Shown: piece after piece, positions 1 to 64,000 of the stretch
Layout of the letters: each line of letters opens with the position of its first letter
Position numbering within the stretch: position 1 is the first letter of the stretch
Source of the DNA: Burkholderia sp. BCC0506
Lineage (GTDB): Bacteria; Pseudomonadota; Gammaproteobacteria; Burkholderiales; Burkholderiaceae
Reading direction: 5' to 3'
Assembly: GCF_902833145.1 (NCBI RefSeq)
Contig: NZ_CADFEN010000012.1
Coordinates: forward strand, 186,001 to 250,000
DNA length: 64,000 nt
The notes under the pieces: model-generated
The model's database searches: none
What the model was told of the DNA's origin: nothing
Seen by the model: the letters and a program-made list of their open reading frames with translations, nothing else
Translations under genes and position numbers: made by a program

Positions 1-936
1 GCGTACGCGGACTTCATGACCGCGATGATGGCGTTCTTCCTGCTGATGTGGCTGCTGAGCTCGGTCACGCCGGTGCAGCTCAAGGGGATCGCCGAATACT
101 TCAACATGCCGCTGAAGGCCGCGATTCTCGGCAGCGGCGACCGCAGCTCGCAGGACGCCAGCATCATCAACGGCGGCGGCCGCGACCTGTCGAGCACCGA
201 CGCCGGCACGCTGCGCCGCACCGACGGCACGACGTCGCTCGCCGAGCGCCTCGCGAAGGCCGGCGACGAGAATTCCCGGTCGCAGGCGCAGGGCGCGCAG
301 GACCGGCTCGAGCAGACGCGCCTGCATGACCTGCAGATCAAGCTGATGGCCGCGATCGAGGCCAACCCGACGCTGCGCCAGTTCAAGCAGCAGATCCGCA
401 TCGATTCGACGCTGATGGGGCTGCGCATCGAGATCGTCGATACGCAGAAGCGGCCGATGTTCGCGATGTCGAGCGATCGCGTCGAGCCGTACATGCGCGA
501 CATCCTGCGCGAGATCGGCAAGACGCTGAACGACGTGCCGAACCGGATCATCGTCCAGGGCCACACCGATGCCGTGCCGTACGCGGGCGGCGAGGGCGGC
601 TACAGCAACTGGGAGCTGTCGGCCGATCGCGCGAACGCGTCGCGCCGCGAGCTGATCTCCGGCGGCATGGACGAGGCGAAAGTGCTGCGCGTGCTGGGCC
701 TCGCGTCGACGCAGAACCTGAACAAGGCCGATCCGCTCGATCCGGAAAACCGCCGGATCAGCGTGATCGTGCTGAATCGCAAATCCGAAGAAGCGCTGAT
801 GCGCGACGACGCGACGACGACGACGCTGTCCGCCGACGCGGCCGGCTCGAAGCTGCTCGCGCAGCAGCTCGGCGGCTCGGCGCCGGCGGTGCGTCCGGTC
901 GTGGCGAGCGCCGTCGCCGTGGCGCCGAAACCCTGA
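1..936 (+). CDS. motB: Flagellar motor stator protein MotB (5' truncated by window edge)
   Basis: MotB pairs with MotA to form the proton-driven stator and anchors it to peptidoglycan. The reading frame is open from base 1, so the true start lies before the window; 311 codons are visible. The first residues read AYADFMTAMMAFF, the start of the single membrane helix, and the Asp encoded at 10-12 is the proton-carrying residue of the family (Asp32 in E. coli). The C-terminal half is an OmpA-like peptidoglycan-binding domain, with GHTDAVPY near 560 and ENRRISVIVLNR near 750. The tail is rich in Ala, Thr and Ser. motA is expected just upstream. The gene heads the chemotaxis run, 24 bp before the first cheY. 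Confidence 0.96.
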   Translation, partial: AYADFMTAMMAFFLLMWLLSSVTPVQLKGIAEYFNMPLKAAILGSGDRSSQDASIINGGGRDLSSTDAGTLRRTDGTTSLAERLAKAGDENSRSQAQGAQDRLEQTRLHDLQIKLMAAIEANPTLRQFKQQIRIDSTLMGLRIEIVDTQKRPMFAMSSDRVEPYMRDILREIGKTLNDVPNRIIVQGHTDAVPYAGGEGGYSNWELSADRANASRRELISGGMDEAKVLRVLGLASTQNLNKADPLDPENRRISVIVLNRKSEEALMRDDATTTTLSADAAGSKLLAQQLGGSAPAVRPVVASAVAVAPKP

Positions 937-960
937 CGTTTCCAAGATTCCGAGACAGAC

Positions 961-1338
961 ATGATCCGAACCATTCTCGCCATCGACGACTCCGCGACCA
1001 TGCGTGCGCTGCTGCAGGCGACGCTTGCACAGGCCGGCTACGACGTGACGGTGGCGCCGGACGGCGAAGCCGGCTTCGACATGGCGGCGACGGCCCCGTA
1101 CGACCTGGTGCTGACGGACCAGAACATGCCGCGCAAGAGCGGGCTCGAGGTGATCGCGGCGCTGCGCAAGCTGAGCGCGTACGCGGACACGCCGATCCTC
1201 GTGCTGACGACCGAAGGCAGCGACGCGTTCAAGGACGCCGCGCGCGACGCGGGCGCGACCGGCTGGATCGAAAAGCCGATCGACCCGGGCGTGCTGGTCG
1301 AGCTGGTCGCGACGCTGTCCGAGCCGGCTGCCTCCTGA
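961..1338 (+). CDS. cheY: Chemotaxis response regulator CheY (first copy)
   Basis: This is a single-domain receiver of 125 aa that carries phosphoryl groups from CheA. The acidic pocket (Asp9, Asp10), the phospho-acceptor Asp53 in LTDQNMP, Thr83/Thr84 and the conserved Lys105 in EKP are all present. It has no output domain. It sits between motB and cheA, 33 bp before cheA. A second CheY lies at 9082. That copy is closer to the enteric flagellar-switch CheY ([17 protein letters not shown]), so this one may act as a phosphate sink or bind another target. That division of labour is an inference. Confidence 0.93.
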   Translation: MIRTILAIDDSATMRALLQATLAQAGYDVTVAPDGEAGFDMAATAPYDLVLTDQNMPRKSGLEVIAALRKLSAYADTPILVLTTEGSDAFKDAARDAGATGWIEKPIDPGVLVELVATLSEPAAS

Positions 1339-1371
1339 CATGAACGCGACGAATTCAACCGGTGACCGGGC

Positions 1372-3645
1372 ATGACTCTCGACATCACTCAGTTCTACCA
1401 GACCTTTTTCGACGAAGCGGACGAGCTGCTCGCGCAGATGGAGCAACTGCTGCTGAACCTCGACGTCGATGCGCCCGATCCCGAGGATCTGGCGGCGATC
1501 TTCCGCGCCGCGCATTCGATCAAGGGCGGCGCGGCGACGTTCGGCTTTTCCGCGCTGACCGATACGACGCACATCCTCGAATCGCTACTCGACCGTGCGC
1601 GCAACCATGAGCTGACGCTGACCAAGGAAATGGTCGACGCGTTCCTGGAAACGAAGGACGTGCTGTCCGACCAGCTCGTCGACTACCGCGCGAGCGCCGA
1701 GCCGGACGCGGCCGCCGCCGCGGCGATCTGCGCGAAGCTCGAACGGCTGAAGGCCGAAAGCGGCGCGGCTACGCCTGCTGCCGCGGCCGAGCCTGCGCCG
1801 GTCGCCGCCGTCGTGGCGCCGGTTGCCGCAACGGCGGCTCCCGCTGCCGAGCCCGCCGCCGGCGATCGTGCCCCCGACCATGTGGTCGAGCAGGCCGTCG
1901 CGGCCGCGCATCCGGCGGCCGCCGCCGGCGGCCCGCACCTGAAGATCACGCTGGTGGGCGTCGACGCGAAGGACCAGGCGCTGCTCACCGAAGAACTCGG
2001 CAACCTCGGCCGGATCGTCGCGCGCGAGGAAGCGGGCGCCGACCTGTCGCTGTGGGTCGAATCGGACGTGCCGTCCGACGACATCGTCGCCGTGTGCTGC
2101 TTCGTGATCGACGAAAGCCAGATCCGCGTCGCGCGCGGCACGGCGCCAGCCGCGCAGCCGGCGCCGGCCGCCGCGCAGGACGCCGCCGCGGCCGAGTCGA
2201 CCGCCGCGCAACCCGCGCGCGTCGAGGTGGTCGCGCCGCAGCCAGCCGCACCGCAACCGGCCGCGCCGGCACCGGCTCAGCCCGAGCCGGCCGCAACCGC
2301 ACCTGCAGCCGCAGCCGCAGCACCCGCCGCGCAGCCGCAGCACCCCGCTCAACCGCAGCCGCCCGAACACGCGGCGCCGGCCGCCGCCGCGCATCACGAC
2401 GACAAGCGTGCGCGCCCGGCCGCCGCAGCCGCCGCAGGGGCCGAAGGCAGCTCGATCCGCGTCGGCGTCGAGAAGGTCGACCAGCTGATCAACCTCGTCG
2501 GCGAACTGGTGATCACGCAGGCGATGCTGGCCGAGACCGCGAGCGCGTTCGATCCGGCGCTGCACGACCGCCTGTTCAACGGGATGGCGCAGCTCGAGCG
2601 CAATGCGCGCGACCTGCAGGAAGCGGTGATGTCGATCCGCATGATGCCGATGGACTACGTGTTCAGCCGCTTCCCGCGGCTCGTGCGCGACCTCGCCGGC
2701 AAGCTCGGCAAGCAGGTCGAGCTGGTCACGTTCGGCCAGGCGACCGAGCTCGACAAGAGCCTGATCGAACGGATCATCGATCCGCTCACGCACCTGGTGC
2801 GCAACAGCCTCGACCACGGGATCGAAACCGTCGACAAGCGCGTGGCCGCGGGCAAGGACGCGGTCGGCCAGCTCGTGCTGTCGGCCGCGCATCACGGCGG
2901 CAACATCGTGATCGAGGTGAGCGACGACGGCGCGGGCCTGAATCGCGAGCGGATCCTCGCGAAGGCCGCGAAGCAGGGCATGCAGATCGCCGAGAACATC
3001 AGCGACGACGAAGTCTGGCAGCTGATTTTCGCGCCGGGCTTCTCGACCGCCGAGACGGTGACCGACGTGTCGGGCCGCGGCGTCGGGATGGACGTCGTGA
3101 AGCGCAACATCCAGTCGATGGGCGGCCACGTCGAGATCACGTCGCTGGCCGGCCGCGGCACGACCACGCGGATCGTGCTGCCGCTCACGCTCGCGATCCT
3201 CGACGGGATGTCGGTGAAGGTGGGCAGCGAGATCTTCATCCTGCCGCTGAACTTCGTGATGGAGTCGCTGCAGCCGTCGACCGACGACATCTACACCGTC
3301 GGCAACGGCGAGCGCGTGGTGCGCGTGCGCGGCGAATACCTGCCGCTCGTCGCGCTGCACGAGGTGTTCTCGGTCGAGGACGCGCGCACCGACCCGACGC
3401 AGGGGATCGTCACGATCATGGAAACCGAGGGGCGCCGCTTCGCGATGCTGATCGACGAGCTGGTCGGCCAGCAGCAGGTCGTCGTGAAGAACCTCGAGAC
3501 CAACTACCGCAAGGTGCACGGCATCTCGGCGGCGACTATCCTGGGCGACGGCAGCGTCGCGCTGATCGTCGACGTCGCGGCGCTGAACCGCGAAACCCGT
3601 GCGACGCACGGCGCCCGTGCCGGCGCCGAGCTCGCGATCTTCTGA
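1372..3645 (+). CDS. cheA: Chemotaxis histidine kinase CheA
   Basis: CheA is the central kinase of the array. It phosphorylates CheY and CheB under control of receptors and CheW. The order of domains in its 757 aa is: Hpt domain with phospho-accepting His48 in FRAAHSIKGGAATFGF; Ala/Pro linker; P2 CheY/CheB-binding domain (GPHLKITLVGVDAKDQALL to CCFVIDESQIRV); a long, very Pro/Ala/Gln-rich linker at roughly residues 260-350; dimerisation helices (VDQLINLVGELVITQ); an ATPase with N-box LVRNSLDHGIE and glycine boxes VSDDGAGL and GRGVGMDVVKRN; and a C-terminal CheW-like domain. The linker is longer than in E. coli (654 aa total), which accounts for much of the extra length. Confidence 0.97.
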   Translation: MTLDITQFYQTFFDEADELLAQMEQLLLNLDVDAPDPEDLAAIFRAAHSIKGGAATFGFSALTDTTHILESLLDRARNHELTLTKEMVDAFLETKDVLSDQLVDYRASAEPDAAAAAAICAKLERLKAESGAATPAAAAEPAPVAAVVAPVAATAAPAAEPAAGDRAPDHVVEQAVAAAHPAAAAGGPHLKITLVGVDAKDQALLTEELGNLGRIVAREEAGADLSLWVESDVPSDDIVAVCCFVIDESQIRVARGTAPAAQPAPAAAQDAAAAESTAAQPARVEVVAPQPAAPQPAAPAPAQPEPAATAPAAAAAAPAAQPQHPAQPQPPEHAAPAAAAHHDDKRARPAAAAAAGAEGSSIRVGVEKVDQLINLVGELVITQAMLAETASAFDPALHDRLFNGMAQLERNARDLQEAVMSIRMMPMDYVFSRFPRLVRDLAGKLGKQVELVTFGQATELDKSLIERIIDPLTHLVRNSLDHGIETVDKRVAAGKDAVGQLVLSAAHHGGNIVIEVSDDGAGLNRERILAKAAKQGMQIAENISDDEVWQLIFAPGFSTAETVTDVSGRGVGMDVVKRNIQSMGGHVEITSLAGRGTTTRIVLPLTLAILDGMSVKVGSEIFILPLNFVMESLQPSTDDIYTVGNGERVVRVRGEYLPLVALHEVFSVEDARTDPTQGIVTIMETEGRRFAMLIDELVGQQQVVVKNLETNYRKVHGISAATILGDGSVALIVDVAALNRETRATHGARAGAELAIF

Positions 3646-3675
3646 CTCTCGCCATTCAACCGATTGGGGGCAAAC

Positions 3676-4209
3676 GTGTCCGCTGAAGTTCAAATGATCA
3701 ATCCGGCCGCGGCGAACGCGGCCACGAGCCGCCGCGACGCCGAACACGGCGACGCGACGGGCCAGGAGTTCCTCGTCTTCACGCTCGGCGACGAGGAATA
3801 CGGGATCGACATCCTGAAGGTGCAGGAAATCCGCGGCTACGACAGCGTCACGCGCATCGCGAACGCGCCCGAGTTCATCAAGGGCGTGATCAACCTGCGC
3901 GGGATCATCGTGCCGATCGTCGACATGCGGATCAAGTTCCACCTCGGCCGCGTCGAGTACGACCACCAGACCGTCGTGATCATCCTGAACGTGTCGAACC
4001 GCGTGGTCGGGATGGTGGTCGACGGCGTGTCGGACGTGCTGACGCTGCAGACCGACCAGATCATGCCGGCGCCGGAATTCGGCGCGACGCTGACGACCGA
4101 GTACCTGACGGGTCTCGGCACGGTCGACGGCCGGATGCTGATCCTGATGGACATCGAGAAGCTGATGTCGAGCCGTGAAATGGCGCTGATCGAGACACTC
4201 GGCGGGTAA
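3676..4209 (+). CDS. cheW: Chemotaxis coupling protein CheW
   Basis: CheW is a scaffold that links receptors to CheA in the signalling array. I chose the GTG at 3676 because a GGGGG ribosome-binding site lies 5 bp upstream and the protein then begins [10 protein letters not shown]. An in-frame TTG at 3664 would overlap that site. The resulting 177 aa have an N-terminal extension of about 25 residues before the CheW fold, which begins [20 protein letters not shown] and continues through [14 protein letters not shown] and the conserved region [11 protein letters not shown]. It lies 30 bp after cheA in the same operon. Confidence 0.95.
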
Positions 4210-4246
4210 GCGCGCGGCGCGCGCAGCAATTTCGGGAGAATCTGCA

Positions 4247-6205
4247 ATGTTGCATAACTGGTCGATCCGCACGACGCTCACGGCGGTCGGACTCATCCTC
4301 GTGTGCCTGACCGCCGCGGTCGGCGGGCTCGGCCTCTACGCGCTGAATCATGCGAGCCGCGCGCTCGACGAGATCGCGCACGTCGACCTGCCGGCGCTCC
4401 ACGCGCTCGACGACACGGCCGCGTACCTGCTGCGCTCGCGCGTGGCGCTCGATCGCTTCCGCACGCTGACCGAAGCCGGCAATGCGGCCGACGCGGCGAA
4501 GGTGCTCGACCGCGCGCAGGAGCTGTATACGAAGTCGAACCAGAACTGGCAGGCGTTCCAGTCGACGCCGAAGCTCGGCGTCGAGCAGGCGCTCGTCGAC
4601 GAGCTCGGCGCACGCTACACGACGATCGTGAAGGAAGGCGTCGAGCCCGAATTCGCCGCGGCGCGCGCGGGCGACATGGCCGCGTACCACGCGATCGCGG
4701 ATACGAAGATCAGCCCGATGTTCGTCGCGTTCGACCAGACGGCGGCGGCCGTGATCGCGGCGCTGCAGCAGCGCGCGGAAGCCCGTCAGGCCGAGACGCA
4801 GTCGCGGATCTCGATGATGGTCGCGCTGATCGCGGCCGGCATCGCGATCGCGTTCGTCGTCGTGATCGCGATCCGCTTCGCGCTGCGCGGGCTGATCGTC
4901 AAGCCGCTCGAGGACGCGATCGCACACTTCGAGCGCATCGCCGGCGGCGACCTCACGCAGCCGGTGAGCGTGTTCAGCACGAACGAGATCGGCCGCCTGT
5001 TCGGCGGCATCAAGCGGATGCAGGACGCCGTCACGACGATGGTGCAGGCCGTGCATCGCGGCACCGAGTCGATCGACGTCGGCGCGCGCGAGATCGCGAC
5101 CGGCAACATCGACCTGTCGCAGCGCACCGAGGAGCAGGCCGCGTCGCTGCAGGAAACCGCGTCGAGCATGGAGCAGCTGACGGGCACCGTGCGGCAGAAC
5201 GCGGAGAACGCGCGGCAGGCGAGCCAGCTCGCGGTGAACGCATCGGACATCGCGACGCAGGGCGGCGAGGTGGTCGGTCAGGTCGTGTCGACGATGCAGG
5301 ACATCGCGGCGAGCTCGGGCAAGGTCGTCGACATCATCGGCACGATCGAAGGCATCGCGTTCCAGACCAACATCCTCGCGCTGAACGCGGCCGTCGAAGC
5401 GGCGCGGGCCGGCGAGCAGGGCCGCGGCTTCGCGGTGGTCGCGGGCGAGGTGCGCTCGCTCGCGCAGCGCAGCGCGAGCGCCGCGAAGGAAATCAAGCAG
5501 CTGATCGGCGATTCGGCCGAGAAGGTCGACAGCGGGTCGGCGCTCGTCGCGCGCGCCGGCTCGACGATGGACGAGATCGTGCAGGCCGTGCGCCGCGTGA
5601 CCGACATCATGGGCGAGATCAGCGCCGCGTCCGACGAGCAGTCGACCGGCATCGAACAGGTCAACCGCGCGGTCGGCCAGATGGATGCGGTCACGCAGCA
5701 GAACGCGGCGCTCGTCGAGCAGGCGGCCGCCGCGGCCGCGTCGCTCGAGGAGCAGACGCGCCAGATGAAGGCGATCGTGTCGGGCTGGCGCGTCGCGGGC
5801 GGCATCGCGCTCGCGCCGGCGCGCAGCGTCGCGCGGCCGGTCGCGCACGAACCGGCGGCGCTGCCGTCGGGCGCGCGCCACGACACGCCGGTCGCCGCAC
5901 TGCCGGCGCCGCAGGCTGCGGCCCAGCCGGCGGCGCGGCGCGCTGCCGCGGCGTCGCGCGCGGCTGCCGCGGGCGCCGACCACGAGCCCAGGCATGCGGC
6001 CGATGCCGCGTCGCGCCCGCAGAAGGATGCGCCGGCTTCCCGGGGCGCCGCCGCCGCGGGCGGCTACGGCCCGCGACTGGCCAAGACCGCCGCACCGGCG
6101 GACAAGCCGGCCGCGAAGGCCGCGCTCGTGCGCCCGGCGCTGAACGGCGAGAAGCCGGCGCTGGCGGCGGCCGGTACGTCCGACGACGACTGGGAGACCT
6201 TCTAA
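4247..6205 (+). CDS. Methyl-accepting chemotaxis protein with CheR/CheB tether
   Basis: This is an inner-membrane chemoreceptor of 652 aa. TM1 spans about residues 10-32, a four-helix periplasmic sensor domain follows (about 35-185), TM2 is at about 190-212 ([20 protein letters not shown]), and then come a HAMP domain and the long cytoplasmic coiled coil. The hairpin tip motif ([20 protein letters not shown]) is complete. After the coiled coil is a flexible tail of about 130 residues rich in Ala, Pro and Arg, ending in DWETF. This resembles the NWETF pentapeptide that tethers CheR and CheB in enteric Tar/Tsr. It lies within the che operon, so it is probably a main receptor. The ligand cannot be read from the sequence. 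Confidence 0.95.
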
Positions 6206-6208
6206 GCC

Positions 6209-7201
6209 ATGCAGCACGCGCGCGCGCCGTTTCGACCCGATGCACCGGATGCCTCGCCTCGCGCGGGCGAGCCGGGGCGCGACTTCGCGTTCACCGGCGC
6301 GGATTTCGCACGCATCCGCGCGCTGATCCACCAACGCGCGGGCATTTCGCTGTCCGAGCACAAGCGCGACATGGCCTACAGCCGTCTCGCGCGCCGGCTG
6401 CGCGCGCGCGGCCTCGACACGTTTCGCGACTACCTCGACCTGCTCGAGCAGGAAGACGATCCGCTCGAGTGGGAAGCGTTCACCAACGCGCTGACGACGA
6501 ACCTGACCGCGTTCTTCCGCGAGTCGCATCATTTCCCGATCCTCTCCGAGTTCGTGAAGGCGCGGCCGGCGCCGGTATCGATATGGTGCTCGGCGGCGTC
6601 GACCGGCGAGGAGCCGTATTCGATCGCGATCACGCTGATCGAGGCGCTCGGCGAGACGGCCGCGCGCGGCGCGTCGATCCTCGCGACCGACCTCGACACG
6701 CAGGTGCTCGCGAAGGCGGAAGCCGGCATCTATACGTACGACCAGGTCAAGCACCTGTCGCCGGAGCGGCTGAAGCGCTTCTTCCTGAAGGGCACGGGCG
6801 CGCAGGCCGGCCGCGTGAAGGTGCGCCCGGAGCTGCGCGCGATGATCCGCTTCGAGCAGTTGAACCTGACCGATGCGGACTACGGGATCGCGAAGCCGTT
6901 CGACGCGATCTTCTGCCGCAACGTGATGATCTATTTCGACAAGCCGACGCAGGGGCAGGTGCTGTCGCGCTTCGAGCCGCTCGTGAAGCCGGGCGGGCTG
7001 CTGTTCGCCGGCCATTCGGAGAACTTCACGTACGTGACGCAGGCGTTCCGGCTGCGCGGACAGACGGTGTACGAGCTCACGCGCGACGCCGCGCACGGTG
7101 CGCGGCCGCGCGGCACGCCGGCGAGCGTGGCGGCCGCGATGCCGTCGCCCGTGCGCGCGCGGGCCGCGGGCGGCGCGTCCGCCCATGGAGAGCGCGGATG
7201 A
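6209..7201 (+). CDS. cheR: Chemoreceptor glutamate methyltransferase CheR
   Basis: CheR methylates receptor glutamates using S-adenosylmethionine, for adaptation. The protein is 330 aa. An N-terminal all-helical domain begins after about 25 variable residues ([19 protein letters not shown]). The SAM-binding Rossmann region carries [30 protein letters not shown] and [14 protein letters not shown]. The last 40 residues are low-complexity Ala/Arg. It starts 3 bp after the receptor stop codon and overlaps cheD by 4 bp (ATGA), so translation of the two is probably coupled. Confidence 0.96.
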
Positions 7202-7926
7202 GCGCACTGCCGATCGCGACCAATCGCTACTTCGACAACCACTTCGAGCGCCCCGGCGTGAAGCTGCTGCCGAACGAGTTCTACACGACGGCCGAGGACA
7301 TGGTGCTGATGACCGTGCTCGGCTCGTGCGTCGCCGCGTGCCTGCACGACCCGTACGCGGGCATCGGCGGGATGAACCACTTCATGCTGCCGGACGACGG
7401 CGCCGATCCGGGCGCGGCCGCGTCGGAATCGATGCGCTACGGCGCGTATGCGATGGAAGTGCTGATCAACGAGCTGATCAAGGCCGGTTCGCGCCGCGAG
7501 CGCATCGAGGCGAAGGTGTTCGGCGGCGCGGCCGTGCTGGCCGGGATGACGACGATCAACATCGGCGATCGCAACGCGGATTTCGTGCGCCGCTATCTCG
7601 CGCTCGAGCGCATCCGCATCACCGCGGAAGACCTGCAGGGCGTGCATCCGCGCAAGGTCGCGTTCATGCCGCACAGCGGGCGCGCGATGGTGAAGAAGCT
7701 GCGGCTGCAGGTGCCGGGCGTGACCGAGCGCGAAGCCGCGCTCGCGCGCGAGGCCGATCGCCTGCGCGCCGCACGGACCCGCGCGCAGGTCGAACTGTTC
7801 GCCGCGAAGCGGCCTGCCGCGCCGCAGCCGGCGCGCCCGCGCATCGAGCTGTTCGGCGCGCGCGGCGCCGCGCCGGGCGCCGGGAGCGCGCACGCAGCGA
7901 ACCTATCAAGAAAGCAGGAGGCCTGA
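7198..7926 (+). CDS. cheD: Chemoreceptor glutamine deamidase CheD
   Basis: CheD deamidates receptor glutamines to glutamates. The catalytic Cys44 in [11 protein letters not shown] and His61 in GGMNHFMLP are 17 residues apart, as in characterised CheD. Other conserved stretches are [15 protein letters not shown] and KVFGGAAVL. The 242 aa are longer than the usual 160-200 because of an Ala/Arg-rich C-terminal extension of about 50 residues. The ATG overlaps the cheR stop codon. Confidence 0.95.
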
Positions 7927-7931
7927 CCGCA

Positions 7932-9014
7932 GTGCAGAAGATCAAAGTGTTGTGCGTCGACGATTCGGCGCTGATCCGCAGCCTGATGACCGAGATCATC
8001 AACAGCCAGCCCGACATGACGGTGTGCGCGACCGCGCCCGATCCGCTCGTCGCGCGCGAGCTCATCAAGCAGCACAATCCCGACGTGCTCACGCTCGACG
8101 TCGAAATGCCGCGCATGGACGGGCTCGACTTCCTCGAGAAGCTGATGCGCCTGCGGCCGATGCCGGTCGTGATGGTGTCGTCGCTGACCGAGCGCGGCTC
8201 GGAAATCACGCTGCGCGCGCTCGAGCTCGGCGCGGTGGATTTCGTCACGAAGCCGCGCGTCGGGATTCGCGACGGGATGCTCGACTACGCGGAGAAGCTC
8301 GCCGACAAGATCCGCGCGGCGTCGCGCGCGCGCGTGCGCCAGGCGCCGCAGCCGCAGGCCGCCGCCCGCACGGCCGACAGCGCCGCGGCCGCGCCGATGA
8401 TCAACAACCCGCTCGTCAGTACCGAGAAGCTGATCATCATCGGCGCGTCGACGGGCGGCACCGAGGCGATCCGCGAAGTGCTGACGCCGCTGCCGCCGGA
8501 TGCGCCGGCCGTGCTGATCGCGCAGCACATGCCGCCGGGCTTCACGCGATCGTTCGCGCAGCGCCTGAACGGCCTGTGCCGGATCGCGGTGAAGGAAGCC
8601 GAGCACGGCGAGCGCGTGCTGCCCGGCCATGCGTACATCGCGCCGGGCCACGCGCACCTGTTGCTCGCGCGAAGCGGCGCGAACTATATTGCGCAACTGT
8701 CGGACGAGCCGCCGGTGAACCGGCACCGCCCGTCGGTCGACGTGCTGTTCCGCTCGGCGGCGACGCACGCGGGCAAGAACGCGATCGGCGTGATCCTCAC
8801 CGGGATGGGCCGCGACGGTGCGGCCGGCCTGCTGGAAATGAAACGCGCGGGCGCGCACACGTTCGCGCAGGACGAGGCGAGCTGCATCGTGTTCGGGATG
8901 CCGCGCGAGGCGATCGCGCTCGGCGGCGCGGACGAGATCGCGCCGCTCGCCGACATGAGCCGCCGCGTGATGGCGCGCCTGGCGACGATGGGCGACCGCG
9001 TGCAGCGCGTGTGA
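7932..9014 (+). CDS. cheB: Chemotaxis methylesterase/response regulator CheB
   Basis: CheB removes receptor methyl groups when phosphorylated by CheA. I use the GTG at 7932 because AGGAGG (7916-7921) lies 10 bp upstream and the protein then starts [12 protein letters not shown]. The 360 aa comprise a receiver with Asp10, Asp11 and phospho-acceptor Asp56 (LDVEMP), an Ala-rich linker, and the methylesterase domain. That domain carries the catalytic triad: Ser173 (GASTGG), His in AQHMPPGFT and Asp in GMGRDGA. It is followed 67 bp later by the second cheY. Confidence 0.96.
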
Positions 9015-9081
9015 ATGGAATGTCACGGGGCGCGTGGCACGCTGCGCGTCCCGACGGAAACGAATCTGGAAAGGAACGACG

Positions 9082-9477
9082 ATGGACAAGAGCATGAAAA
9101 TCCTGGTGGTGGACGATTTCCCGACGATGCGCCGGATCGTCCGCAACCTGCTCAAGGAACTGGGCTACACGAACGTCGACGAGGCCGAGGACGGCGCGGC
9201 CGGTCTCGCGCGGCTGCGCGGCGGCGGTTTCGACTTCGTGATCTCCGACTGGAACATGCCGAACCTCGACGGCCTCGCGATGCTGAAGGAAATCCGCGCG
9301 GACGCGACGCTCACGCACCTGCCGGTGCTGATGGTCACGGCGGAGTCGAAGAAGGAGAACATCATCGCGGCCGCGCAGGCCGGCGCGAGCGGCTACGTCG
9401 TGAAACCGTTCACGGCCGCGACGCTCGACGAGAAGCTGAACAAGATCATCGACAAGATGGCCAAGGCCGGGAGCTGA
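9082..9477 (+). CDS. cheY: Chemotaxis response regulator CheY (second copy, flagellar-switch type)
   Basis: This is a receiver of 131 aa with Asp11/Asp12, phospho-acceptor Asp56 in [15 protein letters not shown] and the conserved Lys in VVKPF. This copy closely resembles E. coli CheY, which binds FliM at the flagellar switch. It is also adjacent to the phosphatase gene cheZ. I use the ATG at 9082, preceded by AAAGGAACG. An upstream in-frame start at 9034 has no comparable binding site. Confidence 0.95.
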
Positions 9478-9479
9478 AC

Positions 9480-10211
9480 GTGAACGAGCCGATCCATGCG
9501 GCGCTCGCCGGCGCGGCGGTCAACGCCGACGGCCATGCCGAAGGCGCCGATTACGCGAGCGACCGGATCCTCGCGCGCATCGGCCACGTCACGCGCACGC
9601 TGCGCGATTCGATGCGCGAGCTCGGGCTCGACAAGCATGTCGAGCGCGCGGCCGAAGCCGTGCCCGATGCGCGCGACCGGCTGCGCTACGTCGCGACGAT
9701 GACCGAGCAGGCCGCGGTGCGCGTGCTGAATGCGATCGAGGTCGCGAAGCCGATGCAGGAGCGCATCCAGAACGAGGCCGAGGCGCTTGACGCGCGCTGG
9801 GCGCAGTGGTATGCGGCCCCGATCGAGCACGCGGAAGTGCGCGAGCTGATGGACGACACGCGCACGTTCCTGCGCGCGCTGCCCGAGGCCGCGTCCGCGA
9901 CCAGCGCGCAGCTGCTCGAGATCATGCTCGCGCAGGATTTCCAGGACCTGACCGGGCAGGTGATCAAGAAGATCATGGACATGGTCTACCTGATCGAGCA
10001 GCAACTGCTCACCGTGCTGGTCGAGAACATCGCGCCCGAGCGGCGCGAGCAGTTCGCGGCCACCGCCGCCGCGCTCGCGGCCGAACAGATCAGCGCGACC
10101 GGCAGCCCCGAGTCGCTGCTGAACGGTCCGCAGATCGCGCCGGAGGGCAAATCCGACGTCGTCCAGGACCAGGGGCAGGTCGACGACCTGCTCGCGAGCC
10201 TCGGCTTCTGA
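9480..10211 (+). CDS. cheZ: CheY phosphatase CheZ
   Basis: CheZ dephosphorylates CheY-P and resets the motor signal. The GTG at 9480 follows the cheY stop codon by 2 bp and gives 243 aa. A long four-helix-bundle hairpin ends in the catalytic region LAQDFQDLTGQVIKKI, which contains the catalytic Gln and Asp of the family. The last residues, QVDDLLASLGF, match the C-terminal CheY-binding peptide of E. coli CheZ (VDDLLDSLGF). This closes the chemotaxis operon. A GC hairpin near 10233-10251 without a T-tract follows. Confidence 0.96.
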   Translation: MNEPIHAALAGAAVNADGHAEGADYASDRILARIGHVTRTLRDSMRELGLDKHVERAAEAVPDARDRLRYVATMTEQAAVRVLNAIEVAKPMQERIQNEAEALDARWAQWYAAPIEHAEVRELMDDTRTFLRALPEAASATSAQLLEIMLAQDFQDLTGQVIKKIMDMVYLIEQQLLTVLVENIAPERREQFAATAAALAAEQISATGSPESLLNGPQIAPEGKSDVVQDQGQVDDLLASLGF

Positions 10212-10331
10212 CGCTGCCGCCCCGCACCGGCGCGCCCCGTCCGGGGGGGCGGCCCGATGCATGCATTCCCCGTCCCGGCTTCGTTTCCGGCCGCCCGCCC
10301 CCAGCACCGGGTGGCGTGATCCTGCGTCGAA

Positions 10332-10362
10332 TTGACACTTAGCCACACTCCGCAGGCATACT
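10332..10362 (+). promoter_or_regulatory. Candidate sigma-70 promoter for the DUF2844/DUF3443 pair
   Basis: A consensus -35 TTGACA at 10332-10337 is followed 19 bp later by CATACT at 10357-10362. It lies in the cheZ-DUF2844 gap and would start transcription about 95 bp before the gene. The spacing is longer than ideal, so this is moderate evidence only. Confidence 0.4.
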
Positions 10363-10465
10363 ACGCGTCAGCAGCAACGTAGCGTCATTCGTACGATTCA
10401 TAAGTTGGCAGGCGGCGGGCCGACGGTGCGCCGTCGGCCACGAAGCCAGTCCCGTGGGGGGGAAC

Positions 10466-10969
10466 GTGAAGCTGAAACGCTTGGGCTGGACCGTCGCGCA
10501 CGCGACGGCTGCAATGGGTGTGCTGTGGGCCGTCCACGCACACGCGGAACTGGGCGGCGCGCCGATGTCGCCGCCGGCGGACGATCAGGCCGCCACCGTG
10601 CGCGCGCTGCAGCGCGCGATGCGCGCGGCGGACGGCGCGCAGACGAGCACGGCCGCCTATACCGTCCGCGAGATCACGCTCGGATCGGGCACCGTCATCC
10701 ACGAATACACGTCGGTCGCCGGCAGCGTGTTCGGCCTCGCGTGGCGCGGGCCGACGATGCCGGATCTCGCGTCGCTGCTCGGCAGCTATTTCCCGCAGTA
10801 CACCGCCGGTGTCCAGGCGGCGCACCGGGCGCGCGGCTGGCGCGCGCCGGTGGCCGTCGAGACGAGCGGCCTCGTGATCCGGACGGGCGGCCACATGGGC
10901 GCCTTCTCCGGCCAGGCATGGCTGCCGTCGGCGCTGCCGGCCGGCGTGGCCGGCACCGATATCCAGTGA
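10466..10969 (+). CDS. DUF2844-type exported protein
   Basis: This is a predicted secreted protein of 167 aa. I prefer the GTG at 10466: a GGGGGGGA run at 10456-10463 serves as its binding site and the product starts MKLKRLGW. A typical signal peptide follows (hydrophobic TAAMGVLWAV, cleavage after AHA). The mature part is small and mixed, with no catalytic motif that I recognise. From memory it fits DUF2844, which in Burkholderia is usually next to a DUF3443 gene, as here (16 bp downstream). The pair is probably co-transcribed. The function is unknown. Confidence 0.72.
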   Translation: MKLKRLGWTVAHATAAMGVLWAVHAHAELGGAPMSPPADDQAATVRALQRAMRAADGAQTSTAAYTVREITLGSGTVIHEYTSVAGSVFGLAWRGPTMPDLASLLGSYFPQYTAGVQAAHRARGWRAPVAVETSGLVIRTGGHMGAFSGQAWLPSALPAGVAGTDIQ

Positions 10970-10985
10970 CAGCGGGAGAGCGATC

Positions 10986-12218
10986 TTGAGCATTCCTCGT
11001 ACATTCAAGCGCTGGCTCGGCGTGCTGGGCCTCCTGGCCGCAACGGCCGTGCTCGTGACCGCCTGCGGCGGCGGCGATGGCGGCGGTTCGGGTAATGCCG
11101 GCAATACCGGCGGCAACGGCTCGGGCGGATCCGACGGCAACAGCGGCAACACGGCCGTCGTCACGGTCTCCGCCGGCGCCGCGAACGTGATCAACATCCC
11201 GACCATCAGCGTGAAGGTCTGCGTGCCGGGCACGTCGAACTGTCAGATTGTCAACAACGTGCTCGTCGATACCGCGTCCTACGGGCTGCGGCTCGTCGGC
11301 AGCGCGGTGGCCGGCGTGCACGACAGCCTGCCGCAGGTGACGAGCGGCGGCGCGCCGGTCGCCGAATGCGGCAAGTTCGTGTCGAGCTACACGTGGGGCT
11401 CGGTGCGCACCGTCGACCTGTCGATCGGCACCGAGCAGGCGACGTCGCTGCCCGTGCAGATCATCGGCGACCTCGGCACGACGAACGTGCCGAGTTCGTG
11501 CACGAACGGCGGCGCGTCGGCCAACTCGACCGGCGCGCTCGGCGCGAACGGGATCCTCGGCATCGGGCCGGCGCCGTACGACTGCGGCACGACCTGCGCG
11601 ACGTCGACGTCGACGAGCAACAACTACTACGCGTGCCCGAACGGCGACAACGCGAGCTGCACGGTCGCGCTCGTGCCGCTCGCGCAGCAGGTGGCCAACC
11701 CGGTGCATCGGTTCGCGAACAACGACGGCGTGAGCGTGCAGATGCCGGCCATCTCGGACAACGGGCAGGCGAGCGCGACCGGCACGCTGACGTTCGGCCT
11801 GCCGAACCTGAGCGGCAAGACGGTGATGACGTCGACCACGACCGGCGACGTCAACGCGACGTTCCAGGGGCGCACCGTGACCGCGTTCTTCGATACGGGC
11901 TCGAACGCGTATTTCTTCAACGATTCGGCGCAGACGGTCTGTTCGAAAAATACGCAGTTCTACTGCCCGGCGGCGACGACCACCTACTCGGCCACGCTGA
12001 GCGGCCAGAACGGCGCGTCGGGCACCGTGTCGATGCCGGTCGCGAACGCGGATGCGCTGTTCTCGAACCCGTCGACGTTCGCGTTCAACGACATCGCGGG
12101 CCCGTTCGGCTCGTCCAGTTGGCTCGACATCGGCATGCCGCACTTCTACGGCAAGACGATCTATTTCGGGATGGACAAGACCGCGAGCGGCGGCCCGCAG
12201 CCGTTCGTCGCATTCTGA
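10986..12218 (+). CDS. DUF3443-type lipoprotein with pepsin-like DTA/DTGS motifs
   Basis: This is a predicted outer-envelope lipoprotein of 410 aa. It starts at TTG 10986, behind GGGAGAG. A lipobox (LVTAC) is followed by a Gly/Asn/Ser-rich linker. Two motifs recall the two lobes of pepsin-like aspartic proteases: VDTASYGLRL (Asp95) and FFDTGSNAYFF (Asp303). GANGILGIG lies between them, and SWLDIGMPHFYGKTIYFGMD near the end resembles the last pepsin strand. Several Cys pairs suggest periplasmic disulfides. I assign it to DUF3443 from memory. A protease or degenerate-protease role is an inference. Confidence 0.7.
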   Translation: MSIPRTFKRWLGVLGLLAATAVLVTACGGGDGGGSGNAGNTGGNGSGGSDGNSGNTAVVTVSAGAANVINIPTISVKVCVPGTSNCQIVNNVLVDTASYGLRLVGSAVAGVHDSLPQVTSGGAPVAECGKFVSSYTWGSVRTVDLSIGTEQATSLPVQIIGDLGTTNVPSSCTNGGASANSTGALGANGILGIGPAPYDCGTTCATSTSTSNNYYACPNGDNASCTVALVPLAQQVANPVHRFANNDGVSVQMPAISDNGQASATGTLTFGLPNLSGKTVMTSTTTGDVNATFQGRTVTAFFDTGSNAYFFNDSAQTVCSKNTQFYCPAATTTYSATLSGQNGASGTVSMPVANADALFSNPSTFAFNDIAGPFGSSSWLDIGMPHFYGKTIYFGMDKTASGGPQPFVAF

Positions 12219-12243
12219 CGCGGCACGGCGCACGCACGAACGA

Positions 12244-12270
12244 GGGGGCGAGCGATCGCCCCCTTTTTTT
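12244..12270 (+). terminator. Rho-independent terminator
   Basis: A perfect 8-bp stem, GGGGGCGA (12244-12251) and TCGCCCCC (12256-12263), has a GCGA tetraloop and seven T residues at 12264-12270. It ends the DUF2844/DUF3443 unit. Confidence 0.93.
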
Positions 12271-12380
12271 CATCCCGCGGCCGTGCGGCGGCTACGGACC
12301 GGCGCGCCGCCGGGCGCCGCCATAGCGTCTACGATGTAAGACCGGCACCGGTGCCGGCACGACATCGAGGAGACAGCGCC

Positions 12381-12878
12381 ATGACCCCGCGTATCCAGCG
12401 CATCACGCCGTTCCTGTGGTTCGACCGCGACGCCGAGGCGGCGGCCGCTTTCTACGTATCGGTGTTCGACCACGCGCGCATCGTGCACGTCGCGCGCTAC
12501 GGCAAGGCCGGCGCGCACGCGTCCGGCAACGCCGAGGGCGCGGTGATGACCGTTGCGTTCGAGCTCGACGGGCAGGCGTTCGTCGCGCTGAACGGCGGCC
12601 CCGTGTTCCAGATGACGCCGGCCGTGTCGTTCGTCGTCAACTGCCGCGACCAGGGCGAGATCGACCATTACTGGGCGCGCCTGTCCGAAGGCGGCGACGA
12701 GCGCGCGCAGCAATGCGGCTGGCTGCGCGACCGCTTCGGCGTGTCGTGGCAGGTCGTGCCCGTGCAGATGGCCGAGCTGATGACGGGCGACCCGGCCCGC
12801 GCCGAGCGCGTGATGGCGCAGGTGATGACGATGAAGAAGCTCGATCTCGGCGCGCTGCAGCGGGCGGCGGCCGGCTAG
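12381..12878 (+). CDS. VOC-superfamily (PhnB-like) protein
   Basis: This protein of 165 aa has the PhnB-like / 3-demethylubiquinone-9 methyltransferase-like arrangement of the vicinal-oxygen-chelate fold: ITPFLWFDRDAEAAAAFYVSVF at the start, VAFELDGQAFVALNGGP in the middle and DRFGVSWQVVP near the end. Family members bind small substrates, and their reactions are rarely known. The start at 12381 is supported by GAGGAGACAGCGCC upstream. It is monocistronic, between a terminator and a 414-bp gap. Confidence 0.82.
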   Translation: MTPRIQRITPFLWFDRDAEAAAAFYVSVFDHARIVHVARYGKAGAHASGNAEGAVMTVAFELDGQAFVALNGGPVFQMTPAVSFVVNCRDQGEIDHYWARLSEGGDERAQQCGWLRDRFGVSWQVVPVQMAELMTGDPARAERVMAQVMTMKKLDLGALQRAAAG

Positions 12879-13292
12879 CCCATTTCGGTCGGCCGGGCCG
12901 TCCGGGCTCGTGACCGCGTGTCCCGTACTGCCCTCGTGCGGCGCGAGTCGGCCCGCCCGGGCCGCTCCTGCTGCGCGCACCGATTCCGCTCGTCGGCGGC
13001 ATCGCGCCGCTCGCGTGGATGGGAGCGGCTCGCGCGGCGCCGCGGGCCCGAACCGTCCCGGCGCCGCCCCGATCGCACGGGGCCGACCGTCTCGCCCGTG
13101 CGCCGGCCGGCCGGTTTTTCCGCCGCGCCGCGCGTCGTTTCGCCCCCACGCCGGCCGTGTTCGCGGCGGCTCGCCCGATTCCCCGAAATACCCCCCTTTC
13201 CCGGCTTTGCTCGACCGATCGGCGTTTGACGCGTCCATGAATAATCGGTGTCACTGGAAAGCGGCATTCCGCCGTCCCCGACTGGAGGCCCC
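12879..13292. other. 414-bp gap before flhB
   Basis: No gene is supportable here. Bases 12900-13200 are extremely GC-rich and open in several frames, but those frames lack family motifs and binding sites. The last 90 bp are less GC-rich. They contain CCGATCGG (13214-13221) and a lone TTGACG (13226-13231) without a matching -10. This stretch probably holds the flhB promoter, but I cannot place it. Confidence 0.5.
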
Positions 13293-14492
13293 GTGGCAGA
13301 CGAGAGCGATCTCGACAAGACCGAAGCCGCCACTCCCAGGCGCCGCGAGAAGGCGCGCGAGGAGGGGCAGGTCGCGCGTTCGCGCGAGCTGGCTTCGTTC
13401 GCGCTGCTCGCGGCGGGATTCTACGGCGCATGGCTGCTCGCGGGCCCGTCGGGCGCGCATCTGCAGGCGATGCTGCGCGGCGCGTTCACGTTCGATCGCG
13501 CGACCGCGTTCGACACCCACCGGATGCTGTCGGCGGCCGGCAGCGCGAGTCTCGAAGGCTTCGCCGCGCTGCTGCCGCTTCTCGCGCTCACCGGCGTCGC
13601 CGCGCTGCTCGCGCCGATGGCGCTCGGCGGCTGGCTGATTTCGCAAAAGACCTTCGAACTGAAGTTCGACCGCCTGAACCCGATCTCGGGCCTCGGCCGG
13701 ATCTTCTCGATCCAGGGGCCGATCCAGCTCGGGATGTCGATCGCGAAGACGCTGGTCGTCGGCGGGATCGGCGGCATCGCGATCTGGCGCAGCAAGGACG
13801 AACTGCTCGGCCTCGCGACGCAGCCGCTCGGCGCCGCGCTGCCCGATGCGCTGCATCTGGTCGCCGTGTGCTGCGGCACGACGGTCGCCGGGATGCTGGT
13901 CGTCGCCGGGCTCGACGTGCCTTACCAACTCTGGCAGTACAACAAGAAGTTGCGCATGACGAAGGAAGAAGTGAAGCGCGAGCATCGCGAGAACGAAGGC
14001 GATCCGCACGTGAAGGGGCGCATCCGCCAGCAGCAGCGCGCGATCGCGCGGCGCCGGATGATGGCGGCCGTGCCGAAGGCCGACGTGGTCGTCACGAACC
14101 CGACGCACTTCGCGGTCGCGCTGCAATACACGGACGGCGAGATGCGCGCGCCGAAGGTCGTCGCGAAGGGCGTGAACCTCGTCGCCGCGCGCATCCGCGA
14201 ACTCGCGGCCGAACACAACGTGCCGCTGCTCGAAGCGCCGCCGCTCGCGCGTGCGCTGTATCACAACGTCGAACTCGAGCGCGAGATCCCCGGCTCGCTG
14301 TACTCGGCGGTGGCCGAAGTGCTCGCATGGGTCTACCAGCTCAAGCGCTTCCGCTCGGAAGGCGGCGCGTTCCCGGCGGTGCCGGTCGATCTCGACGTGC
14401 CGGCCGAACTCGACAAGGGCGCGTCGGTCGCCGCCGACGACGAGCGCGAAGAAGCCGAAGACGCGCTCGGCGCGCAAGGGAACGCGGCATGA
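13293..14492 (+). CDS. flhB: Flagellar type III export switch protein FlhB
   Basis: FlhB is part of the export gate and switches substrate from hook to filament proteins. The GTG at 13293 (GGAGG 4 bp upstream) gives 399 aa beginning MADESDLDKTEAATPRRREKAREEGQVARSRE, written here in part. Four membrane helices occupy about residues 30-210. The soluble domain follows and contains the self-cleavage motif NPTH at residues 269-272, the same numbering as in E. coli. The tail is acidic. A longer start at 13248 would add 15 residues atypical of the family. Confidence 0.96.
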   Translation: MADESDLDKTEAATPRRREKAREEGQVARSRELASFALLAAGFYGAWLLAGPSGAHLQAMLRGAFTFDRATAFDTHRMLSAAGSASLEGFAALLPLLALTGVAALLAPMALGGWLISQKTFELKFDRLNPISGLGRIFSIQGPIQLGMSIAKTLVVGGIGGIAIWRSKDELLGLATQPLGAALPDALHLVAVCCGTTVAGMLVVAGLDVPYQLWQYNKKLRMTKEEVKREHRENEGDPHVKGRIRQQQRAIARRRMMAAVPKADVVVTNPTHFAVALQYTDGEMRAPKVVAKGVNLVAARIRELAAEHNVPLLEAPPLARALYHNVELEREIPGSLYSAVAEVLAWVYQLKRFRSEGGAFPAVPVDLDVPAELDKGASVAADDEREEAEDALGAQGNAA

Positions 14493-16591
14493 GTACCCCG
14501 ACCACCGGCCTGTTCGCGAAGCGCCCGAACCTGCTGGCAGGCACGAACCTGCGCGCGCTCGCGGGCCCGATCCTCATCTGCATGATCCTGGGGATGATGA
14601 TCCTGCCGCTGCCGCCGCTGCTGCTGGATCTGCTGTTCACGTTCAACATCGCGCTGTCCGTGATGGTGCTGCTCGTCAGCATGTACACGATGAAGCCGCT
14701 CGACTTCGCGGCGTTCCCGAGCGTGCTGCTGTTCTCGACGCTCTTGCGCCTGTCGCTGAACGTCGCGTCGACGCGCGTCGTGCTGCTCGAGGGCCATACC
14801 GGCCCCGACGCGGCCGGCCAGGTGATCGAGGCGTTCGGCCACTTCCTCGTCGGCGGCAACTTCGCGGTCGGCATCGTCGTGTTCGTGATCCTGATGATCA
14901 TCAACTTTATGGTGATCACGAAGGGCGCGGGGCGGATCGCCGAAGTGTCCGCGCGCTTCACGCTCGACGCGATGCCCGGCAAGCAGATGGCGATCGACGC
15001 CGACCTGAACGCGGGCCTGATCAACGAGGAGCAGGCGCGCAAGCGGCGCCTGGCCGTCTCGCAGGAAGCCGAGTTCTACGGGTCGATGGACGGCGCGTCG
15101 AAGTTCGTGCGCGGCGACGCGATCGCGGGCCTGATCATCATGGCGATCAACGTGATCGGCGGGCTGATCGTCGGGATGGTCCAGCACGACATGAGCTTCG
15201 CCGCGGCCGGCACCAACTACACGCTGCTGACGATCGGCGACGGCCTCGTCGCGCAGATCCCGTCGCTCGTGATCTCGACCGCGGCCGGCGTGATCGTGTC
15301 GCGCGTCGCGACCGACGAGGACATCGGCACGCAGATCACCGGCCAGCTCTTCACGAACCCGCGCGTGCTGACGATCACCGGCGCGATCATCGTGCTGATG
15401 GGGCTGATCCCGGGGATGCCGCACTTCGCGTTCCTCGCGCTCGGCGGCGGCGCGATCTGGCTGGCGCGCACGCAAACCCGGCGCGCGGCAGCCCGCAAGG
15501 CGGCCGGCGACGTGACCGACATCGCACCGCCCGCCGTGCTGCCGGCCGACAGCCACGAAGCGACCTGGGACGACGTGCAGCTGATCGACCCGCTCGGCCT
15601 CGAAGTCGGCTACCGGCTGATTCCGCTCGTCGACCGGAACAGCGACGGCGAGCTGCTCAAGCGCATCAAGAGCATCCGCAAGAAATTCGCGCAGGAAATC
15701 GGCTTCCTGCCGCCGGTGATCCATATCCGCGACAACCTCGAGCTGCGGCCGAACGCGTACCGGATCGCGCTGAAGGGCGTCGAGATCGGCGCGGGCGAAG
15801 TGTTCCCGGGCCAGTGGCTCGCGATCAACCCCGGCCAGGTGACGGCCGCGCTGCCGGGCGCCGTCACGCAGGATCCCGCGTTCGGGCTGCCGGCCGTGTG
15901 GATCGACGTCGCGCTGCGCGAGCAGGCGCAGGTGTACGGCTACACGGTGGTCGACGCGAGCACGGTCGTCGCGACGCACCTGAACCATCTCGTCGTCCAG
16001 CACGCGGCCGAGCTGCTCGGCCGCCAGGAAGTGCAGGCGCTCGTCGAGCGCACCGGCAAGGACGCGCCGTCGCTCGTCGAGGACCTCGTGCCGAAGACGA
16101 TCTCGCTCACCACGCTGCAGAAGGTGCTGCAGAACCTGCTCGAGGAAGGCGTGCCGATCCGCGACATGCGCACGATCCTCGAGGCCGTGTCCGAACATGC
16201 GGGCCGCGGCGACGCGTTCGAGATCACGGCCGCCGTGCGCCTGTCGCTCGGCCGCGCGATCACGCAGCAGTGGTATCCGGGCAACGGCGAAATGCAGGTG
16301 ATGGGCCTCGACGCGAATCTGGAGCGCGTGCTGTCGCAGGCGCTTGCCACCGGCGCGAACCCCGGCCTCGAACCGGGCCTCGCGCACAACCTTCTGACCG
16401 GCACGCAGCAAGCGATGCTGCGTCAACAGAATCTCGGGCTGCCGCCGGTGCTGCTGGTACAGCACGCGCTGCGCGCGATGCTCGCGCGTTTCCTGCGCCG
16501 CAGCCTGCCGCAATTGAAAGTGCTGTCGTACGCCGAAGTGCCGGACACACGCACGATCAAAGTCGTTAACGTCATCGGGGGTTCCGCTTGA
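14489..16591 (+). CDS. flhA: Flagellar export gate protein FlhA
   Basis: FlhA is the major export-gate ring protein and proton/protein antiporter. The 700 aa have about eight N-terminal membrane helices and a large cytoplasmic domain that docks export substrates and chaperones. The FHIPEP signature (ARFTLDAMPGKQMAIDADLN) is intact, as is the loop EEQARKRRLAVSQEAEFYGSMDGASKFVRGDAIAG, written here in part. The ATG overlaps the flhB stop by 4 bp (ATGA), and the flhA stop overlaps the TTG of flhF. Confidence 0.97.
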   Translation: MSTPTTGLFAKRPNLLAGTNLRALAGPILICMILGMMILPLPPLLLDLLFTFNIALSVMVLLVSMYTMKPLDFAAFPSVLLFSTLLRLSLNVASTRVVLLEGHTGPDAAGQVIEAFGHFLVGGNFAVGIVVFVILMIINFMVITKGAGRIAEVSARFTLDAMPGKQMAIDADLNAGLINEEQARKRRLAVSQEAEFYGSMDGASKFVRGDAIAGLIIMAINVIGGLIVGMVQHDMSFAAAGTNYTLLTIGDGLVAQIPSLVISTAAGVIVSRVATDEDIGTQITGQLFTNPRVLTITGAIIVLMGLIPGMPHFAFLALGGGAIWLARTQTRRAAARKAAGDVTDIAPPAVLPADSHEATWDDVQLIDPLGLEVGYRLIPLVDRNSDGELLKRIKSIRKKFAQEIGFLPPVIHIRDNLELRPNAYRIALKGVEIGAGEVFPGQWLAINPGQVTAALPGAVTQDPAFGLPAVWIDVALREQAQVYGYTVVDASTVVATHLNHLVVQHAAELLGRQEVQALVERTGKDAPSLVEDLVPKTISLTTLQKVLQNLLEEGVPIRDMRTILEAVSEHAGRGDAFEITAAVRLSLGRAITQQWYPGNGEMQVMGLDANLERVLSQALATGANPGLEPGLAHNLLTGTQQAMLRQQNLGLPPVLLVQHALRAMLARFLRRSLPQLKVLSYAEVPDTRTIKVVNVIGGSA

Positions 16592-18384
16592 ACATTCGCA
16601 AATTCACCGGCGCGACGAGCCGCGACGCGCTTCGTCTCGTGCGCGAGGCGCTCGGCGCCGACGCGGTCGTGCTGTCGAACCGCACGCTCGATGACGGCAG
16701 TGTCGAAATCGTCGCACTCGCCGATTCGGATCTCGCCGCGGTGGCGCCGCCGGCCGCGCGTGCGCGCCTCGTCACGCCGCGCGTGCCGGAATCGGTGCCG
16801 GCCGCCGCCGTGCCGGGCATCGTGTCGCGCCCGGGCAGCGCCCCGCGCCCGGCCGTCAATCCGTATGCGGCGGGCGAAGGCGGGCTGCCGGACGTGTTCT
16901 CGTCCGTGTTCGGCGCGAGCGCCGACGCGCAGGAGACCGATGCGCATCCTTCGTCGCTCGATGCGGACGCGGCCGGCGCGGCAGCGCTGTCGGCCGCCGG
17001 GTCGCCCGCCGCCGGTACGCCCGCCGCCGGGTCGCCGGCCGCCGGATCGCCGGCCGCCACTTCCGAACCCGCGCCGTGGCTGGTCGAGCACGCGAAGCGC
17101 CTGACGCAGCAGCGCGACGCGCTGATCGCCCGTGCGCAGGCGCCTGCCGAGCCGCAGGCCGCCGCGCCCGCGCCGCGGCCCGCTGCCGGCGCGACGCCGC
17201 CGGACTGGGCGCGCGACATCGTCCGCGATGCCGAGCGCCGGGCCGCCGGATCGCCGGCCGCCGGATCGCCGGCCGCCGCGAAGCGCGCCCCCGACATGGG
17301 TGCCGCGTACGCCGGCAGGGCGACGGAGCGCACGCGCCTGTCCGCCGACGCGGCCGCCGCGGTGGCCGATGCGGTGAAGTCGCGCATCGAGCGGATCGTC
17401 AACGACACGGTGATGCAGGAGCTCGGCGAGCTGCGCGGGATGATGGAAGAGCAGTTCGACAGCCTGATGTGGCACGACCGCCAGCGTCGCAGCGCGGTCC
17501 ACAGTGCGCTGACCAAGCACCTGTTCGCGGCCGGCTTCTCCGCGCAACTGGTGCGGATGCTGGTCGACCACCTGCCGTCCGGCGACGGCGCGCAGACCTT
17601 CGAGCAGGCGGCCGAATGGGCGCAGTCGGTGCTCGCGTCGAACCTGCCGGTGCTCGACAGCGAGGACGCGCTGATGGAGCGCGGCGGCGTGTTCGCGCTG
17701 ATGGGGCCGACGGGCGTCGGCAAGACGACCACCACCGCGAAGCTGGCCGCGCGCTGCGTGATGCGCTTCGGTGCGAGCAAGGTCGCGCTGCTGACCACCG
17801 ACAGCTACCGGATCGGCGGCCACGAGCAATTGCGCATCTTCGGCAAGATCCTCGGCGTGCCGGTGCACGCGGTGAAGGACGCGGGCGACCTCGCGCTCGC
17901 GCTGTCCGAGCTGCGCAACAAGCACATCGTGCTGATCGACACGATCGGCATGAGTCAGCGCGACCGCGCGGTGTCCGACCAGATCGCGATGCTGCATGGC
18001 GCGAACGCGCCGGTGCAGCGCCTGCTGCTGCTCAACGCGACGAGCCACGGCGACACGCTCAACGAAGTCGTGCAGGCGTACCGCAGCGTGGGCGAGCATC
18101 CGGATCTCGCGGGCTGCATCCTCACGAAGCTCGACGAGGCGACCCACCTCGGCGGCGTGCTCGACACGGTGATCCGCTACAAGCTGCCGGTCCACTACGT
18201 GTCGACCGGCCAGAAGGTGCCGGAGAACCTGTACGTCGCGTCGACCCGATTCCTGCTGAAGAGCGCGTTCTGTGTGCCGCGCGACGGCTCGCCCTTCGTG
18301 CCGCAAGACGAGGACATGCCGACGCTGCTTTCCGCACTGACCGCACGTTCCACCGCCGAGCTGCACGAGGTGCGATTTGGATAA
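16588..18384 (+). CDS. flhF: Flagellar SRP-type GTPase FlhF
   Basis: FlhF is a signal-recognition-particle-like GTPase that helps place the flagellum at the pole. The TTG at 16588 overlaps the flhA stop, with CGGGGG upstream. The 598 aa comprise a short conserved N-terminus (MNIRKFTGATSRDALRLVRE), a low-complexity Ala/Pro middle, an N domain and the G domain. The G domain has P-loop GPTGVGKT at 373-380, TTDSYRIGGHEQL, DTIGMSQRD and TKLDEA. The middle holds two sets of AAGSP repeats. FlhF dimers are normally activated by the first residues of FlhG, which follows directly. Confidence 0.96.
   Translation: MNIRKFTGATSRDALRLVREALGADAVVLSNRTLDDGSVEIVALADSDLAAVAPPAARARLVTPRVPESVPAAAVPGIVSRPGSAPRPAVNPYAAGEGGLPDVFSSVFGASADAQETDAHPSSLDADAAGAAALSAAGSPAAGTPAAGSPAAGSPAATSEPAPWLVEHAKRLTQQRDALIARAQAPAEPQAAAPAPRPAAGATPPDWARDIVRDAERRAAGSPAAGSPAAAKRAPDMGAAYAGRATERTRLSADAAAAVADAVKSRIERIVNDTVMQELGELRGMMEEQFDSLMWHDRQRRSAVHSALTKHLFAAGFSAQLVRMLVDHLPSGDGAQTFEQAAEWAQSVLASNLPVLDSEDALMERGGVFALMGPTGVGKTTTTAKLAARCVMRFGASKVALLTTDSYRIGGHEQLRIFGKILGVPVHAVKDAGDLALALSELRNKHIVLIDTIGMSQRDRAVSDQIAMLHGANAPVQRLLLLNATSHGDTLNEVVQAYRSVGEHPDLAGCILTKLDEATHLGGVLDTVIRYKLPVHYVSTGQKVPENLYVASTRFLLKSAFCVPRDGSPFVPQDEDMPTLLSALTARSTAELHEVRFG
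16993..17277 (+). repeat. Two arrays of 15-bp AAGSP-coding repeats inside flhF
   Basis: Four 15-bp units at 16993-17052 encode AAGSP/AAGTP/AAGSP/AAGSP, followed by AA. Two more units at 17242-17271 encode the same peptide, again followed by AA. The unit sequence GCCGCCGGATCGCCG is shared between the two arrays. They encode residues 136-157 and 219-230 of FlhF, in the unstructured region before the GTPase domain. Confidence 0.9.
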
Positions 18385-19195
18385 ACGGATCATCGACCAG
18401 GCTGAAGGGTTGCGGCGCCTGCTCGCCGGGCGCGCGTCGCGCATCGTCGCGGTGACGGGCGGGCCGGCGGGCGTCGGCTGCACGTCCACCGTGGTGAATC
18501 TCGCGGCGGCGCTCGCGTCGCTCGGCAAGGACGTGCTCGTCGTCGACGAGCGCGCCGACGTGCATTCGGCCAGCGCGACGCTCGCGGGCGCGTGGCTGCG
18601 CGACGGCGAACGCACGCGGGTGGCGGCCGGCTTCGGCCTGTGCGGCGCCGCGCGGCTCGCGCGCGCAGGCTACAGCGACGCGCAACTGAGCGACTTCATC
18701 GACGGCCCGGCCGACATCGTCCTCGTCGACGCGCAGCTCGGCGCCGACGGCGCGTTCTCGGCGCTCGCGCGCGAAGCGCACGACGTGCTGGTCGTCACGC
18801 GGGTCGCCGCGCAGGCGATCACCGAGGCGTATGCGTGCATGAAGCGGCTGCATTTCGCGCATGCGTTCGCGCAGTTCCGCGTGCTGACCAATCACGTCGG
18901 CAGCCACGCGGACGCGAAGACGGCCTTCGACAACCTCGCGGGCGTCGCGAGCCGCTACCTGACCGTGTCGATCGCCGACGCGGGCTGCGTGAGCGCCGAT
19001 CCGCTCGTCGAGCACGCGCGTGAACTGATGCATGCGGCGGTCGACGCGTTCCCGTCGTCGCCTGCCGCGCGCGACTACCGGCAGATCGCCGCCGACCTGT
19101 TGTACTGGCCGATGCGCCCGCGCTCGGGTGCGGGCCGCGCGGTCCACGCCGGCGGCAAGCCGTCGTACGAGGCGGGCGCGGCCCACGCCGCGTGA
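18377..19195 (+). CDS. flhG: FlhG/FleN-like MinD-family protein with altered P-loop
   Basis: FlhG normally is a MinD-like ATPase that limits flagellar number and controls FlhF. The TTG at 18377 overlaps the end of flhF. The N-terminus MDKRIIDQAEGLRRLL fits the FlhF-activating helix of the family. In the deviant Walker A box, the usual GGKGGVGKT reads GGPAGVGCT (residues 28-36), so both lysines are replaced (Pro30 and Cys35). The Walker B-like strand is IVLVDAQLGADG. The overall fold is still recognisable over 272 aa (TSTVVNLAAALASLGKDVLVVDE, written here in part). ATP hydrolysis seems unlikely. Position and fold still support FlhG. Confidence 0.85.
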   Translation: MDKRIIDQAEGLRRLLAGRASRIVAVTGGPAGVGCTSTVVNLAAALASLGKDVLVVDERADVHSASATLAGAWLRDGERTRVAAGFGLCGAARLARAGYSDAQLSDFIDGPADIVLVDAQLGADGAFSALAREAHDVLVVTRVAAQAITEAYACMKRLHFAHAFAQFRVLTNHVGSHADAKTAFDNLAGVASRYLTVSIADAGCVSADPLVEHARELMHAAVDAFPSSPAARDYRQIAADLLYWPMRPRSGAGRAVHAGGKPSYEAGAAHAA

Positions 19196-19217
19196 GCGCC
19201 ACCCGAAGGAGGGAGCC

Positions 19218-19952
19218 ATGATGTACAACGCTCAAGGAAAGATGTCCCAGGCCGACGTGCTCGCGCAATATGCGCCGCTCGTGCGCCGCCTGGGGCTGCA
19301 GCTCGTCGCGAAGATGCCGGCGAGCGTCGATCTCGACGACCTGATCCAGGCCGGCATGATCGGCCTGATGGACGCGGCCGGCCGCTACAAGGAAGACCAG
19401 GGCGCGCAGTTCGAGACCTACGCGACGCAGCGCATCCGCGGCGCGATGCTCGACGAGCTGCGCAGCAACGACTGGCTGCCGCGCAGCCTGCGCAAGACGT
19501 CGCGCGAGGTCGAGCACGCGGTGCACCAGGTCGAGCAGCACCTCGGCCGCTCGGCGAGCGAGACCGAGATCGCGCAGCACCTGAACATGCCGCTCGACGA
19601 ATACCAGGGGATGCTGCAGGACCTGCACGGCAGCCAGCTCATCTACTACGAGGATTTCGACCGCGCGGCCGACGACGAGCCGTTCCTCGACCGCTATCGC
19701 GTCGATCACGCCGATCCGCTGTCGGCGCTGCTCGACGAGCACCTGCGCGAGGCGCTCGTCGAGGCGATCGAGCGGCTGCCGGAGCGCGAGAAGCTGCTGA
19801 TGTCGCTGTACTACGAACGGGGTCTGAATCTGCGCGAGATCGGCGCGGTGCTCGAGGTGAGCGAATCGCGCGTGTGCCAGCTGCACAGCCAGGCCGTCGC
19901 GCGCCTGCGCGCGCGGCTGCGCGAACAGGCGTGGGTCGGCGCCGAGTCCTGA
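19218..19952 (+). CDS. fliA: Flagellar sigma factor FliA (sigma-28)
   Basis: FliA directs RNA polymerase to late flagellar and chemotaxis genes. The 244 aa contain region 2 (YAPLVRRLGLQLVAKMPASVDLDDLIQAGMIGL, in part; ETYATQRIRGAMLDELRSNDW), region 3 (REVEHAVHQVEQHLGRSASE) and region 4 (LPEREKLLMSLYYERGLNLREIGAVLEVSESRVCQ, in part). An excellent binding site AAGGAGGG (19206-19213) precedes the ATG at 19218. A second ATG follows at 19221. It is the last gene of the flhBAFG-fliA unit, 22 bp after flhG. Confidence 0.96.
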   Translation: MMYNAQGKMSQADVLAQYAPLVRRLGLQLVAKMPASVDLDDLIQAGMIGLMDAAGRYKEDQGAQFETYATQRIRGAMLDELRSNDWLPRSLRKTSREVEHAVHQVEQHLGRSASETEIAQHLNMPLDEYQGMLQDLHGSQLIYYEDFDRAADDEPFLDRYRVDHADPLSALLDEHLREALVEAIERLPEREKLLMSLYYERGLNLREIGAVLEVSESRVCQLHSQAVARLRARLREQAWVGAES

Positions 19953-20035
19953 CCCTTTGCCGACGGCCGCGCGCGCCGGCGCCGCGCGCTTCTGCCGTGC
20001 TCGTGTGCGGTGCTTGCGCGGTCCTTGCGCGGTCC

Positions 20036-20066
20036 TTGCGCATTTCACGCGCCGATTTGCTACAAT
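20036..20066 (+). promoter_or_regulatory. Candidate promoter of the ahcY operon
   Basis: TTGCGC (20036-20041) and TACAAT (20061-20066) are separated by 19 bp. Transcription would begin about 6 bp before the riboswitch core at 20079. The position fits well; the spacing is slightly long. Confidence 0.55.
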
Positions 20067-20078
20067 CCCCTCCGTTTT

Positions 20079-20197
20079 CCGAGGAGCGTTGCGACGGACC
20101 ATCCTGCGTCCGCCAGGCTCGGAAGGCTTCACCAAGCAGCCGTGCGGCGCGTTTCGCGACCGTCGCGCCGGCCCCGCTTCCTGAACGGCGCTCACGT
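20079..20197 (+). ncRNA. S-adenosylhomocysteine (SAH) riboswitch
   Basis: The leader of ahcY carries the conserved pieces of the SAH riboswitch in order: CCGAGGAGCGTTGCGACGG (20079-20097), CCAGGCTCGG (20112-20121, pairs with the first CCGAG) and AACGGCGCTCACG (20184-20196, pseudoknot partner with GAGCG). A variable arm lies between. In this class, SAH binding raises expression of the SAH-degrading enzyme, which is the next gene. The ahcY binding site AAGGAGGG at 20221-20228 lies just downstream, which would suit control by ribosome-site access. Confidence 0.93.
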
Positions 20198-20232
20198 CAC
20201 CAATCTAGAAACTTTTTAGAAAGGAGGGCGTG

Positions 20233-21651
<1,419 letters not shown>

Positions 21652-21660
21652 TGCGCTGCC

Positions 21661-21705
21661 GCCGCCGCGCCGTGCGTGCCCGTTGCGGGCGCACGGCGCG
21701 GCGGC
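21661..21705 (+). other. Very stable GC hairpin between ahcY and the membrane gene
   Basis: GCCGCCGCGCCGTGCG (21661-21676) is exactly complementary to CGCACGGCGCGGCGGC (21690-21705). An inner CCCG/CGGG pair lies at 21679-21682 and 21686-21689. There is no T-tract, so it is not a standard terminator. It could stabilise ahcY mRNA or reduce read-through to metF. Confidence 0.75.
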
Positions 21706-21747
21706 GCTCACCGAGCGTACCGATCGACAACCGAACCGGAGCCCTCC

Positions 21748-22101
21748 ATGAGCGTCATCCTCACCTGGGTCATCAACGCGCTCGCGCTGCTGATCATCAC
21801 GTACCTCGTGCCGTCGATCCACATCAAGAGCTTCGGCACCGCGCTGATCATCGCGGTCGTGCTCGGGCTGATCAACACGGTGATCCGGCCGGTGCTGATC
21901 CTGCTGACGCTGCCCGTCACGATCGTCACGCTCGGAGTGTTCATCCTCGTCGTGAACGCGCTGTGCTTCTGGTTCGCGTCGTCGCTGCTGAAGGGCTTCG
22001 AGGTGTCGGGGTTCTGGTCCGCGTTCTTCGGTTCGATCCTGTACAGCATCGTGTCGTGGCTGCTGTCCGCCCTGATCTTCGGCCAGCGCGACATCGGCTG
22101 A
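21748..22101 (+). CDS. Small four-helix membrane protein (phage-holin superfamily IV / YvlD-like)
   Basis: This inner-membrane protein has 117 aa and four hydrophobic helices, with the conserved GLINTVIRPVLILLTLPVTIVTLGVF core (shown in part) typical of the YvlD/holin-IV family. Despite the family name, there is no evidence of lysis function or phage genes nearby. Conserved placement between ahcY and metF suggests co-transcription with the methyl-cycle genes. The role is unknown. Confidence 0.85.
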   Translation: MSVILTWVINALALLIITYLVPSIHIKSFGTALIIAVVLGLINTVIRPVLILLTLPVTIVTLGVFILVVNALCFWFASSLLKGFEVSGFWSAFFGSILYSIVSWLLSALIFGQRDIG

Positions 22102-22135
22102 AGGCGGGCGGGCGCAGGCCCAACCCCATCGAATC

Positions 22136-22966
22136 ATGAAACCGATCGAACTCTCGTTTGAATTCTTCCCGCCGAAGACGGCGGACGGCGTCGAGAAGCT
22201 GCGCGCGACGCGCGCGCAGTTGCTGCCGCTGAAGCCGAAATTCGTCTCCGTGACGTTCGGCGCCGGCGGATCGACGCAGCAGGGTACGCTCGATACCGTG
22301 CTCGACATGCAGAAGGACGGCCTCGAGGCCGCACCGCACCTGTCGTGCATCGGTTCGTCGCGCGACAGCCTGCGCGCGATCCTCGACCAGTACCGCTCGC
22401 ACGGCATCCGGCACATCGTCGCGCTGCGCGGCGACCTGCCGTCGGGGATGGGCGAGGTCGGCGAGCTGCGCTATGCGTCCGAACTCGTCAGCTTCATCCG
22501 CGCCGAGCACGGCGACTGGTTCCACATCGAAGTCGCCGGCTACCCGGAGTACCACCCGCAGTCGCGCTCGCCGAAGGCCGATCTCGAGAATTTCGCGCGC
22601 AAGGTGAAAGCCGGCGCGAATTCCGCGATCACGCAGTACTTCTTCAACGCGGATGCGTATTTCCGCTTCGTCGACGATGCGCGCAAGCTGGGGGTCGAGG
22701 TGCCGATCGTGCCGGGCATCATGCCGATCACGAACTTCTCGCAACTGATGCGCTTCTCCGAGATGTGCGGCGCCGAAGTGCCGCGCTGGGTCGCGCGCCG
22801 GCTCGAGAGCTTCGGCGACGATCGCGAGTCGATCCGCGCGTTCGGCGCGGACGTCGTCACGAGCCTGTGCCAGCGCCTGATCGACGCGGGCGTGCCGGGG
22901 CTGCACTTCTACACGCTGAACGCGGCGACCGCCACGCGGACGATCTGCGAACGGCTCGCGGTGTAA
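22136..22966 (+). CDS. metF: 5,10-methylenetetrahydrofolate reductase
   Basis: MetF is an FAD enzyme that makes 5-methyltetrahydrofolate, the methyl donor for methionine synthesis. The 276 aa form a TIM barrel. The N-terminal SFEFFPPKT contains the catalytic Glu. VTFGAGGSTQQGT, HIVALRGDLPSG and ITQYFFNADAYFRF are typical, and GLHFYTLN is at the end. It starts 34 bp after the membrane gene. With ahcY it closes the SAH-homocysteine-methionine loop. Confidence 0.97.
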   Translation: MKPIELSFEFFPPKTADGVEKLRATRAQLLPLKPKFVSVTFGAGGSTQQGTLDTVLDMQKDGLEAAPHLSCIGSSRDSLRAILDQYRSHGIRHIVALRGDLPSGMGEVGELRYASELVSFIRAEHGDWFHIEVAGYPEYHPQSRSPKADLENFARKVKAGANSAITQYFFNADAYFRFVDDARKLGVEVPIVPGIMPITNFSQLMRFSEMCGAEVPRWVARRLESFGDDRESIRAFGADVVTSLCQRLIDAGVPGLHFYTLNAATATRTICERLAV

Positions 22967-22993
22967 GCGCCGTCGCGCGGTTGCATGCGGAAC

Positions 22994-23027
22994 AGCCCCG
23001 CCGGTTTTGTGCCGGCGGGGCTTTTTT
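22994..23027 (+). terminator. Rho-independent terminator after metF
   Basis: An 11-bp stem, AGCCCCGCCGG (22994-23004) and CCGGCGGGGCT (23012-23022), is followed by a run of T to 23027. It lies between metF and the convergent amidase gene. Confidence 0.95.
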
Positions 23028-23060
23028 CATCGTGGCGCGGGGCGGAAACGACGGTGCGCG

Positions 23061-24539
23061 TCAGCGCTGCGCCTGCATCAGCGGCGGGCGGCGGTCGAAC
23101 CACGGGCGCGCCTGCTCGAGCTGGCGCGCGAGCTTCAGCAGCAGCGCATCGTCGGCGTGGCGCGCGGCGAATTGCACGCCGATCGGCAGCCCGCGCGCGT
23201 TCCAGTACAGCGGCACCGACATCGCCGGCTGGCCCGTCAGGTTGAACAGCTCGGTGCAGCCGGCCCATGCGAACGCCTTCTCCGACGATCTCGCGAGCAT
23301 TTCCTTCAGCAGCGGCTTCACCGGCAGCGCGGCGACGAGCTTCATCTGCGCGGATTCGAACGGCGTCGGCTGCAATTCGCCGATCTTCACCGGCGGGCCC
23401 GCAAGCGATGCGCACAGGATCGCGTCGTAACGCGACACGAGGCCGGCGACCTGCACGGTGAGCTGGCGCTGCCATTCGAGCACGTCGGACAGGCGCGTGC
23501 GCGCGAGGCGGCGGCCGACCACGGCCATCGCCCACGTCGCGGCCTCGAATTCGCCGCGCCGCGGCGTGCGGCCCGTGAGCGCGCGCGCGCCGAGCACCAT
23601 GTCCTCGGCGATCGTCGCCCACAGCGTCAGGAAGGTTTCGGCCGCGCGCGCGTAGTCGATTGGCAGCGTCGCCGGTTCGACGTGGTGGCCGAGCGATTCG
23701 AGCAGCGCGGCCGCGTCGTCGAGCGCTGCGCGCGTGTCGTCGTCGAGCGCCGGCGCGAGCATCGGGTCGACGACGAGGCCGATCCGCAGCGGGCCGGGCG
23801 GCGTGTCGAGCGCGCCGAGGAAGGTGCCGGGCGCGCCGGGCGGCAGCGTCTGGCCGGTCGTCACGTCGAGCAGCAGCGCACTGTCGCGCACGCTGCGCGA
23901 CACCGCATGCTGGACGACGAGTTCGCCGTTCGACGGCAGGTCGACGAGTACCGGGTTGCGGCTCGGCTTCAGGCCGAACAGCCCGCAGCACGACGCCGGA
24001 ATGCGGATCGAGCCGCCGCCGTCGGACGCATGCGCGAGCGGCACGATGCCGGCCGCGACGGCCGCCGCCGCGCCGCCGCTCGAGCCGCCCGGCGTGTGAT
24101 CGAGGTTCCACGGGTTGCGGCACGCGCCGAACAGTTCCGGTTCCGTGTACGGCATCTGGCCGATCTCGGACGTGTTGGTCTTGCCGAATACGTTCAGGCC
24201 CGCCGCGCGGCTGCGCGCGATCACCGGCGAATCGTCGGCCGGCACGAAGTAACGATAGTGCCGGCTGCCCATCGACAGCGGCAGCCCGGCGACCGCCGCG
24301 CCGAGATCCTTGACGAGATACGGTACGCCCGCGAACGGCGTATCGGCGCCCGGTTCGGGCGCGGCCGCCGCACGCGCGCGCGCGGCTTCGTAGTCCTGCA
24401 GCACGATCGCATTGACCGCGCCGTTGACCGCTTCGGCCTGGCCGATCGCGGCGTCGAGCAGTTCGCGCGGGCTGGCCTGGCGCGCGCGCACGAGCGCGGC
24501 GAGGCCGATGGCGTCATGCGCGAGATAGTCCGAGTGCAT
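23061..24539 (-). CDS. Amidase-signature family hydrolase
   Basis: This amidase of 492 aa has the Ser-cisSer-Lys centre: Lys in YLVKDLGA, and the Gly/Ser box [17 protein letters not shown] with [20 protein letters not shown]. Members cleave amides such as indoleacetamide, 6-aminohexanoate oligomers or aryl amides; the substrate here cannot be told. I chose the ATG at 24539 (MHSDYLAHD), because the longer frame adds 14 unlikely residues. There is no GatB/GatC neighbour, so it is not GatA. Confidence 0.9.
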
Positions 24540-24620
24540 CGCGGTCACCCCCGTTGTGACTCGTGGCGATGGTGCGAGCATAACGCGGGCCCGGCGCGCG
24601 AGGCCCGCGGTCGGGCGTTT

Positions 24621-25313
24621 TTAGAGGTGCTCGGCGAGGAAGGTCAGCGTGCGGCCATGCGCGAGCGCGGCCGCACGCTGGTTGTACGACGCGCGGTCCG
24701 GGCAGTTGAAGCCGTGCTCGGCGCCCGGGTACACGTGGAACGACGCGTGCCCGTGGCCGGCGAACGCGGCCTTCACCTGATCGACGGCGCTGAGCGGAAT
24801 CGCGTGGTCGTTTTCCGCGTAGTGGAACAGGATCGGCGCCTTGACCTGGCCGGCGAGGTCGAGCGCGTTCTGGATGCCGCCGCCGTAATAGGACACCGCC
24901 GCGTCGAGCTTGCCGGTTGCCGCCGCGCGGTACGCGAGCTGGCCGCCGAAGCAGTAGCCGATCGCGGCGAGCTTGCCGTCCACTTCGGGGCGCGCGCGCA
25001 ACGCATCGGCCGCCGCGCCGATGTCCGCGACCGCGAGGCCCACGTCGGTCTTCTTCATCAGCTCGATGCCCTTGTCGCGATCCGCGCCGTCGTAGGTCAG
25101 CTCGACGCGCGGCTGCGTGCGCCAGAACACGTCGGGCGCGAGCGCGACGAAGCCGTCGGCCGCGTACTGGTCGGCGACCGCACGGATGTGCGAATTCACG
25201 CCGAAGATCTCCTGGATGATGATGACGGCAGGGCCCTTGCCGCGCTTGGGCAGGGCAAGATAGCCGCCGAAGCTGTCGTTACCGGTCGGGATGTCGATCC
25301 ATTGGGCAGTCAC
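24621..25313 (-). CDS. Dienelactone hydrolase family protein
   Basis: This alpha/beta hydrolase has 230 aa. The dienelactone-hydrolase triad is complete: Cys in GYCFGGQ, Asp in ENDHAIP and His in GAEHGFNC. QEIFGVNSHIRAVADQYAADGF (in part) is also typical. Family enzymes hydrolyse dienelactones in chlorocatechol breakdown, or related esters. No catechol-pathway genes are nearby, so the substrate is open. The amidase gene lies 81 bp downstream on the same strand. Confidence 0.92.
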   Translation of the reverse strand: MTAQWIDIPTGNDSFGGYLALPKRGKGPAVIIIQEIFGVNSHIRAVADQYAADGFVALAPDVFWRTQPRVELTYDGADRDKGIELMKKTDVGLAVADIGAAADALRARPEVDGKLAAIGYCFGGQLAYRAAATGKLDAAVSYYGGGIQNALDLAGQVKAPILFHYAENDHAIPLSAVDQVKAAFAGHGHASFHVYPGAEHGFNCPDRASYNQRAAALAHGRTLTFLAEHL

Positions 25314-25537
25314 GTTCTGAACTCCTGGCGTGCGGAGCGCGCGACGCGCGCCGCGGGGTGAAAAGAAGGCGGCCTAGTGTGCCACCAATCGTGCGGTGCT
25401 GCAGCGCACGCGGGCGCTTCTCGCACAGCGATCGTTTCGATCTCGATTATTCATTTTTCGTCGCCGCGCGGCTTCGATAGAGTCGATGTACCGGCCTTTA
25501 CAAAGCGCTTTCGCGCATCGTCATCGAAGGATTCGCC

Positions 25538-26620
25538 ATGTCTGCCCGCTCGTTTTCCACGCCCTTTTCCGAACGCTTCGGCCTGCGTCTGCCGCTCGTG
25601 CAGGCGCCGATGGTCGGCGCGACCACGACCGCGATGGTCGCCGCCGCCTCGAATGCCGGCGCGCTCGGCAGCCTCGGCGCCGGCGCGCTCGCGCCCGAGC
25701 GTATCGAGGCCGAAGTCGCCGCGATCCGCGCGGCGACCGATCGCCCGTTCGCGATCAACCTGTTCGTGTTGCCCGACGACGCCGCGCCGGACGCGGCGAC
25801 GGTCGCGCGCGCACTCGCGGCGATCGACCCGCTGAACGCCGCGCTCGGCCTGCCGCCGGGCACGGCGCCCGCGCGCTACGCGCCCGACTTCCGCGCGCAG
25901 CTCGATGCGCTCGTCGCGCTGCGCGTGCCGGTCGCGAGCTTCACGTTCGGCGCGCTCGACGCGGCCGACGTCGCACGCCTGCATGCCGCCGGCACTTATG
26001 TGATCGGCACCGCGACGCACGTGGCCGAAGGGCTCGCGTGGCAGGCGGCCGGCGCCGATGCGATCTCCGCGCAGGGCGCCGAGGCGGGCGGCCATCGCGG
26101 CACCTTCATCGGTTCCGCCGACGACGCGCTGATCGGCACGCTCGCGCTCGTCCCGCAGCTCGTCGACGCGACGCGCCTGCCCGTGCTGGCCGCGGGCGGC
26201 ATCATGGACGGCCGCGGCATCGCGGCGGCGCTCGCGCTCGGCGCGCAGGGCGCGCAGCTCGGCACCGCGTTCCTCACGTGCGCGGAAAGCGCGATCGCGC
26301 CGGACTGGAAGGCGCGCCTGCTCGCGAGCGCCGACACGTCGACGCAGGTCACGCGCGCGATCACCGGCCGTCATGCCCGCGGGCTGCGCAACACGCTGAT
26401 GGCGCGGCTCGGCGAGCACGTGGCCGACGTCCCACCGTATCCGGTGCAGAACGCGCTGACCCAGCCGTTGCGCCAGGCCGCCGCCCGCGCGAACGACGGC
26501 GACTACCTGTCGCTGTGGGCCGGGCAGGGCGCACCGCTCGCGCGGCGGCGCGGCGATACGCTGACGACGGCGCAACTGGTCGCCGCGCTCGATGCGGAAT
26601 GGCGTGCGTCGGCCGCCTGA
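25538..26620 (+). CDS. Nitronate monooxygenase (2-nitropropane dioxygenase family)
   Basis: This FMN enzyme of 360 aa oxidises alkyl nitronates such as propionate-3-nitronate. Family marks are LPLVQAPMVGATTTAMVAAASNAGALGS (in part), the FMN-binding GAEAGGHRGTF, LAAGGIMDGRGIAAALALGAQGAQLGTAFL (in part) and the C-terminal AGQGAPLARR. It starts at ATG 25538 and is divergent from the dienelactone hydrolase, with a 224-bp shared gap. Confidence 0.93.
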   Translation: MSARSFSTPFSERFGLRLPLVQAPMVGATTTAMVAAASNAGALGSLGAGALAPERIEAEVAAIRAATDRPFAINLFVLPDDAAPDAATVARALAAIDPLNAALGLPPGTAPARYAPDFRAQLDALVALRVPVASFTFGALDAADVARLHAAGTYVIGTATHVAEGLAWQAAGADAISAQGAEAGGHRGTFIGSADDALIGTLALVPQLVDATRLPVLAAGGIMDGRGIAAALALGAQGAQLGTAFLTCAESAIAPDWKARLLASADTSTQVTRAITGRHARGLRNTLMARLGEHVADVPPYPVQNALTQPLRQAAARANDGDYLSLWAGQGAPLARRRGDTLTTAQLVAALDAEWRASAA

Positions 26621-26815
26621 ACCGTCCGTATGGAAGGCGAAACGCGCGTGTCGTCACGCGCGTTTCATTCAATGATCCCGGGCACAAAATACCGAATCGA
26701 AATGCCCCGGGATTGCGTTGAAACGACCTTTCGAAAGGTCGCCTGAATTAGCGGAAACCCTTATCCGGCGGGGCTTGCCGCGATATTCGAGTCATCTTTC
26801 CAAAGCGCGCATATC

Positions 26816-26833
26816 GGTAGTGTTACCACTACC
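26816..26833. promoter_or_regulatory. Palindromic operator or hairpin upstream of livK
   Basis: GGTAGTGTTACCACTACC is a perfect 7-bp inverted repeat around TTAC. A second, uninterrupted 12-bp palindrome, CTTGCGCGCAAG, lies at 26870-26881. Both sit in the 415-bp gap (26621-27035) before the LivK-type gene, which otherwise holds no gene. They may bind a regulator of amino-acid uptake; the factor is unknown. Confidence 0.5.
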
Positions 26834-27035
26834 CCAAAAAAGTCCCACAAATTAATTTGATCGCCTACACTTGCGCGCAAGTACGAGCGGGCGGCTGCTA
26901 AAAGCGGCGGTTTTCACGTGCTTGAGGCCAAGTGCATGAAGGATGCAACCGGCGAATCGTCCAGTGATTGCAAACACAGGGATGGCAGCGGGGCACCGGG
27001 CGATGGCGTTTATTGGGACCGAACTGGAGACTTAC

Positions 27036-28178
27036 ATGAATATCAAGATGCAAAAGCTGTTGCCGATCACCGCAGCGGCGATGCTGTGTGCCGCAGCTGC
27101 AAGCAACGCGTCCGCCGATCAAGTCGTCAAGATCGGCCACGTCGCGCCGTTGACGGGCGGCATTGCACACCTGGGCAAGGACAACGAAAACGGCGCGCGT
27201 CTCGCCGTCGAGGAAATCAACGCGAAGGGTCTCACGATCGGCGGCCAGAAGATCACGCTGCAACTCGACCCGCAGGATGACGCCGCCGACCCGCGGCAGG
27301 CGACGCAGGTTGCGCAGAAGCTCGTCGACGACAAGGTCGTCGCGGTGGTCGGCCACCTGAATTCGGGCACGTCGATCCCGGCCTCGAAGATCTACAGCGA
27401 TGCGGGCATCGTGCAGATCTCGCCGTCGGCGACCAACCCGGCGTACACGCAGCAAGGCTTCAAGACCACGTACCGCGTGGTCGCGACCGATGCGCAGCAG
27501 GGCCCGGCACTGGCGAACTACGCGCACTCGAAGGGCATCAAGAGCGTGGCGGTGGTCGACGATTCGACCGCGTACGGCCAGGGTCTCGCGAACGAGTTCG
27601 AGAAGAAGGCGAAGGCGCTCGGCCTGAAGGTGATGTCGCATGACGCGACCAACGACAAGGCGGTCGACTTCCGCGCGATTCTGACCAAGATCAAGGGCGA
27701 GAACCCGGACGCGATCATGTACGGCGGCATGGACGCCACCGGCGGCCCGTTCGCGAAACAGGCGAAGCAGCTCGGCCTGCGCGCGAAGATCTTCGCGGGC
27801 GACGGCGTGTGCACGGAAAAGCTGGCCGACCTGGCCGGCGACGCGACCGACAACGTCGTGTGCTCGGAAGCCGGTGCGTCGCTCGAGAAGATGCCGGGCG
27901 GTGCCGCGTTCAAGGCGAAGTACGAGAAGCGCTTCGGCCAGCCGATCCAGATCTACGCACCGTTCACGTATGACGCCGTGTACATCATCGCCGACGCGAT
28001 GAAGCGCGCGGACTCGACGGACCCGGCGAAGATCCTCGCGGCGATGCCGGCGACGAAGTACACGGGCGTGATCGGCACGACGACCTTCGATTCGAAGGGC
28101 GACCTGCAGCACGGCGTGATCTCGCTGTACAACTACAAGAGCGGCAAGAAGTCGCTGCTCGACGAAGTGAAGATGTAA
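27036..28178 (+). CDS. Branched-chain amino acid ABC transporter substrate-binding protein
   Basis: This is a periplasmic binding protein of the LivJ/LivK type, 380 aa. The ATG at 27036 (CTGGAG upstream) gives a signal peptide MNIKMQKLLPITAAAMLCAAAASNASA, shown here only as a description of residues 1-27. The mature protein begins DQVVKIGHVAPLTGG and contains GHLNSGTSIPASKIYSDAGI and YAPFTYDAVYIIADAM, all typical. No permease or ATPase genes lie next to it. A strong terminator follows, so it is an orphan binding protein that must work with components elsewhere. Confidence 0.94.
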   Translation: MNIKMQKLLPITAAAMLCAAAASNASADQVVKIGHVAPLTGGIAHLGKDNENGARLAVEEINAKGLTIGGQKITLQLDPQDDAADPRQATQVAQKLVDDKVVAVVGHLNSGTSIPASKIYSDAGIVQISPSATNPAYTQQGFKTTYRVVATDAQQGPALANYAHSKGIKSVAVVDDSTAYGQGLANEFEKKAKALGLKVMSHDATNDKAVDFRAILTKIKGENPDAIMYGGMDATGGPFAKQAKQLGLRAKIFAGDGVCTEKLADLAGDATDNVVCSEAGASLEKMPGGAAFKAKYEKRFGQPIQIYAPFTYDAVYIIADAMKRADSTDPAKILAAMPATKYTGVIGTTTFDSKGDLQHGVISLYNYKSGKKSLLDEVKM

Positions 28179-28205
28179 CGCGACCAGCGGTCAACAGCAG
28201 GGGTG

Positions 28206-28243
28206 AAAGCGCGCATGCGGCCACGCATGCGCGCTTTCTTTTT
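28206..28243 (+). terminator. Rho-independent terminator after livK
   Basis: A perfect 14-bp stem, AAAGCGCGCATGCG (28206-28219) and CGCATGCGCGCTTT (28224-28237), is followed by CTTTTT. It lies between convergent genes. Confidence 0.96.
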
Positions 28244-28267
28244 GGGCCGGCGTGCGCCGCCGCGCCG

Positions 28268-29485
28268 TCAGATCTTCAGGTGCGCGAGCACCTTCGGCGC
28301 GACGAGCGCGACGAGCGCCGCGCACAGCGCGACGACCGACAGGCCGATCGTCAGGTTCACGGCCTGCGCGACCGCGCCGATCACGACCGGACCGAACAGC
28401 AGCCCGAAATACGCGAGCCCGGCCACGTGCGCGAGCCCTTCGGCTGCGTGAATGCCTTTCACGCGCGCGGCGGCGGCGAACAGCACGGGCATCATGTTGG
28501 CCAGCCCGAGGCCCATCAGCGTGAAGCCGGTCAGCACCGCGGCCGGATACGGCAGCAGCAGCGCGCCGATCATCCCCGCGCAGGCGAGCGACGCGCTCGC
28601 GAACACGAGCTGCGGCGCGCCGAAGCGGGCGCGCACGGCGTCGCCCGCGAAGCGCGCGACGGCCATCCCGCCGGAGAACGCCGCGTACGCGGCGCTCGCG
28701 AGCGCCGGGCTCGCCGCGACCACGTCGCGCATGTAGACCGTCGCCCAGTCGTACATCGCGCCTTCGGCGATCAGCGCGATCAGCGCGATGCCGCCGAGCA
28801 TCCACAACGCCGGCGAGCGCCAGCGGTTGCCGCCGCCGTGCGCCTGTTCGTGGTGCGGCACGTGCGGCAGCACGGCCGGGCTCGCGGCCACGAGCACCGC
28901 GGCGCTCGCCGCCGCCGCGAGCGCGAGATGCGCGGCCGGCGCCATGCCGGCCGACAGCAGCGCGCCGCCGGCCGCCGCGCCGGCCATCCCGCCGATGCTG
29001 AACATGCCGTGCAGCGACGACATGATCGGTTTGCCGAGCGCGATTTCGACCGCGCTGGCCTCGGCATTCATCGCGACGTCGAGCGTCGCCATCGAGAAGC
29101 CGAACAGCGCGAGCACCGCGATCAGCATCCAGTAGTCGGGCACGACGAGAATCAGCGCCGCGCACGCGGCCATCACGAGCCCGCCGGCGAGGCACGCGGT
29201 GCGCGAGCCGACGCGCGCGATCCAGCGCGCGATGGTCAGCATCGCGGCGATCGACCCGCCGGCGACCGCGAACAGCGCGATCGACAGCAGCCCGGGGCTC
29301 AGCGCGAACTTGTCGCGCACGGTCGGTACGTGCACGCCCCACGACGCGTACATCATGCCGGCGACGAAAAACAGCGCCATCGACGCCGCGCGCGCCCGCT
29401 GGCGGGCCGGCAGCGACAGCACGCGGTGCGCATCGGGCGGCGCGGCGAACGGGGACGACGATTTGGCGGAGGAGGATTCGGACAC
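28268..29485 (-). CDS. Major facilitator superfamily transporter
   Basis: This protein of about 405 aa has 11-12 predicted membrane helices in the pattern of MFS sugar/drug transporters related to YbjJ/FucP-like proteins (GMMYASWGVHVPTVRDKFALS, in part; SLHGMFSIGGMAGAAAGG). The substrate is unknown. The start is uncertain. I give the GTG at 29485 (MSESSSAKSSSP). The upstream frame stays open far beyond, but it has no transporter-like sequence. Confidence 0.83.
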   Translation of the reverse strand: MSESSSAKSSSPFAAPPDAHRVLSLPARQRARAASMALFFVAGMMYASWGVHVPTVRDKFALSPGLLSIALFAVAGGSIAAMLTIARWIARVGSRTACLAGGLVMAACAALILVVPDYWMLIAVLALFGFSMATLDVAMNAEASAVEIALGKPIMSSLHGMFSIGGMAGAAAGGALLSAGMAPAAHLALAAAASAAVLVAASPAVLPHVPHHEQAHGGGNRWRSPALWMLGGIALIALIAEGAMYDWATVYMRDVVAASPALASAAYAAFSGGMAVARFAGDAVRARFGAPQLVFASASLACAGMIGALLLPYPAAVLTGFTLMGLGLANMMPVLFAAAARVKGIHAAEGLAHVAGLAYFGLLFGPVVIGAVAQAVNLTIGLSVVALCAALVALVAPKVLAHLKI

Positions 29486-29727
29486 GGGAAGGCTCGTCAG
29501 GAAAATGCGCGGGCGCACGCGGCGCCCGTCGGATTTGTCCGATTCTATCGAAGCGCTTACGATCGTGCCGGACGCTGGCCGTTCGCTCGATGCTCGGGTC
29601 CTCGGGCCATCCCGCGGCGGCGCCCCGCCGCCGCATTGGCCGTTCGACCGATGCGCGGCGCGCGGCGCCGGCAGGTAACATCGAAACGCATGCCCGGCAC
29701 GCCGCCTTTCGACCGCAGGAGTCCCGC

Positions 29728-30387
29728 TTGAACATCGATCCCGCCTTCGCCCTGCATCTGCTGCACCGCTGCCCGGTCGGCACGCTCGCCACCCATGCGC
29801 GCGAGCCGCACGGCTTTCCGTATCCGACGGTCGTGCCGTTTGCGCCCGATGCGAGCCATCGGCCCGTGATCCTCGTGAGCGGCCTGGCCGAGCACACGCG
29901 CAATCTCGCCGCCGATCCGCGTGCGGGTTTCCTCGTCGTCGATGCCCGCGACGGCGAGGTCCTGAACGCCGAGCGCGCGACGCTGCTGGGCCGGTTCGTG
30001 CCGCTCGGCGACGATCCGCACGTCGCCGCGCGTTACCTGCGCTACGAACCGGACGCCGCGCGCTATCTCGCGCTCGGCGATTTCTCGTTCTGGGCGCTCG
30101 AGATCGAGCGGTTGCGCTACATCGGCGGGTTCGGGCGAATGGGGTGGGTCGACGGCACGCATCTCGATACGCTGCCGCCGCTCGCATTCGACGACGAACG
30201 GGCGCTGTGGCACGCATACGACGCGGGCGACGCACGCCGCGACGGGCTCGACCTGCTTGGCGTCGATCGCCATGGCGCGGACTGGCGATGTGACGGTCGC
30301 CGCGTGCGCACGCCGTTCGACGCGCCGTCGGCCGATATCGACGCGCTGCGCGAGCGGCTGATCGCCTGCGCGAACGATGTGACGTGA
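29728..30387 (+). CDS. HugZ-like pyridoxamine-phosphate-oxidase-fold protein
   Basis: This protein of 219 aa has an FMN-binding split-barrel N-terminal half (HRCPVGTLATHAREPHGFPYPTVVPF, in part; LVSGLAEHTRNLAADPRAGFLV) and a C-terminal DUF2470-like half (GVDRHGADWRCDGRRVRTPF). This is the layout of HugZ heme-utilisation proteins and related flavin-binding proteins. The TTG at 29728 with GCAGGAG upstream is the best start. No heme uptake genes are nearby, so a heme role is an inference from the family. Confidence 0.8.
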   Translation: MNIDPAFALHLLHRCPVGTLATHAREPHGFPYPTVVPFAPDASHRPVILVSGLAEHTRNLAADPRAGFLVVDARDGEVLNAERATLLGRFVPLGDDPHVAARYLRYEPDAARYLALGDFSFWALEIERLRYIGGFGRMGWVDGTHLDTLPPLAFDDERALWHAYDAGDARRDGLDLLGVDRHGADWRCDGRRVRTPFDAPSADIDALRERLIACANDVT

Positions 30388-30742
30388 CGTCGCGGGTCAG
30401 TGATTTGTCCGCTTAGCAAACGGCGTCATGTGGTTTTTGCAAAACTGTCGTCCGATGAAAGCTTTGATTTTCCGAATGCAGGGTAATTGCGTATGTTGAT
30501 AGACCGAATAGCCAATCGCTAATGTCCTAATCTCTATGCAGGAGCGTGAAAATTTGAGAAAAGGCCGCGGCCGGTCAAAATGACATGTGTGAATTACAAT
30601 CGGTCTCGGGATTTTCATGAATCTCGCTTCTATCAAATCTTTTTTGTGCTAATCTCTGCCTTCGAAAATCCGAGGCACATATATTTCATGAATGGTGAGC
30701 TGGCTGCAGACCGGCGCCATTGGTCAGATAGAAAGGGAAACT
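30388..30742. other. AT-rich upstream region of the H-NS gene
   Basis: These 355 bp contain no gene. They are much richer in A and T than their surroundings. Weak promoter candidates are TTGATA (30496-30501) with CTAATG 17 bp later, and a lone TACAAT at 30595-30600. AT-rich curved DNA ahead of an H-NS gene would allow autoregulation; that is an inference. Confidence 0.5.
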
Positions 30743-31036
30743 ATGTCTTCTTACAAGGACCTGCTGGCCCAGCGGGAGAAGCTGGAGAAGCAAATCGAAG
30801 AAGCGAAGTCGCGTGAATACGCTGAAGTACTGAATGACGTGAAGCAGAAAATTGCCGACTACGGCTTTTCGCTCGCCGAACTCGGTCTCAGCCGCGCGAA
30901 GGCCGGCAAGGTAGGCCGTCCGCGCGCAGGCGTGGCGGCGAAATACCGCGATCCGGAAACGGGCGCGACGTGGTCGGGTCGCGGCAAGCCGCCGCGCTGG
31001 ATCGCCGGCAAGAACCGCGACCAGTTTGCGATTTAA
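30743..31036 (+). CDS. H-NS family nucleoid-associated protein
   Basis: This is a small DNA-binding protein of 97 aa that silences AT-rich DNA. The N-terminal part is a coiled-coil oligomerisation region (LAQREKLEKQIEEAKSREYAEVLNDVKQKI, in part). The C-terminal domain ends with YRDPETGATWSGRGKPPRWI, containing the GRGKPP hook typical of Burkholderia/Bordetella BpH3-type H-NS proteins. The ATG at 30743 follows GAAAGGGAAACT. It is transcribed alone and followed by a terminator. Confidence 0.95.
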   Translation: MSSYKDLLAQREKLEKQIEEAKSREYAEVLNDVKQKIADYGFSLAELGLSRAKAGKVGRPRAGVAAKYRDPETGATWSGRGKPPRWIAGKNRDQFAI

Positions 31037-31066
31037 ACGTCCGTTTAGATTGCCCGCTCTTCAAAA

Positions 31067-31100
31067 GAGCCGCGTGTCCGTCGAGGAGCGCGGCTTTTTT
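31067..31100 (+). terminator. Rho-independent terminator after the H-NS gene
   Basis: AGCCGCG (31068-31074) pairs with CGCGGCT (31089-31095) and is followed by TTTTTG. A small inverted repeat, TAAACG-TC-CGTTTA, at 31034-31047 overlaps the H-NS stop codon. Confidence 0.88.
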
Positions 31101-31279
31101 GTTTTCCGGACACCGGCGGGCCTCTCTGCGTCGTCATGAAAATGTAAGAGTGCCACGTGAATGAAAATGCGACACGTTCGCATAAGCGATTGATTTAAAT
31201 AAGAAATTTGTGGGTATCGGAAGGGCGTGCGACGCGTCTTTGATAGAATTGCGTACCGCACACCGATATCTCATATTTC

Positions 31280-32437
31280 ATGTCCACGTTTTCCGGCGAC
31301 GCGCAGAGCCCAGATAAGCACGCCGTTGCGCGCAAGAGCACGCTCGTCAGTATTGTCCTGAATGTCGTGCTTGCGACATTTCAGATCGTCGTCGGCGTGA
31401 TTGCGCATTCGCAGGCATTGATTGCCGACGGCGTGCATTCGATTTCCGATTTGATCTCGGATTTTGTCGTGCTGGTTGCGAATCGGCATAGCGGCGCATC
31501 GCCGGATGCGGACCACAATTACGGCCATAGCCGCTACGAGACGGTCGCGTCGCTGTTTCTCGGCGCGATCCTGATTGCGGTCGGCATCGGCATGCTCTGG
31601 CGCGCCGGCGACCGCCTCGTTAATCTCGACAACATTCCGGCCGTGCATTTTTCCGCGCTGATCGTGGCGCTGACGGTGCTCGTGTCGAAGGAAGCGCTGT
31701 TTCGCTACATGCTGCGCGAAGCGCGGCGCGTGCGCTCGGCGATGCTCGTCGCCAACGCGTGGCATGCGCGTTCGGATGCCGCGTCGTCGCTCGTCGTCGC
31801 GCTCGGCATCGTCGGCAGCCTGGCCGGCGTGCGGTTGCTCGACCCGATCGCGGCGGCGATCGTCGGCTTCATGGTCGCGCGCATGGGCTGGACGTTCGGC
31901 TATGACGCGTTGCAGGACCTCTCCGATCGCGCGCTCGATACGGCCGACACGGCCGAGATCCGCGCGCTGCTCGCCGCGACGCCCGGCGTGCGCGACGTGC
32001 ACGACCTGCGCACGCGCAAGATGGGCGATGCCGCGCTCGTCGATGCGCACATCCTCGTCGATCCGAAGATCTCCGTCTCCGAAGGCCACTACATCGCCGA
32101 GACCGCGCGTGCGCGCGTGCTGTCCGACCCGCGCGTGCTCGACGCGCTGATCCACGTCGACCCGGAGAACGACGCGGCGCGCCGTCCGGCGCTCGCGCTG
32201 CCGCCGCGCGGCGAGCTCGCGGCCCGGCTCGAGGCCGCGCTCGCGCAGCGCGGGCTGCACGCGGCGGCAATCAACCTGCACTACCTGAGTACGGGGCTCG
32301 AGGTCGACGTGACGCTCGACAGCGATCCGCGCGACACCGATGCGGCGCTGGCCGACCGGCTCGACATCGATACGCTGAAGCGCGAGTTCGGCGCGCGCCG
32401 GATCGGCTTCACGCGCACGTTGCCCGCGCGGACGTGA
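31280..32437 (+). CDS. Cation diffusion facilitator (divalent metal efflux)
   Basis: This is an inner-membrane metal/proton antiporter of the CDF family, 385 aa. Six helices lie in the first 215 residues. The metal site shows HSISD (His53, Asp57) in the second helix and HARSD in the fifth. A cytoplasmic domain follows (DVHDLRTRKMGDAALVDAHILVDP, in part), and there is an extra C-terminal segment of about 90 aa that may be a second small ferredoxin-like domain. Zn, Fe, Co or Mn are possible substrates. The gene stands alone. Confidence 0.92.
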   Translation: MSTFSGDAQSPDKHAVARKSTLVSIVLNVVLATFQIVVGVIAHSQALIADGVHSISDLISDFVVLVANRHSGASPDADHNYGHSRYETVASLFLGAILIAVGIGMLWRAGDRLVNLDNIPAVHFSALIVALTVLVSKEALFRYMLREARRVRSAMLVANAWHARSDAASSLVVALGIVGSLAGVRLLDPIAAAIVGFMVARMGWTFGYDALQDLSDRALDTADTAEIRALLAATPGVRDVHDLRTRKMGDAALVDAHILVDPKISVSEGHYIAETARARVLSDPRVLDALIHVDPENDAARRPALALPPRGELAARLEAALAQRGLHAAAINLHYLSTGLEVDVTLDSDPRDTDAALADRLDIDTLKREFGARRIGFTRTLPART

Positions 32438-32488
32438 CGGGCAGCCCGCAACCGTCAAGGCGGCGCGCCGCTCGGGCCGGCCCGCGCG

Positions 32489-32959
32489 TTACAGCGGCAG
32501 TTGCGTGTCGAACTTGATTTCGCGCAGCACCACGCTCGTGCGCACCTGCGACACGGCCGGGATCTTGAAGATGCGTTCGTGCAGGAATACGTCGTAGGCC
32601 TTGATGTCCGGCGCGACGATCTTGAGGATGTAATCGGCTTCGCCGGTGGTGCTGTAGCACTCGGTGACTTCCGGGCAGGTGGCGATCTCGCGCTCGAACT
32701 GCTCGACGCCGCCTTCGTTGTGGCGCGTCAGGTGCACGTGCGCGAGCGCGCACACGTGCAGGCCGAGCTTCTCGCGATCGAGCAGCGCCGTGTAGCGCTG
32801 GATCACGCCCGACTGTTCCATGTCCTTGATGCGGCGCCAGCACGGTGTGCTCGACAGCCCGACCTGGTCGGAGATTTCCTGGACGGAACGGCGCGCGTCG
32901 AGCTGCAACAGGCGAAGGATTTTTTGCGAAAAGGAATCGAGCGTCACCTGCGCCTCCAT
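32489..32959 (-). CDS. Lrp/AsnC family transcriptional regulator
   Basis: This regulator of 156 aa has an N-terminal winged helix-turn-helix (LDSFSQKILRLLQLDARRSVQEISDQVGLSSTPCWRRI, in part) and a C-terminal RAM ligand-binding domain (YSTTGEADYILKIVAPDI). Such proteins sense amino acids as octamers. STPCWRRIKDME resembles the Lrp branch that responds to branched-chain or general amino acids. Its target is unknown; it is convergent with the cation efflux gene. Confidence 0.94.
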   Translation of the reverse strand: MEAQVTLDSFSQKILRLLQLDARRSVQEISDQVGLSSTPCWRRIKDMEQSGVIQRYTALLDREKLGLHVCALAHVHLTRHNEGGVEQFEREIATCPEVTECYSTTGEADYILKIVAPDIKAYDVFLHERIFKIPAVSQVRTSVVLREIKFDTQLPL

Positions 32960-33038
32960 GCGGCAGCTACAACACGCTGAATGTTAGAGGGCCGGGAAAG
33001 GAAAGGCAATCTGGCGACGCGCTGTTGAGCGAGATTCG

Positions 33039-33698
33039 CTAATTTGCTCGCGGATCCGTGGGGTTTTGTCCCGCCCCCGCGCTGTCCGACCGATCGGTGT
33101 CCGACACGGCCAGGCCCGCGAGCGCGGCCTGCTGCCGGCGCAGGTCGGCGAGCATGTTGCAGAACAGCGCGCCTTGCTCGATCGCGTCGTCGAGCGCGAC
33201 GTGCGTGTGCGGATGGTCGTCGAACCAGTGCTTCGGAAAGCGCGGCTTGATCGCCTTGCGATAGGGCAGGCCCGTCATCGCGAACGCGAGCGTCTTGATG
33301 TCGAGCGCCGACCACGAGAACGGGCAGCGCCCCGCGAAGCGCATCATGTACCAGAACATGAACGTGAAATCGAAGCCGGCCGGCATCGCGACGAACACCG
33401 GCTTGCCGGGCAGCGCCTCGACCCATTCGACGTACGCGACCAGCGCCGCCTCGGGCGTCTGCAGATCGCGCCGGCATGCGGCCCAGGCCTCCGGCTCCGT
33501 CTTCCACCACGCTTCCTGCACCGGGTGCGCGTGCGCGCCGGGCAGGGTCTCGAGGTTCGCCGAGAACGTCGCGATCAGCTGCTTGTCCTCGGTATAGGCG
33601 GCCGATGCGAAGCTCAGCATCGAGTGCGGGCCGGGAATCGGGCCGTCCGCCTCGACGTCGGTGCTGACGTAAATTTCGGGGATGGCGGTCTGGTTCAT
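33039..33698 (-). CDS. DEDD-type 3'-5' exonuclease (Rv2179c-like)
   Basis: This protein of 219 aa has the RNase H-like exonuclease fold. Exo I reads STDVEADGP (Asp and Glu metal ligands), a middle [13 protein letters not shown] follows, and Exo III has [13 protein letters not shown], where His and Asp are spaced as in DnaQ-like enzymes. It fits the Rv2179c-like exoribonuclease family better than DnaQ. The ATG at 33698 overlaps the stop of the metallo-hydrolase gene by 4 bp, so the two are translationally coupled. Confidence 0.82.
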
Positions 33699-34339
33699 CC
33701 GAATACCTTGTCGGACACGAACGGGTTCGTGCGGCGCTCGTCGCCGAACGTCGACACCGGGCCGTGACCGGGCACGAACGTGACGTCGTCGCCGAGCGGC
33801 CACAGCTTTTCCTTGATCGAACGCACGAGATCCTCGTGATTGCCGCGCGGGAAATCGGTCCGGCCGATCGAGCCCGCGAACAGCACGTCGCCGACGATCG
33901 CGACGCGATGCGCGCGACTGAAGAACACGACGTGGCCAGGCGTGTGGCCCGGGCAGTGATAGACCTCGAGCGTCTCGTCGCCGAACCGCACGGTGTCGCC
34001 GTCGTTCAGCCACCGGTCGGGCTCGAAGGCGTCGGCGGCCGGAAAGCCGAAGCGTTCGCTCTGCATCGGCAGCTTCTCGATCCAGAAGCGTTCTTCTTCC
34101 TGCGGCCCCTCGATCGGCACGCCGTAGCGCGTCGCGAGCGTCTTCGCGCCCGCGCAGTGATCGATGTGTCCGTGCGTGAGCAGCACCTTCTCGACCTGCA
34201 CGTTCTGCCGCGCGACTTCCTGTTCGATCCGGTCGAGGTCGCCGCCCGGATCGACGACGGCGGCGCGGCCCGTCTTCTCGCAGACGAGCAGCGAGCAGTT
34301 CTGCTGGAACGGCGTGACCGGAATGAGCGTGACTTTCAT
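33695..34339 (-). CDS. Metallo-beta-lactamase fold hydrolase (YcbL/GloB-like)
   Basis: This hydrolase of 214 aa has the di-metal motif [10 protein letters not shown], then [14 protein letters not shown] and VPGHGP. The short C-terminus without the glyoxalase II substrate domain matches YcbL-type proteins, which are small glyoxalase II-like thioesterases. [13 protein letters not shown] is also typical. It is the first gene of a two-gene unit with the exonuclease. Confidence 0.9.
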
Positions 34340-34491
34340 GGGGGCACCGGCGGCTAAAAGGAGCGATTGTACCGGTCGTGCGTGCGGCCTGCCGGCCGTG
34401 CGATGCGTGCCGCGGCGTGCGGATCAGGGCATTCCCTGAGCATGCCGATTGTTACAGCCATAGCGAGAATCAATGGTCCGCCGCGGGCGCT

Positions 34492-34522
34492 TTTCGAGAC
34501 AAGGTTTTGATTTATGTATAAT
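34492..34522 (+). promoter_or_regulatory. Candidate promoter far upstream of rlpA
   Basis: A perfect TATAAT at 34517-34522 is directly preceded by TG. The -35 is poor (TTTCGA at 34492-34497, 19 bp away). Transcription would start near 34529, about 466 bp before rlpA. Confidence 0.5.
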
Positions 34523-34528
34523 GCGCCC

Positions 34529-34994
34529 CATTGCACGTGAATTTCACGCAATTCGCTGGTGTTTCGGCCCCGTTAAACGAGGCGTCCGATTCACCGTCAA
34601 GCATCGGCCGCCGGGGAGTCCGGCGGTGTATCCAGCACCGAACATTCGGTGCTCACGTCTTGTCCGGCCGGGTGCTGCGCGCCCGCCTGCGGCCCTGCTG
34701 CCGCGCCGCCGGATGAGGCCTGTGCCGCCGTTCCTGTGCGTTGGTCGTATCGACGCGCGCGAACGTGGAGCCATGTTCGATGGCGGCATGTGGGGTCTGG
34801 TCAGGCTGTTGGGGACAGGTTGCGCCAGACGTGAAAGCTAATCAGGACGGTTGCGGCCTAGACGAACGCCGCGCCCATGCTAGCCGCCTGCTCGTATCCG
34901 AGCGGGGCGTGCACGCATTTGCCGTCCGGGCCGCATGTCTGCGTTGTGAAGCAGCGTTGTATCGATGCGGCCCGAACCAGAAGGCGACACGTCG
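34529..34994 (+). other. Long structured region ahead of rlpA (leader or small RNA)
   Basis: No coding frame here is convincing. Three inverted repeats follow the TATAAT box: CGTGAA-T-TTCACG (34536-34548), CCGCCGG-5-CCGGCGG (34608-34626) and the perfect AGCACCGAACATTCGGTGCT (34634-34653). None has a T-tract. The layout suggests a structured 5' leader of rlpA, or a separate small RNA. I recognise no known riboswitch class. Confidence 0.45.
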
Positions 34995-35606
34995 ATGAAT
35001 TTACGTTTTCCGAGCCGATTCGGAACCATTGCATTGTTTTTCGCGCTGACGGGCTGTGCGGTGCCATCCAGCCAGACCACCGGCAGCGTGAGCCAGAAGA
35101 AGGCGGTCGACAAGACCGTCGCCGCCGCGAAGGCGGACGACGACAAGCAGCCCCTCAATTTCGATTCCGCGCTGGCATCGATGCCGGCGGCCGACAGCAA
35201 GGACGCGAAGAAGTCGTCGCTGGCGGACGCCGAGCCGATCGACGGCAAGGATGTGTCCGAATTCCGCCAGACGGGCCGCGCATCGTGGTACGGGCGGGAT
35301 TTCCACGGCCGCCGCACCGCGAACGGCGAGCGTTTCAACATGAACGCGTTCACCGCCGCGCACCGTACGCTGCCGCTGTCGTCGTACATCAAGGTGACGA
35401 ACGCATCGACCGGCAAGTGGGTCGTCGTGAAGGTCAACGATCGCGGGCCGTTCAAGCGCGGCCGCGTGCTCGACCTGTCGTACGCCGCGGCCAAGGTGAT
35501 CGGCCTCGTGCACGCCGGCACGGGCCGCGTGAAGATCGAAGGGCTGTCCCCGCAGGAAGCGCGCGAGGCGCGCGACGAAATGTTCGCGTCGATCTCGGCG
35601 AAGTAA
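34995..35606 (+). CDS. rlpA: RlpA-family septal-ring lipoprotein (lytic transglycosylase type)
   Basis: RlpA proteins are outer-membrane lipoproteins that cut or bind peptidoglycan stripped of stem peptides. The 203 aa have a lipobox (FFALTGC), a charged linker, and the double-psi beta-barrel ASWYGRDFHGRRTANGERFNM (in part) through AHRTLPLSSYIKVTN and VVVKVNDRGPFKRGRVLDLS (in part). The His and Asp important in RlpA catalysis are present. There is no SPOR domain, so this is the short form. It has the long leader described at 34529. Confidence 0.93.
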   Translation: MNLRFPSRFGTIALFFALTGCAVPSSQTTGSVSQKKAVDKTVAAAKADDDKQPLNFDSALASMPAADSKDAKKSSLADAEPIDGKDVSEFRQTGRASWYGRDFHGRRTANGERFNMNAFTAAHRTLPLSSYIKVTNASTGKWVVVKVNDRGPFKRGRVLDLSYAAAKVIGLVHAGTGRVKIEGLSPQEAREARDEMFASISAK

Positions 35607-35630
35607 CGCGGCGGATCGTCCGCTCATGCA

Positions 35631-35658
35631 CAAAGGGCTGCCTTCCGGCAGCCCTTTG
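35631..35658. terminator. Bidirectional terminator between rlpA and rsmI
   Basis: A perfect 12-bp stem, CAAAGGGCTGCC (35631-35642) and GGCAGCCCTTTG (35647-35658), has a TTCC loop. The T-tract is weak on the plus strand (TCGTTT). Position between convergent genes supports a terminator role. Confidence 0.8.
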
Positions 35659-35684
35659 TCGTTTCCGCGCGGCGGCGGCGCGCG

Positions 35685-36572
35685 TCAGCCGTCCGAGCCT
35701 TCCTTCAGCACGAGCGCACGCGCATACAGCGTGTTGCGCGATGCGCCCGTCAGCGCGGCCGCGACCTTGGCCGCGCTCTTCACCGGCACCTCTTCCAGCA
35801 GCAGCCTGAGCAGTGCGTCGTGCGCGGTGTCGTCGGCCTCGCCGCTCGCTGCCGGCGCGCCTTCGACGACCAGCACGAACTCGCCGCGCTGCCGGTTCGC
35901 GTCGCCCGCGAGCCAGCTCTGTCCTTCGGCCAGGGTGCCCTGGAACAACTGCTCGTGTAGCTTGGTGAGCTCGCGCGCGATCAGCAGCCGGCGCGCGGGG
36001 CCGAATGCCTCGGCGAGCGCGGCGACGGTGTCGGCGATCCGGTGCGGCGCTTCGTAGACCACCAGCGCATACGGGTGCGACACCAGCGCCTGCAGCGCGG
36101 TCGCGCGCTGTTTCGCCTTCGGCGGCAGGAAGCCCGCGAACGTGAACGCGCCGGCCCAGTCGCCGGCCACGCTCAGCGCGGTCACGGCCGCGCTCGCGCC
36201 GGGCAGCGGGACCACCGCGAAGCCGGCCGCGCGCACCGCGTCGACGAGCCGCGCGCCGGGGTCCGAGATGCCGGGCGTGCCGGCGTCCGACACGTAGGCC
36301 ACGCGTTCGCCGCCGCGCAGCAGTTCGATCACGCGCTGCGCGGCTTCGCGTTCGTTGTGCTCGTGCACGGCGACGAGCGGCTTCGAGATCCCGTAGCGGG
36401 CGAGCAGCTGGCCCGTGTTGCGCGTGTCTTCGGCCGCGATGCGGTCGGCGAGGCCGAGCACGTGCAGCGCGCGCAGCGTGATGTCGGCCGTATTGCCGAT
36501 CGGCGTGGCGACCACGTAGAGCGCGGCGTCCGGGTAGTGCTGCGTATGCGCGAGTTCGAGGAGGGCAGTCAT
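35685..36572 (-). CDS. rsmI: 16S rRNA (cytidine1402-2'-O)-methyltransferase
   Basis: RsmI methylates C1402 of 16S rRNA in the decoding centre. The 295 aa show tetrapyrrole-methylase-fold motifs: [62 protein letters not shown] and YEAPHRI. The ATG at 36572 is the family start ([20 protein letters not shown]). The frame is open further upstream but is not conserved. It is divergent from yraN, as in E. coli. Confidence 0.96.
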
Positions 36573-36621
36573 GGCAGGCAATGCACGCAATCGCGGCACG
36601 AGCGGAGGAACAAGGACGGCA

Positions 36622-37050
36622 TTGTGCCACGCGGCGCCGGCCCGGCCGGCCGGCGCGCGCGGCCGGCCGCAGTCGGGCGACAACTTTTCCGGCGCGGCGC
36701 GATCCAAACCGGTCGGCGCGGCGTTCGAGCAGCGCGCGCGGCAGTTTCTCGAGCGCCATGGCCTCGGGTTCGTCGCCGCGAACGTGACGATGCGCGGCGG
36801 CGAGCTCGATCTCGTGATGCGCGAGCCCGACGGCATGCTCGTGTTCGTCGAGGTGCGCGCGCGGCGCAATACCCGGCATGGCGGTGCGGCCGCGAGCGTC
36901 GGCTGGCGCAAGCGGCGGCGTCTGGTCGCGGCCGCGTTGCAGTTCTGGTCGCGGCATGGCGCCGGCGCCGCGTGCCGTTTCGACGTCGTCGCGTTCGAGG
37001 CTGGCCGGCTTGCGTGGCTGCGCGACGCATTTCGTACCGACGATGCGTAG
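36622..37050 (+). CDS. yraN: YraN / UPF0102 family nuclease-fold protein
   Basis: This is a small restriction-endonuclease-like protein. Its core is [35 protein letters not shown] (in part) and [32 protein letters not shown] (in part), with the GELDL-x-EVR catalytic-like pattern. I choose TTG 36622 ([14 protein letters not shown] upstream), giving 142 aa. A start at ATG 36571 is possible; it would overlap the rsmI start codon. It is the first gene of a yraN-diaA-dolP-like unit. Confidence 0.88.
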
Positions 37051-37176
37051 TCGTGAGCTGTGACCAGATGTAAAGAGTTCTTGCCGGACCCCTGGAGAGG
37101 GTGCCGGAGTACGGTAAACTCGCCGCACCCACGATGTCGCGCGAGCGGTGCCACGCGCCCAGTTCACCAGGAATCG

Positions 37177-37761
37177 ATGTCAGTCGAACGTATTCAGCAA
37201 CAATTCCGCGACAGTGCCGCGCTTCACGCCGAAGCCGCCGACGCGCTGTCGCTGCCGATCGCAGCCGCGGTCGATGCGATGTTCGCCGCACTGGCGAACG
37301 GCAACAAGATCGTCGCGTGCGGCGACGGCCCGTCGGCCGCCGCCGCGCAATACCTCGCCGCGTCGCTCGTCGGCGGTTTCGAGCGCGAGCGTCCGGGCTT
37401 GCCCGCGATCGCGCTGGCCACCGACGCGTCGCAGGCCGGCCTCGCGGGCGCCGCGGCCCCCGAGCAGTTGTTCGCGCAGCAGGTGCGCGTGCTGGGCCAG
37501 ACGGGCGACATCCTGCTGGTGCTCGACGCGGGTGGCGCATCGCCGCGCGTGCTCGCGGCGATCGACGAGGCGCACGAGCGCGAGATGACCGTCGTCGCAT
37601 TGACGGGCGGCAACGACCACACGGTCGCGGCCGCGCTGTCCGACACCGATATTCCGATCAGCGTGCCCGCCGTTCGCGCGGCGCGCATCCATGAAGTCCA
37701 TCTGCTGACCATCCACTGCCTGTGCGACGGCATCGACGCGATGCTGCTGGGTGAGGATTGA
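37177..37761 (+). CDS. SIS-domain protein, DiaA/GmhA type
   Basis: This sugar-isomerase-domain protein has 194 aa: NKIVACGDGPSAAAAQYLAASLVGGFERERPGLPAIAL (in part), GDILLVLDAGGASPRVLAAI and the C-terminal IHEVHLLTIHCLCDGID. It is close to GmhA and to DiaA, which binds DnaA and times replication. Position between yraN and a dolP-like gene is the same as diaA in E. coli, so a DiaA role is favoured. The usual GGNGGSAADA-type glycine loop reads CGDGPSAAAAQY here, closer to DiaA than to the enzyme. Confidence 0.85.
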   Translation: MSVERIQQQFRDSAALHAEAADALSLPIAAAVDAMFAALANGNKIVACGDGPSAAAAQYLAASLVGGFERERPGLPAIALATDASQAGLAGAAAPEQLFAQQVRVLGQTGDILLVLDAGGASPRVLAAIDEAHEREMTVVALTGGNDHTVAAALSDTDIPISVPAVRAARIHEVHLLTIHCLCDGIDAMLLGED

Positions 37762-37778
37762 ACGAAGGAGAGCCGTCG

Positions 37779-38579
37779 ATGAATCAAAGCCGCGTCAAAC
37801 AGACGCTCGTCAGAACCACGTTGCTCGCCGCGCTGACGGCGGGCCTCGCCGTGTCGCTGCAGGGCTGCGTGCTCGGGGTCGTGGGCGCAGCGGCCGGCGG
37901 CGGCGCGCTGATCGCGACCGATCGCCGCACGCTCGGCGCGCAGACGGAGGATCGCGAGATCCAGGTCAAGTCGCTCTCGCAGATCAACAACGGGCTGCCG
38001 GACCAGTCGCACGTAAACGTGACGGTGTTCAACCGCCGCGTGCTGCTGACGGGCGAAGTGCCGAACGACGCGTCGAAGCAGCGCGCCGAGGAGATCGTGC
38101 GCGGCATCAACAACGTGAACGGCATCGTCAACGAGCTGTCGGTCGAGCCGGCGTCGTCGCTGTCGTCGCGCGCGAACGACTCGTATCTCGAAGGGCGCGT
38201 GAAGTCGGAGCTGATCGCGACGAAGGGCATCTCGGCGAACTACTACAAGGTCGTCGCCGAGCGCGGCAATCTTTACCTGATGGGGCTCGTGACGGTGGAC
38301 GAAGGCAATCGCGGCGCGGAGGCCGCGAGCCAGGTGCCGGGCGTCGAAAAGGTCGTGAAGGTGTTCCAGTACGTGAAGCCGCAGGACGCGCAGGCGCTGC
38401 AGGACGCGTCGCCCGCGAGCGGCGCCTCCGGCGCGCAGGCGGCTGCCGCACCGGCGGACAGCGCGACGGTCGGCGCGGTGCCTGACGCGTCGGTGCAGTC
38501 CACGCCGCTGCAGCCGCCCGCGCCGATCTCGAATTCGTCGAGCGTGCATCCGGGCAATCCGAAGGCGAAGGCGCAATGA
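37779..38579 (+). CDS. BON-domain lipoprotein, DolP/YraP-like
   Basis: This is an outer-membrane lipoprotein of 266 aa with lipobox VSLQGC and two BON domains (about residues 50-120 and 125-200). DolP guards outer-membrane integrity and binds anionic lipids near BamA. The last 65 residues are a low-complexity Ala/Pro/Ser tail absent from E. coli DolP (191 aa). The start ATG 37779 has GAAGGAGAG upstream. The gene order yraN-SIS-BON supports the assignment. Confidence 0.9.
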   Translation: MNQSRVKQTLVRTTLLAALTAGLAVSLQGCVLGVVGAAAGGGALIATDRRTLGAQTEDREIQVKSLSQINNGLPDQSHVNVTVFNRRVLLTGEVPNDASKQRAEEIVRGINNVNGIVNELSVEPASSLSSRANDSYLEGRVKSELIATKGISANYYKVVAERGNLYLMGLVTVDEGNRGAEAASQVPGVEKVVKVFQYVKPQDAQALQDASPASGASGAQAAAAPADSATVGAVPDASVQSTPLQPPAPISNSSSVHPGNPKAKAQ

Positions 38580-38938
38580 CGGGCAGGCAGATGACGCAGA
38601 TGAAACGATGGATGGTGCAGGGCGCCGCCGCCATGGCGCTCGTGGCCGGCACGCTGGGCACCGCGCACGCGGACGTCGGCGACGGCCTGAAGGTCGCGCG
38701 CAGCAACGCGTGCATGGGCTGCCACGCGGCCGACCGCAAGCTCGTCGGGCCGTCGTTCAAGGATATCGCCGCGCGTTACAAGGCCGATCCGCAGGCCGTC
38801 GCGAAATTGTCGAAGAAGGTGAAGGACGGCGGCTCGGGCGTGTGGGGCGCGATTCCGATGCCCGCGCATCCGCGCATGAGCGACGGCGACGTCCGCTCGG
38901 TGGTCGAATGGGTGCTGGCCGGCGCGCCGTCGAAGTAA
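38576..38938 (+). CDS. Small class I c-type cytochrome
   Basis: This periplasmic cytochrome of 120 aa has a signal peptide ending AHA, one heme site CMGCH, and the axial Met in AIPMPAHP. This is the cytochrome c551/c552 pattern. It probably passes electrons to a terminal oxidase. Its ATG overlaps the dolP-like stop (ATGA); in-frame ATGs at 38591 and 38600 are alternatives. Coupling a cytochrome to the dolP unit is not seen in enterics. Confidence 0.92.
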   Translation: MTGRQMTQMKRWMVQGAAAMALVAGTLGTAHADVGDGLKVARSNACMGCHAADRKLVGPSFKDIAARYKADPQAVAKLSKKVKDGGSGVWGAIPMPAHPRMSDGDVRSVVEWVLAGAPSK

Positions 38939-39003
38939 CGCGTCGGGGTGACGCAACCCCTATTGCCAAGCGCGGAAATGCGTGTGTATGATGGTCGACT
39001 GTT

Positions 39004-39079
<76 letters not shown>

Positions 39080-39110
39080 ATAGAATTCCGGCATCCCGAT
39101 GCCCTTCAGA

Positions 39111-39145
39111 AAACCCCGTCGAGCGTGGCTCCACGGGGTTTTTTG
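39111..39145 (+). terminator. Rho-independent terminator after tRNA-Ala
   Basis: AAACCCCGT (39111-39119) pairs with ACGGGGTTT (39133-39141) and runs into TTTG. Confidence 0.9.
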
Positions 39146-39270
39146 CATTTCGAGGCGTGATCCATCCGCCTTTCCACCTCGCCCCGATCATTTCCCCTTG
39201 CGCCTGCTCGTCTACGCGGCCGACGGCACGCTCTCACCCTCCAGAGAGCCTTCGGGTCAATCTCAAAATA

Positions 39271-39286
39271 CAAACGTATACATTTG
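39271..39286. promoter_or_regulatory. Near-perfect palindrome ahead of the PspA/flotillin module
   Basis: CAAACGTATACATTTG is symmetric at 14 of 16 positions around GTATAC. It lies about 50 bp before the first gene of the module, in an unusually AT-rich stretch. It could be the operator of the ribbon-helix-helix-like protein encoded next, since such proteins often repress their own operon. Confidence 0.5.
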
Positions 39287-39336
39287 CATACGGACGGACT
39301 ATGCTTGAGTCAATCGACTCGAAGAGGCTGGATGTC

Positions 39337-39831
39337 ATGCAAACCGTATCGGTAAGAATCCCGGAGGACGATCTCGCGTGGCTGGTCGAGCTGCAACTGC
39401 CGGACGCCACGAGTCCGAGCGACAAGATTCGTGCACTGATCGCGGACGCGCGCCGCCGGATCAAGGGCGCGCACGACTTCGCTAGGTGCGCGGCGCTGTT
39501 CAGGGAGCAGGTACGGCCTGTCCTCGACGCGCTGGAAGCGTATGAGCACGAGACGCATCGCCATTCGGAACTCGTCGCGCTGCTTGCCGCGCAATTGCCC
39601 GACTTGATGGCGAGTCTCGTGACGGCGGCGCTCCCGGGCCAGGCGATTGCGGACGCCGCGAGCGAACTCGAAGCGCGCTTGACCGCAAAAAGCATGCGGA
39701 TGTTGCTCGGTCTGTTACGCCTCGCCGTCACCGGCAATCCCCCCACGTATCATCGTGCCGTGCTCGATCCGTACGTGCGGGAAATCAAAGAGCTGGCGAA
39801 CCTCGTTCAGCCGGCACAGGCGGCGAGCTGA
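39337..39831 (+). CDS. Uncharacterised protein with ribbon-helix-helix-like N-terminus
   Basis: I do not recognise a named family. The 164 aa begin MQTVSVRIPEDDLAWLVEL and continue TSPSDKIRALIADARRRI, which has the strand-helix-helix pattern of ribbon-helix-helix DNA-binding proteins. The rest is helical, with a possible weakly hydrophobic stretch (VALLAAQLPDLMASLVTAALPG, in part). I use ATG 39337, with GAAGAGG upstream; ATG 39301 would add 12 residues. It is the first gene of a four-gene unit, 33 bp before the PspA-like gene, so it may be its regulator. Confidence 0.65.
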   Translation: MQTVSVRIPEDDLAWLVELQLPDATSPSDKIRALIADARRRIKGAHDFARCAALFREQVRPVLDALEAYEHETHRHSELVALLAAQLPDLMASLVTAALPGQAIADAASELEARLTAKSMRMLLGLLRLAVTGNPPTYHRAVLDPYVREIKELANLVQPAQAAS

Positions 39832-39864
39832 GCCGCCTGCTCTCACCACAAGGAGCGACAAGTC

Positions 39865-40569
39865 GTGACGACAGAACATTTCGGTATCCGGGTAAAAAGG
39901 CTGTTGACCGCCAACGTCCATGCGCTGATCGGTTCTCTGGAAACCCGCATGCCCCAGGTGATTCTGGAGCAGTATCTGCGCGAGTTCGACGACGTGATCG
40001 GACAGGCGCGCGTGGGGCTCGGGCGGCACGAAGCCGCGCGCTACCAGGCAGCCAAGGCGATCGCCCGCATCAACAATGAAATCGAACGGCTGAACGACCT
40101 GCTGGGCACCGCGCTCGCGAGGAGCGATGACGCGGCGGTGCGTGCGGGCGCGGCGCGCCAGATCGAACTGGAAGATCAACTTGGCGTGCTCCAGCAGTCG
40201 CTTCACGAGGCGAGCGAGCGCGCGCAGGTCGCCGAGTCCGAACTGCTCGGCCTACGTGCCAAGCGGGGCGAGATGGAGGCGGGGCTTCGCGAGCTGATCG
40301 CGGCACGCGCGGCCGGCATCGGTACTCCCACTGGCGAGCGACAGCCGGACAACGGGGTGACGAGCGATCCGCGAGCAGAGCAACTCGAGCAGGGCTTCAA
40401 TCGGACAATCGCCGGCGCGACCGGCGTGGCCGGGCTGGGGACCGCTGCATCGTCCGCCGATCCGTCGCTGCTGCATCGCCTCGAGGTCCTGCACAAGGAG
40501 CAGCGCATTGAAGAGCGTATCGCCCGCTTGAAGTCTCGCCCGGGCGGAATGACGGACGACGTGTCCTGA
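39865..40569 (+). CDS. PspA/IM30 family protein
   Basis: This is a membrane-remodelling coiled-coil protein of 234 aa, related to phage-shock protein A and Vipp1/IM30. It begins HFGIRVKRLLTANVHALIGSLETRMPQVILEQYLREFDDVIGQAR (in part), the amphipathic N-terminal helix and hairpin of the family. Long helices follow to about residue 150, then a Gly/Ala/Ser tail. The GTG at 39865 has AAGGAGCG upstream. No PspB/PspC/PspF partners are present; the partners here are a YqiJ-like protein and a flotillin. Confidence 0.85.
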   Translation: MTTEHFGIRVKRLLTANVHALIGSLETRMPQVILEQYLREFDDVIGQARVGLGRHEAARYQAAKAIARINNEIERLNDLLGTALARSDDAAVRAGAARQIELEDQLGVLQQSLHEASERAQVAESELLGLRAKRGEMEAGLRELIAARAAGIGTPTGERQPDNGVTSDPRAEQLEQGFNRTIAGATGVAGLGTAASSADPSLLHRLEVLHKEQRIEERIARLKSRPGGMTDDVS

Positions 40570-40602
40570 TCGGCCGTCCGTGGACCTGAGAGCAAAACGA
40601 CA

Positions 40603-41262
40603 ATGACATCTTCACTGCTGCTGCCGGGCAATGCGCCGTTCATCGTCGCAATCGGCCTGATGGGCGCCATCGGTATCCTGGAATGCCTCGCGATGCTGTT
40701 GGGGCTGAGTCTCACCGAGCATGCGGGCAGCCTGCTCGTGCTGCATTTCGGTCTCGACCACGTGGATGGCGGCGCGGACGCCGGCATCGTCGGCCAGTTT
40801 CTCGGCTGGCTGCACGTCGGCCGCGTTCCGCTGCTGATTGTGATGATCCTCTTTCTCCTTGGATTTTCGGTCGCTGGATTCGCATTGCAAGCCGCGTTGC
40901 ACGCGATGGTGGGCTTCATGATGCCGGCTGCGCTCGCCGCGGGATTGGCAGCGCTGGCGGCGCTGCCGTTCGTGCGGCACACCGGCAAGCTGGTCGCGCA
41001 CATCCTTCCGCAGAGCGAAACCACCGCGCTGTCCGAAATCGAATTCGTCGGCCGCACCGCACGAATCGTGACGGGCGAAGCATCGGCGGGCAATCCCGCC
41101 GAAGCGCGGCTCGTCGACGAACACGGCCAGGCGCATTACGTCCGGGTCGAGCCCGACGACGCCGGGCAGTCGTTCCCGAAAGGCACGACGGTACTGCTCG
41201 TGTCGCGCATTTCGGGTTCGCACTATCACGCCATCGAAAACCCGCTGCCCGAACTGCTCTGA
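40603..41262 (+). CDS. yqiJ: YqiJ-like OB-fold membrane protein
   Basis: This inner-membrane protein of 219 aa has three or four helices in the first 125 residues, then a soluble OB-fold-like domain (EIEFVGRTARIVTGEASAGNPAEARLVDEHGQAHYVRVEP, in part). This is the YqiJ layout, functionally similar to NfeD. YqiJ-type proteins are encoded next to YqiK flotillins, as here. It probably assists flotillin scaffolds or membrane microdomains. Confidence 0.82.
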   Translation: MTSSLLLPGNAPFIVAIGLMGAIGILECLAMLLGLSLTEHAGSLLVLHFGLDHVDGGADAGIVGQFLGWLHVGRVPLLIVMILFLLGFSVAGFALQAALHAMVGFMMPAALAAGLAALAALPFVRHTGKLVAHILPQSETTALSEIEFVGRTARIVTGEASAGNPAEARLVDEHGQAHYVRVEPDDAGQSFPKGTTVLLVSRISGSHYHAIENPLPELL

Positions 41263-41354
41263 ATTCCTCTTCGCCAACGGGCCGTCGCCATTCCGGACGT
41301 CGCGAGGGCGCATGTTGCTGTCACCATTCGTAATACAGGAGTCGAATAAACATC

Positions 41355-43076
41355 ATGATGAATGCACTCTCATACTGGGGCGCTGTCGCATTGGCAGTGG
41401 TGGTGGGCCTTTGCGTGATCGGCCTGATCTTCGCGCGCCTTTACGTGCGCGCGTCCGCCGAGCGGGCTTTTGTCCGTACCGGCCTCGGCGGACAGAAGGT
41501 GATCATGAGCGGCGGCGCGGTGGTGCTGCCGGTCTTTCACGAGGTGATCCCGATCAACATGAATACGCTGAAGCTCGAAGTGAGCAGGGCGACACGTGAC
41601 AGCCTCATCACGAAGGATCGGATGCGTGTCGACGTGGTCGTTGCGTTCTTCGTGCGGGTCAAGCCGACCGAGGAAGGCGTGTCGACCGCGGCGCAGACGC
41701 TCGGCCAGCGCACGCTCGCACCGGAAAATCTGCGCGCGCTCGTCGACGACAAGTTCGTCGATGCGCTGCGTTCGACCGCAGCGCAGATGACGATGCAGGA
41801 CCTGCAGGACGCTCGCGAGAAGTTCGTGCAGGGCGTGCAGAACACCGTCGCGGAAGATCTGACGAAGAACGGTCTCGAACTGGAAAGCGTGTCGTTGACC
41901 AACTTCAACCAGACGTCCAAGGAGTACTTCGATCCGAACAACGCGTTCGATGCCGAGGGCCTCACGAAGCTTACGCAGGAAACCGAGCGCCGCCGCAAGG
42001 AGCGCAACGAAGTCGAGCAGGACACCGAAGTGGCCGTGCGCGAAAAAAATCGAGACGCGCTGTCCCGTAAGCTCGAAATCGACCAGCAAGAGGCGTTCAT
42101 GAAGCTGGAGCAGGAGCAGCAGGTCAAGACGCGTACGGCCGAGCAGAACGCGCGCATCGCCGCATTCGAGGCCGAGCGTCACCAAGAGGCCGAGCAAAGC
42201 CGGATCGTCGCCGAGCGGCAGATACAGGAATCGGAAATCCAGCGGGAGCAGGCACTGCGCACGCGTAAGGTCGAGGCGGAGCGCGATGTGCGCGTGAAGG
42301 AAATCGAGCAGGCGCGGGTCACGCAGATGGCCGCTATCGAGCAGGCGAAAGTGACGGAGATCGCGCAGCAGGAGAAGGCCATCGTGATCGCCGAGAAATC
42401 CGAGGCGCAATCGCAGGCGCAGGCGCGAGCGAGCGCATCGCTCGCGGACGCCGTACGGGCGGAACAACTGGTCGAAACCACGCGACGCACCGCCGAGGCC
42501 GATCGAGCGAAGCAAGTCGCGCTGATCGAGGCCGCGCAGGAGGCCGAGACGCAGGCCGTTCACATCACGACGCAAGCGCGGGCCGAGCGCGACGCCGCGG
42601 AGATGCAGGCCGCCGCAATGGTCGAACTGGCTGAGGCAGCCCGCAAGAAAGGACTCGCGGAGGCGGAGGCGCAGCGCGCGCTCAACGACGCGATCAACGC
42701 GCTGTCCTCGGACCAGACCAGCCTCAAGTTCAAGCTGGCGTTGCTGCAGGCGCTGCCGGCCGTGATCCAGCAGACCGTCGAGCCGATGAAGTCGATCGAC
42801 GGCATCAAGATCATTCAGGTCGACGGGCTGAATCGTGCCGGGAGCGCCGATGGCACGGCCACCGCTGTGACGAGCGGCAATCTGGCTGAACAGGCCATGT
42901 CGGCCGCGCTCTCCTATCGCGCGCACGCGCCCCTGATCGATTCGCTGCTCGGCGAGATCGGCCTGTCTGGCGGATCGCTGCAAGGATTGGTGCCGGATAT
43001 CCGGCCAGATGCGCCGCCGGTAGCGAGCGTCGTCCAGATGGCAGTGCCGCCCGAATCCGGCAACGGCGTGGCGTAA
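41355..43076 (+). CDS. yqiK: YqiK-type flotillin
   Basis: This bacterial flotillin of 573 aa has one N-terminal membrane helix (SYWGAVALAVVVGLCVIGLIFA, in part). A PHB/SPFH domain follows (AFVRTGLGGQKVIMSGGAVVLPVFHEVIPINMNTLKLEV, in part; KDRMRVDVVVAFFVRVKP). Then comes a long Glu/Arg/Ala-rich coiled coil (about 200-450) and a C-terminal region with DGLNRAGSADG. Flotillins form scaffold rings in membrane microdomains. With yqiJ and the PspA-like protein it forms an envelope-integrity unit. Confidence 0.93.
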   Translation: MMNALSYWGAVALAVVVGLCVIGLIFARLYVRASAERAFVRTGLGGQKVIMSGGAVVLPVFHEVIPINMNTLKLEVSRATRDSLITKDRMRVDVVVAFFVRVKPTEEGVSTAAQTLGQRTLAPENLRALVDDKFVDALRSTAAQMTMQDLQDAREKFVQGVQNTVAEDLTKNGLELESVSLTNFNQTSKEYFDPNNAFDAEGLTKLTQETERRRKERNEVEQDTEVAVREKNRDALSRKLEIDQQEAFMKLEQEQQVKTRTAEQNARIAAFEAERHQEAEQSRIVAERQIQESEIQREQALRTRKVEAERDVRVKEIEQARVTQMAAIEQAKVTEIAQQEKAIVIAEKSEAQSQAQARASASLADAVRAEQLVETTRRTAEADRAKQVALIEAAQEAETQAVHITTQARAERDAAEMQAAAMVELAEAARKKGLAEAEAQRALNDAINALSSDQTSLKFKLALLQALPAVIQQTVEPMKSIDGIKIIQVDGLNRAGSADGTATAVTSGNLAEQAMSAALSYRAHAPLIDSLLGEIGLSGGSLQGLVPDIRPDAPPVASVVQMAVPPESGNGVA

Positions 43077-43155
43077 CCCACGATGCGGATGCTGCCGGGG
43101 TAGCCGGGTTGAGTGGCCTGGCCGTGCGGTTAGCGCACGGCGGCGGGCGGCCCCG

Positions 43156-44553
43156 TCACCCCCGCCCGAAACTCGGCCGCTTCGGATCGTACGTCCACCC
43201 CGGCACCAGATATCGCATCGCCACCGCATCGTCGCGCGCCGTACCGCCCACCGCGTTGTACAACGCATGCGCGGCCTCGACCTGCGCCCTATCCAGTTCG
43301 ATCCCAAGCCCCGGCCGTTCCGGCACGGCCACCTTGCCGCCGACGATCGCGAGCGGTTCGCGCGTGAGTCGCGCATCGCCTTCCTGCCAGATCCAGTGCG
43401 TGTCGATCGCGGTGATCGTGCCGGGCGCGGCCGCCGCCGCATGCGTGAACATCGCGAGCGACACGTCGAAGTGGTTGTTCGAGTGAGAGCCCCACGTGAG
43501 TCCCCAGTCGCGGCACAGCTGCGCGAGCCGCACCGAGCCCTGCATCGTCCAGAAATGAGGATCGGCGAGCGGGATGTCGACCGCCTGCAGCCGCACCGCA
43601 TGATCCATCTGCCGCCAGTCGGTCGCGATCATGTTGGTCGCGGTCGGGATCCCGGTCGCGCGGCGGAATTCGGCCATCACCTCGCGGCCCGAATAGCCGC
43701 CTTCCGGCCCGCACGGATCTTCCGCATACGCGAGCAGGTGGCCTTGCCCGCGGCACAGCGCGACGGCCTCGTCGAGCGACCACGCGCCGTTCGGGTCGAG
43801 CGTCGTGCGCGCGTCGGGAAAGCGCCCCTTGATCGCCGCGATCGCTTCCATCTCGTCCGCGCCGGCCATCACGCCGCCCTTGAGCTTGAAATCGGCGAAG
43901 CCGTAGCGCTCGACCGCGGCTTCGGCCTGCCGCGCGATCGCGGCCGGCGTCAGCGCCGCTTCGTTGCGCAGCCGGAACCACGCGTCGGACGCCTGCGCTT
44001 CGTCGCGGTATGGCAGATCGGTGCGGCGCCGGTCGCCGATATAGAACAGATACGCGAGCATCGGCACCGCGTCGCGCTGCTGGCCTTCGCCGAGCAGGGC
44101 CGCGACCGGCACGTCGAGGTGCTGGCCGAGCAGGTCGAGCAGCGCGGCTTCGATCGCGGTGATCACGTTGTCGAGCCGCAGGTTGATCTCGTGCGGCTGG
44201 CGCAGCACCGCCGCCTCGCCGGCCGACGTCACTTCGTGGCGGATCGTGCGGCCGGCACCGGCGCCCGCGCCGGACAACGCCGCGCGCACCGCGTTGAGCG
44301 TCGCCTGGTAGCGCCCGATCGGCTGGCCGACCACGCGATCCGTCATCCGTTCGAGCGCGTGGCGGATGCCTTCGCCGCCCGGCACTTCGCCGACGCCCGT
44401 ATGCCCGCTGCTGTCGTCGAGGATCACGAGATTGCGCGTGAAGTACGGCGCGTGCGCGCCGCACAGGTTGAGCAGCATGCTGTCGCGGCCCGCGACGGGA
44501 ATCACCTGCATGCGCGTGACGCGCGGCGTGCCGGCACGGCTGGGTTCGGACAT
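43156..44553 (-). CDS. gudD: Glucarate dehydratase
   Basis: GudD dehydrates D-glucarate to 5-keto-4-deoxyglucarate (enolase superfamily). The 465 aa show the catalytic Lys pair in FADFKLKGG, metal ligands in [10 protein letters not shown] and [30 protein letters not shown] and the catalytic His in [15 protein letters not shown]. The ATG at 44553 has AGGAGC upstream. It lies 62 bp downstream of a transporter of the same pathway. Confidence 0.95.
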
Positions 44554-44615
44554 CGGTTCGCTCCTGGTTCCGGTGGCGTGCGGGCCGCCCGTGGCGTCGG
44601 CGCGGCCCGCGCCGT

Positions 44616-45956
44616 TCATTGAAGCTCGACGCGGCGGATCTCGCCGACGACGAACAGGTAGCAGATCACGGCGACGAGCGCGTGCGCGACGACATAGACG
44701 AGCGCGCCGTTGAACGAGCCGCTGCGATCGACGATATAGCCGATCGCGATCGGCGTCGTGATGCTGGAAAGGTTGCCGCACGTGTTGAGCAGCGCGCCGC
44801 TCAGGCCGGAGATCTGGCGCGGCGCGGTGTCGGCGTTGACGGCCCAGCCGAGCGCGCCGAGCCCCTTGCCGAAGAACGACAGCGCCATGAACAGCACGAC
44901 GAGCACGTGTGAATCGGTGTAGTTGCAGACGATCATCGACATCGACAGCAGCATGCCGATCACGATCGGCACCTTGCGCGCGACCGACAGCGACCGGCCC
45001 TGTCTGAGCAGCGCATCGGACACGACGCCGCCGAGAATCCCGCCGAGAAAGCCGCACACCGCCGGGATCGACGCGACGAGCCCCGCGTTGAGGATCGACA
45101 TCCCGCGCGCCTGTACGAGATAGACGGGAAACCACGTGATGAAGAAGTAGGTGAGCGCGTTGATGCAGTACTGCGCGACGTACACGCCGACCAGCATCCG
45201 GTTTCGCAGCAGCGCCTTCACGTGGCGCATCGACGGGCCGCCCTGGCGCCCGCCCGCCGCCTGGTCGATGTTGACGAGCGCGCCGCCTTCGGCGAGGTAG
45301 TCGAGTTCGGCGCGGTTGATGGTCGGGTGGTCCTTCGGGTCGTACATCGTGCGGTTCCACACCAGCACGAACGCGAAGCCGAGCACACCCATCACCGCGA
45401 ACACCGACTGCCAGCCGAACGCGTGCACGAGCCAGCCCATCAGCGGCGCGAACACGACGGTCGCCGCGTACTGCGCGGCGTTGAAGATCGCCGACGCGGT
45501 GCCGCGTTCGGGCGCCGGGAACCACGCGGACACGATCCGGCTGTTGGCCGGGAACGACGGCGCCTCGGCCGCGCCGACCAGGAAGCGCAGCCCGAACAGC
45601 AGCGCGAACGCGGCCGCGCCGCCGAAGAAGCCGATCCCGCCTTGCAGCAGCGTGAACAGCGACCAGAAGAAGATGCTGCATGCATAGACGATGCGCGATC
45701 CGTAGCGGTCGAGCAGCCAGCCGCCCGGCAGTTGCGCGATCACGTACGACCAGCCGAACGCGGAAAAGATGAAGCCCATCTGCACGTGGCTCAGGTGCAG
45801 CGCGCGGGCGAGGCTGGGCCCCGCGATCGCGATCGCCGCGCGATCTGCGTAGTTGATCGTCGTGACCGCGAACAGCACGGCCAGCACCAGCCAGCGCACG
45901 CGGGTGCGCCGGGCCGTTGCCGACGCGGACGCCGGCAGCGCGTGAAGCGGATTCAT
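44616..45956 (-). CDS. gudP: Glucarate/anion:cation symporter, MFS (GudP-like)
   Basis: This transporter of 446 aa has 12 helices, from the anion:cation symporter family that takes up hexuronates and hexarates. Typical parts: [26 protein letters not shown] (in part), [41 protein letters not shown]. The ATG at 45956 follows GGAGGAGA. It is co-transcribed with gudD, so glucarate or galactarate is the likely substrate. Confidence 0.9.
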
Positions 45957-46169
45957 GACGTGTCTCCTCCGAAGGGCGGAAGGTGCCGTCGGGCGGCAGG
46001 CGCGTCGGTGCGCGCGTGATGTATTGGGATGCCGCCGGCGCGAGGCCGGGCACCGGACGCCGTGCAGACGGTGCGTCCGGGCCATTCTGTCACGTCGACA
46101 TTTGCGCTTTCATGCCAATTGCTGACTTGATCGATTCAGCATTTGAATCGATCGGGACGAGGTGCGCGG

Positions 46170-47093
46170 TCACACGCGCGCGTCGTCCGCGCCGCTGCCG
46201 TGGTGTCGTGCCACATGCTGCGCGAGAAACTCGACGGCGGCGCGCACGCCGGGCAACTGGCCGCGCCGATGCGGCATCAGCAGCGTCGTCGTGACGGTGC
46301 CGGCGTGCCAGCCGGGCAGCACGCGCACGAGCGCACCGGACGCGAGCGCGGCGCCGGCGATCCAGTCGGGCAGGCACGCGAGGCCGAGGCCGGCCGTCGC
46401 CGCGTGGAGCAGCAGCGTCGATTCGTCGGCCTGCAGGCGCAGGCGCGGCGTCACGTCGACGGCGTCGCTGCCGCGCTGCAGCCGCCACGGCTGCGGGCCC
46501 GGGTGGAGCCCGTCGTGCTGCGCGAGTTCCGTCGGCGTGTCGGGCGTGCCGGCCCGCGCGAGATAGGCCGGCGCGGCCACGACGACCATCGGCGACGCCG
46601 CGAGCGGCCGTTGTACGAGCGCGGAATCGGGCAGCGGCGCGAAGTGGCTGCGCACCGCGATGTCGAAGCCTTCCTGCGCGATGTCGACGAGCCGGTCGCT
46701 CGCATGAACCTGCAGCAGCAGCTTCGGGTGCGCGATCGCGAGCGCCGGCAGGCACGGCGCGAGGATGTGCTGCGCGACCGGTACCGAGCTCGTGATCCGC
46801 ACGACGCCGGCCGGCTCGGCGGCCTGCCGCAGCACCGCGTCGCGCGCGCTGTCGGCCTCGATCACGGCGGCGCGCGCATGCTCGAAGAATTCGGCGCCGA
46901 CCGGCGTGAGCCGGAAGCTGCGCGACGTGCGGTGCACGAGCCGCGCGCCGAGCGTGCGCTCGAGCTCGGCCACGCGCTTGCTGACGGTCGATTTCGGCAG
47001 GTCGAGGCGGCGCGCGGCCGCCGACATGCTGCCGGCATCCACCGCCTGCACGAACAGGTAGAGATCGTTCAGATTCACTGTCAGCGTCCACAT
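46170..47093 (-). CDS. LysR-family transcriptional regulator
   Basis: This regulator of 307 aa has helix-turn-helix LNDLYLFVQAVDAGSMSAAARRLDLPKSTVSKRVAELE (in part) and a substrate-binding domain (GVVRITSSVPVAQHILAPCLP, in part). The start is uncertain between ATG 47093 (MWTLTVNLNDLY) and ATG 47144; neither has a strong binding site. It is divergent from the glutathione transferase gene, 91 bp apart, and probably controls it. Confidence 0.9.
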   Translation of the reverse strand: MWTLTVNLNDLYLFVQAVDAGSMSAAARRLDLPKSTVSKRVAELERTLGARLVHRTSRSFRLTPVGAEFFEHARAAVIEADSARDAVLRQAAEPAGVVRITSSVPVAQHILAPCLPALAIAHPKLLLQVHASDRLVDIAQEGFDIAVRSHFAPLPDSALVQRPLAASPMVVVAAPAYLARAGTPDTPTELAQHDGLHPGPQPWRLQRGSDAVDVTPRLRLQADESTLLLHAATAGLGLACLPDWIAGAALASGALVRVLPGWHAGTVTTTLLMPHRRGQLPGVRAAVEFLAQHVARHHGSGADDARV

Positions 47094-47184
47094 GGAGAAA
47101 CGACGGGTTTCGATTTTAGCGGCTACTGCGCCATCGTTCGCCATGGGAGCATGACCGCTCGTTCAACTTCCGCGGAATTCACCG

Positions 47185-47916
47185 ATGTCCCCGATCCTTC
47201 TCTACGGTATTCCCGCCGGCTGCTCGTTCGGCTCGATCGTCGCGCTCGAATGGACCGGCCGCCCGTACCGGTTGTCGCGCATCACGATGCCGGGCGCCGT
47301 GACGAGCGATGCGTTCCTCGCGCTGAACCCCGTCGCCGAGACGCCGGCGTTCGTCACCGCGACCGGCGACGTGCTGACCGAAAGCATCGCGATCCTCGGC
47401 CATATCGGCGCGCAGGCGCTCGACAGCGGCCTCGCGTTCCGCCAGGGCAGCACGGATTTCGACCGGCTGAACCGGATGCTGGCGTGGCTGAACACGACGT
47501 TCTTCAACGCGTTCGGCGCGCTCTGGTACGTGTACGAACACGACACCGAAGGCGCCGAGAAAGCGGTGCTGCAGGCGTACGGTCGCGGCAAGGTGCTGAA
47601 GGCGCATCGGCAGCTCGAAACGCTGCTCGAGCGCGGCGAAGGCCCGTGGCTCTTGGGCGCGCGGCGCACGCTGGCCGACGCGTACTTCACGGGAATCGCA
47701 CGCTGGGCCGACTATCACGCGGTGTTCGAGCGCGACGCGTTCCCGCGCGTCGCCGCGCTGCGCGCGCGGCTCGCCGACGATGCCGGCGTGCAGTTCGCGC
47801 ACGCGATCGAGGAGAACCTGCCGCTGCCGGCGTCGTCGGCATTCGAAGGGCATGTGTCGCTCGACGACGCGCTGGCGAGCGCGCGCGGCATCGCGGCGCC
47901 GGCGCGCGCGGTCTGA
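47185..47916 (+). CDS. Glutathione S-transferase family protein
   Basis: This protein of 243 aa has the thioredoxin-like N-terminal domain (LLYGIPAGCSFGSIVALEWTG, in part; NPVAETPAFVTATGDVLTESIAILGHI, in part, with the glutathione-binding ES) and a helical C-terminal domain (GARRTLADAYFTGIARW). The substrate is unknown. It is likely regulated by the divergent LysR protein. Confidence 0.88.
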   Translation: MSPILLYGIPAGCSFGSIVALEWTGRPYRLSRITMPGAVTSDAFLALNPVAETPAFVTATGDVLTESIAILGHIGAQALDSGLAFRQGSTDFDRLNRMLAWLNTTFFNAFGALWYVYEHDTEGAEKAVLQAYGRGKVLKAHRQLETLLERGEGPWLLGARRTLADAYFTGIARWADYHAVFERDAFPRVAALRARLADDAGVQFAHAIEENLPLPASSAFEGHVSLDDALASARGIAAPARAV

Positions 47917-47961
47917 TCGGCCATGCCGGTCGCCTGTCAGGAAGATCCACGCTCGATATTT

Positions 47962-48004
47962 ATACCCGGATAATATTGACATTCAATTAATACCCGGATA
48001 AAAA
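47962..48004 (+). promoter_or_regulatory. Sigma-70 promoter flanked by two 12-bp direct repeats
   Basis: TTGACA (47976-47981) and TAAAAT (47999-48004) are 17 bp apart, a near-consensus promoter for the gene at 48041. ATACCCGGATAA occurs twice: at 47962-47973, just above the -35, and at 47990-48001, across the spacer and -10. Each copy is itself a partial palindrome around CCGG. A repressor binding both would block the promoter. Confidence 0.8.
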
Positions 48005-48040
48005 TAGCGTCGTTCCGATTCCAGCCTGCGGGCGACCACG

Positions 48041-48679
48041 ATGACTTCTTCCACGCTTCTCCCTTCGTACACGGCCTTCGACGGCCACCGGCGGCTCGCG
48101 TCGGGCCCGCTCGCGACGGTTGCGCTCGCGGTCCGGCAGGCGGCCGGCGATGCGATGCCCGGTTCGATCCTGATCTTCGACGACGCGACGGGCCGCTCGA
48201 TCGACCTCGACCTGCGCGGCACGGCGGACGACATTCGCGCGCGCTATGCGCGGCCGTCGGCCGACGCGTCCGGTAGCGCCGGCGAGCCGGCAGGCGAGGG
48301 CGCGGGCGCGGGAGAACCGCGCGGCCGCGGCCGGCCGAAGCTCGGCGTGGTGTCGCGCGAGGTCACGCTGCTGCCGCGTCACTGGGAATGGCTCGGCGCG
48401 CAGCCGGGCGGCGCGTCGGTGGCGCTGCGCAAGCTCGTCGAGGACGCGCGGCGCACGCATGCGGCGGCCGACCGGCACCGCGACGCGCAGGCCCGCGCGT
48501 ACCACTTCATGTCGGCGATGGCGGGCGATCTGCCCGGTTTCGAGGAAGCCGCGCGGGCGCTGTATGCGAACGATCCGGCGCGGCTGGCCGAGCTGATCGC
48601 CGGTTGGCCCGACGACGTGCGCGACCATGCGCTCGCCCTGGCGCGCGGCGAGCTGCCGCCGGCCGCCGCGGACTGCTGA
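48041..48679 (+). CDS. DUF2239 family protein
   Basis: This protein of 212 aa fits DUF2239 from memory: TAFDGHRRLASGPLATVALAVRQA (in part), ILIFDDATGRSIDLDLRGT, GRGRPKLGVVSREVTLLPRHWEWL (in part). A Gly/Ala/Glu-rich linker with a GRGRPK patch at about residues 80-105 recalls AT-hook-like basic segments. The function is unknown. It is transcribed from the repeat-flanked promoter and followed 15 bp later by the oxygenase gene, so the two are an operon. Confidence 0.8.
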   Translation: MTSSTLLPSYTAFDGHRRLASGPLATVALAVRQAAGDAMPGSILIFDDATGRSIDLDLRGTADDIRARYARPSADASGSAGEPAGEGAGAGEPRGRGRPKLGVVSREVTLLPRHWEWLGAQPGGASVALRKLVEDARRTHAAADRHRDAQARAYHFMSAMAGDLPGFEEAARALYANDPARLAELIAGWPDDVRDHALALARGELPPAAADC

Positions 48680-48694
48680 CGGAGCGCCGACGCG

Positions 48695-50026
48695 ATGACC
48701 GTATTCGACCTGAACCGCGGCGCGCTCGCGCCGGTCGCCGACGAAGTCGACCTCGTCGAGCTGCGCGTGACGGGCGCCATTCCGCGCGAACTCGACGGCA
48801 CGTTGCTGCGCAACGGCCCGAACCCGCCGGGCGGCCGCTTCGCTGGCAACGACATGCTGTCGTGGTGGCCGGAGGCCGCGATGCTGCATGCGATCGCGTT
48901 CGCCGACGGCCGCGCGGCCGGCTACCGGAACCGCTGGGCGCGCACGCAGCGCTGGGCCGCCGTGCACGCGCCGGGGCAGGCGCCCCATCTGCCCGACACC
49001 AATCCGAACGTGAACGTGTTGCAGCATGCGGGCGAATTGCTCGCGCTGGCCGAGGGCGGCACGCCGCTCGCGATCACCGCCGCGCTCGACACGCTCGGCT
49101 TGCCGGCGCGCCACGCGGGCTTCGACGGCGGGATGACCGCGCATCCGAAGGTCGATCCGGTGACCGGCGAGCTGATCCTGTTCCGTGCGGACTGGCGCGC
49201 GCCGTGGCTGCGCTACGGCGTGATCGACGCGACGGGTGTGAAGCGTGTCGACGTCGAGATCGAGCTGAGCGCGCCGTCGATGATGCACGACTTGGCGATC
49301 ACCGAAACCCGCAGCCTGCTGCTCGACCTGAACGTCGGCTACGACTTCTCGCTGCTGAAGCAGGGCCACCGGATGCCGCTGCGCTGGCACGACGAGCGGC
49401 CGGCGCGCCTCGGCGTGATCCCGCGCCACGGCGGAGACGTACGCTGGTTCGGCATCGAGCCGTGTTTCATCCAGCACGTCGTGAACGCGTACGACTGCGA
49501 CGCGTCGTGCATCGTGCTCGACGCCGTGCGCTATCCGTCGTTCCTGCGGCTCGATGCGCGCACGGGCCGCTTCGCCGACAACCCGGTCGGCGAGCTGTGG
49601 CGCTACGTGATCGATACCGCGAACGGATTGATCGACGAAGGGCCGCTCGCCGACGGCGGCCTCGAGTTGCCGCGCATCAACGAAAGCCGCACCGGGCGCC
49701 GGTACCGCTATCTGTATGCGGTCGAGCAGCCGAACAACGCGGAAATGCGCGGCGTGATGCGCTTCGATCACGCGCGCGGCACGACGATGCATTACGCGGT
49801 GCCGGCCGGCGACCAGAACGGCGAGCCGGTGTTCGTGCCACGCCCGGGCGGCACCGACGAGGACGACGGCTGGCTGCTGGTGATGGTCTACCGCGCGGCG
49901 ACGGATACGAGCGACGTCGTGATCCTCGATGCGCGCGCGATCGACGCCGAGCCGGTGGCGACCGTCCACCTGCCGCGCCGCGTGCCGGCCGGGTTCCACG
50001 GCGCGTGGGTGCCGCGCGAGCGTTGA
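48695..50026 (+). CDS. Carotenoid-cleavage-oxygenase family enzyme
   Basis: This non-heme iron dioxygenase has 443 aa and the seven-bladed propeller fold. The four iron-binding His are in TAHPKVDP, MMHDLAIT, FIQHVVNAY and GFHGAWVP. Bacterial members cleave carotenoids, or stilbenoid compounds such as lignostilbene, resveratrol and isoeugenol. No carotenoid genes are visible, so a plant phenolic substrate is plausible. It is in an operon with the DUF2239 gene. Confidence 0.9.
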   Translation: MTVFDLNRGALAPVADEVDLVELRVTGAIPRELDGTLLRNGPNPPGGRFAGNDMLSWWPEAAMLHAIAFADGRAAGYRNRWARTQRWAAVHAPGQAPHLPDTNPNVNVLQHAGELLALAEGGTPLAITAALDTLGLPARHAGFDGGMTAHPKVDPVTGELILFRADWRAPWLRYGVIDATGVKRVDVEIELSAPSMMHDLAITETRSLLLDLNVGYDFSLLKQGHRMPLRWHDERPARLGVIPRHGGDVRWFGIEPCFIQHVVNAYDCDASCIVLDAVRYPSFLRLDARTGRFADNPVGELWRYVIDTANGLIDEGPLADGGLELPRINESRTGRRYRYLYAVEQPNNAEMRGVMRFDHARGTTMHYAVPAGDQNGEPVFVPRPGGTDEDDGWLLVMVYRAATDTSDVVILDARAIDAEPVATVHLPRRVPAGFHGAWVPRER

Positions 50027-50045
50027 ACGTGAGCGGCGGCGCGCG

Positions 50046-51212
50046 TCACTGCGCGCGCAGCGCGTCGACGATCTTCAGCCGCGCGGCGCGCATCGCGGGC
50101 AGGAAGCCGCCGACGAGCCCCATCACGAGCGAGAACAGCAGCGTCTTCACGACGATCGCGGGCGTCAGCACGAAGCGGAACGACAGGTCCGAGAAGGTCT
50201 GGAAGTTGGTCGTCGAAAACGACGCGAACTGCATCAGCGACGCGCACGCGAGCCCCGCGACGCCGCCGACGAAGCCGAGCAGCAGCGCCTCGAGCAGGAA
50301 CGCGGCGAGCACGCTGGTGCGCTTGAAGCCGAGCGCGCGCAGCGTACCGATCTCGGCCACGCGGTTCGCGACCGACGCATACATCGTGATCATCGCGCCG
50401 ATCATCGCGGCGATCGAGAAGATCGTCGACAGCGTGATGCCGAGGATGTTGATGAACGTCGACAGCGCCTTCGACTGGTCGCCGTAGAAGGTCTGCTCGC
50501 GCTTCGCCTCGTCGGTCAGGCGCGGGTCGACGTCGATGTCGGCCTTGAAGCGCGCGAAGCCGTCGGCGCTCGGGATGCGCAGCACCATCGACGAATAGCT
50601 GGTGCGCCGGAACGACTGCATCAGCTGATCGACGTCGCCCCAGATCTCCGAGTCGAAGCCGCTGCCGCCCGCGTCGAAGATGCCGACGACGGTCCAGTCG
50701 CGCTGCGCGAAATGGAGGCGGTCGCCGAGCTGCGTGCCGCTGAAGCCTTTCGCGATCGCGCTGCCGACGACGATCTCCGACGAGCCCGGTGCGAACGGTC
50801 GGCCGGCCGCGAGCGTCACGTGCGGGCGCAGCGCGAGGCCGGCCGGCGACACGCCGCGGATCACGACGTTCGACGGCTTGCCGCTCGACGTCTTCACGAG
50901 CGAGATCAGCACGACGGCTTCCTTCGACACGAGCGGCCGGCCGTCGGGGCCGAGCGCGACGGCCGGGTGCATTTCGAGCGCGTTGGCCTGCTGATGATCG
51001 ATCGAACTCTGGATCTCGGTCTCGGCGCCCTTGCGGATCACCACCGCGTTGTCGGGTTCGCCGGTCGACACGAGCGTTTTCGTGAGCCCCGCATCGAGCA
51101 TCTGCACCGTCGCGAACACGAAGATCACGAGCGCCATGCCGCCCGCGGTCAACGCGGTGGTGAGGCGCCGGGTCCACAGGTTGCGCGCGATGTAGGTGAG
51201 GGGAATGGCCAT
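50046..51212 (-). CDS. ABC transporter permease, FtsX/MacB type (second)
   Basis: This permease of 388 aa has one N-terminal helix (TTALTAGGMALVIFVFATVQML, in part), a large periplasmic MacB-like domain and three C-terminal helices with the FtsX motif AEIGTLRALGFKRTSVLAAFLLEA (in part). It pairs with the permease at 51221 and the ATPase at 52397. Such systems act by mechanotransmission to export or extract molecules from the periplasm. Confidence 0.92.
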   Translation of the reverse strand: MAIPLTYIARNLWTRRLTTALTAGGMALVIFVFATVQMLDAGLTKTLVSTGEPDNAVVIRKGAETEIQSSIDHQQANALEMHPAVALGPDGRPLVSKEAVVLISLVKTSSGKPSNVVIRGVSPAGLALRPHVTLAAGRPFAPGSSEIVVGSAIAKGFSGTQLGDRLHFAQRDWTVVGIFDAGGSGFDSEIWGDVDQLMQSFRRTSYSSMVLRIPSADGFARFKADIDVDPRLTDEAKREQTFYGDQSKALSTFINILGITLSTIFSIAAMIGAMITMYASVANRVAEIGTLRALGFKRTSVLAAFLLEALLLGFVGGVAGLACASLMQFASFSTTNFQTFSDLSFRFVLTPAIVVKTLLFSLVMGLVGGFLPAMRAARLKIVDALRAQ

Positions 51213-51220
51213 GCGCGTCG

Positions 51221-52375
51221 CTATCCGATCGCCCGCAGGCCTTCGACGACGCGCACGCGCGCCGCCTGCCACGCCGGCACGAGCGCGGCCGCGAGGCCGA
51301 CCGCGATCGAGCACGCGGCCTGCAGCGCGACCGTCTCGGTCGATACCCTGAACACCGGGAAGATGCCGCCGGCCGCCTGCTTGAACAGGCTCGCGGCGGG
51401 CGGCGTCGCGAGCATCCCGAGCCCGCCGCCGGCCACCGAGATCAGCACCGATTCGCCGAACACGATCAGCGCGAGGAACCCCGGGCCGAAACCGAGCGCC
51501 TTCAGCGTCGCGTATTCGGCCGTGCGCTCGCGCGCGCTCATCGCCATCGCGTTGGCCATCACGGCCATGATGATCAGGATCACCACGTACGACACCAGCC
51601 GGATCGCGGCGATGATCTGGTTCGACATCGCGACGAAGCCGAGCTGGAACGCCTGCTCGGTCTCGGTCAGCGTTTCGGCGAGCGAGTTCCTGAACACGGC
51701 ATCGACGTGGCGCGCGATCGACGCGCCGTCGTCGGGGTTCGCGACACCGAGCACGAACACGCCGACCTGGTCGGCCTGCTTCGGCGTGCGCTTGCGCACC
51801 GTCTCGTTCAGGTAATCCCAGTGGAACACCAGCTGGCGCGTGATCGTCGAATCGTCGCGGCCGTCGAGAATGCCGCGCACGACGAAATCCCACGTGCCCG
51901 GATAGATCGTGCCCTTCAGCGGGATCACGTCGCCGACCTTGAAACCGAACTGCGTCGCGAGCTGGCGGCCGACGAGGCAGCCGCGGCGGTCGCGGTCGTA
52001 GTCGGCGCGCTGCTGCGCCGGCAGGATGAATTCCGGGTACAGGTCGAGGTAGTTCTCCGACACCGCGAAGCTCGCGAAGAAGTTCTTCGGGTCGCGATAG
52101 ATGCCGCCGAACCAGTTCGAGCGGACCACGGCCGTCACGCCGTCGACGCCGCGGATCCGGTTCTCGTAGCTCACCGGCAGCGGAAACACGAGCGAGATCG
52201 CGTTGCGCGTGACGAGCCGGCCGCTGGAGGCCGCCGCCGCGCCCGCGTACCACGCGTCGACCACCGTATGCAGCAGCCCGAACGCGAGCACCGCGATGGT
52301 CAGCCCGAGCACGGTCAGCAGCGTGCGCAGCCGGTGCCGCAGCGCGTTGCGCGCGATCAGCTTCAGCACGTACAT
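51221..52375 (-). CDS. ABC transporter permease, FtsX/MacB type (first)
   Basis: This permease of 384 aa has an N-terminal helix ([20 protein letters not shown]), a periplasmic domain and a C-terminal FtsX domain ([28 protein letters not shown], in part). It is the heterodimer partner of the downstream permease, with 8 bp between the genes. Confidence 0.92.
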
Positions 52376-52396
52376 GGCGCGCGCTCCCGTTGCCGG

Positions 52397-53095
52397 TCAG
52401 CCGGCGTGCCCATCGATCAGCTCCCCTTTTTCCAGATGGACGACCGAGCGCGCGGCGCCGGCCGCGTGCGCGTCGTGCGTCACCATGATGATCGTCTTGC
52501 CGAGCTCGGCGTTCATCCGCTGCAGCATCGCGAGCACGTCGGTGGCGGATGCGCGGTCGAGGTCGCCGGTCGGCTCGTCGGCGACGATCAGCACCGGATC
52601 GGTGATCAGCGCGCGCGCGATCGCGACGCGCTGCTGCTGGCCGCCCGACAGCTCGGACGGGTAATGGCTCGTGCGATCGCCGAGATTCACCATGTCGAGC
52701 ACGAGCTCGACGCGCTCGTGCCGCTCGCGGCGCGACAGCTGCGTGAGCATCAGCGGCAGCTCGACGTTCTCGAACGCGGTGAGCACCGGCATCAGGTTGT
52801 AGAACTGGAAGATGAAGCCGACGTTCGCCGCGCGCCATTCGGCCAGCTGCGCCTCGGCGAGCTGCGAGATGTCGAGGCCGCCGACGCGCAGCTCGCCGCT
52901 GTCGGGCCGGTCGATGCCGGCCACGAGGTTCAGCAGCGTGCTCTTGCCGGAGCCCGACGGCCCCATCAGCGCGACGAAGTCGCCTTCGCCGATGTCGAGC
53001 GTGATGTCGGTCAGCACGGGCACGACCTGGTTGCCGCGCCGGTACGACTTCGCGACGTGGCTGAGCTCGACGAGGGGCGGCGGGGCGTCGTTCAC
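52397..53095 (-). CDS. ABC transporter ATPase, MacB/LolD type
   Basis: This ATPase of 232 aa has Walker [10 protein letters not shown]-loop [22 protein letters not shown] (in part), signature LSGGQQQRV, Walker [13 protein letters not shown] and switch His in MVTHD. The GTG at 53095 follows the stop of the upstream fusion-protein gene by 5 bp. It drives the two FtsX-type permeases. Confidence 0.95.
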
Positions 53096-53100
53096 GCGCG

Positions 53101-54306
53101 CTACTTCTTCGCGACGGTCACTTTCGCGCCGTCCTTCAGCTTCGCGCCCGGCGCGAGCACGACCGTGTCGCCGGGCTTCACGCCGCGCACCGCGACGAGC
53201 TCGCCGATCCGCGTGCCCTTCGTCACGGCCACCGCATGCACGGCGTCGTCCTTCACGACGAACACGACCGGCCGGCCGTCGCGTTCGACCACCGCGCTCG
53301 CCTGCACGGCCGTCACCGGCTGCCGGTCCTGCGGCGATGCGGGTTTCGACAGGAACGCGATCTTCGCGCTCATGTCGGGCAGCACGCGCTCGTCGCGATC
53401 GACGAAGCGCACCTTCACGAGCACGGTGGCCTTCGAGCGATCGACGGTCGGCACGATGCGCGATACGCGGCCCGCGAAGCGCATGTCGGGCAGCGCGTCG
53501 AGCTGGATCTCGCACGGCTGCTCGGCACGGATCTTCGCGATGTTCGATTCGGCGACGTCGGCCTCGACCTCGAGCGTGTCCATGTCGGCGATCGTCACGA
53601 CCGCACCCTTGCTGTCCGATGCGGACGAGAACGGCGTGATGTTGTCGCCGACGTTCGCGTGCTTCGCGAGCACGATGCCGTCGAACGGCGCGCGGATCAC
53701 CGTCTGGTCGACCGCCACCTGCGCGGCCTGCGCGTTCGCTTCGGCCGACGCGATCGCGGCCTGGTCGCTGGCGAGCGTGGCGCGCGCCTTGTTCACGCGG
53801 GCCGTGTCGGTGTCGAGCTGTGCGGCCGGCACGGCGCCGCGCGGCGCGAGCGCGGCCGTGCGGCGCAGCGCGATTTCCGCGTCCTTCAGCTCGGCCTGGG
53901 CGACGCCGAGGTTCGCGCGGGAGACCTGCACCTGCGCGCGCGCCTGACCGAGCGACGCCCGCACGTCGCTGCTTTCGAGCCGCGCGATGATCTCGTCCTG
54001 CTTCACGCGCGTGCCTTCGAGCACGCCGAGCCATTCGACGCGCCCCTGGCCCTTCGACGCGACCGCGGCCTTGCGCTGCGGCACGACGTAGCCGGTCGCA
54101 TTGAGCTGCGTGTCGTTCTGGTACGGGTAGGCGGAGGTGACGGACGTGGTGTCGACGCTCGGCCGGCCGGTGAGCGCGAGGCCGGCGACGATCGCGACGA
54201 CGACGAGCGCGGCGGCGACCGCATAGCGTGCCCACCGGCGCCGGCGCGGCACCGGTGCGATCGGACGCCGGTCGATTTTCAGTTTGTCCAGATTGTGATC
54301 GGGCAA
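53101..54306 (-). CDS. Periplasmic membrane-fusion (MacA/HlyD-like) protein
   Basis: This adaptor protein of about 401 aa has an N-terminal helix (ARYAVAAALVVVAIVAGLAL) and a lipoyl half (GYVVPQRKAAVASKGQGRVEWL, in part). A coiled-coil hairpin follows at about residues 105-190, then beta-barrel (VEADVAESNIAKI) and membrane-proximal domains. I use TTG 54306 (MPDHNLDKLKIDRRP), with GAGG about 10 bp upstream; the frame is open further. It is the first gene of a MacAB-like exporter. No TolC homologue is adjacent. Confidence 0.88.
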   Translation of the reverse strand: MPDHNLDKLKIDRRPIAPVPRRRRWARYAVAAALVVVAIVAGLALTGRPSVDTTSVTSAYPYQNDTQLNATGYVVPQRKAAVASKGQGRVEWLGVLEGTRVKQDEIIARLESSDVRASLGQARAQVQVSRANLGVAQAELKDAEIALRRTAALAPRGAVPAAQLDTDTARVNKARATLASDQAAIASAEANAQAAQVAVDQTVIRAPFDGIVLAKHANVGDNITPFSSASDSKGAVVTIADMDTLEVEADVAESNIAKIRAEQPCEIQLDALPDMRFAGRVSRIVPTVDRSKATVLVKVRFVDRDERVLPDMSAKIAFLSKPASPQDRQPVTAVQASAVVERDGRPVVFVVKDDAVHAVAVTKGTRIGELVAVRGVKPGDTVVLAPGAKLKDGAKVTVAKK

Positions 54307-54664
54307 TTTGAGCGCCTCGAGACGGCGGCGGTCGTGTGACGGCCGCGATCCGGTTTCCGGGGAAAGGGACGGATGGACGCCAGTATAAGCGTCGTCCCGA
54401 CGGCGCGCGAGCCGGTTTGCGGCGCCGCGCGGCGACGGCCTGCGTCGCCTGCCGGCGCGGTCTGACGCGCCCGCCCCCGGGGAAACCCGAGGCCGTAGGC
54501 AACGTGTCAACTGGCCGCGAACGCGGTGCGTTATGGAACCAGTGCGTCAGGTTTTGTCGCGGCGGAACGGCGAAAGCCGGCCTCGCGGCCTGGGGCTCCG
54601 GTGCGAATGCCTCGCATCTTTGATTACCGGTACGTTTGATTTTTTCTCCGCTAAAGGAAGAACA

Positions 54665-54898
54665 ATGAAGAAGACGCTCGCTTCGATCATCGCCGCGGCA
54701 TTCGCGCTCGCATCGGTTTCGGCATTCGCACAGGCGTCCGCGCCGGCAGCCGACACGTCGGCCGCCGCGCCGGCACCGGCCAAGAAGGATCACAGCAAGC
54801 CGAAGCACCAGCTGAAGCACCACGGTTCGAAGAAGGGCCAGGCGAAGGCTGCTGCCGCATCGGCCGCCGGCACGAACGACGCAGGCACGCAGAACTAA
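54665..54898 (+). CDS. Small exported Lys/His/Ala-rich protein
   Basis: This protein of 77 aa has a signal peptide (MKKTLASIIAAAFALASVSAFA), shown as the residues before the cut at about 22. The mature part is low complexity: Ala/Pro, then KKDHSKPKHQLKHHGSKKG, then Ala. The composition recalls acid-shock (Asr-like) periplasmic proteins. AAAGGAAG precedes the ATG and a strong terminator follows, so this is probably a real, well expressed gene. Confidence 0.82.
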   Translation: MKKTLASIIAAAFALASVSAFAQASAPAADTSAAAPAPAKKDHSKPKHQLKHHGSKKGQAKAAAASAAGTNDAGTQN

Positions 54899-54943
54899 GC
54901 GGTTCGCCGCCACGGCCGGCATTGCCGGTCATCGGTCGGCCCA

Positions 54944-54979
54944 CCCCGCATGCTCCGGCATGCGGGGTTTTGTTTTTTT
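54944..54979 (+). terminator. Rho-independent terminator
   Basis: CCCCGCATGC (54944-54953) pairs with GCATGCGGGG (54958-54967), followed by TTTTGTTTTTTT. It abuts the stop codon of the convergent Mut7-C gene. Confidence 0.95.
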
Positions 54980-55749
54980 CAGGCGCCGGGTTCGCCCGGT
55001 TCGTCGCGCCGCGCGCGCGGCGGCGCGCGCATCGCGTCGACCACAGCGCGCATGCGCCGCCAGTGAGAGCCCTCCCAGAACACGCGCCGGCACACGTCGC
55101 ACGCCGCGAAGCGCCGGTGCCGCTGCCGGACGCCGGCCGGTACGCGCGGCGCGGCGGCTGCCGCATCGAGCGGATGCAGCGGCGCGTTGCAGCGCAGGCA
55201 CAGCCGGAACGGCCGCATGTGCGGCGCGAGATCGAGCCGCTCGAACAGTTCGCGCAACTGGTCGGCCGGCTGCAGCGCATGGAGGTAGCAGCCGCGCGCG
55301 ACCGCACGCCGCTTGAGCAGCTCGCGGTCGCGGGTCAGCACGATCCGGTTCTCCCGCTCGGCCAGCGCCGCGAGTTCGTCGTCGCGGTAGTGGTTGTCGT
55401 AGCAGGTGTCGAAGCCGGCGAGGCGCAGCAGTTGCGCGAGGCCGCCCAGGTGCGCGTCGGCGACGAAGCGCCACGGTGCCGGCGGCCGGCCGGTGGCGCC
55501 GTTGACCGCCGGCCGTGCGCGCTCGGGAAAGACTTCGACGCGGTCGCCGTCGTCGAGCGGCCGGTCGGGCGCGGCCGGCGCGCCGTTCACGTACAGCCGG
55601 CCGATTTCGGTGTGCGGGACGCCGAGCGCCTCGATCGCATGCTTGAGCGTCGCGTCGCGGGCGCACGCGTGCGCGAACGCCCGGTCGCGCTGCGTGCGCG
55701 CGAGAAAGGCGTTCAGTTCGCCGTGAAAGCGGAAGGTCGCGGTCGCCAT
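54979..55749 (-). CDS. Mut7-C RNase-domain protein with ubiquitin-like N-terminus
   Basis: This protein of 256 aa begins with a MoaD/ubiquitin-like domain (ATFRFHGELNAFLARTQRD to DRPLDDGDRVEVFP) and continues with a PIN-like Mut7-C domain (RFVADAHLGGLAQLLRLAGFDTCY, in part; IVLTRDRELLKRR). A C-terminal zinc ribbon (LCLRCNAPL ... CDVCRRVFWEGSHWRRM) completes it. It is likely a metal-dependent RNase; targets are unknown. Confidence 0.88.
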   Translation of the reverse strand: MATATFRFHGELNAFLARTQRDRAFAHACARDATLKHAIEALGVPHTEIGRLYVNGAPAAPDRPLDDGDRVEVFPERARPAVNGATGRPPAPWRFVADAHLGGLAQLLRLAGFDTCYDNHYRDDELAALAERENRIVLTRDRELLKRRAVARGCYLHALQPADQLRELFERLDLAPHMRPFRLCLRCNAPLHPLDAAAAAPRVPAGVRQRHRRFAACDVCRRVFWEGSHWRRMRAVVDAMRAPPRARRDEPGEPGA

Positions 55750-55845
55750 CCGTGCAGTATCGCACCGCGCCCGGGCGGCGGCAGGCGCTGCAGAGCGCCG
55801 GCATCTGTGTTTAACTCGCGGCTTCACGGAGCGAAGGAGCGGGAA

Positions 55846-56715
55846 ATGGATCTCGGGTTTATCGGGCTGGGCGAAATGGGGCAGGCGATCGCGACGAACC
55901 TGCTGAAGGCGGGCCACACGGTGCGGGTCTGGAACCGGTCGCGCGAGCGGGCCGAACCGCTCGCGGCCTTCGGCGCGCAGGTCGTCGACACGCCGGCCGA
56001 CGCGTTTCGCGGCGACGTCGTGTTCTCGATGCTCGGCGACGATGCCGCCGCGCGCGCGGTGTTCGACGATGCGCTGCTGGCCCAGGCGCCGCGCGGGCTG
56101 ATCCACGTGAACATGGCGACGGTGTCGGTCGCGCTCGCCGAATCGCTCGCGCACGCGCATGCGTCGCGCGGCATCGACTACGTCGCCGCGCCGGTGATGG
56201 GGCGGCCGGACGTCGCGGCCGCCGCGCGCCTGACGATCATGGCGGGCGGCCCGGCCGAGGCGATCGACCGCGTGCAGCCGCTGTTCGACGCGATCGGCCA
56301 GAAGACCTGGCGGTTCGGCTCGCTGCCGCAGCACGCGAACGTCGCGAAGATCGCCGCGAACTTCACGCTCGCGTCGGCGATCGAGACGCTCGGCGAAGCG
56401 TCCGCGCTGCTCGGCGCGCACGGCGTCGCGATGCGCGATTTCCTCGACGTGATCACGAGCAGCGTGTTTCCGGGGCCCGTCTACGAAGGCTACGGCGCGA
56501 TGATCGCCGAGCGCCGCTACGAGCCCGCGCGCTTCAAGGCGCGGCTCGGGCTGAAGGACGTCCGGCTCGCGCTGGAGGCCGGCGACGCGACGTCGGTGCC
56601 GCTGCCGGTGGCGAGCGTCGTGCGCGACAGCCTGCTCGACGCGCTCGCGCACGGCGGCGGCGACCAGGATTTCGCGGTGCTCGGCGAGGCCGCGCTGCGC
56701 CGCGCCGGCCGCTGA
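55846..56715 (+). CDS. NAD(P)-dependent beta-hydroxyacid dehydrogenase
   Basis: This enzyme of 289 aa is of the 3-hydroxyisobutyrate dehydrogenase family. It has NAD(P)-binding GFIGLGEMGQAIATNLLKAGH (in part), VWNRSRERAE (favouring NADPH), the substrate loop DYVAAPVMGRPDVAAAARL, and catalytic Lys in NVAKIAANFTLASAIETLGEA (in part). It may be a succinic or glyoxylate semialdehyde reductase. The ATG at 55846 has GGAGCGGGAA upstream. Confidence 0.92.
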   Translation: MDLGFIGLGEMGQAIATNLLKAGHTVRVWNRSRERAEPLAAFGAQVVDTPADAFRGDVVFSMLGDDAAARAVFDDALLAQAPRGLIHVNMATVSVALAESLAHAHASRGIDYVAAPVMGRPDVAAAARLTIMAGGPAEAIDRVQPLFDAIGQKTWRFGSLPQHANVAKIAANFTLASAIETLGEASALLGAHGVAMRDFLDVITSSVFPGPVYEGYGAMIAERRYEPARFKARLGLKDVRLALEAGDATSVPLPVASVVRDSLLDALAHGGGDQDFAVLGEAALRRAGR

Positions 56716-56796
56716 CACGCGACAGAAGCGCCGTGCGCACGGCATAATCGGCAGTTCGTTTTCCCTTCATTCCTTACATATCGGGCAGAGGCAGTC

Positions 56797-57432
56797 ATGA
56801 ACTTGCATACGTGGTGGCTTTTCGTGGCGACGGTGTTCGTCGTGTCGGCGATTCCGGGCCCGAACATGCTGCTCGTGATGACGCACGGCGCACGGCATGG
56901 GCTGCGGCGCTCGTCCGCGACGATGGCCGGCTGCCTGAGCGCGCTGGTGCTGATGCTCGCGGTCTCCGCGGCAGGGCTCGGCGCGGTGCTCGAGGCATGG
57001 CCGGCGATGTTCAACGCGTTGCGTTTCGCGGGTGCGGCCTACCTGATCTATCTCGGCGTGAAGGCGTGGCGCGCACGCGTGGACGACGCGCCGGCCGCCG
57101 ACGTGGATGCCGTGACGCACGGGGCAGCGGCGTCGCGCATGGTGCTGTTCCGCAATGGCTTCCTGGTCGCCGGCAGCAACCCGAAGGCGATCCTGTTCGC
57201 GGCCGCGCTGCTGCCGCAGTTCATCAACGCGGCCGAGCCGACGCTGCCGCAGTTCGGCATTCTCGTCGTCACGTTCGCGGCAATCGAGGTGAGCTGGTAT
57301 CTCGTCTACGCGTCGTTCGGCACGCGCATCGGCGCCACGCTGAAGAGCCAGAGCGTCGCGAAGGTGTTCAACCGGCTGACGGGCGGGCTGTTCGTCGGCT
57401 TCGGCGCGATGATGGCGCTGGTTCGTCACTGA
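56797..57432 (+). CDS. LysE/RhtB family amino-acid exporter
   Basis: This protein of 211 aa has six helices. Its N-terminal motif FVVSAIPGPNMLLVMTHGARHGLRRS (in part) is the family hallmark, with FRNGFLVAGSNPKAILFAAALLPQF (in part) in the middle. It exports amino acids or homoserine lactone-like compounds. It lies 81 bp after the dehydrogenase gene. Confidence 0.93.
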   Translation: MNLHTWWLFVATVFVVSAIPGPNMLLVMTHGARHGLRRSSATMAGCLSALVLMLAVSAAGLGAVLEAWPAMFNALRFAGAAYLIYLGVKAWRARVDDAPAADVDAVTHGAAASRMVLFRNGFLVAGSNPKAILFAAALLPQFINAAEPTLPQFGILVVTFAAIEVSWYLVYASFGTRIGATLKSQSVAKVFNRLTGGLFVGFGAMMALVRH

Positions 57433-57452
57433 TTCCCGGCCGGCGCCGGCGT

Positions 57453-57498
57453 ACCGAACGCCCCGTCCCTCGCGAGAGGGCGGGGCGTTCGGTTTTCT
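57453..57498. terminator. Bidirectional terminator between lysE and MFS genes
   Basis: ACCGAACGCCCCG (57453-57465) pairs with CGGGGCGTTCGGT (57481-57493). An inner CCCTC/GAGGG extends the stem, and TTTTCT follows. Confidence 0.9.
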
Positions 57499-57535
57499 GA
57501 CGGCGCTTCACCGCTGCCCGTTCACCGCTGCCCGT

Positions 57536-58819
57536 TCACGCATGCGGCCGGTCCAGCGCCGCCGCGCCGGCTTCGCGTCCGGCCGCCAGCCCGAACGCGG
57601 CCGCCGCGCCGGCGAACGCGAACCCGACACCGCACACCGCGCTCCAGCCGCCCCATGCCCATGCGCTGCCTGCGAGCGCCGCACCCAGCGCGCCGCCGAC
57701 GAAGAACAGCCCGACGAACAGCCCGTTCAGGCGTCCGCGCGCGGCCGGATTCAGCAGGTTGATCGCGCGGCGGCCGATCGTCTGGTCGACGATCACGCCT
57801 GCGTCGAGCAGCGCCGCGCCGCCGGCCAGCAGCGCGAGCGCGACGCCGCGATGCGCATGCGTATCGAAGCCGAACCAGCCGGCGCCGGCGACGCCGAGCA
57901 CGACGAGCGCCGCGAGCATCGTGCCGTGCGCGAGCCGCTGCGCGGTCGGGCCGTGGCCGCGGTCGCCCGCGCGGCCGGCGAGCGGCGTGACGATCGCGCC
58001 GCTCGCGCCGGCGAATGCGAACAGCGCGATCCCGTGCAGGTCGAGCGCGAACGGCGGCTGTGCGAGCCGCAGCCCGACGGCGGTCCAGAACGCGCTGAAC
58101 GCCGCCATCGCGAGCGCGGCCGACAGCGCATGCCGGCGCAGCACCGGCTCGTCGGCGAGCAGGCGTCCCATCGACGCGAGCAACGCGCGATAGCCGGCCG
58201 TGATCGACGGCGTGCGCGCCGGCAGGCGCAGCGCGAGCACGACGGCGATCGCCGCGTTCGCGAGCGCGGCAAGCAGATAGAACGCGCGCCAGCCGGCCGA
58301 GCCCGCGATCAGGCTCGCGAGCGGCCGCGACAGCAGGATCCCGAGCATCAGCCCGCTCATCACGTTGCCGACCGCGCGGCCGCGCTCGGCTTCGGGCGCC
58401 ATCGACGCGGCCATCGGCACGAGCATCTGGATCACGCTCGACGCGGCGCCGGCCGTGAGCGTCGCGAGCAGGAACACGACGCCCGATTGCGTGAAGGCGG
58501 GCGGCGCGAGCGCCGCCGCGCAGACGGCGAGCGTCGCGACGATCAGGCGGCGGTTCTCGAGCAGGTCGACGAGCGGCACGAGCAACGCGAGTCCGGCCGC
58601 GTAGCCGAGCTGGGGCAGCATCGCGACGAGGCCGGCGAGGCCGGGCGGCAGGTGCAGATCCGCGCTGATCGGGCCGGTCAGCGGTTGCGCGGCGAACAGG
58701 TCCATCACGATCACGCCGACCGTCGCGGCGAAGAACAGCGTCATGCCGGTGCTCAGCACGGGCGGCGCGGCGACGGACGGGGAAACGGGGGCGGAGCAAC
58801 GGTTGGCAGGGCAGTTCAT
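57536..58819 (-). CDS. Major facilitator superfamily transporter
   Basis: This transporter of 427 aa has 12 helices of the drug-efflux type (FFAATVGVIVMDLFAAQPLTGPI, in part; VPMAASMAPEAERGRAVGNVMSGLMLGILLSRPLAS, in part, resembling motif A/C of YnfM-like proteins). The substrate is unknown. It is divergent from a LysR gene, 96 bp apart, which probably controls it. Confidence 0.9.
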   Translation of the reverse strand: MNCPANRCSAPVSPSVAAPPVLSTGMTLFFAATVGVIVMDLFAAQPLTGPISADLHLPPGLAGLVAMLPQLGYAAGLALLVPLVDLLENRRLIVATLAVCAAALAPPAFTQSGVVFLLATLTAGAASSVIQMLVPMAASMAPEAERGRAVGNVMSGLMLGILLSRPLASLIAGSAGWRAFYLLAALANAAIAVVLALRLPARTPSITAGYRALLASMGRLLADEPVLRRHALSAALAMAAFSAFWTAVGLRLAQPPFALDLHGIALFAFAGASGAIVTPLAGRAGDRGHGPTAQRLAHGTMLAALVVLGVAGAGWFGFDTHAHRGVALALLAGGAALLDAGVIVDQTIGRRAINLLNPAARGRLNGLFVGLFFVGGALGAALAGSAWAWGGWSAVCGVGFAFAGAAAAFGLAAGREAGAAALDRPHA

Positions 58820-58869
58820 TGCAAACCAAGGGGGAAGTCGAAGGAACTCCCATCCTAGGCGCCCGATGT

Positions 58870-58908
58870 TTATGCGACAATTGAAATATGTCTAACATGA
58901 TTATGCGA
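58870..58908. promoter_or_regulatory. Two TTATGCGA direct repeats in the MFS/LysR gap
   Basis: TTATGCGA occurs at 58870-58877 and 58901-58908, 31 bp apart, which is about three helical turns. The gap also holds ATGT-N4-ACAT (58887-58898), a T-N11-A type LysR box candidate. Together they are likely the regulator's binding region. Confidence 0.5.
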
Positions 58909-58915
58909 GTTTGTT

Positions 58916-59845
58916 TTGAATACGCGTGATCTCCAGGCGTTCGTCGCGGTCGTCGACAGCGGATCGATGGTCGCCGCGGCCGCGAAGCTCCACCTGACGC
59001 AGCCGGGCCTGACGCGGCGTGTGCAGAACCTCGAAACGCTGCTCGGCGTGCCGCTGCTCGAACGTCAGAGCAAGCCGCTGAAGCCGACCGCGGCGGGGCG
59101 CGACGTCTATGCGCTCGCGCGCAACGTGCTCGGCGCGGTCGACGAACTGATGGCGGCCGGCGCGCCGGACAGCGAGCCGTCCGGCGAGTTGCGCATCGGC
59201 GTGCCGCCGTTCCTGTCCGAGCTCGCGCTGGAGCGGCCGATCGACCGGCTGCGCGACGCGTTTCCGCGCCTCACGCTGCGCGTGACGGCCGGCTGGTCCC
59301 CCGCGCTGGTGCAGGGTATCGAGCGCGGTGCGCTCGACGTCGCGACCGTGATGGTGCCGGCGAGCGCGGCGCTGCCCGACGCGTTGACGGCGACGCTGCT
59401 CGCCACGCAGCCGACGGTGCTCGTCGCCGCGCGCGATTTCCCGCTGCCGGACGGCCCGCTGTCGCTCGATACGCTGTCGGGTTTTCCGTGGGTGCTGAGC
59501 CAGGACGGCTGCGGGATGCGTTCGGCGCTGAGCCGCGCGCTCGGCGCGGCCGGGCTGCCGTTCGACGTCGCGGTCGAGGCCTTCGGCTCGGAGCTGCAGT
59601 TGTCGCTCGTCGCGCGCGGCGCCGGGATCGGGATCGCCGCGCCGAACGCGCTCGCGCGCAGCGCGCATCGCGATGCGCTGAGGGTGGTGGAGACGGCGGG
59701 GCTGGAAACGCGGATCAACGTGTGGATCGTGCACGGCACGTTGCCGGGCCGGCTGATGCGGCCGGTCGCGCTGCTGCGCGACGCGCTGGGCGAGGTGCTC
59801 GAACGCGAGAATGGAAAGGGGTCAGGCGCCGTGACGCCGAACTAG
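58916..59845 (+). CDS. LysR-family transcriptional regulator
   Basis: This regulator of 309 aa has helix-turn-helix LQAFVAVVDSGSMVAAAAKLHLTQPGLTRRVQNLETLLG (in part) and a binding domain (GELRIGVPPFLSELALERPI). The TTG at 58916 starts MNTRDLQAF; there is no strong binding site. It is divergent from the MFS gene and is its likely regulator. Confidence 0.92.
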   Translation: MNTRDLQAFVAVVDSGSMVAAAAKLHLTQPGLTRRVQNLETLLGVPLLERQSKPLKPTAAGRDVYALARNVLGAVDELMAAGAPDSEPSGELRIGVPPFLSELALERPIDRLRDAFPRLTLRVTAGWSPALVQGIERGALDVATVMVPASAALPDALTATLLATQPTVLVAARDFPLPDGPLSLDTLSGFPWVLSQDGCGMRSALSRALGAAGLPFDVAVEAFGSELQLSLVARGAGIGIAAPNALARSAHRDALRVVETAGLETRINVWIVHGTLPGRLMRPVALLRDALGEVLERENGKGSGAVTPN

Positions 59846-59888
59846 AGGCGGCGTTCGAGGGAAAATCCTTATTTTCTCTACGGAAATG

Positions 59889-59917
59889 TTGCATTGCGGA
59901 AACCGATTCGCTATAGT
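59889..59917 (+). promoter_or_regulatory. Promoter of the candidate small RNA
   Basis: TTGCAT (59889-59894) and TATAGT (59912-59917) are separated by exactly 17 bp. Transcription should start near 59921-59924. No gene follows on this strand, only the short transcript ending at the terminator at 59956. Confidence 0.8.
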
Positions 59918-59920
59918 GAC

Positions 59921-59983
59921 ACCTGTCTCCTCCATGTCTCCTCTGATATGGATTCAGCCCGCCGCTTAGGCGGGCTTTTTTTT
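59921..59983 (+). ncRNA. Candidate small RNA with duplicated anti-Shine-Dalgarno motif
   Basis: This transcript would be about 60 nt, between a good promoter (59889-59917) and an intrinsic terminator. TGTCTCCTC occurs twice, at 59924-59932 and 59935-59943, in the single-stranded 5' part. CTCCTC is complementary to GAGGAG ribosome-binding sites. The 3' end is an AGCCCGCC/GGCGGGCT hairpin with a long T-tract, suited to Hfq binding. It has no coding capacity. Targets would be mRNAs with strong Shine-Dalgarno sequences. Confidence 0.75.
59956..59983 (+). terminator. Rho-independent terminator of the small RNA
   Basis: AGCCCGCC (59956-59963) and GGCGGGCT (59969-59976) flank GCTTA, with eight T from 59976. 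It could also end the LysR transcript. Confidence 0.96.
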
Positions 59984-60029
59984 GCCTGCGATTGTGTCGC
60001 GGCGCGCCATCCGCCGGCTGCCGCCGCGC

Positions 60030-60860
60030 TCAGAACTTGTACGTCATCCCGACGTAGCTGATGATCGGGTCTGCCTTCAGGTCCGATTTCGACTCGGCGA
60101 GCACCGAGCCGTCGGCTGCCTTGATCGTCACCGTCGACGTCGTCTTCAGCGGGATGTAGGTGACCGACGCCACCAGCCCGAAGTGTTCCGTCATGTTGTA
60201 CTGCAGGCCCGCGTTGAACACCGGCTGCCAGGACGACGACGCCTTCGCCTCCACCGAGGTCGTGCCCGGCTTGCCCGCGCCCGCGGCGAGGATCGCGCCG
60301 AGGTTGTCCTGCGTCTGCTTGATGAAGTTCGTGTTGAGCTGCAGGTCGCTGAACCAGTTGTACGACACGCCGAGGCCGAGGAACGGCCGGAACTTCGCGT
60401 TTGCCTGCCCGAAGTAGTACTGAAAGATCATCGCCGGGCTCCACTGCCGCACGCTTTTCACGATCGGGTTGACCGACGCCAGCCCGATGTTCTGCGTGCC
60501 GAGCGCGCCGGCCGGGCCGGGCGGCTTGATCGTGCCCCGGCCCGACACCTTGAACACCGGCGGCACGCCGGCCACCGACGTCACCGCGATGTGGTCGGTC
60601 AGGAAGTGGCTGACCGTCAGGCCGACCGTGTCGGCGCCGCTCGTATGCAGCCCGGTGCCCGGCGACGTGAACGACGGCGGCAGCCGCAGCGGCGTGTTGA
60701 TCGGCGTCGGCGCGACGTTGGTCGTCATCGGCGTGCTGCTTTGCTGCGGCATGATGTGGAACCAGCCCAGCGTGACGACGTTGCTGCCGGCGCTCTGCGC
60801 GTGCGCCGCCAGCGGCGCCACGGCGGCGGCTGCCGCCGCGCAGAGAAGGGTTTTCTTCAT
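60030..60860 (-). CDS. OmpW-family outer-membrane protein
   Basis: This is a small beta-barrel porin of 276 aa. The signal peptide ends AHA. The mature protein has alternating amphipathic strands with FRPFLGLGVSYNWFSD and HFGLVASVTYIPLKTT, and ends ISYVGMTYKF with the C-terminal Phe used for BAM-dependent assembly. The start may instead be GTG 60863, which is better spaced from GGAGGG. It is last in a minus-strand set with two related lipoproteins, 18 bp downstream of the second. Confidence 0.88.
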   Translation of the reverse strand: MKKTLLCAAAAAAVAPLAAHAQSAGSNVVTLGWFHIMPQQSSTPMTTNVAPTPINTPLRLPPSFTSPGTGLHTSGADTVGLTVSHFLTDHIAVTSVAGVPPVFKVSGRGTIKPPGPAGALGTQNIGLASVNPIVKSVRQWSPAMIFQYYFGQANAKFRPFLGLGVSYNWFSDLQLNTNFIKQTQDNLGAILAAGAGKPGTTSVEAKASSSWQPVFNAGLQYNMTEHFGLVASVTYIPLKTTSTVTIKAADGSVLAESKSDLKADPIISYVGMTYKF

Positions 60861-60878
60861 CACGGCTTGTCCCTCCGC

Positions 60879-62120
60879 TTACTGGACGAATGCGCCGATC
60901 GTGAAATACGGCGTCGATCCCGCGTTGTCGAGGAAACCGAACACGCCACCCGTGAAGATGAACTTGCCGGTCGGCGACGTGCTGCCCGAACCCGTGTGGA
61001 TCGTCGTGACCGTGCCCGGCACCTTCTGCGTGTAGTCGAGATCGAGCGCGGTCGCGAGCGACGCCTGCGACGGCTGGAACGGATCGAGCAGCGTGGCCTG
61101 CTTGTCGATCAGCGCGGTGGTCCGGTAATCGAACTGGCTGTCGACGCCGATGTACTCGCCGTTTTGCGAGCCGGCCGCGATGGCCGTCTGCGGCGCGAGG
61201 ATCGAGATGCTCGATTCGTCGTCGGCGGTCAGACCCGGCACGCCGTTGCTGTCGGGCGTCGGGTTCGGGTTCGCGACACCCGTGCGCACGAGGATCGGCA
61301 CGAGCTGGTTGCGCAGCTTGCCGACGATCATGAAGCCCTTGCCCTGCGGCGTGGCCGACAGCGTCGGCTTCAGCTGGCTCGCGTAGTTGTTCGACTGGAA
61401 CGCGCCGCTGCCGTCGGCCGACTGCACGAAGTTCGTGCCCTGCTGCACGCACGCGCCGCCCGCGAACTGGCCGGTCGTGTCGCATTTGGTCCACGTGCCG
61501 TCCGCGTTGATCGTCACCTTCGCGTCGATCGACGCCGGCGCGAATTTCTGCGACGGCACTTCGCCGAAGCCGATGTGGCTGTACGTGCCCGCAACCTTCG
61601 TGATGTCGGTTTCGATCGACGAGAAGCCGATGAACGGGTAGTACGGGAATTTCGTGTCGGGCACCGCGGCCTGGCCGAGCACGCCGTCGAACTGGATCTC
61701 CTTGCCGGGAATCGTGCCGCCCGCGACGCCGAAGCCGACGAAGATGCGCGCCGGACGCGACGCGTCGAGGCTCGCGCCGTTCAGGCGGAACGCGCACTGG
61801 TTCAGCTTGTTGGTCGGCAGCAGCGTTTCCTGCGTGAGCGTGCCGCTGTCGACGGTGCCCGCGCGGGTCGGCGTGACGGTGCCGGTCTTTTGCGGCACCG
61901 CCGATTCGACATAGGTGACCTGCCAGGTCATCTTGGTCGTGTCGAGCTGGACCTTCGCGAGTTCGCCGCTGCCCGCGCCGCCCGTAAACACGGTGTTGTA
62001 GTCGAGCGTGGCGGGGCAAAGCCGGTCTTCGACGAGCGGGGGCGGATTGTCGCTGCCGCCGCCGCATGCGGAAAGAAGGGGGGCGGCAAGGGCCGCCGCC
62101 AGAATGAGGTTGCGCTTCAT
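60879..62120 (-). CDS. DUF2957-like lipoprotein (second copy)
   Basis: This lipoprotein of 413 aa has lipobox LLSAC followed by GGGSDNPPP. The body is beta-rich, with NTVFTGGAGSGEL and KTGTVTPTRAGTVDSGTLT. It matches its upstream neighbour at many places, so the two arose by duplication. I assign DUF2957 from memory; the function is unknown. Its stop lies 18 bp before the OmpW start, suggesting a joint outer-membrane role. Confidence 0.78.
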   Translation of the reverse strand: MKRNLILAAALAAPLLSACGGGSDNPPPLVEDRLCPATLDYNTVFTGGAGSGELAKVQLDTTKMTWQVTYVESAVPQKTGTVTPTRAGTVDSGTLTQETLLPTNKLNQCAFRLNGASLDASRPARIFVGFGVAGGTIPGKEIQFDGVLGQAAVPDTKFPYYPFIGFSSIETDITKVAGTYSHIGFGEVPSQKFAPASIDAKVTINADGTWTKCDTTGQFAGGACVQQGTNFVQSADGSGAFQSNNYASQLKPTLSATPQGKGFMIVGKLRNQLVPILVRTGVANPNPTPDSNGVPGLTADDESSISILAPQTAIAAGSQNGEYIGVDSQFDYRTTALIDKQATLLDPFQPSQASLATALDLDYTQKVPGTVTTIHTGSGSTSPTGKFIFTGGVFGFLDNAGSTPYFTIGAFVQ

Positions 62121-62267
62121 GTTGCTCCTCCAGATTTGTCTTGTGCGGCGGCCAGCTCCCTGTCGGCCGCTTCTGTTTGGTCGTGCTCGTCCTGCTTGCG
62201 CCGTGCCGAGCGCCTTCGTGCCATCCCTGCGTCACGCGGCGGCGGGCCGGCCGCCGCCGCGTCCCCG

Positions 62268-63698
62268 TTACTTGCTGATCTGCGCGCCCACGCCGAAGTA
62301 CGGTGTCGACGACGTCGTCGAATTCGCCGACGTCGACGTGACGCCGCCGTTCACCGTGCCTTGGATCAGCGCCGCGTACAGCCCGCCCGTCGCGATCACC
62401 ACGCCCGATGCGGACGGGTAGCTCGCGCCGCTCGGCGGGGTGGTCGTCGTGTTCAGCAGGCCCGGCGTCGTCTGCCCGTAGTCGAGCGTGAAGCCGTCTT
62501 CCTCGGCCTGCGTGGACGGGTTGATGAACGACGCGTTGCTGCCGCGGATCAGCGCGGCCGTGTACTTGAAGTTCGAGTCCGCGCCCGCGTAGCCGCCGTC
62601 GATCGCGCCCGACGTGATCGCCGTCGCCGCGCCGAGCACCGCGATGCCCGATTCGTCGTCGACCTTTGCATCGGTGTGCAACGGCGCCGTGCCGAGGTTC
62701 ACATAGCCCGTGCGCACGATCACCGGCACCGTCGCGCCGTTGAGCTGGCCGATCACCATGTGCGCGGTGGCCGACTTGCCGGTCGCGCCGATCAGCGGCA
62801 GCTTCGTTTGCGGCAGGATCTGCGGGGCCTGCGTGCTGTCGAGGTAGCCGCCGGCCGCTGCATTCACCGTCCACGGATTGCCGGTCGTCTGGCAACTGCC
62901 GGAGGACGACGTGCACGCGCCGTTCGCATCGAACGTCTCGCTGGAGTTGATGCCCTTCGTCGCGTAGTTGCCCGACGGCACGAGGTGATAGATCAGCGCG
63001 TTGTACGTGCCCGGCAGCTTCGTCAGGTCGGTCGTCGTGTTCGCGAAGCCGAGGAACGGATAGAAGTCGAAGTGGCGATTGGGCACCTGGCCGACGTTCT
63101 GGAATACCGGGAGGCCGACCACGCTGATCGTCAGCCCGTCGTACTGAACCGTCGCGCCGGGAATGCCGCCGCCCGCCACGCCCATGCCGACCAGCAGCAT
63201 CGGCGGGTTCGCCTGGTTGAAGTCGGCGGCCGTCGAATAGGTCGAGCCGTCCGGTGCGGTGCCCGTGCCCGGCGTGAGGACGAACGCGCAGCGCGTCTGC
63301 TCGGCGGTCGGCAGCGTGCCGGTCGGCGGGTGGACGACCTTGCCGGTGATCGTCGTGCCGGCGCGGCTCGGCGTGACGGTGCCCGTCTTCAGCGGAATCG
63401 GCGATTCGAGCCACTTGAGCGTGTACGTCATCGCGACCGCGTCGATGTTGACGCTGACGATCTCGCCGCTACCCGCGCCGCCGAGGTACGTGCTCTTCAC
63501 GATGTCCGCGGTGGCCGGGCACAGTGCGCCGTTGATGGGCTGCGAAGGCGGCGGCCCTTGCGTGCCGCAGCTCGAGCCGGAACATTGGGGCGCATTGATC
63601 GGCGCGAGCGCGCCGCCGGAGTCCCCCCCACCACATGCAACCAGGAAAGGGGCAATGGCAAAGGCCGTTGCCACCCCCTTCGATAAGGCGTGCGACAT
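62268..63698 (-). CDS. DUF2957-like lipoprotein (first copy)
   Basis: This lipoprotein of 476 aa has lipobox FLVAC then GGGDSGG. STYLGGAGSGEIVSVNID and PLKTGTVTPSRAGTTITG mirror the second copy, and GVAGGGIPGATVQYDG matches its GVAGGTIPGKEIQFDG. It is longer by about 60 residues, with a Cys-rich linker (PQCSGSSCGTQ) after the lipid anchor. 147 bp separate it from the second copy. Confidence 0.78.
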   Translation of the reverse strand: MSHALSKGVATAFAIAPFLVACGGGDSGGALAPINAPQCSGSSCGTQGPPPSQPINGALCPATADIVKSTYLGGAGSGEIVSVNIDAVAMTYTLKWLESPIPLKTGTVTPSRAGTTITGKVVHPPTGTLPTAEQTRCAFVLTPGTGTAPDGSTYSTAADFNQANPPMLLVGMGVAGGGIPGATVQYDGLTISVVGLPVFQNVGQVPNRHFDFYPFLGFANTTTDLTKLPGTYNALIYHLVPSGNYATKGINSSETFDANGACTSSSGSCQTTGNPWTVNAAAGGYLDSTQAPQILPQTKLPLIGATGKSATAHMVIGQLNGATVPVIVRTGYVNLGTAPLHTDAKVDDESGIAVLGAATAITSGAIDGGYAGADSNFKYTAALIRGSNASFINPSTQAEEDGFTLDYGQTTPGLLNTTTTPPSGASYPSASGVVIATGGLYAALIQGTVNGGVTSTSANSTTSSTPYFGVGAQISK

Positions 63699-64000
63699 GC
63701 CGCTGTCTCCAATCGTTTAATTGTGCGAGCTAATGTCGCCGCCTTGATTTTTGCTGTCAATTGATGAACCCGTCTAAAAAAGACGATTGAAACGGGATCG
63801 GCGAATTGCTCCCTTGCGGGATAAGGCGGTTGGTAAGAATTTAAACGAACGGCAGGCCGCCGAAAGCTGCCGCAGTGGGGGATGCGCGACGCCTGGCACG
63901 CTCTCGCAGTGCCTTGCCGCGTATAACGGCAGCGTTTTAAATCGACGGTATCCGGTTTATCCCTATTCGGGATTGACTGGATAAAGAGCGGGCTGGGTTA
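63699..64000. other. Upstream region of the lipoprotein/OmpW set, to window end
   Basis: No gene is visible in these 302 bp. They are less GC-rich than average. A small inverted repeat CGTCT-AAAAA-AGACG lies at 63771-63785, about 75 bp before the lipoprotein start on the minus strand, and may be part of its promoter control. Confidence 0.5.

Follow-up and report, generated by a model that had tools for sequence, protein, structure and literature searches.

The small RNA locus and its conservation

The window analysed here is a 64,000-nucleotide stretch of the genome of Burkholderia sp. BCC0506. Towards its end, an intergenic region of 184 bases separates a gene for a LysR-type regulator (58916-59845, forward strand; Pfam HTH_1 and LysR_substrate) from a convergent downstream gene for an OmpW family protein (60030-60863, reverse strand; Pfam OmpW). 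Two adjacent paralog-like genes lie beside the OmpW gene on the reverse strand (60879-63698), the first assigned to DUF2957 and the second judged by eye. Within the intergenic region, the covariance model RF02278 (Betaproteobacteria toxic small RNA) matches positions 59924-59983 of the forward strand across its entire length (model positions 1-64 of 64) with 75.3 bits, against a gathering score of 50 bits. The first-pass annotation had proposed a small RNA with anti-Shine-Dalgarno motifs at this place. The match bears this out, and occlusion of ribosome sites is the published model for RNAs of this family; the window copy is an already known kind of small RNA.

The 5' end of the RNA was placed by promoter spacing and the Rfam boundary, which gives a predicted length of 60 nt. 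The promoter boxes named in the first-pass annotation are present: a -10-like TATAGT (59912-59917, forward strand; 96% mean identity among 31 copies) and, across a 17-nt spacer (59895-59911), a -35-like TTGCAT (59889-59894, forward strand; 90% mean identity among Burkholderia copies), which is weak, matching the consensus TTGACA at 3 of 6 positions. A scan of 59000-61000 for consensus promoters listed none at all, that of the small RNA included. The -35 box is preceded by a conserved block on the forward strand (59853-59888), of which positions 59871-59888 show 98.7% mean identity among the 31 Burkholderia copies. Conservation of this strength makes a regulator site or an UP element likely, and a common upstream motif is described for three of four homologues (Sass 2017).

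The RNA begins with two copies of the motif TGTCTCCTC, at 59924-59932 and 59935-59943 (forward strand), 11 nt apart from start to start as had been claimed. This motif is strongly overrepresented in the window, with four copies against 0.26 expected, a count reached by none of 100 shuffles. The predicted fold of 59921-59990 has an energy of -28.6 kcal/mol (z -5.03), and none of 200 shuffles folded equally low. It comprises two hairpins on the forward strand: hairpin 1 (59931-59952), with 8 pairs and the loop UCCUCU, and an intrinsic terminator (59956-59984) formed by a stem at 59956-59976 and the T tract that follows. The 5' half had been regarded as exposed, which holds for motif 1, mostly single-stranded in the fold; motif 2 lies half in the stem of hairpin 1 and half in its apical loop, where UCCUCU is presented. 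The layout of two hairpins with the second acting as intrinsic terminator, and the CU-rich complements of ribosome sites at the 5' end and in hairpin 1, are both characteristic of RF02278. The terminator with its long U tract is compatible with Hfq dependence.

The intergenic region has a match in all 62 genomes of the genus searched, and RF02278 scores above its cut-off in each of them, with 3-7 matches per genome; a covariance search in other Burkholderia had been suggested as a check, as had conservation of motif and promoter in relatives. When 30 loci from titled genomes were aligned with the window, all 31 Burkholderia copies thus compared proved identical throughout the 5' 31 nt of the RNA (59924-59954), against 63% identity in the downstream flank. 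Outside Burkholderia, 12 loci of LysR relatives (including one under the title Burkholderia sp. H160), with flanks of at most 3 kb, were searched with model R1, described below. None carries the small RNA directly downstream, and the sole match, in Trinickia, lies 2.8 kb further on.

Probable orthology with ncS03 and paralogs in the genome

Four members of the family have been published from B. cenocepacia J2315, namely ncS03, ncS05, NcS27 and ncS62 (PMC5688073, PMC4603805). The ncS03 transcript was mapped in J2315 and is described as 58-59 nt long, located on replicon 1 with the flank orientation -> -> <- about 52 kb after an SAH riboswitch (PMC5688073, PMC4603805). The window RNA shows the same flank orientation, and the SAH riboswitch of the window (RF01057, 20075-20200; 52.3 bits) precedes it by about 40 kb. 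Since length, flank orientation and riboswitch linkage all agree, the window copy is most likely the ortholog of ncS03 (RIT100), to which it also conforms in family; the comparison with the published description of ncS03 revealed no differences. The comparison with published Burkholderia small RNAs that the first-pass annotation had called for thus leads to ncS03, and its mention of NcS27 proves right in kind, RF02278 taking in both NcS27 and the window segment, yet not as to the individual RNA. The locus assigned to the NcS27 group is beside rplM-rpsI, and in the BCC0506 genome that place is occupied by another copy (G000:C15:143974-144035). The ncS62 RNA shares the flank orientation of ncS03 but resides on replicon 2 (PMC4603805). 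On the basis of the published J2315 coordinates and of synteny in other species, the window RNA is a probable ncS03 ortholog and a paralog of NcS27.

The BCC0506 genome contains six RF02278 matches at unlike loci, four of them above the cut-off, in keeping with the multi-copy occurrence of the family in Burkholderia genomes. By our tentative assignment, a 68-nt copy (C6) fits ncS05, the copy upstream of rplM (C15) fits NcS27, and a 58-nt copy (C10) may be ncS62; the remaining two (C17 and C5) fall below the cut-off. The contigs bearing the C10 and C17 copies both start with the same ISL3-family transposase gene end (L004 1-110 and L005 1-100), within about 10 bases of the T tract of the small RNA, and such terminators may be favoured by the insertion sequence. 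Copies of the small RNA were also found on 30 plasmid records from Paraburkholderia, Caballeronia and Burkholderia, 29 of the 30 at 80-95% identity, and five of these records are predicted to be conjugative. A search of plasmids by blastn with one gammaproteobacterial copy found nothing, and among 50,697 phage records none matched the small RNA. Copy numbers reach nine and eight RF02278 matches per genome (G342 and G390), and adjacent pairs or triples of copies occur in G189:C83, G294:C3 and G313:C3, those in G294:C3 scoring only about 30 bits.

A family element upstream of rplM-rpsI

GTDB places Betaproteobacteria inside the class Gammaproteobacteria. We searched 276 genomes drawn over this GTDB class with RF02278 and obtained matches in 78, of which three, all from Burkholderiales, exceeded the cut-off. 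In the 75 matching genomes from other orders every match remained below it. In 49 of these 75, nevertheless, a match precedes rplM in the same orientation, at a distance of 126-727 nt from the L13 domain; a random match would land there with a chance of about 2.5e-4. Altogether 50 of the 89 matches in the class sample lie before rplM, the BCC0506 genome being left out of this tally. The other 26 of the 75 genomes have no match before rplM, three of them yielding no L13 match in the search either, and neither of two Burkholderiales genomes in the class sample has one. In a separate sample of 70 Burkholderiales genomes, 46 match RF02278; 23 of the 46, BCC0506 included, have a match before rplM and 23 have none.

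The rplM-linked copies of the two groups share sequence as well as place. Their first 34 nt contain CTCCTCCA in 44 of 49 copies outside Burkholderiales and in 22 of 23 within, while ATCCTCCTTTGGTGG is found in 29 of the 49 rplM-linked copies outside the order and in none of the 23 within. The helices, named by hand, are 95.7% paired in the family alignment. Double-change cells number 121 in them, compared with 25 in shuffles, and all of the 121 except one belong to the terminator. Hairpin 1 is 96.9% paired but varies little, with changes on both sides in only one of its five pairs, so that nearly all of the covariation stems from the terminator; RNAalifold applied to the alignment (A1) does not predict this hairpin by itself.

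The 49 elements from other orders and the 23 from Burkholderiales were combined into the model R1. In all 72 genomes the element has the orientation of the L13 domain match and precedes it by 120-727 nt. R1 matches 127 of the 276 class genomes and scores at least 42 bits in 94 of the 273 outside Burkholderiales, 49 of which are members of the model. Downstream sequence was examined in 44 of the other 45: L13 follows on the same strand in 18 of them, and 26 have no same-strand L13 within about 1.2 kb (two of these end at a contig end). Among 249 genomes sampled over the phylum, R1 matched 19 that belong to the class but not to the order; only two of these 19 exceed 40 bits (G123 and G193), so the distribution of the family is patchy. 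A further 19 genomes of this sample, from outside the class, gave weak matches of 37.2 bits at best, which look like terminator noise. No R1 match was found upstream of rplM in E. coli, and 23 further order-level rplM loci hold no R1 copy (24 were given, the sole strong match, L159, having already been counted).

A midpoint-rooted tree of L13 and S9, built from 30 class rows, 31 Burkholderiales rows including BCC0506 and E. coli, sets Burkholderiales apart with 100/100 support and has moderate support outside that clade. E. coli groups with 28 of the 30 class rows, which makes most of these rows classical Gammaproteobacteria; the other two lie on the Burkholderiales side of the root, outside the Burkholderiales clade. 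The probable NcS27 counterpart in BCC0506 likewise precedes rplM-rpsI, separated from rplM by a DUF1090-like gene of the opposite strand. In J2315, BCAL3348 is listed among the ribosomal-protein genes next to short 5'UTRs (Sass 2017), and by its number it adjoins BCAL3348a, the neighbour of NcS27. The shared place and shared sequence in both groups suggest one old family anchored at rplM-rpsI, and the copies elsewhere in the genomes suggest that its RNAs act in trans.

Proposed action, alternatives and known relatives

The published model for these 'double-hairpin' RNAs has their CU-rich stretches occlude ribosome sites, and the predicted targets of ncS03 are enriched in organic acid transport (PMC5688073). 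For S17 of Bordetella, coprecipitation with Hfq and direct repression of a target, supported by compensatory mutations, are reported (PMC11722255). The family owes its name to growth inhibition of E. coli when its members are expressed (PMC5688073, PMC4603805), and overexpression of NcS27 slows growth (PMC5688073).

In the window, sites complementary to the 9-nt motif number only two, the small RNA itself aside, and each precedes a start codon. One is GGAGGAGACA before the ATG of a D-galactonate-type MFS transporter (45954-45970, reverse strand; assigned with 454 bits against a cut-off of 395), whose start codon was chosen by its Shine-Dalgarno site; the frame that follows is glucarate dehydratase-like (740 bits, short of the cut-off, which is 829). 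The other is GAGGAGACA before the ATG of a glyoxalase-fold 3-dmu-9_3-mt protein (12367-12383, forward strand). Both are predicted targets, with duplex energies of -24.3 and -26.7 kcal/mol, respectively, each matched or beaten by 3 of 500 shuffles. An organic-acid transporter as a predicted target fits the published target class of ncS03. The start-site complement of UGUCUCCUC is GAGGAGACA-N0-4-ATG; across the genome it is present 12 times, against once for the pattern read backwards. The suggestion that several genes of the window with GGAGG sites are targets finds no such support: GGAGG-N4-10-ATG start sites are at chance level in the window (7 against an expected 8.79), and GAGGAGA is not enriched there either (6 found, 5.74 expected).

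We propose that the conserved promoter would give rise to a short transcript of about 60 nt with the free 5' end UGUCUCCUCC, followed by a small hairpin, whose loop and adjoining bases would present the second CUCCUC, and by the intrinsic terminator. By pairing with Shine-Dalgarno sites (GAGGAGACA and similar), the two motifs would keep ribosomes from binding many mRNAs, chiefly those whose products take up and break down organic acids, sugars and amino acids. We infer that the window copy is expressed, acts on such targets and depends on Hfq.

The segment follows closely on the stop codon of the LysR gene (59845) and ends in a terminator, as would be expected if it were a mere terminator of that gene with a CU-rich stretch arisen by chance. 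The RF02278 score, the identity of 59924-59954 in all 31 copies and the six RF02278 matches at unlike loci of the genome, four of them above the cut-off, leave this explanation with practically no probability, and we reject it. More plausible, albeit still unlikely, is that the RNA is a general anti-Shine-Dalgarno mimic which competes for any Shine-Dalgarno site and brakes growth without defined targets. The first 34 nt of 37 of the 49 rplM-linked copies outside Burkholderiales contain CCTCCTTT, much like the 16S tail (GGATCACCTCCTT in BCC0506), and the growth effects of the family and of NcS27 agree with such a role. However, the toxicity of overexpression may be due to dose, the ncS03-type motif UGUCUCCUCC is longer than the 16S-like core, and direct repression of an S17 target was demonstrated by compensatory mutation.

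A slightly better case, though one we also consider improbable, can be made for the element at rplM being mainly a cis-acting leader or attenuator of rplM-rpsI, its short RNA a by-product, with the dispersed copies recruited later as trans-acting RNAs. The element's strand and constant place before L13 in the 72 genomes, its terminal terminator and the listing of BCAL3348 next to short 5'UTRs are what a leader would show. Against this stand the 26 of 44 genomes outside the model with no same-strand L13 within about 1.2 kb downstream, the opposite-strand DUF1090-like gene between the copy and rplM in BCC0506, and the fact that it is the anti-Shine-Dalgarno core that is conserved.

We therefore consider it very likely that the window feature, a member of RF02278 and probable ortholog of ncS03, is a small RNA of some 60 nt which acts in trans by masking Shine-Dalgarno sites; by ancestry it is probably a dispersed paralog of a family anchored at rplM-rpsI. 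With good though lesser confidence, we regard RF02278 as a single branch of a family of anti-Shine-Dalgarno small RNAs that is older and more widespread and belongs to the Gammaproteobacteria as GTDB defines them (the classical Beta- and Gammaproteobacteria together), with its anchor upstream of rplM-rpsI and with paralogs scattered elsewhere in Burkholderia genomes. Ribosomal-protein genes would thus have as their neighbour an RNA resembling the 16S anti-Shine-Dalgarno tail, through which the supply of ribosomes could be linked to a global masking of ribosome sites. The window feature itself was already known; what is new is the extent of the family and its probable anchor locus. No report of a gammaproteobacterial or rplM-linked member was found in the literature searched; an RF02278 RNA is annotated in the gammaproteobacterium Aeromonas salmonicida J223 (PMC8780938). 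The beta-only name and the cut-off of the Rfam family hide a conserved small RNA-like element in many Gammaproteobacteria. The link to rplM-rpsI offers a testable idea, that translation initiation may be braked in step with ribosome synthesis, and a wider family would open the study of this RNA outside Burkholderia and Bordetella.

Alphaproteobacterial anti-Shine-Dalgarno small RNAs, the cuckoo RNAs and NfeR1, place CU-rich loops over Shine-Dalgarno sites. Their resemblance to the window RNA is one of working, drawn by description only, and no genome outside the class exceeds 37.2 bits with R1. Closer relatives are Hsnc059, Hsnc063, Hsnc086 and Hsnc107 of Herbaspirillum seropedicae, members of RF02278 by Rfam score as is the window copy, with longer predicted transcripts of 93-115 nt. 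S17/S17S of Bordetella pertussis shares with the window RNA the single-stranded complements of ribosome sites and the terminator, and a mismatch of 2 nt to one Burkholderia member is reported. It differs in that RNase E generates it from a precursor of 190 nt, in its dependence on BvgA and in the scant toxicity of S17S in E. coli BL21 (PMC11722255). The literature covered also includes PMC10987360, PMC7011215, PMC10175445 and PMC6321483. NcS27 of B. cenocepacia, the paralog of the window copy, belongs to the same family and has the same two hairpins and CU-rich stretches, but occupies a different locus, its likely counterpart in BCC0506 lying upstream of rplM, and at 92 nt is a longer RNA that can be processed, compared with the 60 nt of the window copy.
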